This document shows positions 1 through 64,000 of a stretch of 64,000 nucleotides of DNA, one piece after another (the first letter of the stretch is position 1; the number at the start of each line of letters is the position of its first letter). The position numbers and the translations under genes are program-made. The notes under the pieces were generated by a model that was not told where the DNA came from, did no database searches, and worked only from the letters and a program-made list of their open reading frames with translations. The DNA lies in NCBI RefSeq assembly GCF_037392515.1, contig NC_090280.1:60587504-60651503 (forward strand), written 5' to 3'. The DNA comes from Haliotis asinina (lineage: Eukaryota; Mollusca; Gastropoda; Lepetellida; Haliotidae).

Positions 1-277
1 TGTTGTATTGAGAAATGATAGGTAATGAAAGCCTTGTGGCTGTCGACATCTCTCTTCTCGATGTCTGGATTGTAGTCGTGGCTGATTCTCTTGCAGTATA
101 ATTTAAGTCGCATTTGTGACAAGTGTCAGGTCAGCCTGCAATGTGTTCCAGAATGCCATGCTTCAGTAGCCATACGGCCTAACTAGGTGACTGTAGGCAG
201 CTAAGCTAATGGCAATGGTCAGGATGCATTAATTTCTGTTGACAGCAAGGTCTCTATTTATTCAATGTACATAACTC

Positions 278-965
278 GTGGAATGCATAAAAATCCTCGA
301 TAAACCCTGTTCCAGAATGTGTAGGATAATTGATATAACTAACATATTTTACATGTGTTCTAGATATCCTACTGCTCCCCGAAGGTACAGGCGAAAGATG
401 GAACACGGTGATGCAAATCCTTCTTGGTACCTCAAAGATGGGATTGATATACATGGGAACATCGCTTCCACAGGCGCTCGATTTGCAGCTGAAAAACACC
501 AACGTTGAAGGAGTTGCGTTTGATGCCTGTGTTATCGCCTCTGAACGACCAGTTCAAATTCTCACCTTTGTCACAAGCGACTCAAAACACAAATATGATT
601 CCCTCGTTCAGAGAAATGACGAATTGTCTAAAGGTGTTTTATATTCCTTAAGAGAATTTACTGATGAAAAGTTTAACATTGTCAATGGGGTATTTGACTT
701 AGGCGTTCTAGAGAACGGAGCTGGTTTTGAAGATAAAATGAAGACCCTGAAGGAGAAGTCATGTCGTTATGTCAATCCCAGATCCCTTGAAATGAATCCC
801 AGCAAGTGCAAGAATTTATGCAAGGCCTTCTTCGTGGCCTCAGCTGTAGACCACACCTCTAAACAGACATCTTCAGACAAAATAGTTCTGCTAAAGTGGA
901 AGGAGGTCATCAATAGGTTGTCAAGCTCAGGCATAACGATGCTTGGAATGAAAGGACAAAAGTGA
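278..965 (+). pseudogene. Unrecognised gene-like fragment
   Basis: Two overlapping open frames look protein-coding in composition. One ends around position 508 and contains SWYLKDGIDIHGN. The other runs from about 411 to 965 and contains SERPVQILTFVTSDSKHKYD and KAFFVASAVDHTSK. The coding signal passes from one frame to the other near 480-510, so the stretch does not read as one simple exon. It is either a decayed copy or an exon model I cannot resolve. A possible downstream piece follows a splice-acceptor-like CTCTTCCAG at 1842-1850 and stays open to about 1985. I do not recognise the family. The end of the long frame (VLLKWKEVINRL, then GITMLG) vaguely recalls uncharacterised transposon-associated proteins of invertebrates, but that is only an impression. 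Confidence 0.35.
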
Positions 966-3635
966 GTGTGCCGTAAGAAAATCAACATTGATTAGCCCAT
1001 TATCATTAATTTCTTTATTTGCCCTACCAAATTCTGCTCCCTTGAAGGCCCGGGTTGGATTAGACGTTCATTAATCCACGGCTGACAAAATGCCGAGTAT
1101 CGGAATCTTGGCTGATGCATGTCATCATGCCCCTTTTGCACAGATTGATGTTGATCATTTCATTCACTCCGTTGCTTGGTACAGGCTGACAGACCGGCGT
1201 CATAAACATAGAATACTGATAACTGTTACGATCAACATTGACCAATGGTCTAAACTGACCTTTTGGCACACCACCTTTGACCATGACCAGCCATGATGAT
1301 AAATAATATATTTTCCCGAAATTCTCTTAAAAAATATGAAAAGTGCCATTAACGTAAAGAAGTTAGTATGTTTGGCCACGAATACACGCTGTAAGTGGAT
1401 GGCAATCATGAAGCATGAGTTTATCGCGATCAGCCCTAAACAACTGAATGTTATTCACTTTTCAGAAACGACACCCTCCCATGCAGTATTGACTTCATCG
1501 GAGACGCTGTCCACTCAGAAGTTGATGTAAATTTTGAAGAAATATTTCAGAATGATGGTGATTATAACGTTTTCATTTGCAAAATGAACTTAAAATATAA
1601 ATCCACAAACAATACAAAGATGTCCTGTATAATTTTGACAAGTGTGAAAACCTACAGCAACCAAATTTGTAGGATTATTTATAAAGGTGCAGTGTGGCTA
1701 GAACAATTGCAAGCTGTTACAGTACTAAAACACCGCAGGACAAGTAACCACATCAATTTTAAATCCCCAGACCCTGGACAATGGTCTTTTGTCTCATGTA
1801 CACTGAATCTTTAGTTACCATTTCTCATTTCTCTTCCAGGTGAACCCTCTGCCGGATATGTGCCATGTTTAGAAGATTCAGGTCGTCAACAAACGTGGAA
1901 TGAAGTTCAAGAAGATTCGTTCAAGCACGATATCCGTACGGTATTCCTTCCAGTGCCATACATGGATGATGTATTACTCTCCTGAGTAGCTTTGCCACAG
2001 CTACAGCCATTGTGAGCTACTGACATTATTCAAATATATTAAACGAAATACGGAAACCAGTGTTCAACCCAAACGTCATAGCAGACATTTCAATGGGTTT
2101 CTGAAACTCTGACACTAGGAAGTGTCACCACAATATACATACATAAGTATACACAAAAGGAAATCAACATGCCCCAAAGAGCCCCATATAGAGACTACAA
2201 AATAACTACCATTTTCCAAACGCATTTGACCCATCCAGGCTACTATTCATAATTACTCAGACACCTACATGTCTAAATTATCATTAATCAACTATCCCGA
2301 ATCAGTATGAGAAATACCAACACTAAATGTTGGAAGCAAACCTCCCCTCATCTACCCCATAAACCGTATCTTCTGAGTGGTCGTCTTCCCCTTTGCACAT
2401 ACAAAAGGGCTTTTTTCATGTGAATCATGGTACCCTTTCATATCATGAAATGTAGTATGCCTACATGGCCGTTCAAGACGATAGAACCTGTGAATGTGCC
2501 GTCTGTTTCATCCCTATACAAAAACATGGCGAGGAAAAGACTGTCACGGCGACCGAGACACACAGTTGGTATGCAAACAGTTGGCATGTTATCGGAGATC
2601 CTCAAGCATCAGCTTCGGTTCTGTCTCTCACGGGTAGACCTGTCCGGACACACCAACAAACAAGTGCTGTCAGTTTCGACCAAGATTGCACCCCGATTTA
2701 TCGAAACAAACAAGTTTTTTTCTCAAATTTCAAACTGATTTTAAATGTGTAACTCAACGGCAATGTGACCCGTTACGTGAGGCGTGAACCCTTTCCCACG
2801 AGCCCTCTTTGAAACAACTTAAACCCAACAGACCCAACACCCCGAGATGTTTCATAGTATTAATATGTTGCCACTAACCATCACAAAAGAGCTCATGGCA
2901 AATCTGATTGCACGTGAACGAAATCCGGTAGTTCGATAAGAAGCAAACATCAGTAACTTCTCTAGAGTGATGATTACTACGTTCATATGAGGTTAAGAAG
3001 TGCGGCCATTCTCAAGATTATTTGGATACAGTCTTCAAGAAGCCCCAAAAGTATGAATAAAAGAGCACAGTGTCAGTGTATGGTGTAATATCCGCAAAGT
3101 GCGGAACATCCTTAACCCTCGCCCTAACTCAATATATAAGACGCTGCAACTGGCATTGAGATACACATTCCATGTTTGATAAAGTGCTTGTTCCAATGCA
3201 TGAGGGTGTTGTACAAGGGAATCTCTCTAGTGTATTTTGCGACCCATAATGTGTAACACATCTCTTTAGGATTGCCATCCGGACTCCGGGTATGAAAAGG
3301 TAGAGTTGTTTTTGCCTATTGACGTAAGAAACCCACAACGACTCCTGCACAAGGTCGAGTTTAGAGGAATGTGAGAGGTACCGGGTTTCTGCCCCGCCCA
3401 ATCAATCAGAAACAAAAGAAATAGACTTTACTCCGATCGGACAACCCTTCTCGGTGAATCCCAGTAACGTCGAGCTGACAGTAAGTCAGTGATTATACTG
3501 TTTGTTCTGGTGATAGCAAGATAGGTCTTGGACAACGTGTGAGGGGTGTTGAGATGTTTTTCACGTACCTTATTCTCATGTTTGTCTTATAAAACCTTAC
3601 ACATATTTTATCCATGTTTGTGTTTTATTAATATT
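966..3635. other. Intergenic, no gene seen
   Basis: Only short open frames without recognisable motifs occur here. A possible continuation of the upstream gene-like fragment lies at 1851-1985. Nothing else can be supported. Confidence 0.5.
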
Positions 3636-3641
3636 TATATA

Positions 3642-3838
3642 TACTACAAACAAAAAGTATGCATGGGAACACCCTAAAATGTGATCTCATATATGAACCT
3701 AAATATGTATACTCTAAGGTAAATGCAACTTTTTGTGCTTAATGTGCACTTTCAGGAGTTTGAGTGAAATGAGTGCCCATTGATCACACAAAAAGATGCA
3801 AATTTTAGGGTGTTCCCATACTTTTTGTTTGTAGTATA
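3642..3838. mobile_element. Tc1/mariner-type MITE
   Basis: The 197-bp stretch begins TACTACAAACAAAAAGTAT and ends with the reverse complement of the same sequence. The shared terminal inverted repeats are about 36 bp and continue into GGGAACACCCTAAAAT. The left arm differs by an extra GCAT. Both ends are flanked by TA, the usual target duplication of the superfamily. There is no coding capacity. A longer relative with matching ends lies at 7085-7698. Confidence 0.75.
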
Positions 3839-3956
3839 TATTACATCTTTAAAATATATGTGTAGTTACTTTTATATTCGGATTTTTACTTACTTAACCT
3901 GGTTGTCTCTTTGTAATTAGAGTCCTCGTCAAGTTATAGCTTTACCACGTATACAA

Positions 3957-4330
3957 CGTTTTTATAAAATATAACTTTATTCTTGTTTCATTACACTCTT
4001 TACATAGACGACGCTGTTGTCAACTTCTATAGTCGACTGCCATAGTCGACTTGTATCGGTGTTATATACAGACTTATATAGACAATATACTGTATTTGGA
4101 TCTTTTTGCATAAATAATATATTGACAGAATTTGAATTATGTAATCGTATCATGTGTTTATGTTTTACCATAAATACTTTTAATAGAATTGTGTAGTTTT
4201 GAATGTGTCTTACCTTTAAAAAGACTGTTTTTAGTATGTAGTGTCAGTTTTGGAAATAGTGTAATTAGTACTCGGCGTCATTATTGAAGGGTCAAATGGT
4301 GCATAGTTCATTGAAATATGATGCACTTAC
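3957..4330. repeat. Diverged direct repeat, left copy
   Basis: This segment is similar, with gaps, to 6176-6610. Shared stretches include ACTTTATTCTTGTTTCAT versus ACTTTACTCTTGTTTCAT, a shared CGACTGCCAT, and AATATATTGACAGAATTTGA in both. The two copies bracket the Tc1 remnant and about 0.5 kb of other sequence. I do not recognise the family. Confidence 0.45.
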
Positions 4331-4339
4331 AAATATTGA

Positions 4340-5670
4340 AAACAATTCAGCTCATATGAAGGTTTATTGTGTTAGCAAGCGGGACACATGAAAGCAAGTG
4401 ACAAAAATTCCTACAGTACCGACAATCATGAGCTGTATAGACCACCCCTCAAAAATGAAAACAACAAACATTACTCAGTCAGTGCATCAATATCGTGTGT
4501 AACCTCCTCGAGCTTCCACGACACATGTGCACCTATTCATCATGCTCCTAATCAAGTTCATGAAGTAGGCTTGTGGAATTGCATCCCAGTCCTCCAAAAG
4601 AGCTCTCCTTGGTCCTGCAAGATCCAATGGTGCTGGATGGCGACTGTAAACACGACGACCCAGTTCATCCCACGCGTGCTCAATAGGGTTGAGGTCTGGT
4701 GAACACGCTGGCCATTCTAGACGCTCTACATGCTGTTCCTGAAGGAATTCCGTCACCAGTCTTGCCCTGTGAGGCCAAGCATTGCCATCTTGCAGTGTGG
4801 AGTGTGGAGGGTCGACCATAGAAACCATGCATGGCCTGCAAGAAAGGTACTGCAAGAGGAGCCAAAATTTCATCCCGATAGCGCTGTCCTGTCAGATTAC
4901 CTTCAATGACGTGTAGTGATGTTCGACCAGAGGAGTTAATCCCTGCCCGTACCATGAGGCTACAGTTGCATCTGTAATTCTTTCTCCATTACGATGGTAA
5001 ATCCTCTGCCCACCATCATGGAAGCTCAAGTTGAACCGACTTTCATCAGTGAATAAAACTGAAGACCACTGACGTTGATTTCACCGCCCATGACGTCTAC
5101 CCCATCTCAAACGCACATGCCTATGACGTGGTGTCAATGGTGGGCGAAGTGTAGGCCGCCTGTACTGAAGTCCTGACGCCCTTAATCTTCGACGAACTGT
5201 GCTCCTGGATATCCTTACATTGTTGAATGTTCTGTCTGGAGATCAGCAGAATTGAGGTACCTGTTACGTAACGCAGTGTCTATCCTGACTGTGACTGTGG
5301 TGACTCTGGGCCGACCTGGACATCGTGCATATTCCACAGTCCCATTAGCTCTAAATCGTTGCCAAAGTCTACCAATTGCACTCTGACTCACATTAAATCG
5401 ATAAGCCACCTCTCGCTGCGTTTCCAAGAACGCTGCAGCTTGACCTCTTTCAGCAGGTGTCAAAAAACGTCTCATAATGAGGACCAAATTCAACCATCAA
5501 ACTGACAACTGATAACAGCAACAAAACAATGCGTACCGACGTGTAATCATTTACACATTTCACACGTCTTGAAAAGCACGTGCAACCCATGCGCGTTGAA
5601 TTGCATGTTGCTTTCCATGTTAATGAAATTAACCAATCCGCCGCAATTGTGATATGAACTTATTAGCATT
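4340..5670 (-). mobile_element. Decayed Tc1-like DNA transposon
   Basis: The minus strand encodes a broken Tc1/mariner transposase spread over several frames. The N-terminal paired-like helix-turn-helix lies at about 5493-5260 (MRRFLTPAERGQAAAFL, then IGRLWQRFRANGT). The first catalytic aspartate sits in FTDESRFNLSFHDGG near 5060-5030. The second sits in LQDGNAWPHRARL near 4790, and the final glutamate in SPDLNPIEHAWDELGRRV near 4690. That order and the PDLNPIEHAWDELG block are typical of Tc1 DD34E transposases. At least three frame changes make it inactive. Short inverted similarity near 4385 (ACATGAAAGCAA) and 5610 marks the likely ends, but the exact termini are unclear. Confidence 0.85.
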
Positions 5671-7080
5671 AAAGATGACAAAAACCTCATTATTATGGCC
5701 TGGTGTCTTTGTCAAAGCTGTGAAAAAAGGTTATGAAACATTGGATATTTCACTTGAAATATTATTATAAGTGATTTATCGCTTTTATCAAACAGTATTA
5801 AAATTGGCTTGACCTTTCAGTAATGACGCTAAGTATATAGATTCAGTGAAATTAATTGACTGTTTGGTCTCACCGGTTATTTAGACGTTTCTGTCTTACT
5901 TTATCGTCCAACAGGCCTGTGCCCATTTCTCCCTACCTAACCCAACGTGTCAGCCTTCAGGTTTTAACTAATTGCTGCCTACGTTATTGGCAATCTTGGC
6001 ATCTGGTCCCTATCCTGTCAAAGTATTGTTTCAGATTGATTTTCACTTGTTGATCAATAAGTAGCGTGGCTAATACGTTTACCTTGACAATAAATAATCC
6101 TTATCCAGGTGGATGGAGCGATTGCTGTTTTGTAATGTTTCTTAATGTCATTAGCTGATAATAATAACACGTTTACAAGTTTTTTAAATAACTTTACTCT
6201 TGTTTCATAGCATTCACGTTTTATTGTGCACTACTCCCTGGGTAGACGAGGTTGTTATCGACTGCCATGTCGCTTTTTTGCTACAATATTTTTACAATTT
6301 GATGTAGAGAACATGTTTTGAATATTTTATAGAGAATATATTGACAGAATTTGAATTTTGTAATCCCAGCATGTGTTAACTGATTGCTGTCTACGTTTTT
6401 GGCAATCTTGGCATATGTGGTGGCGTTACAATATATTTACACTTTTTAATAGAAATTGTTTAAATTATGTAATCATATCGTGCGTAAGTTTTAACACAGT
6501 ATTGTACATGTATTAACAAGGACGTTTTGATAGTATGTATTATGATTTTTTAAATTAATATAATTCCTTACTCGCTTAAGAAAGTCAGCATCTCTATGAA
6601 ATATGACCAAGATATTATTAGAAAATTGATCACAACGCTACTTAACTGTCCTCTTGTGAAATTTACTTTGATGTGATGCGTTTACATATTCGCATAAACT
6701 AGGATTTGGTTTACAATTTTGGCCAGAAGTGACATTCACAACATGGTGGCTTGCAGCATCAACACTTGATACATGGCTACATAACCAGACGGTATCTGCG
6801 TTTGGGACTATTAGCAAAAATAAATTCAGCGTTCTTAGCAAAACGTTAGCAGAAAGCATACCTTGCCTTGACCCCAGTCGATTCCACCTGGGGAAAAGAA
6901 TTAGAAAATACTGTGCAGAACTAACCTGATTCCGCTGTTGCGTTCCTATTTGGAAAAAAAGGTCACCTTATGCAAAGAAAGTGTTCACAGTACACTGCAT
7001 GTCTTAACAGTTTTTTCATTGCCTTCCTGTTTCCTCTATTTGTACGGTTTGCCAGGTAATTTTTAATTATTTAGGTTATT
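5671..7080. other. AT-rich intergenic DNA with the second direct repeat
   Basis: The stretch holds the right copy of the diverged direct repeat (about 6176-6610). It also holds a short repeated phrase (ATTGCTGCCTACG near 5969 and ATTGCTGTCTACG near 6384, each followed by GGCAATCTTGGCAT). No gene is seen. Confidence 0.4.
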
Positions 7081-7084
7081 GTAT

Positions 7085-7698
7085 ATTACCAACAGAAAGT
7101 ATGAGAACGCCAAGCACAATAGTCTAGTGCATGTGGAAGACAGACTTCCCATGCAATTGGTGGCAATATTTGATTTAGAAGAAGCGTCTTCAACATGCCA
7201 CACCGCAAACCGTTAAGCGCACTTCCAATGCATGGTTACAGGATTGTGAACGCTGCTCGCCGTCTTCGGGTGTCTTCGTTCACAGATTGAGGGACGGATT
7301 CCAGGCCACTGATAGACTGCAGGACATACCTCCCTCCGGAAGGCACAGAAAAAGGGGGAGATGACAGATATGTCATCGGAACCGATTCACAATTGACAGT
7401 GCCCTGTTGCAACATGCATGGGATGTGTTCCATATGCACTAAGCTATTATGTTTGGACGCTGGAATCAAACCCGGTGCTGGTGTCTTTCAGCACCCTGTA
7501 TTTCGCTGTTTTTGACAGCGTTCATTTCACTCAAACTTAACGAACACTGGATCACCTGCTTATCTGTATGTTCCAACATGTCGTTTAAAGTGTCCTTTAA
7601 GCACATTTTACCTTTGAGAAACAATAAGCTCACTATGTTTAAGTCTATACATGACTATCAAATATGAGGGTGTTCCCATACTTATTGTTCGTAGTATA
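7085..7698 (+). mobile_element. Internally deleted Tc1-like element
   Basis: The ends match the MITE at 3642-3838: left TATTACCAACAGAAAGTATG, right the reverse complement of TACTACGAACAATAAGTATG. Inside, around 7258-7370 on the plus strand, a frame reads HRLRDGFQATDRLQDIPPSG, which matches the DNA-binding part of Tc1 transposases (normally RFQATGRLQDRPRSGRP). The catalytic domain is missing, so this is a shortened non-autonomous copy. It links the MITE to a Tc1 parent different from the 4.3-5.7 kb remnant. Confidence 0.75.
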
Positions 7699-8058
7699 TT
7701 TATTGTTTTGTTTTGGGGTGGTTTTCTTGCTGTGTTTGTTTTCTTCCTTTCTTAACTCTTTCACAATGTGTCAATAAACATTCTACATTTATTTTGTGTT
7801 ATCTTTCATCATTATTGCCTTAAATGTACCGTAAGCGACGATTACAAGGAATTAGTTTGTTTTAACCCGTTGTACGCATTTTGACTAAATATACATGTGG
7901 CCGGGACGAAAATATTGTTACATCCGTCAGTTCGTCATAAGCGTGTCGATATACAACTGTACCATGATGTGCGTGTTTGAATATGTAAATATTTGGTGTG
8001 GGTTCTTAATCATCCTGATGACATGCAGTGTCAGTAAGTGATATACGTTTATATGGAA
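7699..8058. other. Intergenic, nothing seen
   Basis: The sequence is AT-rich with no motif or credible open frame. Confidence 0.5.
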
Positions 8059-8059
8059 G

Positions 8060-8218
8060 TAGGGCCTGTGTGGACGTTTGTGGCTAAAGCGTCCGCTCAT
8101 CACGCCGACGGCCAGGGTTCGATTTCGCACATGGGTAAAATGTGTGAAGCCCGTTTCCGGTGTCCTCCGCCGTGATACTGCTGAACTATGCTAAAAGCGG
8201 TGTAAAACTAAACTCACT
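8060..8218 (+). mobile_element. tRNA-headed SINE
   Basis: The head looks like a tRNA, with an A-box-like TGGCTAAAGCGTCCGCTC and a B box GGTTCGATTTC. A conserved body follows (ATGGGTAAAATGTGTGAAGCC, written here as positions 8132-8152). The tail GGTGTAAAACTAAACTCACT is also used by the headless SINE family in this window. Confidence 0.75.
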
Positions 8219-11200
8219 CGTTCATCTGGAAATCACAAAGTGTCAGGATTTTGTATAAGATTTGGCCAAGTAAGCGCAAAAAGGTTATTGCGCTGTTCAC
8301 TGCAAAGAATACTATTAGGCGTTCTGTATACTCGGTCTCTACTTTCGTTTTCCTAATGTGGAATGTAACTAATACACTGGACGTTGCAAAATACCAAAGT
8401 GGAATTTGACATAATGTTCACAATAACACACTGTTTTTATCCACAATTTAAGCGACTTCGTGGTGCTAACACTATTTACACCCGTAACCAAGTCATAAAC
8501 ATGGCGTAATGCGAAATATGACGAATCTGCGAAATAGTTTCAAAATTTGCTAGTCAGTTGGGCTAGCTCGTGACTGAAAGTTACAACAATTTACCACAAA
8601 ATAATTCACTACAGAAGCCCGAAATCTGAGTGTAGAAACTACGTAAATTACAAAAATAGATGATGATAAGATATTTTCGGCATGACACGGGTGGGGAAAA
8701 TATGCAGAACATCTTTATCAGGCCTTAGTCATGATGATTTCAAAGTGTATTATAACTTAACAAGTTGGAGAGAATGATACATTTGCAATATGTCAGTGGC
8801 TGTGGAGATTCACTGGCCCGACTGAATTTTTAGTAGCCATGGATATTGGGCCAGTGGCTATTTTGCACACCGAATAGGACCAATGTAGATATTGGTAGGT
8901 GTGCGAAAACGAGGGTGCAGCTTCTTGTTTTATTATCAGTTACGTCGCTTGGTCTATCAACCGAAAGATAAAATACAATAAAATCTAGTTTATCCAGCTG
9001 GTGACGCGAATATACGACTCGTAGAGCGAGACATATAGGGACATTATCTAAACACATTAGAAACACAGTATTACCTCTGTCAGTGATGAGAATGGAGAAA
9101 TGACACACAGGCTATGTCTTGCAACCTGAAGGGACCTTTACTTCGCAGACACATGTCCTTTTCCTTTGGGGGAACGGGACATGGACAGGCCAGACACAAA
9201 ACCTATGTGGTAATCGAAACTGTCTCGAGTTCTTGTGCAGTTCGTGGACTGGATTTACGGACAAGCTTAATAAATTTGTTTCTACTTCGTTTGTTTTCCT
9301 GGAACTTCAACCACATCAAGTGTACCCTCCACTGGCTTCTGGTATCTAGGAGCATCAGACCACAGTTAGAAATGGTTTTAGTCTTGGTTGACACATGTCC
9401 CGAGTACTTAAACCGTTTATGGCATTATCGTTTATGACATTATGTGATTGTTTAAAAACAGATGAAAAATATATATCGTCATATTGACAGTACAGAAAAA
9501 CATAGCTACCAGAATGGTGATGCCTCTCGTGAAGGGTTTGGTATGGATAATGCCATGAACGATGAGAGACTCAATTATACGCATGCGCATTTGTTGAGGA
9601 AACGGCTATCAGGATCTGAACGAATGTATGTCCGACAATCTTGCGGGCGTATTTAGGATATTGTACGTCCGCTTTTCAACATTTTTAGGAAATGTCAATG
9701 TAAATTGTTCATGTTTTAAAACAATGATACGTGTATACAACAATAATATCTTAAACACTGAGATCATATTTCACGTCCCTGGGGACGAGTCTTTTTGGAT
9801 GTTAAGGAACGAGTGGTGACAAATGTGTTCTTCATTGACAACACAGTGTGTATTTTTATGCTTCAATAACAGAATACAAAAAAGACCCCAAAAAACAAAT
9901 GGGAACATGTTGTTTACATTGGATGTTTAGTGACGTGTAATGGAAGCGTTATCTACAGAGTGAGTGAGTATGATTAAATTCCGGGTATTTAGGTAGGTAT
10001 GAGTGGTAATCAGAAATCCAGATGACGTCAGTCGTGTGATGGGAACGGAAACAAAGGACGCATCGATCCGCTGTTTTGATGTGTAAACAGATTATAGCTC
10101 ACGTATACGACATCACTAATTACACAAATCCTGATATCTTCTTGACACATCTAACTTAGCTCGTCCGACTCGTTTTGAAGAACACTCCGTGACAATAATC
10201 ATCTTACATTGTTGTGTGAAGTACTGGATTCTGACTCTGTCAAGGCAGATAAAGAGTAATAAAGTATGATTCACAATATTTGCTGACGGAACATTAAGTG
10301 GACTTATTTACCCGGTTAACTTAGAATGCTCGTCACATGGTTTCATTTTCCGTGCAGGAAACTTTCAGCTGTTAGAAGCGCGAGTTCAGCCACTTGAAGT
10401 CGTATTTTGAGATACTTGTAAGTACAGTTGATTAATTAGTATTTTTTAAAGTATTGTGACATCACGTGACACAATTCCATTTTTATCATATTTTATGCCG
10501 CATTGGGTCATTTTATGGTGGACGGTTTTATGGTTCCATAGGTCAATAATTGTCACGACGTGGCGCGTCCATGTTACAAAGGTCTATTTCTGTTTGTTGT
10601 TTAATCTGCAGTTACACAGATACAACTTGGCGGTTTCTGTCTTTGTTGTTGTTTTTTTATTTTTTGTTTTGTCTTTTTTTTCAAAGCACAACTTTCCACT
10701 GCGCAGGTTAAGGGAATATTTTACTACTGACAATCACGTGTAAAGAGTTACGCATTAAAAGAAGCAAATGTATCCATTACTTCGGAAGCTGTAATATCTG
10801 ATCTTCCGATTAGTTTCTCCGCAATCACCCGCGACTAACTGGCTTAACAATATATATTTAGTTCATAACTTTTCCGTAAAAATACCTCTTTCGTCAACAT
10901 CATTCAGAATAGCGGGGACATGCATGGAAATATTTGCTGTACAATGTTTTACATGGCAGTACAGAAAACACTCAAATTGTGCACACAAGATATTTAGAGG
11001 AGGTTACCATGTACTGGGAACGTGGAATAATATTCTTGACAAAGTGTGTTAGGTTTTACGCTGCTTTTAGCATTATCCAAGCAATGTCATGGGAGAACAG
11101 AAATGGGAATGTCCGGAATCTAATCTTTGACGACCAAAAGCTTCAGCCACAAGGCTATCCCACTACCCCAACAAATGATGAAATGATCAGCGATTTCCTT

Positions 11201-12065
11201 ACAACCTACCACGTTAGTTGTGATATAACGAAGCCCTGAACAGTGTTTCACTTATGTCATAGCTGACAGCTTGGTGTGGAGAAAAAAAACCGGGAATCAC
11301 GAGGTCTTAAATGTCAACTACTTGACATCCCGTACATATAACAAAGGAAAGAAAAATTGTAGACGACATGCGTGTAATGACTGTAGGAATAAAGAACAAA
11401 GAAAAAGGATTTAGGAAAGAAAGAGCTAGAGGAGAGAGAAAGATATGATCAAACATTGGTTTGCGTCCATCTATATTAGTAAGGAGGCCCATTTTTAAGT
11501 AAGTTTCGTCTTGTCCCCATAAATGAACTTTTCTGTGTTGGGATTATATTTTGTTAGAGTAATAATTGGCAAATATGGTAATAGTCTTATTGCAGTTGTA
11601 TGTTAATATATTACACATAGAAAGGTGGTTTAAAAGAATATTCAAATTTGGGTCGCCAAGAAGGAAATTATTCATAGGCATGACTAATTTAAGTAGACTC
11701 TACCTTCAAACAAAATATGAATCCATGAGCACTGGGGGCCTGGCAGACCAGACCTGGGACAACATGGAACGTCTTGTGAGGAACATTTTGAAAATGTGGG
11801 TATCAAGGACGCCGACCATTTACCGATAGACCGTGTTCACCACTTGAGAATGAGATTAAAATTAAAGAGTTGTTTAATTATTTTGTTTGCTTTGCAACCC
11901 CATGTATGTGGCGTTACTCCTTATATAAGGAAGTGTCATTCTATGTGTTTTCGAAAGGATGCACTCTCTTTTGGATAATGATGTTTTTCTGTCGGAGTCA
12001 GCACTCCTGTAATATTTGTTTCTGTATTTTGCCCAAACACTCGCCAAATGATAACGTTACTTAAG
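8219..12065. other. Intergenic, decayed sequence
   Basis: No gene can be supported. Short open frames at 8830-9108 (-), 9114-9437 (+), 10456-10743 (+) and 10934-11239 (+) lack recognisable motifs. Around 11740-11850 a frame contains DADHLPIDRVHHL, which faintly recalls the ERAHR region of LINE ORF1 proteins. It could be an upstream piece of the non-LTR element that follows. Confidence 0.4.
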
Positions 12066-12556
12066 ACTAAGATTCTTTAACACCACGTCAGACTTTACAC
12101 CAGCTTTACAGCTGAGAATTATTTCATTGAAGACGAATCTGATCTGGAAAGGCTGAATTTACCTGATTTATATACGCTTCGTGTTGCACGTAATTCTCAA
12201 ACCATTGTCGTTAACAGGTTTGGGATGTTCCCGCTAAAGCTGTGCAAAGTGTGGAGATTGTGTATTGGAAATGGAGCTAAACTAGGTGAGTGAGGCGACA
12301 GCTTTATTTTTATGTTGGCAGAGGAACACGTTTAGTTGATCATGGCTTTGTTTCAGTTAGTCTTTTGAGAAATACTGTCTGTTATTTCTCTGACAGATTC
12401 CAGTCATTTACCAAATTGAATTGAATTTTGACAATTTAGCTGACGTCCCTCATTACAACACTAACAAAAGTATCGTTACTGAACCTTTAATAATATATAC
12501 GTATAATGAGGTTAAAACTGTTCCTGAACAACCTCACTGAACATTCAAGCTTTCCT

Positions 12557-12786
12557 GGAGTGAATGAGTGTAGTTTTACGCCGCACTCAGCAATGTACCA
12601 GCTATATGGCCTCGGTCTGCAAATATGATGCATGAGCATCGATTTGCGCAAGTGGGAAACGATGACATGTATCAACCAAGTCAGCGAGCCTGACCACCGG
12701 ATCCCATTAGTCGCCTCTTACGACAAGCATAGAGTCGCCTTTTATGGCCAGCTGAAGGTCTATTCTACCCCGGGCCTACACGGGTC
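12557..12786 (-). mobile_element. Headless SINE copy with target duplication
   Basis: The reverse strand carries the family with the (ACTC)n tail: TAGTTTTACGCCGCACTCAG at the left and TCTACCCCGGG at the right. It is flanked by an 11-bp direct repeat CAAGCTTTCCT at 12546-12556 and 12787-12797, which shows insertion by target-primed retrotransposition. It appears to have landed inside an older LINE. Confidence 0.85.
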
Positions 12787-12829
12787 CAAGCTTTCCTAGA
12801 TTTATCTGTAGTAGACACTGATGGTGCAG

Positions 12830-13900
12830 AAAATAGGTTACTGGATATATTCTATGACATAGGTTTCTATTTCAAAGTCATCATCAGGTCAAAAAGGTTA
12901 TATACCGAGTTTTGAACCAAAAAGAAAATGCCGCACCGTTACTAATGCTGGTCAGTATCTCCATGCAGAGAGACATTTTCGCCAAATATGTAGGAGAAGT
13001 TACTTATAGATAAAATAATACTGCTATAAAAGACAGGGATCGTAAAATAGTTTCCAGTGGGGTTAAACGACTGTTACAAAATCGTAGTTCCATCTGTCAC
13101 ATCACCATGGAATCACAGTATGAGTATGTCACAAACTTCTTGCACCCCAACATTATCAATGATAAAAGCTGGTGTACGACAGGGATGCATGCTTAGTCCT
13201 GCCCTGTTTATGTTTTCATAAATAAACCATCTATCGAACTCGAACAGTTAGGATTACGATGTATATTTGTGACAGAAGGTCATGTTAATTTTCACTGATG
13301 ATATGTCATTGATTGACTCAAGAGTCGTTGGTTTACAGAGATATACCACTGATAGCTATTGTAGAAAATGCGAACTTGAGATGGGTTTAGAGACGTCAAA
13401 TATTACTGTGTTTAGAAATGTTGGCTACCGAAAATCAACTGAAAAATGGTATTATTGGGGATCTGAAATGCAGATAGTAACTTCTGTTATAATTATTTTT
13501 GGAACCATATTTTCATCAAGACTATGTTGGTCTAAAACCTTTGAAGCATTAGCTCTGCAATCTAGTGAAGTCGTTTTTCCCAATTTAGCAACCTTTGAGA
13601 AAATATTCAGCTATTCAATTAATGGTCTTTAACAGTGTAACAAAGACTTTATATTAAAAGGTTGTTCCAGTTTTGTTGCATGGGTCCGAAATTTGCACTT
13701 GGTTTCATGGCATTCATGCCAAGGGAGATGGCAGAAAAAGTACATGGAAATATATCGGTCTGAGCAGAACAAACGCCATTCTCAGCGAGACAGGCAGATA
13801 CCTACTATGTGTAGTTTACTTGGCGTATCAAGCACTGGTGTCGACTGATGTGTTTGGAATATTGTAGATACCCTAGGACATGCTTTAAAATGCTTATGGT
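12830..13900 (+). mobile_element. Non-LTR retrotransposon RT remnant
   Basis: Reverse-transcriptase blocks are visible in order. GVRQGCMLSPALF lies at about 13171-13209. MLIFTDDMSLID, the equivalent of the catalytic FADD box, starts at 13282 in the same frame. ITVFRNVGYRKSTEKWYYWG and SSRLCWSKTFEALALQ follow to 13630. VVPVLLHGSEIC, near 13660, matches the KPVLCYGSEIW motif of the thumb region. Many stops and frame changes interrupt it, so it is an old dead LINE. The clade is not certain. Confidence 0.8.
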
Positions 13901-14035
13901 ATGTGGTGATAGTGGAAAGAAAAATTGGGTGTCAGGGGTTAGATTATTGCTGTCTTACACTGGGATGTCACAGGTCTAGATCTCCCAGGATTGTGGGCAT
14001 GTTGACATATTTATTCAACAATTTCAGGAACGTTT

Positions 14036-14063
14036 TGTTTTTGTTGTTGTTGTTGTTGTTGTA
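14036..14063. repeat. (GTT)n microsatellite
   Basis: TTGTTG units repeat about nine times just downstream of the LINE remnant. Confidence 0.9.
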
Positions 14064-14745
14064 AAGATATCTAGTTCCAGCACTGGCATTATAAGATTAA
14101 CTATTCACATTACCTCCAGTGCATGTTCAGTGTTAGAATCATTTACCTCGGCAAATATGCATATCTTACAAATAAAAGAGAAAAAGGAAAACGGATTTGG
14201 GGAGAATGGTATAGTATAAAGTTTTGTTGCATTTACCATAAGTTAAATATATTTAGCAGTATCGGTTTAATAAGAATCTTTATAGAAATACCTTAGTCTG
14301 CTCCAAGTGTCAGTTACAGCAAAATGCCCGATCAGTACCACTTTCTGCTTATATGTCCTTATTATGCCAGAGAGTCGTCAGATTATTAATCCATTTTATT
14401 ACCATGTAGACTCATCACTTGTCAAGTAGTATCAGTTGTTATCATCAGCTACTGAGGAACATATACTTTACTTAAGTATCTATCTCAAAGAAGAATATAC
14501 CAATATGAACTATAGACTTACCATAGTACTGTATACAGCGTACTATCTTTTATCTTTTTTGTACTATCAGTGTATCTTTTATCGCTGTGCAAAGTATCTT
14601 TGTCCTCTAAATGTACTTTAGACCATGTGGCCTTCATACCTAAATAAAGCAGTAAGCACAAAACAGCGAAATCATGTAATTGTGACACGAGTTACATTTG
14701 GTATTCCGCTTTGCAAGTCAAGGTCTAGATTACCAGCTGTCCCAC
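14064..14745. other. Intergenic, nothing seen
   Basis: AT-rich sequence without a credible open frame or repeat. Confidence 0.45.
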
Positions 14746-14749
14746 TTCC

Positions 14750-14910
14750 ATTTGTATGAAAACATCGTTGGCTGAGTGGGTTAGATGGCTGACTTTGTGT
14801 GCTAGCTGTCTGGGCGTGGGTTCCAATCACGAATGGGACACAAACCAATAAGAGAAGATGTGCTTTACGGAAAAGGTATGTGTTACATTTCAGAATTTCA
14901 AAATGGCATG
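14750..14910 (+). mobile_element. SINE with tRNA-Leu-like head
   Basis: GGCTGAGTGGGTTAGATGGC resembles the A box of a class II (Leu/Ser) tRNA, and GGGTTCCAATCACG fills the B-box position. The body (GTGCTTTACGGAAAAGGTAT, then GTTACATTTC) matches the copy at 24930-25100. Cloverleaf features are decayed, so it is a SINE and not a functional tRNA. Confidence 0.6.
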
Positions 14911-15395
14911 CTGTATTCATCGTGGAATCGTTGTAAATTAATAGAAACATGTAAAACGCCGTCTAAAAACTCCTAAAGGAGTGACTGCAATACAAAATAT
15001 CACTTTGAACATAAATCGTGACGCATGCTGTAATATATAGACGTGGGTTCAAACAAAAGTACAATCGCATACAATCACAGGAAGTATTTTTTGTGACTCA
15101 TTTGTAACAGCTCATTTGTTTCAGGAAATTCCCACAAGTCATTTACACAAACACAATTAAATGTTTATTGAAGTACACACTATAATAGTTTGCCAACCCA
15201 GATAGCGTAGACCGGTATTCAGACTTTAAGTCGCGATTGTTTGAGAGAGGTGACGACAAGGATGAGTACACGATGCTGACTGCAGTGTTTGTGTTTGGCA
15301 ACATTCAGTCACCCATATTCTAAATAGAAACATCTAAATATTGGTTGCATATCAATAGTAGAATCTACATTCTGAATACCAGCGTTCGAATCTAA
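14911..15395. other. Intergenic, nothing seen
   Basis: No motif or open frame worth annotating. Confidence 0.45.
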
Positions 15396-15399
15396 GTAC

Positions 15400-16030
15400 A
15401 TTTGTAGTAGCATAAAAACCTACTAGCACCTAAGTGGTAGCATCTCAATAAGGGCACCTAAATAGTGGCAATTAATGGCAGCATCTAAGTAGTTGCGTCT
15501 ACAATACATGTAGGATCTAAATTTTAAACAGAGGAACCTAAATATTGGTACCTAAATAGTGGTAACTAAATAGTGGCATCTAGTTAGTGGTACTAGATAG
15601 AGGCATCTAAATAGTAGATTCTAAATTTTAAAAAATGGATCCTAAATAGTAGGGCAAAAATAGTGGCATCTAAATAGTTGCACCGAAATAGTACCATCTA
15701 TATAGTGGTACCCAGATAGTAGAACCTAATTAATAGCATCTACACAGTGGCACCTAAACAGTAGCGTCTAGCTAGCAGTACCTAAATAGCAGTACCTAAA
15801 TAGTAGCATATAAATAGTGGCATCTAAATAGTGGCTTCGAAATAGTGGCACCTAAATAGCGGCACGTAAATATTGGCATCTAGACAGTGGCACCTAATGC
15901 AACATATGTCATATTTGGGATTTCACTTTCTTAGTAAATTATGGAATCAAGGTAGTGGCACGTAAATAGTGGCATCTAGATAAAAGATTATGTAAAGTGG
16001 TCTCTAGATAGTTGCATCTAAATAGAAGCA
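15400..16030. repeat. 16-bp minisatellite
   Basis: A degenerate tandem array with a core close to TAAATAGTGGCACC runs for about 630 bp. The clearest part is 15770-15900, where the spacing is a steady 16 bp. Substitutions such as GTAGC, GCGGC and TTGGC for GTGGC are common, so the array is old. A short unrelated stretch (about 15900-15945) interrupts it. Confidence 0.8.
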
Positions 16031-16032
16031 CC

Positions 16033-16095
16033 TACCGTATACTATTGTATATAAGCCGACCCAGTCGATAAGACGACCCCTTAAGTGAACCTTTA
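16033..16095. mobile_element. Possible DNA-transposon end
   Basis: TACCGTATACTATTGTATAT followed by AAGCCGACCC resembles the terminal sequence of a widespread invertebrate DNA transposon. A second piece with similar words (TACCGTAGATAAGCC and GGGTCGGCTTTT) lies at 61275-61340. The family is not identified. Confidence 0.3.
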
Positions 16096-16654
16096 AAATC
16101 AGTGTCAAAATGGTATCATTCGTAAATAAACCGAGCCACCACAGCACATCTGCCGTCACAGTGTTGAGTTTCAAACGTAGGTATGTTTCGTGAGAATAGT
16201 ATCTCACAAGTCCTAATTATTTTCACCAAATATGTAGAAAAATATAATAAGTAAGTACACAGTACTTTATCGGATCCACCTATTGCTCATGCTTTCAGTA
16301 TCTGGCACTGAATAGATGGAATTCTTTCGGAACGCAGTAAGAAGTTTTAGAATTCAATTCGAATTTCCTGTAATCTCCAGAAATCTTAAAGCGTGACATG
16401 TATATCACAAAACAGCATCCAGAACATAATATAGATGCAGACCCTGAACACAAACCTGACTTTCTGTATTTTGTCAATAAATGAAAATTGTATCCTATCT
16501 AAAGTTTATATGTTATGGTTGACACGGTTTTTACATCGATATTCATTAATGTTTTTACCTACCGACGATATTTACGAGATTATCGATCTTTTTAGCTCGC
16601 CCCACAGATCAATACCTGCACAGTCAGTGATGTTCATTTGTTCATTATCATGCA

Positions 16655-16815
16655 GGGCGGTGGGGTAGCATTGTGGTTAATTGTGTTCGTCACGTTGAAG
16701 ACCCAGGTTCGAATCCTCACAAGGGTACAATGTATGGAGCCCATTTCTGGTGTTCCTTGCCGTGATATTACTGTAATGTGGCTAGAAGTGGCGCAAACCT
16801 AAACTCACTCACTAA
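16655..16815 (+). mobile_element. tRNA-headed SINE
   Basis: The head GGCGGTGGGGTAGCATTGTG leads to a clear B box GGTTCGAATCC. The body and the tail GCGCAAACCTAAACTCACTC are the same as in the copies at 8060 and 49045. Confidence 0.8.
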
Positions 16816-17137
16816 CTCATTTATCATACAGTCACCACTTTGTCACAATTTAAAATCGTCAATTTTCACTTTTTACTCGATACGTTTCCACCTCCCCTTG
16901 TTTTCTGTCGCTTTCAAGAACTGTAATTCTGTGAAGTAGATTAGAAATGGGAAAGTGTCCAAGTTTCACTCACTGTACCAAATACGTTTCCCTATGTTTT
17001 GGGAGTAAAACGAACTGCTCAGGACACATGCGATAAACAAACTTGGATATTGTCTTGACTTTCTATCAAAATCGTAACTCACCCACCTTTTGGTGTTTAT
17101 TTTCCAGATAGTAAGTTTGTCAGATGAAAAGGGCAAG

Positions 17138-19291
17138 ATGAAAAGACTCCAGCGCCCTCAGAGTTTGGTGGTCGTTACTGCACTATTTTCTTTCGTGATG
17201 GCTTCCACTACACCTCTGCCGCTGCAGAAGATCATGGACTGTCATACTGGGTGTAGATGTAGACAGCTCAAAAACGTAACGATTGACATGCGCTGCCGTG
17301 GATTAAACTTAACAGGGAAGCCATTGCCGACGCCCCCACCACAGTCCAACAGTTTGAATACAAGCATTTGTCTGGAGAATGGGACAATTCCTGAACTCTC
17401 GAACAACACCCTACTGGTGTACTCTCGGTATCGGATTGTATTTCTCAGTCTGAAAAATAACACAATTGTACACACAGACAAGAATGCCTTCAGCAGCTTG
17501 ATGCATTTGCAAACGCTTGACCTGTCAGAGAACTTCATTGCCGAAGATGATCTGAAGAAATCGTTTTACGGAATGGCCAAGACGCCCATAAAAGAACTGA
17601 ATATTAGCTCTATGAATCTTACGAATGTTTCAGATGATTTCTTTCGACATCTACAAAATGTTCCAAACTTTCGACTTATTTTTCGAAACAACACCAGTGA
17701 GTTCCCACTGAATGCTCTTCAGGCAATAAGGCAAATGACCAGTCTTGACTTTGGTGGAAATCGTTTAAAACGCATAGATTTGAGAAATGCCACCTTTCCA
17801 CTTCTTCAAAGTCTTGATTTTAATAACAATCGTTTTTATGAGTTTCCAGATTTTTGCAGCAGTAATACATTCCCAAATCTTAAATACCTGTCTGTTCAGT
17901 GGAATGGTATGAGATATTTAGACAGGAACCATTACAGCTGTTTAAAGAACCTCACTAACTTTCACTTAAATGGTAATCTTTTTCCAGAGCTAAAGTCAAA
18001 TCAATTTTCCATGTTGCCAAGCATATTCAGAATTACCTTGTCTTATGTTGCGTGTGCAATGCACACTGTGGAGAGAGCCGTGTTCAATAATTCGGCACTA
18101 AAACAAATATTCTTTCGTAAGAATCGTATTTGGTTCAGAGAAGCTGAGATAAATATGCAGATTTTTGAAGGATGTTCTTCTTTGGAACTTTTGGATCTCA
18201 ATGACAATATTTTCCAAGTAACCACAGAATCGGAATATACTACTTTGCTTGGAGACCTCACCACCCTGAAGACTTTGGTCATGGGTGGTAATGGCATGCG
18301 TTTTATACCACACGTAATAACGTCGAAATTAACAAACATCACGAGTCTTGCTCTGTATCGGAACTCCATTTCGGACCTAAAGCCAAACACGTTTGAAAAT
18401 ATGACAAGTTTGAACAAATTATTCTTGGGAAATAATGAAATCTCAACGATTAATGAACAATCCCTTCCGAAAACTCTGAAACAGCTTGAGTTATATGGGA
18501 ACCCATTTTCTTGTACATGTGCCATGGTGTGGCTTATAGACTGGATGCATAAAGAACCAAAAACATTTGGTATTTCAGGCAAATATCAATTTTGGTATAA
18601 CTGTTCCAGTCCCATGAACCTAAAAGGGGTTCACTTGCTTGATTTGAAAATGTCAAAGACAAGTTGTCTGATGGATCATGATGTGAAAATCGCAACTCTT
18701 ACCTTTAGTATTTTACTGATAGTGTTCCTGGTGACAGGAACGTGGATGTATCGTTACCGATGGCACATCCGATACTTCATCTACATGGTCAGATACAGTC
18801 AACGTCAGGAGGTGGACACCGGTGAATACGAATATGACGCATTTGTGGCTTACTGTGCGGGAGATCGTCATTGGGTCATTCGTAACATGTTGCCGGTTCT
18901 GGAAGGCAGTGAAAATCTGAAACTCTGCGTCCATGACAGGGACTTTGAAGTTGGTAAATTAATCGTTGATAATATTGTGGATGCAATAGAAGCAAGCCGG
19001 AAAATAGTCATCGTCCTCTCTAACAGTTTTGCCGAAAGTGACTGGTGCCAGTTTGAGCTCAATCTCATCCAGCGTCATGTGCTGGAGAATGGACAGCGCC
19101 TCCTGCTAGTGGTCATGCTGGAGGAGATAGACACACGTCACGTGACCAAAGCTATGAGAGCCATGTTGCAGACGACAACCTACCTGATGTGGGGAGAGGA
19201 AGATTATGCTAGAAAAGCCTTCTTCAACAGACTGAGGATGTTGCTTCGCAGTCCAACCAGAGATGCAGGGAACAGACGGCTATCAGTTTAG
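17138..19291 (+). CDS. Toll-like receptor (LRR-TM-TIR)
   Basis: This intact 717-residue type I receptor is encoded by one coding exon. It senses microbial or endogenous ligands at the membrane and would signal through MyD88-type adaptors. A signal peptide follows the start (MKRLQRPQSLVVVTALFSF). I chose the ATG at 17138 because a splice acceptor, TTTTCCAG, ends at 17107, so the earlier in-frame ATG at 17090 would be intronic. Leucine-rich repeats fill residues about 90-450 (for example LTSLNKLFLGNNEIS-like units). A cysteine-rich C-terminal cap begins at NPFSCTCAMVWL (about 453-505). One transmembrane helix spans about 516-538. The TIR domain, about 563-700, has box 1 YDAFVAYC, box 2 RDFEVGK and box 3 AFFNRL. 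There is only one C-terminal cap, as in vertebrate-type (single-cysteine-cluster) TLRs. The BB-loop proline is replaced by valine. No paralogue lies nearby. The family is certain, but the subfamily is not. Confidence 0.93.
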   Translation: MKRLQRPQSLVVVTALFSFVMASTTPLPLQKIMDCHTGCRCRQLKNVTIDMRCRGLNLTGKPLPTPPPQSNSLNTSICLENGTIPELSNNTLLVYSRYRIVFLSLKNNTIVHTDKNAFSSLMHLQTLDLSENFIAEDDLKKSFYGMAKTPIKELNISSMNLTNVSDDFFRHLQNVPNFRLIFRNNTSEFPLNALQAIRQMTSLDFGGNRLKRIDLRNATFPLLQSLDFNNNRFYEFPDFCSSNTFPNLKYLSVQWNGMRYLDRNHYSCLKNLTNFHLNGNLFPELKSNQFSMLPSIFRITLSYVACAMHTVERAVFNNSALKQIFFRKNRIWFREAEINMQIFEGCSSLELLDLNDNIFQVTTESEYTTLLGDLTTLKTLVMGGNGMRFIPHVITSKLTNITSLALYRNSISDLKPNTFENMTSLNKLFLGNNEISTINEQSLPKTLKQLELYGNPFSCTCAMVWLIDWMHKEPKTFGISGKYQFWYNCSSPMNLKGVHLLDLKMSKTSCLMDHDVKIATLTFSILLIVFLVTGTWMYRYRWHIRYFIYMVRYSQRQEVDTGEYEYDAFVAYCAGDRHWVIRNMLPVLEGSENLKLCVHDRDFEVGKLIVDNIVDAIEASRKIVIVLSNSFAESDWCQFELNLIQRHVLENGQRLLLVVMLEEIDTRHVTKAMRAMLQTTTYLMWGEEDYARKAFFNRLRMLLRSPTRDAGNRRLSV

Positions 19292-19875
19292 TCGACGGAA
19301 TAGAATATGTGGTGCTGAATACAAATGCAGTCTGTATGTGTATACCATGATGATGTTCTGTAGGTGAGAGCGATGTCAGCAGGAACATTTTTTATGTGAA
19401 AAACGATTTTTCGTCAACAGTGTCTCGGTATGAGGGAACAGCATCTACACTATGCTTGAGAGAAAACTTTTAGAGGAATTGTTACAAATACCCCGTGTTA
19501 CAATTACCCCCGGTCTCCCCTAATATATGCATGGAGATGTGTCTTTCGAGAGCAAATACCCCATATAGGAAGTGTTGTAATAATAGTCGGTAAAAGGTTT
19601 GATACCGTCAAGTTAATATTGGTTCTTCCCAAGATACGTTTTCTACACGTGTGAAAGCTCTAGCAGTCTAGATTCATTCAGGTCTCGCCATGGTAGCTCA
19701 ACTGGACAAACTCCTGACTCCTGTATTTAACAGGCTACATCTCCGTATGAGGCATCCAGAAGTACATTCCTACAAAACATCGGTCAGGCCAGCTTAGGTC
19801 CTCGCAGGTCAGGTCAGGACACGTTAGGTCAGGTCAGGTCCTTGCAAGGTAAGGTCCTTGTCAGGTCAGGTCAGA
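19292..19875. other. Downstream of Toll gene; AGGTC-rich patch
   Basis: The stretch holds the 3' flank of the receptor gene. At 19780-19870 a short run of AGGTC and AGGTCAGGTC words looks like a small simple repeat. No gene is seen. Confidence 0.5.
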
Positions 19876-19879
19876 TGTC

Positions 19880-20310
19880 TCATCTCGATAAGATTACTGT
19901 AATGGACATTTGTAGGTCTCTACAAAGCTCTACCTTACACATTGCAAAAGATTCAGAACACATCTGTTTCTTTGAAACCAAGTCTCAAAACATGAATGTG
20001 ACTCCTTCTCAAATCCACACACTGGCTTCCTGATGTATCTCGTATTGACTTCAAGCTTCTCTGCATTGTCTACACATTTTTGCGCCAGTTTGTCTCAAGG
20101 ATCTGAACACAAAATACACACTAATCAGAACTCTTCGCTTCCAGAACCAGCTCCTGTCAACTGTCACCAACATACGCTTAGCTTCATTCGGCAAGCGATT
20201 CTTCCAAGACGTAGCTCCATGTCTGTGGAACTCTACCTGTCAACATTAAACTTTCTAATTTTCTCGGCTTAAAAGCTCTCTTCAAGAGCATCTATCACTA
20301 ACTCTTAACT
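19880..20310 (+). mobile_element. LINE 3' fragment (CR1/L2-like RT end)
   Basis: Reading around small frame changes, the plus strand gives TGFLMYLVLTS-like then RIDFKLLCIVYTFLRQFV, followed by FGKRFFQDVAPCLWNS. These match the C-terminal end of CR1/L2-type LINE reverse transcriptases (LHWLPV..RI.FK.L, then FG.R.F...AP.LWN.LP). Only the last part of the ORF is present, so it is a 5'-truncated dead copy. Confidence 0.65.
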
Positions 20311-20639
20311 ACTATCTTATTGTTGTGTTCTAAATGAAAGACAGAATGTAGTTATGATATATTACACACATATTTATCCATTTGCACAGCAAGGCTCACT
20401 CGCAGAATAAAGATATAAATCAAACTCTGGATATGGTTGTATTTCCCTTTCGCTAAGAAACAATTACACTAATAACAAACGAATAAAAGAATAAAAGAAA
20501 ATTTGGACATGATTACACTTTACTCTCGCGCAATAACAATTACAGTTATCACTATGAATAGGCCTGTATTTTACTTTTTCTCGTGATAAATAACAGTTGC
20601 GCGAACGGTGCTGATAATGTTTGGTTCACTAACAATTCT

Positions 20640-20815
20640 GAGTTAGTGATTGAGAGAGTGCGTTTAGCTTTACACCCGCTCACGCACTATTCCAGCCATA
20701 TCACGGCCGGGGACACGCAAAATCACACACTGTATCCCTGTGGGGAATCGAACCTGGGACTTCGGAGTGACGACCAAACTACTGCTCCATCCCACCGCTC
20801 CCTACATTTCTGAAG
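20640..20815 (-). mobile_element. tRNA-headed SINE
   Basis: On the minus strand the head GGAGCGGTGGGATGGAGCAG is followed by a B box GGTTCGATTCC. The body ends with GGTGTAAAGCTAAACGCACT, the shared SINE tail. Confidence 0.75.
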
Positions 20816-20994
20816 TGTACAAATCTGCATTGTGACTGATATCCAGAATACATACACACAAAGTCTTCTAATGGCAGCAGTTGCGACACGGATGGCTCGA
20901 AAAGGAAAAAGATACAAGGAAAAGCCTTACACGCTTTATGAGTAATAAAAAAAGTTTTTAACTAAAACAGATATTGTCTACTCAAAATTAAGTA

Positions 20995-22633
20995 CAGTGC
21001 GTAAGGCAGTTCCGGATCACAAACCAAACACCGACTGCATGCGCCTCCGCAAAATATGTCTGAAGCAACTAAGTGCAATTTCTGTCTGAGCAATGTTTCA
21101 TGTTACTCACACCAAAAAAAAAGAAATTTATTCGGTTCTGGTTGACTTTAGAAATATAGCAAAAGAAACGCTCCGCCATTACGACAATTCCGAATCATTT
21201 CAGTGTATTCCGGATCACGTGACATAACGATCGTGGCAGTGTTCGGTTATTGATGCTGCACGTTTGGGGCAACAGCGGTCTGTGTCAAACAGTAACACGC
21301 TTTTAATTAATTAGAAACGTTAACAATATTCATAATGTTTGATAAACGAATAATTAGCAAACACTGCAATTGATAACAACATCCGATTAGTAGATGGGTT
21401 TAACACTTGCTGCTCATGACAACATACTCCAGAATCATGATACCAGGTACCGGTGTGGGCTGAAAAATATGCTTCTTGTGGTTAATACATAAGTGGTTTA
21501 TGGTACTGATCTCTTCAGTATTGATATATAATATTTTGTGATGACTTTTACATGCGACTTTAACTTGTAAAGTACAAACATCAAGACAAAATAACCCATT
21601 CTTTCAGAACCTTTAAAACTCTATTCAGTCAATATGAAGATTTTTAACATCACATCATCAGTTACTGATTGTAAACGAACATAATCTATTAATGCCAGCA
21701 TATTTGAATTCTTTATGGTTGTGTATCTTCGTGTCTCTAAAAATGAAACAAACTATAGCTCGTGTCTACTCGAGCATTTTTGGTTGTCATGAAAGACCAC
21801 TTTCTGTTGCCGTGGTTAATAACATAATGACATGGTATGACCATGCCTCTTCCTTTCTCTACCGGTGCAGCAGGCCAAGGGGGAAAACTTGGAGCAGGTT
21901 CTCCAGCTGGCTCAGCAAACACACTGCCACCTACATCAAGAATTTGCCTGAATAACCCTGCAAGACTGCTTGGCACTTGTAATGAGTTGTACCTTACCAA
22001 AATGTATCAAGTTATTAAAAAAAGAAGAATATGATTTGAAAAAAAACAAAACAATTTCAGCCCCTGAGCATGTCAAGTTGGTTATTTCCTGACAGATTGT
22101 TCTGTACCGCAAATTACGTTTTGGTGAAATGAGGACCAAAACGTTTCATGTATCTGCTTTGTGCAAAGAACATCTAAGACAGACCCTTGAGTGAATATAT
22201 ATTTTAAATAAAGGCAACCGAAGTAACATCGTGAAACTACTTACGTTATTTCAACAGTAATTAACATTTTGTCGGCGGTTGACAGTTTTGAGGTGATCCC
22301 TATTTTCTGATGATCCGGAACTAACTTAACCATAGATGTGTTTCATAAATAGCTCATTTCTCCAAAAATATGGCAGATGAAGAGAAGATTTTTGTTGCTT
22401 TTTACATGTGAATAGTATATGCATGCAATGGATTGTTAACATGAAGCAACTTGATTCTAAGTACACTTCTGGTTCAGATCAAGTGAAATAAAATATATCA
22501 CCTTAAAGAGCAATGTCTCGGCTTTAAAATGAGAGACTGAGAGAAGAAATCCATCGAGATTTACAGTTTCCAGGGGTTAATGTATGAGGCAGTGATCCGG
22601 AATACCCGTGATCCGGAATACCCTTACCCACTG
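20995..22633. mobile_element. Non-autonomous TIR transposon (CAGTG ends)
   Basis: A 1.64-kb element has about 26-bp terminal inverted repeats: CAGTGCGTAAGG followed by TTCCGGATCAC at the left, and CAGTGGGTAAGG followed by TTCCGGATCAC on the other strand at the right. TA flanks both ends (20993-20994 and 22634-22635), as expected for IS630/Tc1/pogo-type insertion. The word TTCCGGAT recurs inside each end, near 21210 and 22315 and twice at 22590-22620, like subterminal transposase-binding sites. I see no transposase; short frames at 21690-22030 have no recognised motif. The right end lies about 290 bp upstream of the RAD51D start codon. Confidence 0.75.
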
Positions 22634-22922
22634 TATAGAAGTATAGGAATAGAAAAAAAAAACATGAGTAATTTTTAAAAACAATCGTTTAGAAAACAGT
22701 ATTTATATCAATAAATAATCTAAATTTTTCAGGAAGGAGTTGGGAATATGTGAATGGCTGATGTTTTAGATGAATCTTGGTATACTCATTTTCAAGCAAT
22801 TTTTCAAACGCCTAACTAAACTGAACAGGAATCCGAATTTAAGTTACCTGCAACTATATCGAGGTAATGCAGAGTAACCTCCCTTGCAAACCCGGAAGTG
22901 AAGTTATTGCGGGAAATGCAAA

Positions 22923-25900
22923 ATGACAGCTATCATTCCGGGAGTATGTTCAGCCTTAACGCAGGTGGTAGTTGACTCTCTTAAGAAGATTGGTGTAAAA
23001 ACCGTGACAGAGTTTGTCACAGGCGATGTCGAAAGCTTCGCTCAAAGATGCACGATACCATACAAGGTGAGTAGTCACTGTATTTTTACAACTTTGCCGA
23101 TCTCGTTTCGACGCTTGCATGTGTCAAGGCTCAGTCAACTCCTCTTATGCCTGTGCAGTCCCGGTTAGAATTGATCAGCAGCAAGACACATCTGGCAGGA
23201 AACCTTTCGTGACGGTGTCTGGCCAGTTTACCAAAGAAACTACAAGTGCAATCGTTTTCTAATTTGGCATGACGCATTATGATTATCCTACCATTGTGAT
23301 TTTTCAATTCCTTCACTGGTGGTGACAACCCCAGAACCTGCACATTTGCATGGCCCGGTTTCACTTTCTGTTCCTTTAACAGTTAAGATATATGTTGACA
23401 TCAATGACATAATGATGGCCTATGTAGACAACTTTTTTATTGTTAAATCATAATTCATGAAAGTCAAAACCCATAATGCAATTATGATACATCATGCCAA
23501 ATAAGAAAATGATGTACTTGTAGGTTGTGAGTAAAGTGACCAAAAACTGTGGCAAAAATGTTTCTGTCAAACCATTGTAATCACTTCTCAGTTGCGTTGA
23601 CAGATGGGCTAGAATACAGTTTACCAGGATGTAAACTAGCAGCATCGTCACGAGCCATTTTCGCACTGGGTGTCTCACTGCTTGCCTCATGCTGCACTGC
23701 TCCACACAGGCACATCTTTAGAGGCAAACAACCTTTTTGTTCCTTAGGGTTACGGTTTAGGGTTTGGCTGATTAGACTCCCTTTTCCATCCTTTTGGTGA
23801 AGGTTTCGGGTTAGGATTAGACTATACTTTGGGTTTAGGTTTGGTACCCTTTCTGATCCCTCAGGGTTAGGGTCCATTTTCTGTGTAATCCGTCTTAATC
23901 TAACTCAAACACATTTCGTTCAATCTAGGAGTCATCGGTACAATGATGCAATGGCGCGTTAAAACAAATGAATGGGAAGGGTGTTCATATAGTCTGGTAT
24001 TTATCGTATGGAAAACAACAACTTGACTCAAAGCTTAGGAGTGTTTAGCAACCCATGCTTGCCACAAAAGGTGACTATGCTTGTCGTAAGAGGGGGATTA
24101 AGGGGATCCAATGGTCAAGCTTGCTGACTTGGTTAACTCATCAGTTCCCAATTGCGCAGATTGATGCTCATGCTGTTGATTACTTGATTGTCCGGTCCAA
24201 ACTGGATTATTTAGGCTGTCACTATACAGCTGGAATATTGCTGAGTGTGGTGTAAAACTGAACTCACTCAAAACTTATGATGGGGCCATGATACAGTGCT
24301 TTTCCTGATGTGATTGATTCAAAATTATTTGTATCTCAAAACAGTAGTTTTCTTATATGAGTGTTTTTTTGCAGGTGAAACACTACACAAAATCATCTGC
24401 ACTTTAAGTAATAACCTTGTTACATCAGACAAGCAGGGTGCACATGCTGCTTAATATAAAATAACATTTGATTGTTGAATTTTGTATTGACGATTTAGAA
24501 CATCATTATGATCAATTTATAAGTATTATTTCTGGATGAACTGACAGTTATATCTTGAAAATATTAACATGCATCAGGTGCAAGGTGGTATTGGTGTGAG
24601 GCTGTAATGGCTTTTACAGTGTAGCATTTGTGCAAGTCATACATGCATAAATTATAGCAATGTTCACTGTGTGTCATCGAAGGCTTTGAGATACACATCT
24701 GTCTCACTGTATTGCTACACTATCAAGGCCGCCTCCGTGTTGTGGTTAGAGCTTCCGACAGGAGACCAGTAGGTTGTGGGTTTGATCCCGTGCCATGTCA
24801 TACCAAAATGTGTTAAAATATGGTACATGTTGCCAAGTTGTTGGTCCCTGTCTGGCACTCAGCATCAATGGCTACAACAAGGACTGATCGTGATTACACA
24901 ATAAAATTTACAAAGTGGTCAAAGTCGACTTCCACTGAGTGGGTTAGGTGACTGACATTTGTGTGCTGGCAATTAGGTGCCTGATTCTCAGGGTGTCGGT
25001 TCAAATCCCAGACAGGACTCAACTCAGAAAAGTACTAGAATTTGTACTTTACCAAGAAAATGTAATCCCAAATATAACATACATTACAAGGACTGATCGA
25101 CTCAGTGTCAGTATAATGTGTCTGAGTGGGGTATTCATGGCTAACTGTGTCATGGTATCTCAGCTAAAACCAGCTTAAGTGTGGGCTAGTACAAGCAGCA
25201 CACATTCGCATGCATGCACGTCATCATATGAGGGAAACATTCTTAAGTACGATGTTAAACCTCATTTCACCTCACATGCTACCCTAACATTGTCAAATAG
25301 TTTCTATCAAAACCGTGTTTGGTTATTTGCAGGATCTTGTTGCAATAAGACGAGTTCTTCTTGCCCAGCATTCAGCATATCCTGTACTGGGTCATGAAGC
25401 TTATTCCAGTGCATGTTCTTCTCTTGCTTTCTTCTCCACGGGTGTTGAAAGGCAAGTACAATAGCAACTCAAAAAAACATTCCTCTTTGTCATGACTGTT
25501 GTGAAACCAAACTTCATAGGTATGAAAATTTTGTTTTTTTCTGTTCAACTTCCTTAATAAAGTTAAGGCATGTGAAAGTAAACTTGATTCTCATGTCCAA
25601 CATAGCTCTTTGTTGTAGTTCAGAACAAACAAATGTTAGGGTTTGGGTAAAATGTTCTATGTGTGGACAAGTAATGAACAGAATTAAATTAATTTTAACA
25701 AACCTTATCATCAAAGTTTTTATAGAGAAGAAAACAAGCAGGTGGATTCAAGAATGTGAATTAATGTATCATTCCTGGTTTAATGTCATTCTGTGAGTAT
25801 GATTCGGGTACCTGAAATCAGGGTTTGAAAAAAATCCTATTGCCCGAAGCCTGAGCAACGTGAGTTTGCAGTTTGGGCAATCAAATAATGGTATCGTACT

Positions 25901-28900
25901 GTCAACATGCTCGCATTTCCTAGAGTTATCTTTCTTTGCTATTCATCACTTCTTGATAAACAGACCAGTAAACATTATCATCAAACACCATGTTTATTTA
26001 TTCTTTCATAATGACGTTGACATTATCATGATTATGTCATAAAAGTCAGGGCAAGTGGAAAAATAGTCAGGACAAGTTTCTTTCTTAGGGTCACTTGCCC
26101 TGTGGAAAATGGCTTTTAGAAAAAAAATGAACTGTTGGAAACACAGTTTAAAGGTTTATTTGGTGTGGAGCGGTGGGGTAGATAAGAATTGCTAAAGTAT
26201 TTGCTTGTCGTGCTGAAGACTCAGCTCATGATGAATGAGGCCTATTTGTTGTTGTCCCCACGATTATGTCACTGGAATGTTGTTGATAGTGATGTGAAAA
26301 TAAAGTCACTCACTACCATTTTTAGGCACTATATACGAAGCAATTTCTATTTCAGTCTTGACATGATCTTAGATGGAGGTCTTTATACAGGGGAGGTAAC
26401 TGAGGTTGCTGGCGAGATTGCAGCTGGGAAGACTCAGGTAGATACATGATATTCAGGGGTTAAAAATCCCATTGCCTGATGCCCTGGACAAGTCAGTTTT
26501 CATTTTGGGCAGTTAAATAATGGTATCTTGCTCGTCACTGGCAATTAGATAATTTCTGCTTATAATTGCAAACTTCAAATAACTTGGTTTTTATTTCATA
26601 TCTGTTCGAAATGTAGCTATTAGATTTCACAGTGATAATAAAGTAGAGTTATCTTTCTGTGCTATTTATCACTTCTCAATAAATAGTCCAGCAAACATTA
26701 ACATCAAATACAATGTTGCTTAAAATTTTATTATTTTATACGTTCATCATCATGATTATGTCATAAAAATTAGCCAGGACAAGTTACTTTACTTTACCTG
26801 TGGCAAGTGGCTTTTAGAAAAAAACCTGAACCCCAGATATTAGACTTATTTCAAAACCTTTGATGACCCTGATGAACTTGTGTAAATGCATGTGTTTTCA
26901 TGACCCATTTTAACAATCTCAATGGGCGTTTGATGACAAGCTTTGATATTACTAGTTTGAGTGGCATTTAGAACCTGGTATGATGGAGGAGAACAGTTTT
27001 TATGGATAGACAGCTCAGTGACAATAGATGCAAACACTGTTATCAAACAAGTGAACACAGTTATCGAACAAGTGAACACTGTTCTCAACAAGTGAACCTT
27101 GTTACCAAACAAGTGAACACAGTGTTATCAAACAAGTGAACTTTGTTATCAAGCAATAGAACCTTGTTTTCAAACAAATAAACACTTTTCAAACAAGTGA
27201 ACCTTGTTATCAAGCAAGTGAACCTTGTTAGCAAACAAGTGAATACGGTCGTCATGTAAATCATCACTTGCTTGATACTGGTGTTAACGTCTACATTGAT
27301 GTGTTGCATCTGTTGCGATAAAGATGTTGTCTGTGCATAGTAATTGTTCCTCTTTCATGGTATAATTCATATATATATCATTTCCAGCTTTTGTTTCTGG
27401 ACCTGCCCATGCTGAAAAATGTTAATATAGTGTCTCTTCAATCAAGAGACTTTGCCTCTGTTGGCCTCTGTTTATCACAATGGTTACATAGTTTATTGTT
27501 TAATGCAACACTCAGCATTATTCCAGCTATCTGGAGGCGATCTGTAAATAATGGTGTCTGACGATCATGTGATCAACAGCATGAGCAACAATATACAACA
27601 ATTGTGATATGGTGATGTGTCAACGAAGTCAGTGAAACTGACCACCCGATGTGGTTAATAGTCGCCTCTCAACAGAAGCATGGGTTACTGAAGACTAATT
27701 CTAACCCAGACTTTCACGGACCGGGTACCTGGTAGGATGGTAATGTGACTGTTAACCTTATAGAATAATAATGTATAAAATGGGCAGTATGCTGGCAAAG
27801 ACAGTTGGTGTGGGTAATGATGAAGAATAGGGAATGCAGCTTGAATTCTGTAAATGGTGCACAAGACATATCAAAGTTTGAGGTTTAATATTGTGTTCGT
27901 TTTTGACAGCTATGTCTAAGCAGTGCAGCGTGTGTGTCATGTCAGCAACGGGTGGTGTATGTCGACACGTGCGGGGCATTCAGTGCGGAGAGGGTGATAG
28001 AGATGCTTCAGATCCAGGGCTACACCCAGGTAGGCAGGGCTATACCCAGGTAGGCAGGGCTACAGGGCTACACCCAGGTAGGCAGGGCTACACCCAGGTA
28101 GGCATGGCTTGATTTAAGAGATGTTACCCTAATAGCACAAGGTGCAACCACAGATTGAAACCTAACTGCACCAGCCAAATTCCAGTTGCACTGTTTTCAT
28201 TGCAGTATGTAGTGAAAGAAATATGCTGATGAAGTTTTAGAACATGTATTCAGAATTTTACCTACTTGTCATTACTCATATTTGTCACTGCTCCTTACAT
28301 GTGCTGTCTGACCTGATTTAATTCAAGTGTTACTAGAAGTTAAAGCATTTGTGAGGAATCTGTAAATGTTTTTGTCGTTTTTTTCATCTAGTATGCTATC
28401 ATGAATAAAATCGTCGTGGTATCAACTTGATTCCTGCATTTTAAGGACTGTCTTTTCCAGCAACAAAACTGAATTATTTTTGAATAGTACATAGGCCTCA
28501 AATCTGAGGTGGGCCTCCCCAGTTTGTTGAATTTCTATCATGCTTAATCTTATACACTTGCTCCCATTCCTAAAAGAATTATTTTTTCTGCCTTTATCAT
28601 ACATTGAACAAATAGCACAAGACATGCTGTTTTCTCAAAATCTGACTTAACTAGGTTGCACTTTGTAATATTGGGTTGCACAAGTGCAAGTAACAAATTA
28701 AACCCCCAACTACACCAGTACAATTGCCCTAGAAATCCTGTGAAATTTGAAGAAAATTCATTAAAACTTTGATAATAGAGAGAAGCATACATTTTTGCTG
28801 AAAAGAGTTGACAAGAAGAAATGTTATGCTGATAATTTTGAAATCTACTGTAGGAGGGATGCAGAATTAAAGCTTCACTCTTGATTAGTGGCATGTTATT

Positions 28901-31900
28901 GTTCTCAGAATCCTTTATGGTATTAAGTATTTGATTGATTACTAATTTTATTGTCAAACTACTAATGTTGATCCTTGAAACCACTGTTTGCAGCACTTTG
29001 GAGGTAGCATATCTGCTAGTGTTGTGAAACAGTTTTTGGCAAACGAATGATTGAGATGAAGCTCTGAGATATGCAGTACATGCCTCTTTGACGCTGGCTG
29101 CTCAGTAAAGAATTTTTCTGTATCCAATGTATGGAAAAGCAGAGATCCACTCTTTATATATGTCTGTGAAGTCTTGATCACTATCATGTGTGTTAATCTC
29201 TGCCCTTGTTCCCCAGGACATACATTTCTGGTGTTTATCTTTTCTCTACAGAATCCTGAAGAAGTGATGTCCAGAATACGCTGCTTCCAGCCCCATGACA
29301 TATTCACCTTGTTTTCTGTGTTAGAGGATGTCAGAGTCCAGCTTGTTAAACAGGTAATCCTACCTTCTCACATTTGGGAAAAGAGTCAATAATGTATGCT
29401 GTTGTTGATCAAGAAAGAGATTTCAAGATCTTGAAGTTGCGAGCATGTTGCAGACTTGGATGCAGATCTGGATGGTAATCGTGATTGCGTGCAAAGAGTA
29501 CAGATCACAGTTCATTTGAAGTGAAGCAATGGTGGTCACGGACAGTCGTTGGATGGGTGTTTGGTAACTTGAATCCCAAGAGTTTCTAGGGCATCATGGG
29601 CCTCATTCCACAGAGCAATCGTAGCGCAATGCTATGACAGATGTAAGTCTGTGTTAAAGTATGGGAGTTACCATCATCTTAAAGCTACAATCGCTATGTG
29701 GAACAGGGCCCTGCCTCACAATGAAGCCAATGTGACACATAACACGTTTAGGTAACTTTCTTTCAGACGGACAGCTTCTACAGTGGCTTGAAACTGTTGG
29801 TTGTGGACAGCGTGACGTCGGTCATCTACCCAGTCCTCGGTGGTCAGCAGATGGATGGTCTGTACCAACAGGTCTTTGAACAGCAAGCATTTAGAAGTGA
29901 TACACATAGGGAGGAGAGTTTAGTGGAAGTCAGCTTCTTATCTATGAGGAACACATAACAATGTGTGGTATGGATTTACAACTTCTTTGTCACATCAGGT
30001 TGTAAATAACAAAAAGTTGTAAATCCAGACTATGCGTTCTTGTGTTACCAACTTCTAAAGGCCCATCAAGCATATGAGGAACACGTTTGTAAGGGCTCGA
30101 TTTAGTGCTTTGTTACATGCACAGATGCAGCCCAATGTTACAAAGAGCAACCTAGTTATGAGTCTGACTGCACCAGGTGCAACTAGGTTTTTATCTTAAG
30201 TTGCACCAGGTGGAAGTCAATTTTTGAGTGGATAAACTTCTAAATAGAACATCTAATTAAATGCATCTACATATTGCAATAGAAGCAGTGCAGCTGGAAT
30301 GTGGCTGGTGCAACTAGGTTTTTATCTTAAGTTGCACCAGGTGCAAGTCAATTTTTGTGTGGGTAAACTTCTAATTAGAACATCTAATTAATTGCATCTA
30401 CATATTGCTGTAGAAGCAGTGCAACTGGAAAGTGGCTGGTGCAACTAGGTTTTTATCTTATGTTGCACCTGGTGCAGGTAGATTAACATTTCTTAACTTT
30501 AGCCCTAATCATAGTCATTTACCTCCCTTGCCTGGGAAAGATGAATTATGAAACCAAATATTGCTAGAACCTTGGAGTGGGTAAACTTCTGTATAGAACA
30601 TCTAATTAAATGCATCTAATTAAATGCATCTACATATTGCAATAGAAGCGGTGCAACTGGATTGTGGCTGGTGCAACTAGGTTTTTTTCTTATGTTGCAA
30701 CAGGTGCAAGTCAATTTTTGATTAACATCTCTTAACTTTAGCCCTAATCATAGTCATTTACCTCCCTTGCCTGGGAAAGATGAATTATGAAACCAAATAT
30801 TGCTAGAACCTTTGAGCTCTGTGACTTGACTATTATGCCTGTCAGCCTGTCTATGCTGTGTCCTGTGTCCCAGTGTTGGCACTGATCTACAATGTGAATG
30901 TACACAGGTCACGGTCTGATGGTTCAGCTTGGACGCACCCTCAAGATGCTGGCAGTGGAGTTCTCCATTGCTGTACTGGTAGGTCAAACATTTTTTGTAA
31001 CCTTTAACATTATTTGCCATATACAGTCAAGTCTTGTTAATCCGACATCATCCGTTGCACAGCAAATTGTCAGATTAATGAGGATGTCAGACTAAATAAA
31101 TGAGACTAAATTACATCTATTCAATTTGTTATCAACAAAACCGGCAGATGAAGCCAGTTGTCGCGTAAGCAGAGGTCGGATTAATGAGACTTAACTGTAT
31201 GTAACAAAACAATGGGCTTTAAAATATGATGTGTGACAAATGAGATTGGGTGGTCAGACTCACTGACTCCGTTGACAGATGTTATTGTATCCCAACGACA
31301 GAGACTGATGCAATGCTGTTGATCACAGGTTTGTCTGGTCCAGACTTGGTTATTTACAGACAGCCACCATATCTGTAATATTTCTGAGTGCAGTGTTAAA
31401 CAACAACCAATTGTAATTGATGTACAATGTTGTTGCATTGTTGGCATGCTGTTAAGTTATACCATTAATGTTTGCATTGTTTCAGGTGAGCAATAATGTG
31501 GTGTTTGGTGTTGATGGTCAGCGTGTGGCCAGTCTAGGTCGAACCTGGTCTCACGTCCCACACACACGAATAATCATTGAGAAGACGGGACGCTCCCAGC
31601 ACCGGAAAGCTTTAGTAGTCAAGAGCTCTCGTCTGGTATGTGCTCACTAAATTCTATGATCAAAGAGTAAGAATATAGTGGATGACAGGAGTTCTTGTTC
31701 TCTCTGAAATACAGGTGATCACATGATTTCTTAGTTGAAGCACAACTGAAGATCTGTGTGTCTTCAACAGCCAATCTTGTCATGAAAATTGACTGGCAGC
31801 AACAAGTGGTCAGACTCACTACCTTCGTTAACACATGTCATTGTGTCTTATATATGTGGATTAATGCTGATGGTGAATTTGTCTCGTGCTGGCCTGATCA

Positions 31901-33954
31901 TTTACAGAGGGTTGTCATATGACTAGAATATTTCTGAGAGCAGTAATGAGTGTGAGTGAGTGAGTTTAGTTTTATGTCACACTCAGCAATATTCCAGCTA
32001 TATGGTGATGGTCTGTTAATAATTGAGTCTGGACCAGACAATCCAGTGATCAACAGCATGGGTGCAACTGGGAACCGATGACGTGTCAACCAAGTCAGTG
32101 ATCCTGACCACCTTATCCAGTTAGTTGCCTCTTGCAACAAGCATAGTGGTCTTTTGTGGCAAGTATGGGTTGCTGAAGACCTACTCTGCCTGGGTCTTCA
32201 TGGGTCTGTGAGCAGTACATGAGAGTAGTACTTGATATATACACAAGGAAATAGACTAGTGAGCTTCTGACTGGTTTTATGACAATTTTATTCCAATTAT
32301 ATTATACAATTCAGCTTGATGTGTGAGGGACAGAATGTTTGCTGGTTGTGCCCTGTTTTAGTTGAAGAAATGAGTGACTTAAATTTTGCGTCTCATCAGC
32401 GTTATTTCAACCATATAATGACCTTTGATGATGAGTTAAAATTTTAAGTCACATTGGCAGTATTTCTACCTCGTTATTACTATATCATGCTATACATTTA
32501 CAATAAATTACAGATGAATTATAAAAAAAACATGTCAGTGAAATGGCATAGTGTAATCATGTCAGTGAAGGACAGTAAAACAACTAGTTTATCACAGATA
32601 TAAGTTCAAAAACTAGAAATTAATTTTTAAGCATTTTAAGTATACAGGATTATACAATTGCCAACAACTGAAGGTATATCACCATACTAGAAACCATAGG
32701 GATTTATAGTACATTTGCTTCCTGCATGAACCCTAGCTGGATTTACATCACCCCTTCAACTATAATAATCTATAGTCTGGCAGAAAATGTTTCAGGATGT
32801 TGTTCGGTAACTGTACTTTAAAACTGTAAGTGCTATCTGTTTCCAATTTGGTATGAGGCTTTATAATTCTTCTACCATTGAGGATTTTAATTGTCATAAT
32901 CTATCAATCAAAAATAAGAAAGATGTCTATAAGAGCTGTCATTATTTCAAGTCACAACAACACTTCAACTGTCAAGGGTGTTGAGCTACTTACCGGAACA
33001 GCGACCCGGTCATGCAAATGGGCAGGTCACATGTCACATTATGCTCGGCAGGTCATGTCACGTGACTTAAAGCACATGCATTTCACAAAGTGCACACACA
33101 TCTACACATAGAGAAATGTCCACATCCAATTTGTCAGCTGATGCAAAAGACATTTTTAGAAAAATCTATAGTTATTTCCAGCGAGAGGGTGAAAGGGGCC
33201 GTCCATTTGTAGCTCCTGAATAGTATTTCAAACGGCCCCAAACATGCCATGATTTCAAACAACATGTATATGTATGCTACAATTAAAAACAATAGTATGT
33301 TTAAATTAACTGTTAATGGTTTTCCGGCCTTTGAACAAATGAACATTTGTGTGGCGCTTTTAAACTGAATTGATCATACTCAATATGAAGCTGAAATCAA
33401 AGAAAGTGATAAGGGATTGATGCTGCTGTTTAATAGTGTTTCAGTTGTCTAAAAGTGTGTCAGCTCATGTGGAGGACAGCCAGTAGTAATGCAGACCTCC
33501 GATCTTTACGACTCTGGTGAAATCAGCAAATATGAGTTTGCCAAATCTAGAAATGTTTGGCGTGAGCTGGAATTGAAAGATACCAGAGTCCAAGGGAGGA
33601 AACTCCACACAGCAATTTGTTGCACCTTTGACACCTGGGCTACTCATGCCCCCAGCTGAAATCTGAATCCATAATCAGCAGATGCTGGCCTTTGTAAGGG
33701 AAGTAACTCTGCACAAAAATGTTCCACAGATGACAAGTACTTCCTCTGGCTTGAGGGTTGTCTCATGATTCACTCAGCTGTGTTTCTGCAGCTGTGAGCT
33801 GCCAGTGCTGCCATTACTTCTATCCTGTGTGAAAATCCAAGGAACCTTAGATTCTTTTGTTTACTGGATTTAAGTGTTGATTTTTGTTTCATTGTTACAG
33901 GTAACTCCAGTATCAACATCGTTCACTATACCCTCACTGGAACCTGATAGCTGA
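22923..33954 (+). CDS. RAD51D: RAD51D, RAD51 paralogue (9 exons)
   Basis: RAD51D is the RAD51 paralogue of the BCDX2 complex, which assists RAD51 filament formation in homologous recombination. Coding exons: 22923-23066, 25333-25451, 26356-26437, 27910-28029, 29252-29353, 29767-29857, 30908-30978, 31486-31635, 33901-33954. They join in frame to 310 residues (human about 328). Residues 1-85 match the N-terminal domain (IKTVxxLVSxDLEEVAQKC-type). SLDMILDGGLYTGEVTEV matches human SLDKLLDAGLYTGEVTEI. Walker A is GEIAAGKT (about 107-114) and Walker B is LKLLVVDS (about 197-204). PVLGGQQMDG matches human PLLGGQQREG. GRTWSHVPHTRI matches the conserved C-terminal block. Intron 2 uses a GC donor. The exon 4 donor is followed by three tandem copies of itself, and the stop-codon region founds a minisatellite. 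The last exon is short and the least certain. Confidence 0.9.
23740..23875. repeat. Degenerate telomere-like patch
   Basis: Words such as AGGGTTAGGGT, GGTTTAGGGTTTGG and GGGTTAGGATTAG crowd 23745-23875 in RAD51D intron 1. The units are too irregular to be a recent telomere insertion; it may be an old one or chance simple sequence. Confidence 0.4.
24058..24268 (+). mobile_element. Headless SINE copy
   Basis: The copy runs from CTTGTCGTAAGAGG through AGATTGATGCTCATGCTGTT to the tail GGTGTAAAACTGAACTCACT in RAD51D intron 1. Confidence 0.8.
24725..24905 (+). mobile_element. tRNA-derived SINE, different body
   Basis: GTGTTGTGGTTAGAGCTTCC and GGGTTTGATCCCG mark a decayed tRNA head. The body (CTGTCTGGCACTCAGCATCA, ACAACAAGGACTGATCG) differs from the other families here. 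Confidence 0.5.
24930..25100 (+). mobile_element. SINE with tRNA-Leu-like head
   Basis: ACTGAGTGGGTTAGGTGACT and GGTTCAAATCCCAG are A- and B-box-like. The body AGTACTAGAATTTGTACTTT and AATGTAATCCCAAATATAAC matches 14750-14910. A related body also lies at 48825-48890. Confidence 0.6.
25805..26130. mobile_element. hAT-like MITE, copy in RAD51D intron 2
   Basis: This copy shares AATAATGGTATCGTACT/AATAATGGTATCTTGCT, ATGATTATGTCATAAAA and GGCTTTTAGAAAAAAA with the copy at 26452-26832. Its ends carry inverted words (TTGCCC near the left, GGGCAAGTG near the right). It is older than its partner. Confidence 0.5.
26165..26330 (+). mobile_element. Degenerate tRNA-headed SINE
   Basis: GGAGCGGTGGGGTAGATAAG at the start and GTCACTGGAATGTTGTTGAT near the end match the tRNA-headed family. 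The B box is decayed. Confidence 0.55.
26452..26832. mobile_element. hAT-like MITE, copy in RAD51D intron 3
   Basis: The ends are CAGGGGTTAAAAATCCC at the left and, on the other strand, CTGGGGTTCAGGTTTTTTTC at the right. ATATT flanks both sides, a possible short or partial target duplication. CAG-G-G ends suit hAT elements. There is no coding capacity. Confidence 0.5.
27040..27250. repeat. About 19-bp minisatellite, RAD51D intron 3
   Basis: Units close to AACAAGTGAACCTTGTTATC repeat about eleven times with small length changes (for example AACAAGTGAACACAGTTATC). The array lies within intron 3, away from exon edges. Confidence 0.8.
27500..27725 (-). mobile_element. Headless SINE copy, degenerate
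   Basis: TTTAATGCAACACTCAGCAT at the left, GTGATCAACAGCATGAGC in the middle and TAGTCGCCTCTCAACAGAAG at the right match the family in reverse orientation. Confidence 0.7.
28018..28105 (+). repeat. Tandem copies of RAD51D exon 4 donor
   Basis: The 20-bp unit GGCTACACCCAGGTAGGCAG spans the exon 4/intron 4 junction. The true junction follows 28029. Further CCCAG/GTAGGC junctions follow 28049, 28077 and 28097, spaced 20, 28 and 20 bp; the 28-bp unit has an 8-bp partial duplication. Only the first site keeps the RAD51D frame: the third would add 48 nt but meets an in-frame TAG. Confidence 0.9.
30175..30815. repeat. Composite tandem duplication, RAD51D intron 6
   Basis: A roughly 130-bp unit containing GGTGCAACTAGGTTTTTATC and GCATCTACATATTG occurs about four times. 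A second block, from CTTAACTTTAGCCCTAATCA to TATTGCTAGAACC, appears twice (30492-30574 and 30732-30811). The palindromic word GTTGCACCAGGTGCAA recurs in the units. Related words appear at 28138-28190 and 28655-28735. Confidence 0.8.
31240..31410 (+). mobile_element. Headless SINE copy, degenerate
   Basis: GATTGGGTGGTCAGACTCAC at the start and TAATATTTCTGAGTGCAGTG near the end match the forward family consensus. Confidence 0.65.
31810..31950 (+). mobile_element. Headless SINE copy, very degenerate
   Basis: GTGGTCAGACTCACTACCTT and ATTTACAGAGGGTTGTCATA match the family loosely. It abuts the opposite-strand copy that follows. Confidence 0.5.
31955..32210 (-). mobile_element. Headless SINE copy
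   Basis: GTGAGTGAGTGAGTTTAGTT opens a nearly full-length reverse copy in RAD51D intron 8. Flanks AGCAGTAATGAG and AGCAGTACATGAGAG may be a decayed target duplication. Confidence 0.8.
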
Positions 33955-34306
33955 CAACAATTTGTTGGTACTTGATTGGAGCCTGTTAGTTGACAATAAC
34001 ATTATGGATACCCCACTGGAGCCTGATTGTTGACAACAGCATTGTGGATACCACAATGGAGCCTGATAGCTGACAACAGCATCATGGGTACCACATTGGA
34101 GCCTGATAGCTGACAACAGCATTGTTGGTACTTGATTGAAATCCAGTAGTTGTCACCATTTTTGATACTTGATGCAAGACTTGTAGATGACAACAATATT
34201 GTTGGCACCCCACTGGGGCCTAATGGTTGACAACAACATTATTGATACCTGATTGGAGCCCAAGAATTGACAGCAATGGTGTTGATACCTGATTGGAGCA
34301 AGATGG
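33934..34306 (+). repeat. Minisatellite founded on the RAD51D stop region
   Basis: About nine units of 38-42 bp follow one another. The first unit starts inside the last RAD51D exon with CACTGGAACCTGATAGCTGA, which codes SLEPDS and the stop. Later units carry CTGGAGCCTGATAGCTGACA or close variants. Conserved words are GGAGCCTGATAG, TTGACAACA and GG.TACC. Units 4 and 5 are closest to the coding copy. Confidence 0.85.
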
Positions 34307-34309
34307 TTT

Positions 34310-35185
34310 TCAGCATACAAAATATCTCTGCAGTCTGCCAGTCCGTTACAACATCCAACGACCTAAATCTGGTATACTCACAGGAGTCTAACAGCCCCAA
34401 GCAACATTCTTGCTACCCTTACAAGAGTACAGCTGCAAAACGCTTTGGTACCCACTTGGGAGTCTGTCAGCTGAACATTCTTGGGAGAGTCTGCCAGTTC
34501 AAAACACAGTCATGTGTCACAAGGGGCAACAAACGTGGGTTTCCATTATTAATGGTCTAAATCAAAATATTTCTGAAAGAATTTTGAATGTGAACCAGGA
34601 AATATTTCATCCCTTTATCACATCTTCATTTGTTTCACAAAAGTATATTAGGTAGTTTGATAAAGACATATTCTTCTGTAGAAAAAACTCTATGCAGTGT
34701 TGGATGTACTGTTCACAAGCAAATAATGCTGTAAGATAAAACAAGCAGTGTGTTTGATGGAAGTTTTATATGTTGTTTGTTTCCCAGTATTGTTTAACAG
34801 TGCTATGTCCACTTACCATGTTATCATTTTATCATAAATCACATTTTATCTGATGTCAGTTTGTGTCCTATATTCAGGGTTATACCACAAGGAAAATATT
34901 GCATCCAGTACCCACTTTAGATTTAACTGATATAGAGGGCTTGAAAATGCTTGATATTCAAACATTTTACCCTAAAATGCCCTAATTGAAAATGCACTAA
35001 TTGCCAGTGAAAAAACTAATTTGCATAGAAAAGAAACTAATAATGTTAAATGCGTTGCCATGACAGTGTGTGTCAGTTGATGTAGTTTAGGATCAAAACT
35101 TTCTCTGTGCAGCAATGGAACTAAGAGATATTTCCCCTTGAAGGTTGGTCCCACATTTGGCCAACGTTGTGTGTACTCAAGATAT
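34310..35185. other. Likely RAD51D 3' flank, no gene
   Basis: Nothing beyond short open frames is seen; the 3' end of the RAD51D transcript probably lies here. Confidence 0.4.
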
Positions 35186-35189
35186 TTCT

Positions 35190-35400
35190 AAAGGCAACTT
35201 TGCTAGTCGTAAGAGGCGACTAACGGGATTGGGTGGTCAGGCTTGCTCACATGGTTGACACGTCATCGGTTCCCAATTGTGCAGATCGATGCTCATGTTG
35301 TTGATCACTGGATTGTTTGGTCCAGACTCAATTATTTACAGATTTCCGCCCCATATAGCTGGAATATTGCTGAGTGCGGCGTAAAACTAAGCTCACTCAC
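35190..35400 (+). mobile_element. Headless SINE copy, near consensus
   Basis: GCTAGTCGTAAGAGGCGACT opens it, GATCACTGGATTGTTTGGTC is in the middle, and the tail is GCGGCGTAAAACTAAGCTCA followed by CTCACTTAC. This is one of the best-preserved copies. Confidence 0.85.
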
Positions 35401-35934
35401 TTACTTTCTAGTTACCAATTCTTCACATGGACTAAAGTAATTTATCCATGTTGATTCCAGAAACTGCAAGGTTGTGAGAGACCACTCATATTCATGGTGA
35501 AAATATTGGATTTAACACTCACACATAATTATTACACTTACACAGCATCCTGTGTCTGAGGCAGCACATGCTTATACCGATTGGGACTAACTCTCATTTA
35601 GTGCTCCTGACTTGAATACCATGCTGCAGCATATCCATGGATATCCCACGACACTAAATACTCCAAGTGATATATCCTTATATATTTTAAAAAATCAAAA
35701 CATAAGTCATAATTAAATCAAATGTTCATCCATCTGTCCCTCGTCTCTTTCCAGATCTAAAAATGAGAATGTTTCTTGTTGAGACTAGCTATTCAGATCA
35801 GTCTAGTGGTAACCTCTGTCTGTTTGATGATTAGGAAGATTGAAAAATACCAACCACCATTACATCTTTCTTTAGGGAACTAGGTATCCACTGACAATGA
35901 GTGTGGTCATGTGGACGCCATGGTTTGGTTCAGT

Positions 35935-36165
35935 TGTTGTTTAACACCACATTCCACAATATTCCAGCTATATGGCAGCAGTCAGTAAATAATTGAGTCT
36001 GGACCAGACAATCCAGTGATCAACAGCATGAGCGCAACTGGGAACCGATGACATGCTTCAACCAAGTCAGGCACCCTGGCCACCCTATCCTGTTAGTTGC
36101 TTTTTCCAACAAGTGTGGGTTGTTGAAGACCAATTCTAACCAAGATCTTCACAGGTACATTTCTG
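35935..36165 (-). mobile_element. Headless SINE copy, sister of the next
   Basis: It shares unusual variants with 36343-36570: GGCAGCAGTCAGTAAATAAT, AGCATGAGCGCAACTGGGAA and GTTAGTTGCTTTTTCC. The two are therefore likely a local duplication and not two separate insertions. Confidence 0.8.
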
Positions 36166-36342
36166 AATAGTACCCAGCCACTAAGACCTGTCAACTACTA
36201 ATGACATATTTTATTCCATTTTATCAATCACAAGGCTGGGAAACAACTGCCATCTTTGAACACCCTCTGATGGCATGCAGCCAGCATCAACCACTATAAA
36301 TATATGATCCAGCTAGATTTAACTAAAACGGATTAAAACTTT

Positions 36343-36570
36343 CAGTGAGTGAGTGAGTGAGTTTAGTTTTATGCCTCCCTCAGCAATATTCCAGCTATAT
36401 GGCAGCAGTCAGTAAATAATTGAGTCTGGACCAGACAATCCAGTGATCAACAGCATGAGCGCAACTGGGAACCGATGACATGTGTCAACCAAGTCAGTGA
36501 CCCTGGCCACCCGATCCTGTTAGTTGCTTTTTCCGACAAGTGTGGGTTGTTGAAGGCCAATTCTAATTTC
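36343..36570 (-). mobile_element. Headless SINE copy, sister of the previous
   Basis: It begins with a (GAGT)n run and carries the same private variants as 35935-36165. Confidence 0.85.
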
Positions 36571-39115
36571 ATTTCATCTATATGTGGTGCACAGGGGTTT
36601 ATGAGGTGTGGTTGCTCTGGATAGAGCAAGTGCCAAACCAACTGGTGTAAATTGCCTCAAAGTCAAGCTGAAGTGCCACATAGTTTGAACTGTTAGTGAC
36701 AATAAGACATATACAACAAGACATTTGTTAAAATAGTTTATTCCATAAGAAAATTGGTCAGTTTTCTATTTTACCGAGACTGATTACAACAAATATATTA
36801 AATTAATATTAATAATTTCTAGATAGTTGATTGACTTGAGTAGATATCACAATGTTTTGCTTGAAAACAGGCACATTTTGGGGTCAATCTGTAGGTCCCT
36901 GAAGCCATGCTGTGTGGGATGTAATTTGTTCATAACATCACACCTGATGATTAAATGGCCAGCATGAAATTAAAAGAGTTTTAACATAAAGTATATAACT
37001 ATCTTTTCAAATTGAAGGTACTTCTTCTGGTCGAATTCTGTGGTTTACACATCCAGATTTACACAAGTACAGTGTAAATGTCTCATGTTTTGTATCGTCA
37101 TGAACACTGCTTTTGCTTTAAAAAATCCTAAGGCAACATGTTTTCTCTTTGTCATAATTTGCATGACAGGTTATGTATTTTCAGAAACACTTGAAAACAT
37201 TTTGGAATATTTCTATTTTTTTTTTAGTATTTTTTTTTAAATTGTGACACCATTACATGATTTTTTAATAAAACTTTGTATACCCCCTGAGATTATAGGT
37301 GGCCTCACAAATTCATTACAAGCCAGATGCAGGTTCTACAACCCCTTGCTTGTTATACCTCCACCTCCTTTATATCTTACTAAAGGCCTTATGTTCAGAT
37401 GTAAAACAAAATAAATTAAAATATGCACGATAATTTAAAACATAGATATGCACTATTGCAATGGTGTACGGTCTAAGAATCATTTATAGATGTATTTATG
37501 TGACAAAGTATTGTTCTATTGGTTATTGGCCTGTTTACTCAGGAGTAGCAATATTGTAAAATGAAACACAAGATTATTGGTACTCCATTAAATTCCATTC
37601 AGTAGTTTAAATGTACTATACACTTTTTCAGTACTCCTATACAGAATAATTGAGTGTGTGCTCCTGATGTCTAGAAGCCCTGCTACTGTTAATGTGCATA
37701 TTGCCATAACATATACTACCCTAAAATGCAAAGTAACCAAGTGATGTCAAGTCTAAAAGTGAGCAATATAAATTACAAAACATTCCAGGTTGATCAAAAG
37801 TCATATACACATAAATACCATCTTGAGACATTTCTTCCTGAATATGTACCTGTATGCGCAACATGAAATGTTTGGAGGTAAGATCATTCACATTCTGTTG
37901 ATTCCAAATGCACGTTCTTGGGGTGAAAAATAAAAGGTAATAGCTTTAATACAATGCAATACTGAATCTTTTCATCAGTTTCTTGCTATCATAAAACTTT
38001 CTTGAAAGACCACCAGCAAATGGTCCAGTATGTTACGGTACTTGAACATGACTTGAGACAAAAAAAACTCTTCCTGAAAATACATGGAACAAATTACAAT
38101 TGTGTATTATCAGATCAGATTTTTTGGCCAATACAAACATTATGATTCTATTTTTTAACGGGAAAATTAATCTTTATTTTTCCTTAGTACTGAAAAAATA
38201 TGATCAAGGGATCCATAAAACTGATCTTGCTGTACTAAAGACTATAAAAGTGTTTAATCTGATCTAACAGTAGCGACAACAACCTAGTTCAAACATGAAA
38301 GAAACTATAAAACATTTAGATAATGCATACAGTTCCATGCCAAGAACATAGTCATTCTGTGCAATGTGTACAATCATGTGGCTTTCAATCAAAATTTTGT
38401 CTTTGTAAAGGTCTACATTGATTACTGAGACCTCTTGAAGTTGGTGAAAGGCGTTTACTGAGAGGAATCTTTACTACTTTAAGTAGGGTACTATAAAGAT
38501 ATGTAATGGATTGTACATTAAGGAAATTTGGTTCCTTAGTTTTAATGGATAACTACCACCGACACATCATGTACATTAATACAGCTTAATGTACCAACAC
38601 AAGGATACTTTTAGAACAAACCTCCAAATAGTGTATATAATACAATTAGAGAACAAGGGATACACTGACACACTGTTGGGGCCATTCATGGAAAAATATT
38701 TATAAGAGATGAGAGTAAAACACATGTGAATCTCATCAATATTCAAAGAAAAAGATGTATCGGGTAAGGACATGAAAACTTTGGGTTGCTCTTATGAAAA
38801 ACATGTCTAAAACTTGTTGAGCAAATATATTATCTGCATTTTAAAGTATCATCAGACACATCATCAATATATCTTCATTCTGTCACATAAAATATGCTGG
38901 GTAAGGATCATCTAGAAAACACTTAACCCAAGACCGAGAAAGGAATCATCCCATCCACATTAGTTCTTCACTTTATAGGAGGTCCGCATGCTTGTTATAT
39001 TCAGTGACCTTGACAAAACATGATCTTTGTTGAAAACAATCTCTGATGTTCCTCTTAGTACCAACACCTTGTTTCTTATACTGATGATGCTGTGATGCCA
39101 GAATGGAAAGGTGTG
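36571..39115. other. Intergenic between RAD51D and NUDT6
   Basis: The sequence is AT-rich with short open frames only. No gene, RNA or clear repeat is seen. Confidence 0.5.
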
Positions 39116-39119
39116 AATG

Positions 39120-39265
39120 AGAGACAGTATGATTTTATGTAACTTTTAGCAATACTCCAGCAATATCATGGTGGAGAACACCGGAAATGGACTTTGCACA
39201 TTGGACCCATCAGGAAAATCAAACCCTGATTTTCAGCATAATGAGCAAACATTTTAAAGCAGACT
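39120..39265 (-). mobile_element. tRNA-headed SINE, degenerate
   Basis: On the plus strand, TAGCAATACTCCAGCAATAT followed by GGAAATGGACTTTGCACATT is the reverse complement of the tRNA-headed SINE body and tail. Confidence 0.6.
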
Positions 39266-40520
39266 TCAAATGGCAAACTTAAGTCTGACAACACAAGCGT
39301 AAATCATTAGAGTTGTCAAACTCCCGTTTTCACATGTCAAAATTTTGTGTCATTTAAGATCCATGTTTCTATCAGAGTGGTCACATGACAATTTTGCTGG
39401 TTGTTTCTGAACAACACCAGTTTGGCAACACTTCATACGTCAAATTTGGGTTTTATAAGACCGAAATGGAAAAGTTGGTGAGAATAGTGACTGATCCTAT
39501 TTGTCAACAACAGCTTTTTAACAACACTGAAACTGGTGTTGGTGGCAAGTTGTTGGAATGTTCACACCCTCTAACGCAAGTCGGACAACAAGTGTTGTTA
39601 AACTTTAGTTTGTCGCGTGAAGGCTGCTTAATCACTTGGCTAGCTCCCACCCCATAAATTGCCTAAACATTTATCATATCGATCACGTCTGACATTCACC
39701 ATGATTAGGGTATAATTAAATATATATGCTACATTTAACACTGACATTAATTGTAAAAGCAGATCCAGATCGTATGCATGTCACACCTTGGTAAACATGG
39801 AACATGTAGATAAACCTATAGATAAACTATTATACTATATATATTAAACCTATAGATGACTTAAAACAAGTTTGATTGGTCAATGGCCAATTCGAAACAT
39901 TACCCTAAATTTTACCCTGTTCCCAAGTTGTAAGGACAACCTTGGCAGTTTGCGGCCTTTGACACTGAAATCCAACTCACTTGGAAAATTCAACTATTAT
40001 TCACACAAAAGTTCTTTTTGTCTATTATTTTTGTGCATGAACTATTTCATACTTAACATGTGGAAACAAACTGGACATTAAGATATATCCTAACCTGTGG
40101 TATATCTGAAATAACAAGTCTCTTGAACATATTTTCTGTGTCTACAAGAGTTATGTCCTTTCAAATAATTACTGATAATATTTGTTTCTGCCAACAATCA
40201 TGGCTCAATGCTTTGTGTCCCATACCACAGCAGAAATAATTAAAAAATGATATGTAATAATGGTGTATTTTCATTTCAAGGGAAACTGTTACAGCATTTA
40301 CAGAATTTGGCACCTAAAAATCGTAATGATAATGCTGCCATTTGCCAGGTACAATGGGACAGTACAACCTGTTTGAATCTGTATTTCCTTTGGCCTTTTT
40401 ACCATCAAATGCTACCTGGCAAATGGTGGCACAACTAATAATACCCTGTAGTGAAAGTATAATGAACATGTACACATTCTCTGACCCATTGACTGAATCA
40501 CTAATGTAATTCCTAAGACC
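39266..40520. other. Intergenic, 3' of NUDT6
   Basis: No supported feature. The NUDT6 3' UTR and poly(A) site should lie in the right part. Confidence 0.4.
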
Positions 40521-40524
40521 TATT

Positions 40525-43500
40525 CTAGTCTATATTGGTCTGGACTTCATCCTTGTGTTGGACACTGTACATTTTATTGTAAACTTTGCCATTGAAAGAG
40601 ATGACTGGACTAGGGACCACTGCGAGACCTCCATGACTCAAGCTCTCTTTGTAGCACTGTGCAATGTGACGGTTTCCGACTGACATCTCCTCATGGTTTA
40701 TGTACTCATCCAGCTGCAACAGGAGATGTACAGGTGTACTCAACATCTGGTGTAAAAAGATGTTGCAGGTGTTCTCAACATCTGGTGAAAAGAAAGGCTA
40801 CTGGTGTACTTAACATCTGGTGTAAAGAAAGGCTACAGGTGTACTCAACATCTGGTGCAAAAAGACATGCAGGTGTACTCAACATCTGGTGTAAAGAAAG
40901 GCCACAGGTGTACCCAACGTCTGGTACAAAAAGAAGATGCAGGTGTACTCAACATCTGGTGTAAAGAAAGGCCACAGATGCACTTAACAGCTGGTGTAAA
41001 CAAAGGCTGCTGGTGTACTCAACATCTTATGGAAAGGATGGCTACAGGTGTACTCAACATCTGGAGTAAAAAGAGGTTGCAGGTGTTCTCAACATCTGAT
41101 GTAAAGAAAGGCTACAGATGTACTTAAAATTTGGAGTAAAGGAAGGCTAAAATAGTACTTAAGATCTGGTGTAAAAGGCTAAGTTGTACTCAACATCTGG
41201 TGTAAGGGAAAGCTACATGTGTACTCAAAATCTGGTGTAAAGAAAGGTTTCAACTGGACTCAACATCTGTTATCTAGCCTCATGTAAGAATGTCAAGCTT
41301 TGATTGGTCCGCGTGACTCTGATAAAATACCATGGACATCCATCACGATCGAGCTGGAGTGTAAAAGTCGTGTACTCCCGCTACGAAAGCCACATCACCC
41401 CGCTATGCCTCGGTGAAGACGCGAAGTGAGAAAAGCGTGCATCGACAAGCCTTTAGTAACATGTGTTGCATTGAGGTCAAACAATCAGCTGGTGTCAACA
41501 GGGCAGCAAGTTGATTCGATGCGTGTTGTTTTGTTTTGAGTTAGTGAAAACATTCAGCTAGATAAATGCGAGCCTCCTTGGGGAATACAACCTTACGAGA
41601 GATTGATAAAACCCTGTATTTCCCGAGACACGATGTGATAACTTCTAGTGTAAAGGAAGGCTTCTGGAATACTCATAATAAACTGAAGAACAAAACAAAT
41701 GCAACATCCGAAAAAATGGACTGTCAGTTTTTATCATAGAAGTAAGAATACATGTTTATGTCTACTATTTAAAAAACTTGACCAAAAAAATCCTGGTTGC
41801 ATTTCTTTTGCTGTTCAGCATATAACTAGCACCTTACATAAAGAAAGACTTCAGGGGTACTCACGTATTACCAGGATCTGTGTAAGGGAAGGCTACAGGC
41901 TACAGGCTACAGGTCTTGATACAATAATTGCAATGCTTAATGCCCTGTCCTCTCACACAAAAGAAACAAGCACAGTTCACTAGTTGGATAGTGAGGAAGG
42001 TGCCTTGACAAACTATCAAATAAACATTTCTCACGTACATCCATCCACTGACACTTGGCGATCTCATGCTGACAGGGCTTAAGGTCGTCACTGCTGGGTC
42101 TCATCACGCAGACGAAGTAGATGTCGGAGCAGCCGTAGCGGTAGTTATGCTGGTGACGGAAAGTCAGTATCGACTCAAACTCGCACTCTATACCCGTTTC
42201 CTCAAACACCTCTCGCTTAGCTGTCTCGCCAATGTCTTCCCCTGTTCAACAATAATATTGACCATGTAGAGGGAGAAAATGCGTAGATAGTGGAGCTAGA
42301 GTCTTAATGATTGTGTCACTCTTCATTTGAGTGAGTGTGTGTGTGAGTTTAGTTTGCTGACTCACAGTATTCCTGTTATATGGCAGAGGTCCGTCAATAT
42401 ACAGTGATCAGCATGAACATTAATCTAAGCAGCTGGATACAATGAATTGCTTCATTTGAGGCCATAATGAATTCATTATTAGATATAAATCCCAGCCTGC
42501 CCTGAATGCTACTGAACTTTTATTACTATCAAACAAGAAATCTACCATGTCCACCTGCCTAACATACCTCTACCTGCATGTTCACCTGTCTGATATACCT
42601 TTACCTGCCTGTCCACCTGTCTGACATACCTTAACTTGCATGTTCACCTATCTGATATACCTTAACCTGTATGTCCACCTGTCTAACATACCTTTACCTG
42701 CATGTCCATCTGATATACCTTTACCTGCATGTCCACCTGTCTGACATATCTGCATGTCCACCTGTCTGATATACATTTACCTGCGTGTCCACCTGTCTGA
42801 CATACCTTTATCTGCATGTCCATCTGGCCGACATCTGTGTGTTCAGTGTATCCCTGTATGATATACATTTACCTGTATGTCCACCTGGCTGACATATCTG
42901 TGTGTTCAGTGTATCCCTGTATGATATACATTTACCTGCATGTCCACCTGTCTAACATACCTTTATCTGCATGTCCATTTGGCTGACATCTGTGTGTTCA
43001 GTGTATCCCTGTATGATATACATTTACCTGTATGTCCTTCTGGCTGACATATCTGTGTGTTCAGTGTATCCCTCTCTGATATACATTTACCTGCATGTCC
43101 AACTGTCTGACATACCTTTATCTGCATGTCCACCTGGCTGACATATCTGCGTGTTCAGTGTATCCCTGTATGATATACATTTACCTGCATGTCCACCTAC
43201 CTGACATACCTTTACCTGCATGTCCATCTGATATACCTTTACCTGCGTGTCCACCTGGCTGACATATCTGTGTGTTCAGTGTATCCCTGTATGCTATACA
43301 TTTACCTGCGTGTCCACCTGTCTGACATACCTTTATCTGCATGTCCATCTGATATACCTTTACCTGCGTGTCCACCTGGCTGACATATCTGTGTGTTCAG
43401 TGTATCCCTGTATGCTATACATTTATCTGCATGTCCACCTGTCTGACATACCTTTATCTGCATGTCCATCTGATATACCTTTACCTGTGTGTCCACCTGG

Positions 43501-46500
43501 CTGACATATCTGTGTGTTCAGTGTATCCCTGTATGCTATACATTTACCTGCATGTCCACCTGTCTGACATACCTTTATCTGCATGTCCATCTGATATACC
43601 TTTACCTGCATCTCCACCTGTCTGACATATCTGCATGTCCACCTGTCTGACATACATTTACCTGCATGTCCACCTGTCTGACATACCTTTATCTGCATGT
43701 CCTCCTGACTGACATACCTGTGTGTTCAGTGTATCCCTGTATGACATACATTTACCTGTATGTCCACCTATCTGACATACCTTTATCTGCATGTCCATCT
43801 GATATACCTTTACCTGCATGTCCACCTGTCTGACATATCTGCATGTCCACCTGTATGATATACCTTTACCTGCATGTCCACCTGTCTGACATATCTGCAT
43901 GTCCACCTGTATGATATACATTTACCTGTGTGTCCACCTGTCTGACATATCTGCGTGTCCACCTGTATGACATACATTTACCTGTGTGTCCACCTGTCTG
44001 ACATACCTTTATCTGCATGTCCACCTGGCTGACATATCTGTGTGTTCAGTGTATCCCTGTATGATAATACATTTACCTGCATGTCCACCTATCTGACATA
44101 CCTTTATCTGCATGTCCACCAGGAAGTTTCCAGTGTGGCCGACTTTGGAACCTCTCCTGTATTGCCAGTACCTGGTTCCTGCTATTGACTACAAACCCAC
44201 CAACACCTGGATGAGCAAGAACAATGCAGAAATTAAATCTTAGCTACAATCAATGTCTCACGTTACATTTGGGATTATTTTTCTTCATACTAAATAACTG
44301 GTTCACAAATATGTCATCTGACTGTGGTTGATTCCCATATAATTGCCTTGGACTGTGATTGATTCCCATGTAATTGCCTTGCCCAAGCTGTATTTGCTGT
44401 TGTTCATAATCCAAAAATATATTTTGCCACACGTAATAGTGAGTGAGTTAATATTTAAAGACACATTGGCAATGCCACCTAATAACAGACAGGTGTTACC
44501 TCACTACCTGATAATAGAATGGGTGGGGTCAGTGTTATATTTTTGGCACTAATGATGATAATGTCTTTCACATCATTATCAAAATGAAACAAAGTGAGCG
44601 TTTGCCTTCAATCATATGATAAAAATCTACTGATCCAGTGATCAATATTGTGAGCACAATTCAGCTCAATCTACGACATATCAACCATGACACTGAGACA
44701 ATGATCTATTTGTTTGAGACAAAGAATTTCAGAATGGAGAAGCACCTACCAATATACTGGTTGGCATACTCTGGCAGATTGTTGGGTTCATCTGCTGGCA
44801 GCCACACACTCATCATCACGTATCCTGGTTGGGCATGGTGGAAGTCAAACCCCAGCTGCAAACAGTGTCACAGTTTCAAGTTGACTCTAAGCACAGAAGT
44901 TTGATTTACATAAACCATTGAAATGTTTCAACATTGAGTCAGATGAGTCAATACAGGATTTAAGTGAGGCAGTATAGGATTTGAGTGGGCCAGTATGGGA
45001 TCTGAGAGGGACAATACATGATTTGAGTCATCTATGCATGATTTATGTAGGCAATACAATGTCCAAGAGGAGTGAGTGAGTGAGTTTAGTTTTACGCCGC
45101 ACTCAGCAATATTCCAGCCATATGGTGGCGGTCTGTAAATAATCGAGTCTGGACCAAACAATCCAGTGATCAACAAAATTAGCATCGATCTGAACAACTG
45201 AGAACTGATGACATGTGTCAACCAAGTCAGCGAGTCTGACCACCCGATCCTGTTAGTTGCCTCGTACGAGAAGCATAGTTGCCTTTTATGGTGTCCAAGA
45301 GGAAGGCAATTGTAACCCAATGTGTTTGACTCCATGATCCATTTAATCACTTCCTACAAACAGAGGGCACTGTATTACCTTGACAAGCATCGGCACCAGT
45401 GACGTCTGCTGTAAGCTGATCTTAATCCATACGCCTCGGACCTTGTTTGTCCGCCACTCAGTCAGAGCAGCTGTAGAGAGACACACAGATGTGCATAATT
45501 AGTTGTTTGTTTGATATTAACCAGCACACTCAGCTATATCCCAGCTATACAAACCAGCTAAACACAGCAATATATCCCAGCTACACTCAGCAATATTCCA
45601 GCTACATGACACTGGTCTGTGAGTAAGAGAATCCAGTGATTGACTGACATCATGAGCACTGATCATCACATTCCACCAGTCACTTGAAACATCGATTGTT
45701 GAAGCCCAGTTCTAAACCAGATTAAGACTTCAGTGGATTAAAGAAATTACTTTGATATTTTTACTTACTTTGGTAGTCTAGTTTATTACAAAGGGAGTAA
45801 AAAATTAGATTTTACATTCACCTTCAAGATTCTGGATAAGTTCTTCATCACTGGCAAAGGTTTGATCACTGACATTGAATGTGATACTATTAAACCTGCA
45901 AGTAATAGCAAGTGAGTGAGTGAGTATAGTAATATGCCACAAGCAGCTATATGTGGCAGTCTATAAATAAATAAATCTGGACCAGACAATCCCATGATCA
46001 AAAGCATGAGTATTGATCTGTGAACTGGGAACTGATGACATGTCAACTAAGTTAGCACGCCTGACCACGTGATCCCATTAGTCACTCAGTCGCCTCTTAT
46101 GACAAGCCTAGTTGCCTTTTGTGGCAAGCACGGTTTGCTGTAGACCTATTCTATCCCAGATCCTCACAGGTTGAATAACAATACATGAGTGAGTGAGTGA
46201 GTGAGTTTAGTTTTACGTCGCACTTAGCAATATTACAGCTATATGGCGACGGTCTGTAAATAATCGAGTCTGGACCAGACAATCCAGTGATCAACAACAT
46301 GAGCATCGATCTGCGCAATGGGGAACCAATGACATGTGTCAACCAAGTCAGCTAGTCTGACCACCCGATCCCGTTAGTCGCCTCTTACGAACAATACATG
46401 AAGTTGCATGGAGAGTTACAGATGGGCACCAATTCTTAGAAATAATTTAAAGAACTACTTATTAACTAGCTCATGACAGCAAATTTCTTGTGACCTCATG

Positions 46501-47582
46501 ATGGCTTGAGTTATGTGGAAGTGTTATTCATTGACAAGAGTAACACTGTACCAAGTCTATAAAACTGTACAGTAGGGGGCCGTGCTGTACTTTAAAATGT
46601 TACAAGAGTGTTTTGTTTTCTCATTTGTATAATCATTGATTAGCTGATGGTTGTTATGGGTCATATTTTGATATTAAATATGTTCAACGGCAGTAGTGTT
46701 TTAGTGGCACGCTTTCTTTGATAGTGCTCCAGACCAGCCTACCTTGACTGGTTGTTTATCTTGTTGACTTTCGGCTATTGAGAAAGTTCTAAGTGAATGG
46801 TGATACAGCCATGCTTTGCTCAAATGTGCCTGACACTGTGTCAGTATATATGAAGGCTGGTTGATGTGTTGGGAAAATCATACATGGACTGACACCCAGA
46901 ATTACAAACAGACTTTCACTGGATACATCTGTCTGTCTTGTTGTCTGTCTGTCAGCATCATTCAAGATTGACACTTCGTGGCTGACTCTTGTTGAAAACA
47001 AGCTTCATTTAGCATATCAGGTATTTCAGGTCTCACGGTAAATGCCACGACTCTGGTGAGTTAATATCTGATATTTGTGACCCATTACCTTAGATGTGTG
47101 ACTCAACAGCATTGTACTAGAAATCTGTATTGTGATTCATTCTAACTTGCTCAATGTTTGCTTAATACATTATTGAATATTTTAGATTTGTCTGTATTGT
47201 ATTTTGCTGTTTCAAACGGGACTCTTATACCTTTTGTCACGACAATGTCTTTAACCATAACAAAATTTAGACTTGCACTACTCTAGAGGTCTGAAAGGTA
47301 CTGGAGCCCTTTGGACTTGCACTATACTCTGACACCGGGAGTTGGAGAATCTTCTGAGGTCTTTTTCTTAATAAACAAGTGAGGTAATTCTTTCCACACA
47401 GACACGCTCGCTCATGCACGCACGCACATTATATCTGATGCTACAAGAAAACCAGCAATATGAGGAGATTCACCTGGATACTGAACCAGTGTTGGAAACT
47501 TGACTATTACTGCATGAGGTGACTACATAATGTCATCATATGAGCCTTACCTGTCTCTCTTAGCAACAAATTTGTCCGCCAT
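40525..47582 (-). CDS. NUDT6: NUDT6, Nudix hydrolase (7 exons)
   Basis: NUDT6 orthologues are Nudix-domain proteins; the vertebrate gene is the FGF2 antisense partner, and its substrate is poorly defined. Coding exons in order: 47582-47551, 45895-45822, 45470-45379, 44855-44750, 44206-44102, 42241-42039, 40713-40525. They join in frame to 266 residues (human 316; the human N-terminal targeting extension is not seen). The N-terminal part (ALTEWRTNKVRGVWIKI, LGFDFHHAQPGYVMMSVWLP) matches human KWRSEGRAAIWLHI and LGFCFHHA...LTLWL. The Nudix box is complete at about 132-154: GG, five residues, E138, seven residues, then REVFEETGI with catalytic R146, E147, E150 and E151. It is split by intron 5 after K136. 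WMD joins LDEYINHEEM in the last exon, which ends KVYNKMYS. The gene converges on RAD51D. Introns 5 and 6 are filled with tandem arrays touching the exon edges. Confidence 0.9.
40727..41275. repeat. About 35-bp minisatellite, NUDT6 intron 6
   Basis: Around sixteen units resemble AGGCTACAGGTGTACTCAAC followed by ATCTGGTGTAAAGAA. The array starts about 15 bp inside the intron from the exon 7 acceptor. On the coding (minus) strand each unit contains CCTTTCTTTACACCAG, a pyrimidine tract plus CAG that looks like a 3' splice site. Degenerate units resume at 41640-41690 and 41825-41915 beyond two insertions. Confidence 0.85.
41277..41638. other. GC-richer insertion in the intron 6 array
   Basis: The tandem units stop near 41276 and resume near 41640. 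Between them is unrelated, GC-richer sequence with CG dinucleotides (CCCGCTACGAAAGCCACATC, GGTGAAGACGCGAAG). It is probably an inserted element; no ends were identified. Confidence 0.45.
41686..41823. mobile_element. Short MITE, copy 1
   Basis: Left end GAACAAAACAAATGCAACAT and right end (reverse complement) GAACAGCAAAAGAAATGCAA form about 22-bp imperfect inverted repeats. The same family occurs at 56123-56250 and, in part, at 59735-59838. Confidence 0.6.
42330..42425 (-). mobile_element. Headless SINE fragment
   Basis: A (GAGT)n-like run and GAGTTTAGTTT then TATTCCTGTTATATGGCAGA match the 3' part of the family. Confidence 0.6.
42540..44101 (-). repeat. Tandem array copying the NUDT6 exon 5 donor
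   Basis: The whole 1.56-kb right part of intron 5 is made of units of about 24-31 bp related to CTGCATGTCCACCTGTCTGA plus CATACCTTTAC. Longer units with TGTGTGTTCAGTGTATCCCT are inserted, and 43190-43620 forms a higher-order repeat of 121 bp. The 26-bp stretch 44095-44120, which holds the true exon 5/intron 5 junction, recurs without change at 44000-44025 and 43109-43134, and with one or two changes several more times. Nineteen of those bases are exonic and code GGHADK of the Nudix box. On the coding strand each such copy offers a donor-like AAAG/GTATGT. Confidence 0.92.
45072..45292 (-). mobile_element. Headless SINE copy with target duplication
   Basis: A near-consensus reverse copy in NUDT6 intron 3 is flanked by the 11-bp repeat GTCCAAGAGGA at 45061-45071 and 45293-45303. 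The exact flanks suggest a fairly young insertion. Confidence 0.88.
45520..45740 (-). mobile_element. Headless SINE copy, rearranged
   Basis: CACTCAGCAATATTCCAGCT and GAATCCAGTGATTG are recognisable. The tail part is repeated (three CAGCTA-type blocks at 45530-45605). Confidence 0.6.
45910..46170 (-). mobile_element. Headless SINE copy, degenerate
   Basis: GTGAGTGAGTGAGTATAGTA opens it and CGCCTCTTATGACAAGCCTA lies in the 5' part. It sits next to NUDT6 exon 2. Confidence 0.7.
46189..46389 (-). mobile_element. Headless SINE, 5'-truncated, with target duplication
   Basis: It opens with (GAGT)n and keeps near-consensus sequence to GTCGCCTCTTACG, where it stops. The 12-bp repeat AACAATACATGA flanks it exactly at 46177-46188 and 46390-46401, so this truncated copy is a clean retrotransposition event. 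Confidence 0.9.
46402..47550. other. NUDT6 intron 1, remaining part
   Basis: Single-copy-looking AT-rich intron sequence; nothing else is seen. Confidence 0.45.
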
Positions 47583-48225
47583 TTTCTTGTGTAGTTGTAT
47601 TTAAAGACATCAACTCATGTTATTCATATTTCCTGCCTGAAACTGACATCACATCACCTCATAAATATATACCATTATCACCTCTGTAAATACGAGATGG
47701 ATAAAGTGTCATGCACTATCAATCAAACATGCAGACACAACTTACTTGGCACACATATTTAAAAGGCAATTCAAAATATTCAACTCACAAACTTACAGCT
47801 GCCAAGATAAATAATACATAAAATATGCTCCAGAAGGTCAGGATTCAGTCCTTGGAAAGGTTAATTGCTCACATAACAATTTAGATCAATGCAAAAATTA
47901 CAAAACAATATTGATTTGGAAGCCTTGTTGAAAACATCTTACAACATGTTTTCCATATATGATCTTTGTATGTTTACATGTTCAACATGCTTCGGATAGT
48001 GTGTGTGCACACGGCCTTGCAATTTCCCCTTGTTGTTTCAAAATCAAAGTGTGCACACAGGAGTGTCAAAACATCTTCCAAGATATGTAAATAACTCTAC
48101 AGGTTTGCAAATTTCCAAAGTGAAGTAATGAGAGTAATTTGCATGATAATCATAGCACCATAAACAACCAAGTCACTGTCACTCCAAAATGCTCCAAACT
48201 GATTGCAAGTATGATGCAAAAATAG

Positions 48226-49910
48226 CTATTCTTCTTTAATCCTTTTCATTTCTTGCTTGAAAGCTCTTTTCAGTTCAAGTTTCTCATTTGTCTTCTTCTT
48301 TTTCTGTATTCTTCGTTTCGTTTCCTCCCTGCGTTGCATCATCTGGAAGCTGTTTTCCCCATTTATCAGCAGATCTAGTCTGTCCCGTAGTTTCAGCCTT
48401 GCTGTGCGTCTGTTGGTGTCCAGAGATCGGGATTCATGGCTCTACAATTGAACACAGTGATTTGACTTATCATGGGTTGAAATCCTGAATGGAACTCAAC
48501 CTAAAAAACTGCTAGAACTAGGGGTATAATGGTATAGCATGGTATTAGTAGAATCGAGGTATTTTGCCTCCTGTGTGGTATACTGTAACGCAACAGAAAA
48601 TTCGGTATTTCCTGTTTTTGTACTGTCATTTTATTAACTTTTTAAAAAATGTCTAAAAATCAAATCATTTTGTCAAAGTCTATGCATATCAATGCAAGGC
48701 GGTCACTATTTTCCTGGAAGTAAGTTATCATATCTCATATACACAGAAAAGAAACGAACTGAACTGAAGGTCTTGTACAGCAATTTGTAATGTAACGTTG
48801 CGTGGTAAGAGAGCAGAACTAGAACTTGTAATCTACTAAGGAAGTGTAATCCCAAATGTAACATATCGAAATGATCATGATTAATATCAAGTCCATAATA
48901 TCACCTTAAATCATATAAAATGAAATCTGGTTTGTTCAACATTTTGTTTATGAGGTGGTTTCTGAAGTGACTTCACTCAGTGAAGATAGGAATTACATGA
49001 TAATATAATACTGGAAAGACATCCATGTGTTTCTTTGTTTGGGGGTGGTGGGGGTAGCCTAGTGGTTAAAGCGTTGGCTCATCAATCTGAATACTGGGGT
49101 TTGATTCTCCACATGGGTACTATGTGTGAAGCCAATTTCTGGAGTCCTCTGCCATGATATTGATGGAATATTGCTAAAAGTGGCATAAAACCAACTTCAC
49201 TCACCTACTTACTGCATCCTACTTACTGCATAGTACTTATCACAAGATAGGAGTACAGAATGCGTTTTAGGTAGGCCAAAGGCATAATACATGATACATG
49301 ATACATGATACATAAAATAGCCCTCAGCATAGCAGTGTTCACTCATCACACCGAAGACCGAGGTTTGATTTTCCATATATGGGTACAATGTGTAAAGCCC
49401 ATTCTGGAGTCCACCATCGTGACAGACACTACTGGAATATTGTTATAAGCAGCATATAGTCATACTGACTCACTACTCTGCACTCACCTTCACAACAATC
49501 CCTGTAGGCAAGTGTTTGAGCACCACACAGTTGGCAGTCTTGTTGACCGCTTGACCTCCCGGGCCGCTGCCACGGACATACTGCTCCTCCAACTCACCCT
49601 CGTCCACAACAGGAAACTGGTAATCTTTCTGTGACACATAGCTTCGTAATGGGGCACTGACAGTCAAAATCTTCCTAAAATTTCCTCTGCTGTGCAAATG
49701 ACCTATATCTTGGCCCTCTGTGTTGAGAAACTTAATCTGTTGAGAAGGTGCTTTCAAGGTTGACAGGTGTGATGAGAGTGATCTGTTTTGCTGACACAAC
49801 ACTGTTAAGAGTTTCTTCAGTGTCCCTTGTGTTGATTTTGGAATGAGGAAAGGGTGGATAATCCATTGATTAACTTGATGAGCTACTGACATGGTATGGA
49901 ACATGTGCAT
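48226..49910 (-). CDS. MTRFR: MTRFR, mitochondrial rescue factor (2 exons)
   Basis: MTRFR (C12orf65) is a mitochondrial class I release-factor relative that helps rescue stalled mitoribosomes. Coding exons 49910-49488 and 48441-48226 join in phase 0 to about 212 residues (human 166). The release-factor domain shows [20 protein letters not shown] (GGQ at about 118-120), then [18 protein letters not shown]. The second exon continues [18 protein letters not shown], matching human CHQTRSVDQNRKLARKIL, and reaches NGENS. It ends in a lysine-rich tail typical of the family. The residues before about 90 would hold a mitochondrial targeting signal. The start is uncertain: an in-frame TAA lies seven codons upstream of the first ATG (49910), and a later ATG at 49892 (MSVAHQ) is also possible. 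The gene is divergent from MPHOSPH9. Confidence 0.92.
49045..49205 (+). mobile_element. tRNA-headed SINE in MTRFR intron
   Basis: GGTAGCCTAGTGGTTAAAGC (A box), GGTTTGATTCTCC (B box) and the tail GTGGCATAAAACCAACTTCA are clear. Confidence 0.8.
49325..49475 (+). mobile_element. tRNA-headed SINE, degenerate
   Basis: CACACCGAAGACCGAGGTTT and GGGTACAATGTGTAAAGCCC match the body of the family. It ends about 12 bp from the MTRFR exon 1 donor. Confidence 0.65.
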
Positions 49911-52900
49911 ACTTATTGGTACTACTTACTTGATTTCTGAACCACTGACAGAATCTGGAACGAAACGGACAAGTAATCAGTGGGTGTGGCCACATGGAGT
50001 AACACTAGCGTGAAAAGGGTCGTTGTTGTCATGGTTACAGCAGATATGTAGGATTGGCTAAAAAGATTGATAATCAAACATAGTGTTGACAGTAAACATT
50101 ATTAGTGTTTATTGCCATGAAAATTGTGTTATCAATAATACTGTACATTATGTTTTGTGATATAAAACTTTTCTCACACAACATATGTATATATTTAGAA
50201 CTTGATTCATGGTCTGCTTCTAATTCATGTTCAAGATGCTGTTTTGTTAAAAATCCATCCAAAAACATTTCACAACTCACCAGTGAAGGGAAACATATTC
50301 ATTTCTTCAAGATATTTGTTTGCATTTTTGCTCTAGGTTACGGCTCCGATATTTATCAATCAATATTTAGTGAATGATTGTGATCTCTATCAATAGCCCC
50401 ACTGGTATGTACCCCAGGTATGTTAAAAAAATTAGAACATAGAAATGTATCCTTGGACATGTGCAGTCTCCAGCGTTTTCTGGATTGGGACTCTCATACT
50501 TTTGTATGAGATGAATTCCATTGAACAAATTAGCATACACAAGGACAATACATTGTATTTCACAATGCACAGTATCTCTTGAGATCAGACAAAATAATGA
50601 TAATATTGCCCGGTTTTTGTTTTTGAATGAGGAATACTGACTGGTCTGCAATTCAGGATAGCACTTACATTTCTATATTTTAACCTTTTTTAGGAGTAGT
50701 GTTGGTGTCAACAATGACCCCTTCAGATGAAGTGACTTTTAAAATGAGTTGATTACTCCTTATTCATTGATGAGGGTCGGCTGTTGTTTAGCACTCAGCA
50801 GTATTCCAGCTATATGGTGATCACTGATGAGGGTCATAATTAGGAGGGGTTGACTCAGGAAAACTTGACTAAAGAGATAAACATTACAGCTGACCATTTT
50901 GAAGTGCTTAGATATAGGTATGCTTGCCTTGACTTCTATTAATGGTTTTGGTGTATTGCCCCCTGTGTCTTAAAGTTGGCACGTACATTGTCACGCCACA
51001 AGTGTCTAAAATTTAACTTTAGAGGCCACTGTATACCTGTCTGAACTCTCTGAGTGGATGACCTTCCAACAGGAAGTAGCATTACACGTGAGTGAGTTGA
51101 TCGTTTTGTAATGTTGCAAAGACAATAAGTTCCCCTTTCTCAGTTATTACAACTACGTAAATAAGTTAATATCAATTTTACGGAACGAAATAGCATCAAC
51201 GTGACAAGATCTACATGATATATAGGTTAAACAAAATATTTTTGATTTACGACACCACAGCTCGCGTCTTATACTGGCGACCCCCGCCGCATCAGTGCGC
51301 AAGTATCAACAGGAAACGTAAATCTGAACTTTGTTGACGAATGGTTTGTGTGAAACAGAACGGATTTATATCGGAATTAGTTACAGTTACCGGAATTAGA
51401 CAGCAAGGATCTTGACTGGTCGTGGGACATCCTTGCCGTAAGTATTGTTCACACATAATTTCATAGCGTGTTATTGAAGCAAAATGTACTTTTGTTTTGC
51501 ACGAACCCGGCAACAGCGTCCAACTAATTTCTCATTCACCACAATGTCAGTGAGAAGCAAAAACTATATGATAATGATGTTAAAGAGACCCGTCAGAAAA
51601 AACCCTCTAGTTGTCTCTAGTTGTTTGCTGCTTTATTAATGTTCCATTTATAAATATATGAAAATGTGAATCTCTTTTTTCTGTCGAATATGTGTACACG
51701 TATATTTTTGAAAACCACTACAGTTCGTGTTTGTTTTTCTTCATAGTACGTAGCCGTCCTAATCTCGATCAATCTCGACAATGAGGTCACATATCTCCTT
51801 CAAAAGACCACTTCTCGAGGGATTAGTTGCCGAGTTTTTGATTTATTCGGTTGGCATTCGCTGGGTATTTCAGGTTAACAAGGTGTTTAATTTACTTAAC
51901 TGAAGGGCTGATATATGGACCTGCTAGTCATGACCATACATGTACACAGTCTTTAAGTTGTTCAACTCCAGTTCCTTTCTTAGTGATCTGATTATGTTGG
52001 CTTGCTTTCTTATTGCACATACATGATGATTTAGAGACAGATTGTTAATAGTTCATGCGTTAGTGGACAGTGTTAGATATACAAACGATGAAAGGTGATT
52101 ATGAGGGGTTAGGTTGGTGGAATTTTTATTTAGGTTCCTTTTGAAACTTCATTTAATATCATTAGAGCTCATGATGAACATGATGAAGATCCTTTCACTT
52201 TCAGGCTGAATTCCTGTCTCATGATGTTCATGATGTTAGTGATCTGATTATGTTGGCTTACTTTCTTATTGCACATACATGATGATTTAGAGACAGATTG
52301 TTAATAGTTCATGTGTTAGTGGACAGTGTTAGATATACAAATGATGAAAGGTGACCATGAGGTCTTAGGTCGGTGGAATTTTTACTTACTAATTTTGAGC
52401 TCATGATTAAGATCCTTTCGCTTTCAGGCTGAATTCCTGTCCCATGATGTTCAAAACCTGTCACTGTAGTGCATGTAAACACTGTAATTATGTATGGCTT
52501 GTTTAGACACATCATACCTGGTAATCATGTCCATCATTTCTGGTAACTGAGTGTCATCTTTGTATATTGTGAAAGCTGTAATTAATGGCTTGTACACCAC
52601 CATAAATATTATTTTATCAATGTGATATCTGTGATAGCTAAGGCACGTCCAAATGACATTGTCAAATAAACATAATAAATTAAATAGATGGTTCGGTCCT
52701 GTAAAAGTGGTCATGCTGATATTTAATGAACACTGTTTCATCACCATAGTTGTTTATTTTGGTTATAGAAATCTTGCACAGCATCATCTTCTGTAATGAG
52801 TATGACAGAGATGGGTTATTAAGCTTGTTAAAATGTAAAAAGTCTATAAAAGTTCTTCTTTAATAATAAAAGTTCTTCAGAAATCTCAAAAAGTTTTAAC

Positions 52901-53361
52901 GTATACAATATTCATGATGGATAAAAGAGAAGAACAATTATCACATAGTTTTGTGTAGTTTTTACTTCTAATATTCACAATAAACCTGCTGATAACCAAA
53001 ATAACTTGGTTTGGTCTTGCAACTGGTCAGTGTAGTTGATGTTAGGTCAGGTCTTGTAAATATTAAGGTCCGCTTGTCCACTGGTGTGGTAGTGAAAAAT
53101 GTTAATGTCGAGCCTGGTCATTGTGGACAAACCTGTATTCTGTTATAATTGTAAAAGTACCACAGATTTCAGTCTACATTCCTTTAGCAAGTAAACTGAA
53201 AATAGTTTGATACATTATTTTTTATCTAGATGGGATTTGTTATTAAAACAGTTTCAGTCTTGGGACCTTAGTAACAATCTAAATCGGAACAGGTCCATAA
53301 AAAGACCTTGGAATGTTCAGTAGCAGGTGTACATGTGATTGTCATATTTTCCTGATTTCAG
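49911..53361. promoter_or_regulatory. Divergent MTRFR/MPHOSPH9 intergenic and 5' region
   Basis: The 3.45 kb between the two start codons should hold the promoter or promoters of both genes and the non-coding first exon of MPHOSPH9. That exon is implied by the splice acceptor CCTGATTTCAG at 53351-53361, just before the ATG. CG-richer patches lie at about 49950-50025 and 51240-51300 (ACAGCTCGCGTCTTATACTG and CCCCCGCCGCATCAGTGCGC). No core promoter motif is convincing. A SINE tail fragment lies at 50772-50822. Confidence 0.4.
51975..52455. repeat. Tandem duplication of about 255 bp
   Basis: The stretch from TGATCTGATTATGTTGGCTT (51982) recurs from 52237 with few changes over about 145 bp. Both copies are followed by GATCCTTTC.CTTTCAGGCT and TGAATTCCTGTC. 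It lies in the presumed first intron of MPHOSPH9. Confidence 0.85.
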
Positions 53362-53365
53362 CATA

Positions 53366-56300
53366 ATGGATGATCCTGGCAGCGGTGGAGAAGAAAGAGA
53401 TCCTGCAGCAGATGATGGCACATCCTCTGTCAGAGATGATGATCTCAAAGATGGGGACAATCCTGGGATAGATGGAGTTATCCCCCTTGAGAGGCCAGTG
53501 ACACCAGGTCAGGATGCTGAAGGTCAAGCAAGTGCTGTTGACAGGGAAGGAGGTGAGGATAATATGCAACAAAGAGCGGACAATGTTGCAGAGCTTGTGA
53601 GGCAGGATGTAGATGGCAAGAGTCCACAGGTTGAGCCTGTTCTAGCTGAGGCTGCTGCTGGTTCTTCTGAACCAGACCAGGATGTGTATGAAGCCCAGAA
53701 AACACTAGATATCCCTGCAGAGAATCCTCAGAATGTGGCAGGAGAAGATGGTGAGCCGGACCAGAGAGAAACAAAAACTGGTGTTATTGATGTTACAACA
53801 AGCGGAACAGTTGAAGAACAAGGGGATGAGGTTCCAGACACTTCAGCACAATCTGAGGAACCTAGACCTATTTCACCCTTTTCATCACCTGAGACCAAGG
53901 TATCGGGTGTCATGAGTGACCCAGGGGATTCCTTTGGATCTCACCATTTTGATACCGGTAGAGAGAGTGAAGAAGAGACAGATGGCAGGGACACCTACAG
54001 AGAGAACAATGATGAGGCGAGGGTTGTTGTGAAGGAGGTGCTCAGCAAAGCGCTAATGATAAACAGTGATAGTGACACATCTTTAAAGTCTGACTCTGGA
54101 AATGTTCCAGCAGACACATTGGCTATTGATGGTGCTGCAGCTCTGTCAGTTGAAGGAGCAACTGAAGCAGATGGGGATGCTGATTCCAAAGGTCCGGCTG
54201 ATCTATCTGTAGACAAGCATTTACAGCAGATGGATCCGAGTGGTGAGGAAAAAATGTTGCATGTAGAACAAAACAATGATAAACGTACCACAGAATATGA
54301 CCATCCTTCTGTTCTTGTGGAACAAAACCAAGACTTTGATGAAAGTAGACCTGAAGCTGATCGTGTTGTTGAGCCACAATTGAAGGGTGCTCAGGATGAA
54401 GGTGATGATGATGATGATGCTGATAATGATGACGAAGATGATGATATTAAGGTTGTGTGTGTTGAGGAAGGTTCTCCATATCCAGAATACCCAATGAATT
54501 ATGGTAACTACAAAGTGTGCAGGCAGGTTTCACCAGGAGTCAAAGAGTGTTTGATATTAGAAACTGGGGAACACATCAAGTACGATAAAAAGACAGGAAA
54601 ATGGACCAGCTCAGAATGTCCACCCACTTCGCCAAGAAGATCAGATGATGAGAGTGCACGACGATCATTGAGTGAAAGCTCAGCGAGCTCCCATAAGTCT
54701 GATAATGAAGGTGAGAGAAAGGCCTTCAAGATTGTGAAAACTCCCCCTGGGATGAAGGGCACTGTGTTTATGAGCCTAAAACTCGGGGAGTCGTCAGATC
54801 CTAATGATGCAAATGGGCAAGTGGATGCAGAGAGAAGTGAGGTGCGTGATGGAAAGAATGAACTGCAAGAGCAAAACATCAAGTGTGATGAACAAGGTAA
54901 CACCCGTTTAGCAGATGAGGAAGCCCAGGATGACATGCGAGAAGGTTCTGGTGCTGAGGCTGAGCAGGTATCGGATGTTCTTGAAACCTCACCTGAGGAA
55001 GTTCAGTCTGGGAGGAAGGAAAATGAAGGTAGGGAACTACAGGAATCCTACCTGTCTGAAGTTACTGCCAAGGGCATTCTGAAGACCAGGCAGGAACAGG
55101 AGATACCACCCAGCAGACCAAACAATTCTGGAAGCCCATCTCTTGGTAAGCCTCCAATATCACCACGGATGAGATCCAGCTATGAACGGAGAGACCATGC
55201 TTACAGATCCTCACCGAGACGGAGGGAGGAGATCAACGAGAGGCGATATGAGAATGTTGATCAGAGTCGAGAATCCTACATGTCTGATTATGGGAATAGC
55301 ATGAATGGTAGTTACGTTACTGGACGAATTCGACCACAAGATCAATACCACTCCGTGCCAGCTTCTGATCTGTCCCGAGCTGACCAGAGACATCTGTACC
55401 AGTCCGAAGTTGTCACATCACCTCCCAGCTCAGGCCCTGTACCCGGATATAAAACACTGAGAGATCAGCAGGTGAGAGAGAATCTGGTTCATTAATTTTG
55501 ATAAAAACACTATTTTTATGCATTCAAAGCATACTTGATTAGTTGGTGGTTTTGTTGTTTAACGCTGCAATCAGCAATATTTCAGCTATATGTTGTTGGT
55601 CTGTATTACTAAATGATTGAGTCTGGACTGGACAATCCAGTGATCAAAATCACAGCAGCAAACTATGCCATTTGGATACAATAACATGTGTTGATGATGT
55701 CAGTGAGCCTGACCACTTAATCCAGTTAGTTTCCTCTAACGATAAGCACGCGCTGTCGACAGACATTCAACCCCAACAGGCCTAGTTTACTTGAAATTAT
55801 CCAAGGATATGAGTAAGTGTCGACTTAGCCTGCAATTTTAGCAATATTCAAATAATAAAATCATTGATCATGGCCAGGGAATGTCAGAAATGGGCCTTGA
55901 CCTGAAACCTTATAGTCAGACTGAGTCAAACATAGTCAAACTATGGCAAGCATGGTTCATTAACCACTAGGGCATCTCATCATGATCAACAGTGAAAACA
56001 TTTTGTCAGAGTCGATGATGTGGTTGATGCTAGTTGTGTCTCAGTTGCTTAGATTGATCCTCACTAGGTCAATCTTTGTGTTATCTGTTCAGGACTAAAT
56101 TACTTGAGGACCGTCATCACATGTACTGAACAACAAATGAAATGCAACTTTTTTTTTTGTCAAGTTTAAAATAGAAAACATAAACATGAATGCTTACATT
56201 TATGAGGTTTCATTATTTTCTAAACTTGCGTTTCTTTTGCTGTTCAGTACAAGTTGGAATATTTCTGATTGTGGCCACATTCAACAAGTAAAACAAAAAC

Positions 56301-59300
56301 AATCCAGTTTACTATTTCAGCTACGATTGGAATTCCGTAGTGGAGGCAAATGCGTGTACATGTTGTAATCTTAGCTGATAAATACTAAAATACCATAAGT
56401 CTACAAATTCTTCTGTGATACTGATCGATCTTTGTTGTCATTCTTCGATGAGTTTAAAAAAATTGACATCATACACATATGAGTACAATAATCTTGCTGT
56501 CAAAATGTATTTCTTATGCTTGTGAGTCCCTTCAAAAAAAAATTGCTGATCAGTGATAGCAATCATCAATTGATGTCAACAATCCTCAGCTAAGATAAAT
56601 TCTTGCAAACTCCATGGCTGCTAGTAGGAGTTAAACAATACATAACAAAACCGTCCACCATTGTGGGTTTTCGTGTGATGATGGGATACATCCAGACTGG
56701 ATTTCTTATTGGCTGCCATCATAATAATGTTAAGGAATAAAGAAACAGAAATATTAGAATATTAGTTCAAATTAGCATTATGAAATCACTACAATGATGC
56801 CTTCATTGAAGATTTTTCTCCAGCTAGCAGTTCCTTTTGAAAATACTCTGAAATATTTTTAGATAGATGCTACCTAAAGATGTGCTGTAATGTGACATTT
56901 GTATTGTGATACTGTCATTTCGTAATTAGTGGTGTTCTGATGATCGAAAATAAAACTGAAAATTGACTTAAAGAAGGATTAAAATTGTAAAAAAATTTTT
57001 TTTGATTAATTAAAATTTTATTGTTTCAGTGTTGTTTTGTTGTTTTCACTTGCATGAAAAAAAATATGCTTTTAAATTTGACAATTGTATATCGAACAAA
57101 CATGATCTTTAAAGCGTGAGACTGTGTTCACTGTGAAATTTTCGCCTTGTTATTGTTAAATTACAATTCAAGTATCTTTCTTGTATGCATGAATTTCATT
57201 TCATGACCGTATCAGTTATAAAAATACCTTAAGTAGAAAAATCTGTGGAAAAGCCCTTAAAATTGCTGATTACATTAAAAATGTATATATTTTGAGTATA
57301 GTCAATATTCAGTCTCCACAAACCCTCCAATAATTGACAGTGGATTTGGTTTCCGATTCTCAATACTAATCTTAACCTTGCTGTATTGTTTCTTCACCTA
57401 TTAAGCATCCTAACTGTGCTCATATGCCTTGTGTGTGTTCAGGTATCCTGGCTGAAGATGTTTAAGATTTTAGAGGAGCAGCACCGGTCAGAACTCCGGT
57501 CTCAGTACTCTGAACACCAGCGTCTCATCCAGGAGATCCAGGACCAGATGGAGAGAGAGCTGCACAAGCAGCAGTCTGCCATCCAGCACCGTCTTGACTC
57601 ACACCGAGAGCTACTCCGAGATGCTTCGCCTATGGCTGACCGGGTGCTCAGTAGCCTAGATGCTGACCAGTACAGGTATGGTGAATCTTTGTAGGTGAGC
57701 TGCCCTTTACACAGGCATATTTTGATGAAAACTGTAATATTTCCTGCAAATTATTGAGACACTCTGACAGCTGTTCCATGACGCCTTTCCCACAGCAGAC
57801 CAAGTTCTTCGTGGTCAACCCTCTGACCAGTACAGGTATGGTGAATCTTTGTTTGTGAGCTGTCCTTTGTTTGTATAGTGTCCCAAAATATCGAAGACAA
57901 TTTTTTATCTAGCACTTTAACATGTCTCATGCAGGCAAGGTGTTACCCACTGATGTAATTTTAATTGTTTCAGTCGGCACCCCATCTCTCCAGTCATGGA
58001 GTCTTATAGAAGTGGACTGGTTGATTACAGTTCTGAAGATTCAGGAGAAGGTAATGAGGACCAAATACAATATAGCGGAACATCTCGAGGACCCACTTCA
58101 GCAGACCCACTGAGAACACCCACTCTAAGGTCCCATCAAGAGAGACGGGTTCCATCTTATGATGATGTTGGTGAATATCAAGTGCAGCAGTCTACTTCAT
58201 TGCCTGTGCGTAGGTCCCTTGAACACGCTTTTGACTCTCCTACTCGGTCACCTGAACGGAGCTATGTTTCCATGGAGACTGGATATGTATCACCACGGAG
58301 AATGGGAGATTCTAGCTTGTCAAGGTCAAGGTCAGATGTCACGGGAGACCGTCTGCTCAGGGGCGGAGTGTACAGCAGTCCTATGCCGATCTCCAAAGTT
58401 AAGAGCTCAAATAGGGTAAGGTGTGCTGTATATTGGGAAGTTAATGAGAAATTTCAGAATATGACTAACATTCTTGTAGGCAGATGGTCTTGTCAGGTTC
58501 CCAGCGCATCTGCTGAAACAATGATATATATTACAACTGGTACTTGTACAGATGTCATTTGGTTCGTTTGGTGTCACATGATTCCCAGATGGTTCTCATG
58601 CTATTGACCACCAGGTGGCTGCTCTAGGGTTGTGTTAAAGTGGCATGTTGCTGTTATCATTGTGATAATAGGAACAAAATAGCATCTTCTCATCAATGGG
58701 ATCGCACCTGTTGTATATAACCATCAAACAATTCCTTCTTTATAACATTCTGTTCTGTTATGTACTTTGTTCCACTTTTATCATGATTATCATTATCACT
58801 TTATTTCTCTCCTGTTTTTTAAAGCTTGAAATCTCTTTTTTTTCAGTCTTTGTCATTTTCAAAGAAATCCTTGTCCGAAAGTCAGCATTCCAGCCCCCCT
58901 CCAGTGCATGAACACCGACCCAGTCCTGCTGCAGAGCGACCATTCGATGTGCGTCTCCGTCCAGAACTGTTGCACCGTGGAGAAGAATCCATGTTGATGG
59001 GAGACACCCTGTTTGACGACAGTCAACTCTCAATGAGGTAATCATGTTACCAGGCCTCATGGACCAGTGAAGATCTTGGTTAGATGTGGTCTTCAGTAAC
59101 CCATGCTTGTCACAAGAACCGACTTACAGAATCGTGTGGTCACTCACTTGGTTGAAATATGTTATCATATCCCAATTACATACCAGTAGATCGATGTTTG
59201 TGATGTTCACTGAATCACTGAATTCTCCAGGCCAGGCTCCATTATTTACAAACTGCTGCCATATATCTGGAATGTTGCTGCGTTAAACAACCAACCAACC

Positions 59301-60691
59301 AACTAGTTTGTTTGGGGTATGTAAGGTGGTCAGCAGTTTTGTACATAAAGGTAATTCATATTGTACGATTATCCAGAATATCATCATGACCCTCCAAGAC
59401 ACAATTATGAACGGTCCCTTATTTGGTCATCTTTGATGACTAACACAGGTTATTTTGTCCTAGGATTCATGAGAATCCTCTTCTGTTGATGAATGTTGTC
59501 AAGCGTGACTTTATTTGGTCGCCTTTGACAACTGGCATAGGTTAGCCTGCCCAAGTCTTCATCATAATCCATTTTGATTGATGAATATTGTCAAGCCTGT
59601 CCTGAAATCCAGTTGCACCTGACAAAGCCAGATCGCACCCTGGTCCAATGTTTTTATCACTGATATATTGACATAAATAGGAGATTTGCACTTTTCAATA
59701 ATAGCTTGTGCTAGTTTTTGTGGAAATGCAATTTTTGAAAAAATGAAATCTTACAAAAGTAAGTGTTCATGTTTAAGTTTTCAATTTAAAAACATGACAA
59801 AAAGCAAGAGTTATGTTTCTTTTCCTGTTCAGAATATTTTAATGCTGCATTCAGCAATATTCAGGCTATGTGTCAGAAGTCTGTGAAAATCGAGTCTGGG
59901 CCAGACAATCTAGTGATCAACATCATGAGCATCAAACTAAAAGTGCTTTATGGTTCAACTTCTTTATTATACAAGGTCACAACGTTTCGAGACAGATTCT
60001 AGTCTCTTCTTCTTCTAGCACTTTTAGTTCACCTGACGAAGAGACTAGAATCTGTCTCGAAACGTTGTGACCTTGTATAATAAAGAAGTTGAACCATAAA
60101 GCACTTTTAGTTTGATTCCTCCAACTTCTAAATGCCTTTGAAACAAATCATGAGTATCGATATATACTTTACATAAGTAAATCAAACCAAATTCCCAAAT
60201 CAACATAGTCAAGAAAACAAGGTTAACTTGTTTCCCCAGTACCCGAATCAACCTGCGAGAGAAGCATGCTAAGCATTTGTCAGACCTGCGGGAATACTAT
60301 GAGGCGGAAATGGCAGAACTGAGGTCATCACTAAGTGCTACACATTCATCCAGTGAATCTGCACATGAACGAATCTTGCGAGAGGAGAGCCAAGAACTTA
60401 AACATCGATGTCAGAGCTTAGACGATCAACTACATGATGCCAAAGTGTGAGTAACTATTACATTTCTTCCCTCTTCTCTTGGAAATCATTATTTAGTGAT
60501 CACAGTATTATTTTTAAGAAATGGACCTGTGGTGATAGTGATGGTGAAGGTGGGGGTAGTGGTGATCGTGATGATGATGATGATGATGATGATGATGGTG
60601 GTAGTGGTGGTGGTGGTGGTGGTGGTGGTGATGGTGATGGTGGAGGTGATGAACATCTCAAAGAAAACAGAACTTTATGATGATGATGGTG

Positions 60692-60731
<40 letters not shown>

Positions 60732-61973
60732 CAAAGGAACAGAACTTTGCATGTTCAATAAACATGATAAACATTGTAAAAGGAAAACAAAGTTCTGAGG
60801 AGAGTCAACTTCTTCATTGCATTAAGTGCAAACATGGATTTCCTTCATCTTTACAACTTCCAAAATGCCTCTCAAGGAACAAATTGTAATGTGTGGACAT
60901 CTTAGAATGTGTTTGACGTTTGTTGACTATCTGTTTACTTCTCAGAAGAAAAAATGCACTATCTGTTTCATTCCTGTAACAATCTTGTTATGCCTTACTG
61001 TAGTGATACCCACAGTAGAGAATCACATGGTCCTTTTGTTTAGTGTATATTGTTGCTACTGACATCATGCACAGTTACCCTCAGGAGTTGAAAACAGGTT
61101 ACTTGTCTTCTTTCAGACGAATAAGGGACCTGGAACAAAAATTACAAGGTTTAGAAATTCGTGCGGTAAGTGCTTTACTGAACATTGTGTGTCTAATCAT
61201 GTTCGATCATATCTGTGCCTCATTGTCTAAAACACCCAAGTATCCTAGCATTATCAACCATACTATGAGATATTACCGTAGATAAGCCAAATTTTGAAGA
61301 CCAAAAAAGCAGCTTGTAGCGGGGAGGGGTCGGCTTTTCTGTGGGTAAGACCTTTGTCAAATGTCTTTTCAGGTGATCAGCAAGAAAATGACATTGTATT
61401 GTTTTGCATGAATGAACAAGAGAAAACAACTTGTCAATGAAGACGTCAAATTGCAAATAAACATCACTTGACAAGATAATTTACCTTTTCAGTTCTAATT
61501 TGTTTTTGCTAGGCATTGTATTATATGCAGGGATTAAGATTGCCAAGTATTGTCATAAATTACCTGTACTGTACTATGTAGTAATCTACAGTGTCTCAGT
61601 ATTGCCCTAAGCAGTGTCTAAGTAATGACCTCCACAAAAAATTGTATTTCCCATTACTTATTACTGATGGGGCACTTTTAGGGTAGGCACCTCTGTCAAG
61701 TATTGAGATAGACTAGCAGAGTACTGTCCTACAAAGCTTCCAAATGTTACTGTGAATTTGTCTTATGCCCAGTGGGTAATATTACTAATATTGAAGATTT
61801 TCCCACCTCAGACTGATTACTCCACACGGTATGATGAGTCGCAGCAAACAGTGTTGAAACTACGAGGACGGGTAGACGAACTTCACTCAAACGTCAAGGA
61901 CAAGGACAGCCAGTATAGGGATCTGGAGTCTACAAACAGACAGCAAGCCCAGGCTCTGAAAGATGCATACAAG
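53366..61973 (+). CDS. MPHOSPH9: MPHOSPH9, centrosomal coiled-coil protein (5' part)
   Basis: MPHOSPH9 is a centrosome/centriole protein that restrains cilium formation in vertebrates. Coding exons: 53366-55471, 57443-57675, 57974-58415, 58847-59037, 60240-60446, 61117-61165, 61812-61973. They join in frame to 1130 residues and the gene continues past the window. Human MPHOSPH9 has about 1180. Exon 1 (702 residues) is acidic and disordered (DDDDDADNDDEDDDIK) with one ordered-looking block, YKVCRQVSPGVKECLILETG, and an S/R-rich end. Exon 2 starts a coiled coil (WLKMFKILEEQHRSELRSQY) like human RWLQLFNLVEKQ. Exon 5 reads NLREKHAKHLSDLREYYEAE, against human NLKEKHARHIADLRAYYESE. Exons 6-7 continue the coiled coil. 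ATG 53366 was chosen because the acceptor at 53360-53361 excludes the upstream ATG. The head-to-head MTRFR neighbour supports the call. The exon 2 donor is duplicated downstream. Confidence 0.88.
55545..55790 (-). mobile_element. Headless SINE copy, degenerate
   Basis: TGTTTAACGCTGCAATCAGC at the left and GTCTGGACTGGACAATCCAG in the middle match the family in reverse. Confidence 0.7.
56123..56250. mobile_element. Short MITE, copy 2
   Basis: The 128-bp copy has ends GTACTGAACAACAAATGAAA and, on the other strand, GTACTGAACAGCAAAAGAAA. The left end continues into TGCAAC and the right into CGCAAG. It matches 41686-41823. GTAC or TA may be the target site. Confidence 0.65.
57662..57871 (+). repeat. 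Duplicated donor of MPHOSPH9 exon 2
   Basis: CTGACCAGTACAGGTATGGT, the true exon 2/intron junction after 57675, recurs intact at 57823-57842, with similar flanks for about 50 bp (GAATCTTTGT, GTGAGCTG.CCTTT). The second copy is preceded by an acceptor-like CTTTCCCACAG, so 57796-57835 has the form of a 40-nt exon. Including it would shift the frame and meet a TGA after ten codons. Confidence 0.85.
59085..59290 (+). mobile_element. Headless SINE copy, degenerate
   Basis: CAGTAACCCATGCTTGTCAC at the start and ATATATCTGGAATGTTGCTG near the end match the forward family. Confidence 0.65.
59735..59838. mobile_element. Short MITE, copy 3 (partial)
   Basis: ATGTTTCTTTTCCTGTTCAG at the right end corresponds to the right end of the copies at 41686 and 56123. 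The left end is decayed. Confidence 0.4.
59842..59933 (-). mobile_element. Headless SINE fragment, interrupted
   Basis: TGCATTCAGCAATATTCAGG to CAACATCATGAGCATC is the 3' part of the family. The expected next bases resume at about 60147, after an inserted fold-back element. Confidence 0.75.
59934..60146. mobile_element. Fold-back insertion with perfect 79-bp arms
   Basis: Arms 59931-60009 and 60038-60116 are exact reverse complements, with a 28-nt spacer. The insert splits a SINE copy and is flanked by ATCATGAGCATC (59922-59933) and ATCATGAGTATC (60147-60158), a 12-bp target duplication with one change. The right arm reads CTGACGAAGAGACTAGAATC followed by TGTCTCGAAACGTTG, and the spacer repeats the arm end GCACTTTTAGTT. 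These words resemble the terminal repeats of Penelope-like retroelements. It lies about 95-300 bp upstream of MPHOSPH9 exon 5. Confidence 0.55.
60534..60732. repeat. (GAT/GGT)n and (ATC)n microsatellites
   Basis: A (GATGGT)-type run at 60534-60650, with pure GAT and GGT stretches, is followed by a (CAT)n run at 60692-60730. The two runs are complementary and could pair as a hairpin. They start about 90 bp after the MPHOSPH9 exon 5 donor. Confidence 0.9.
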
Positions 61974-63587
61974 GTTTGTAATTCCTCTCTTGTCTATGAA
62001 GGGCCATTCTCTCCCCACAGTGGTTACTTGTCACATCTTCCTGTGTAACTTCTGTTCCAATACGACCCTTTCATGGTGCGAGTGTTCAAGACTCGTGATT
62101 GGATGTAGTCAGATTTAGTAGTGCAATCAGCGACCTTGTTTCAAAAATGATTGTTTGCAAGATATCGGTAATTTCTGGATGCATTGTCAAAAATAGAACC
62201 TCTTCCTGAATGCGATACTCAAATGTTTCTTATAGACAGAACTCAGTCATGTCATATTTGTTTCTCCACATTGCATGCATTTGTCAAGTTGAATCTAAGT
62301 TGATGTAACACATGTTCTGATTGGACAGAAACAAGGGAGATAAATCTGCTGCCACCTGAGAACCACGAAATATGGTTGTATTGGAACAGAGGTTCGTAGG
62401 AAGATATGACAAGTACCCTCGATGGGAAGAGAATGATAAAGGGTTTACAAACTTAAACATGTATATTCTCTTGATTGTTTTGATCGTGAATGTGTGATAG
62501 AGCGTTCATAACCCCTGGTAACTTCTTTTGTTTCAATAATATACCTTGGTTATTGATTCCTTCCTGGAAAATTAGACAAGCAATTCCTTTAACTGGTAGA
62601 GGAATTGTACTCTTGGTACATTTATATAGTTTTACAGCCCTGAAGCATTTATGGTGGAGGAATGTCTCCTTCTAACTCTAGCAATTAATATGATAGATCT
62701 ATGGATGGTGTAGCAAGATGTATTTGATAAAGTTTGAAAGTTTTAAAATTCCTCTTTTTTCTCAAAAGCAGTGTTGCCAGACTTACATAGTGTCAGGCAA
62801 CAAACCTTTTGGAGGTGTTTTGATGGTAACCATGCTATTTTAGAAAAAATGATACTTATTGACGGATCAGTCCTCAGTATGACTAGAAATTTTTTTAGAA
62901 TGTGTTGTTCAGAATTCTTCTCCATCGTTCTATGTTAGGGGACAGATCAACGGTCAAGGTCACAGGTTTATCTCGCATCATCTAAAATTGCTGCATCATA
63001 TGTCCATCATCATTCAGTAGGTGTCATCAGAAACATCACAGTTACTGGTTCCTTCAAAACTATAATTCAGGATGGTAAATGTGGAGACAAATGAGATTTT
63101 ATGTGTTTTCATGGTTACCATGTATTTCCTACAATATCACAGAAAATTAATATATCATAACATAATTGCCTATCTGACCATACGAGACAGGCTAGATTTC
63201 TGACAGCCTGACTGTCTGGCGCAAATTTTAGATGTTCCATATACCTGAGTGAATTCTTGGTGTCTGGTCAGGTTGAATCCATTTGGGGCTGGTAACTTCG
63301 AAAAAAATGATATCTGGCTGGGTTTTTGGCTTAGTTTTCATTCACTGCCATAATAGCTAATATTGCTTTCTGAGGATGTTTACAGATGTTCATTATATTC
63401 TGCACTGCATCATTAACAATTTGAATACTGTAAATCGACAAAGTTTTGCAGGCAGGAAAGTTTGGCTAGTATTGTGAATGAACTGTAGGTGCAAACCTTT
63501 CAAGACGTAATGACCTATCCCATTTTGTTAAGTAATTATCCCCAATCCATGTTTTTGTAATGAAACATGGCAGCCATATTGCAATTG

Positions 63588-63589
<2 letters not shown>
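61974..63589. other. MPHOSPH9 intron sequence, no exon found
   Basis: After the exon 7 donor AAG/GTTTGT I find no further exon that continues the coiled coil. The rest of the gene must lie beyond the window. Confidence 0.5.

Positions 63590-63621
<32 letters not shown>
63590..63621. repeat. (TA)n microsatellite
   Basis: About fifteen TA units in a row. Confidence 0.95.
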
Positions 63622-63625
<4 letters not shown>

Positions 63626-63730
63626 ACAAACACATTATTAGGCACAGTAGTTTATTACACTATGGGATTCAATGACTTCAGTCGCATACTAGCATTTCCA
63701 ACAATACACATTCAAAACACAACAATATCT

Positions 63731-64000
63731 GTAACAGTAACTCACTTTATCATTATGTCAAGAAAGCCAGAAGTTTTGCCAGCCACAGACGACTTCCTCC
63801 CTCCCTTTTGGAGAGGATCGCGGTGATGATCCATCTTGCGTGAACAGGTTTCATCACACTTATTCTCAAGTCTCTGTAACAGTAACTCACTTTATCATTA
63901 TGTCAAGAAAGCCAGAAGTTTTGCCAGCCACAGACGACTTCCTCCCTCCCTTTTGGAGAGGATCGCGGTGATGATCCATCTTGCGTGAACAGGTTTCATC
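63731..64000 (+). repeat. Perfect 145-bp tandem repeat at window edge
   Basis: 63731-63855 and 63876-64000 are identical over 125 bp, and the window ends inside the second unit. The unit starts GTAACAGTAACTCACTTTAT and includes GGAGAGGATCGCGGTGATGA. It may be the start of a longer satellite or an assembly duplication. Confidence 0.92.

Follow-up and report, generated by a model that had tools for sequence, protein, structure and literature searches.

Minisatellites at the boundary between an exon and the following intron are known from three human genes: CBS, IFI6 (6-16) and ABCA7, a gene which is linked to Alzheimer's disease. For IFI6 (6-16), a paper by Turri in 1995 reportedly deals, to judge by its title, with minisatellite units that act as splice donors. 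The CBS repeat has a 31-bp unit, present in 16-21 units and variable in people, and it has been named c.1444_1467+7(16_21) (PMC2630376). We read this name as 24 bases up to the end of the exon plus seven intron bases, hence one donor per unit. A table row places the repeat at 'exon 13-intron 13' (PMC1395315). Another source also places it at the exon 13/intron 13 boundary, yet calls it non-coding (PMC5188458).

The ABCA7 repeat is found in intron 18. Its 25-bp unit includes the donor of exon 18, and alleles are described with about 12 to 427 units (PMC5954066). According to the same source, the decoy donor one unit downstream is used: The result is a 25-bp retention that disrupts the frame and is a target of nonsense-mediated decay. 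Skipping of exon 19 rises with the length of the array, and the decoy donor is used at an unchanged level (PMC5954066). In the case of IFI6, the tandem units are placed behind an exon as splice donors, and two downstream units serve as donors and give rise to further mRNAs (PMC4526556).

Two other cases should be mentioned. In human CBS 844ins68, the more distal of the two copies is strongly preferred in splicing, which gives a normal mRNA (PMC2630376). By their position we take the sites concerned to be acceptors, although the source refers to splice donors. In an abalone, Haliotis discus hannai, a minisatellite with a 27-bp unit is found in intron 3 of a TSSK1-like gene, and it varies between individuals (PMC6905558).

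The locus analyzed here belongs to another abalone, Haliotis asinina. An earlier note on this DNA had treated a minisatellite seeded from the exon edge of a catalytic motif as undescribed. The claim of novelty does not hold, because the same architecture is already in print for CBS, ABCA7 and IFI6. In a literature search limited to titles and the openings of abstracts, no paper names the exon edge of a catalytic motif as the seed of a minisatellite.

A minisatellite at the edge of a Nudix exon

The window, that is, the whole stretch of 64,000 nucleotides that we have analyzed, contains a Nudix gene on its minus strand. When four exons of this gene are joined, they match PF00293 with an E value of 6e-24. 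The protein matches Arabidopsis Nudix hydrolase 7 (4e-30) and human NUDT6 (2e-29) about equally. The name NUDT6, which was given to the gene in the earlier note, is a loose one: The C-terminal part of a paralogue (C2) is closer to human NUDT6 (2e-34) than the window gene is. Two near-alike loci, L040 and L041 (G000:C2), carry this better-matching C-terminal part.

The exon at 44102-44206 (minus strand, exon 5 of the earlier note) translates as GVGGFVVNSRNQVLAIQERFQSRPHWKLPGGHADK. It ends in WKLPGGHADK plus one base. The next exon, at 42039-42241 on the same strand with its ends read by hand, resumes in frame with GEDIGETAKREVFEETG and contains the remainder of the Nudix box. The intron between them extends from 42242 to 44101. 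It has 1,860 nt, a length read by hand from exon ends placed by translation. The Nudix box corresponds to the motif G-x5-E-x7-REUxEExGU. This motif is present across the junction, as G-HADKG-E-DIGETAK-REVFEETGI. In an ungapped alignment, the spacing between the Nudix glycine and the glutamate is the same as in the Arabidopsis (TGVINEGED) and human (GGLSEPEED) relatives; in these relatives the positions of HADK are variable, and so is even the first glycine. It had been proposed that the coding bases at the end of this exon are constrained by function. The proposal is right as far as the Nudix glycine and its distance from the glutamate are concerned, but not for the rest of the 19 bases, where the relatives differ.

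Most of this intron is a minisatellite with a 31-bp unit. Tandem Repeats Finder places it at 42546-44120 on the minus strand, with 52.3 copies. It covers 1,556 of the 1,860 intron bases (84%) and also takes in 19 bases of the exon. A parse based on anchors placed by hand, which define the unit borders, gives 52 units of 25-32 nt. A partial unit, GGTGGACATG, is found at the distal end (42546-42555), next to unlike sequence. We have named five classes of units by eye: exon-like units, units with GCAGGTAAATGTATATCATACA, units of 32 nt (GGGATACACTGAACACACAGATATGTCAGCCA), units of 25 nt and units of 27 nt. Along much of the array, four of these classes follow each other in series and form a higher-order repeat of 121 bp, for which Tandem Repeats Finder gives a row at 42859-43702, with 7.0 copies. 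The earlier description of the intron side as a set of related units, partly organized in a 121-bp repeat, is thus correct.

The first unit of the array (44090-44120, minus strand) spans the junction. It contains 19 coding nt, which are the last 19 nt of the exon (44102-44120, GGTGGACATGCAGATAAAG), and 12 intron nt, with the true donor AAAG|GTATGT at 44101. The 26-mer at 44095-44120, which reads GGTGGACATGCAGATAAAG|GTATGTC on the minus strand, has the two exact recurrences that had been described, at 44000-44025 and 43109-43134, and six further sites with one mismatch. When the 31-nt unit at the exon edge is compared with the unit consensus, its score is 27. This score is not reached by any of 20,792 control 31-mers, taken from the minus strand at every third position with starts outside the array; the best of them has a score of 24. 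There is a sharp limit to the similarity at GGT, 19 nt into the exon, and the 31 nt upstream have a score of only 1. Among the 51 other units with at least 25 nt, the nearest to the exon copy are units 3, 11 and 33, each with one difference.

The unit appears to be confined to this locus. When the whole genome (1.14 Gb) was searched for the unit as a pattern, with up to three mismatches allowed in 29 nt, 28 matches were obtained, all of them inside the array, and the reversed pattern used as a control gave none. A DNA search of the genome with 441 nt of the array, by a method that leaves out simple repeats and very frequent words, gave six matches, again all at the array. Neither the pattern search nor the DNA search places the array at an unrelated locus, in agreement with the origin proposed in the earlier note.

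A different minisatellite, with a 35-bp unit, is found in the following intron (40729-41269, minus strand, Tandem Repeats Finder), and its end lies 16 nt before the next exon. We have considered whether it copies the acceptor edge, and this was rejected: The local alignment is equalled in 709 of 8,954 minus-strand and 783 of 9,137 plus-strand controls, and the in-phase global alignment in 6,175 of 20,889 controls. Other features of the window are an open frame of 737 amino acids with leucine-rich repeats and a TIR domain, of the Toll-like receptor kind (17078-19291), an open frame that codes for an RF-1 domain (peptide release factor; 49473-49925) and, at the end of the window, a tandem pair of 145 bp with 100% matches (63728-64000).

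Splice sites in this and other arrays

The splice donors of the array were scored with an approximate donor matrix; the true donor, AAG|GTATGT, has a score of 5.8. The sense strand of the array contains 129 GTs. Fourteen of them, between 42629 and 44006 on the minus strand, score at least as high as the true donor on this matrix, and two score above it. Twelve of these 14 have the same 9-mer as the true donor, AAGGTATGT. There are also 13 weaker decoys, CAGGTAAAT, with a score of 5.0 as compared with 5.8. None of the 135 GTs on the antisense strand of the array reaches the score of the true donor. The decoy donors are therefore found in the sense orientation, as had been suggested.

In the order of transcription, the true donor would come first, followed by the 14 decoys of equal or slightly better score. 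If any of these 14 were used, the reading frame would run into a stop codon, TAA, 26 nt inside the intron. From the sequence, the first donor should normally be the one chosen in splicing, because each of the 14 decoys would lead to this TAA, so that the product would be truncated or degraded. A tandem row of many identical donors, in which a wrong choice is penalized, would be a natural test of the ranking of equal sites.

Similar arrays were looked for elsewhere in the genome. We have fetched 50 loci around Nudix and kinase exons (L040-L089). Eighteen of them were duplicates or parts of the window and were dropped; the other 32 were kept as independent. Arrays make up 4.6% of the window and 6.1% of these 32 loci. 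Two of the 32 loci, both outside the window, contain arrays which copy an acceptor: L087, clearly and with coding sequence, and L046, in a weaker form. They were found from the repeat positions and by eye, a procedure that could miss a locus if its exon ends are distant from the match.

The L087 array (L087:1033-1404, G000:C4) is placed before a kinase exon and has 5.7 copies of a 65-bp unit. Its units copy the acceptor CTTTTTCAG, which is deduced from the reading frame, and about 32 nt of the coding sequence of the exon (NKYYDDIIPE). The exon copy has a score of 20, and none of 25,593 background stretches is as good (the best has 13). The L046 array (L046:1006-1514, G000:C9) has 15.5 copies of a 33-bp unit and lies directly before a second Nudix exon (GLVDKGETPEETAVRELHEETG). 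Its units agree with the acceptor of this exon in 17 of 19 bases on the intron side. The exon side is weaker, with 9 of 14 bases, a value equalled by 153 of 42,662 background stretches. These two acceptor arrays may likewise provide a natural test of how splicing ranks equal sites.

Some other observations were made in these loci. An open frame of 228 amino acids runs through the L046 array and its exon. L081 has repeats inside its long open frame (1,034 amino acids). Two candidates, L053 and L054, were rejected as acceptor-copying arrays: Their arrays stop short of the acceptor, and no copying is seen by eye.

Origin of the array

We consider the window array to be an ordinary intronic minisatellite, whose founding segment straddled the exon-intron junction by chance. 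We would give this reading a probability of about 0.82. A 31-nt piece, with 19 coding and 12 intron nt, would have been duplicated in tandem. The extra copies, placed in the intron, would then have expanded by slippage or unequal exchange until they formed the 52 units and the 121-bp higher-order repeat. The intron copies would be free to drift, giving rise to the unit classes, and the copy at the end of the exon would be held by the coding sequence and by the requirement for a donor.

The best reading is that the exon copy would be the source of the array. The main argument is protein homology, because it fixes the length and frame of the exon and the Nudix glycine; the unit tree cannot be rooted. 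In this tree, which has too few columns for rooting and only three well supported inner branches out of 33, the exon copy occupies a tip of zero length at an unresolved fork, and it does not appear as a late derived member. The five distal 31-nt units (42556-42710, minus strand) have a consensus, obtained by eye, with two substitutions in 31 positions when compared with the exon copy. At position 14, which falls in the Asp codon, all five have G and the exon has A. At position 30, four of the five have C where the exon copy has T. Since all five distal units have G at position 14, an exon founder would imply that this base changed either early in the array or later in the exon. Judged on the tree alone, either state at this position could be ancestral. 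The exon copy could also owe its central look to gene conversion between exon and array. The idea of the earlier note that the exon is the likely source is thus favoured by the anchoring of the array on the exon edge and by protein homology, and weakened by the lack of a root and by position 14. The coding constraint gives an indication of which copy came first.

The opposite order of events, in which a minisatellite already present in the intron spread up to the exon and, as the donor shifted, its outermost unit came to form the exon end, would fit an unrootable tree and distal units that are unlike the exon at position 14. Nevertheless, it appears very unlikely: The end of the exon has the Nudix-box length, frame, glycine and spacing of the Arabidopsis and human relatives, which would not be expected from a random 31-mer, and the genome searches place the unit at no second locus. 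It is also highly improbable that selection maintains the array as a set of decoy 5' splice sites, such as U1-binding sites that would regulate splicing or early polyadenylation. The donor-like sites do have a strong strand bias, 14 sense against none antisense, but such a bias already follows from the unit itself. Besides, the classes which mostly have no good donor are equally uniform, and they include six identical 32-nt units and four identical 25-nt units.

A chance origin should also be weighed against the idea that splice junctions, both acceptors and donors, found minisatellites more often than other intron sequence, possibly as a result of breakage linked to transcription or splicing. 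The window array, L046 and L087 would then belong to a class of natural arrays of decoy splice sites. Acceptor arrays at two of 32 loci are more than would be expected from random seeding, for which our hand estimate, based on a density of 15 arrays in 111.5 kb, is well under one. However, the sample is small, post hoc and partly selected by eye, and we have guessed how many junctions these 32 loci contain. Word counts were made in the whole genome, with reversed words as controls. A three-fold AGGTAAGT at minisatellite spacing is no commoner than the reversed word, with 586 matches as compared with 657; among the matches listed, a hand count gives 13 loci for each of the two words, spread over about 244 Mb in the case of the donor word and about 175 Mb in that of its reverse. 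The acceptor word is in excess, with 74 matches against 19 for the reversed word and 16 loci against 5, but this excess stands beside a ratio of 8 to 1 between single acceptor words and single reversed words in 175.5 kb. These counts are crude, as they include perfect words only and their totals are ruled by a few large arrays. They show no sign of splice sites as preferred seeds, and seeding elsewhere looks random. In all, the evidence for seeding above chance in this genome is mixed and mostly against, and we regard preferred seeding as rather doubtful.

Comparison with described repeats

The window array is a true and tidy case, unusual at first sight, of a known kind of repeat, the minisatellite seeded on an exon-intron junction. 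It is a tandem array that abuts an exon, its units are within about 10-60 bp, and the unit holds the splice site of the exon itself. As in the CBS form, the unit also contains exon bases, in this case 19 nt which code for GGHADK plus one base.

The CBS repeat is like it in having a 31-bp unit across the exon-intron junction. Unlike CBS, with its 16-21 units, the window array has 52 units, separate unit classes and a 121-bp higher-order repeat, and its coding part is half of a Nudix motif. The ABCA7 repeat is like it in flanking an exon and including its donor; as described in its source, the ABCA7 unit begins at the donor GT and has no coding bases, whereas 19 nt of the window unit are coding. 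The likeness to IFI6 lies in the donor units placed in tandem behind an exon. Unlike IFI6, all 14 window decoys would meet a stop. CBS 844ins68 resembles the acceptor arrays in L046 and L087 and differs from them in being a single duplication, with no array. The TSSK1-like minisatellite is also intronic and also from an abalone, and its source, as far as it describes the repeat, does not mention copying of an exon edge. In summary, the window array shows that a repeat architecture described in three human genes is also present in an invertebrate, in this case a mollusc.
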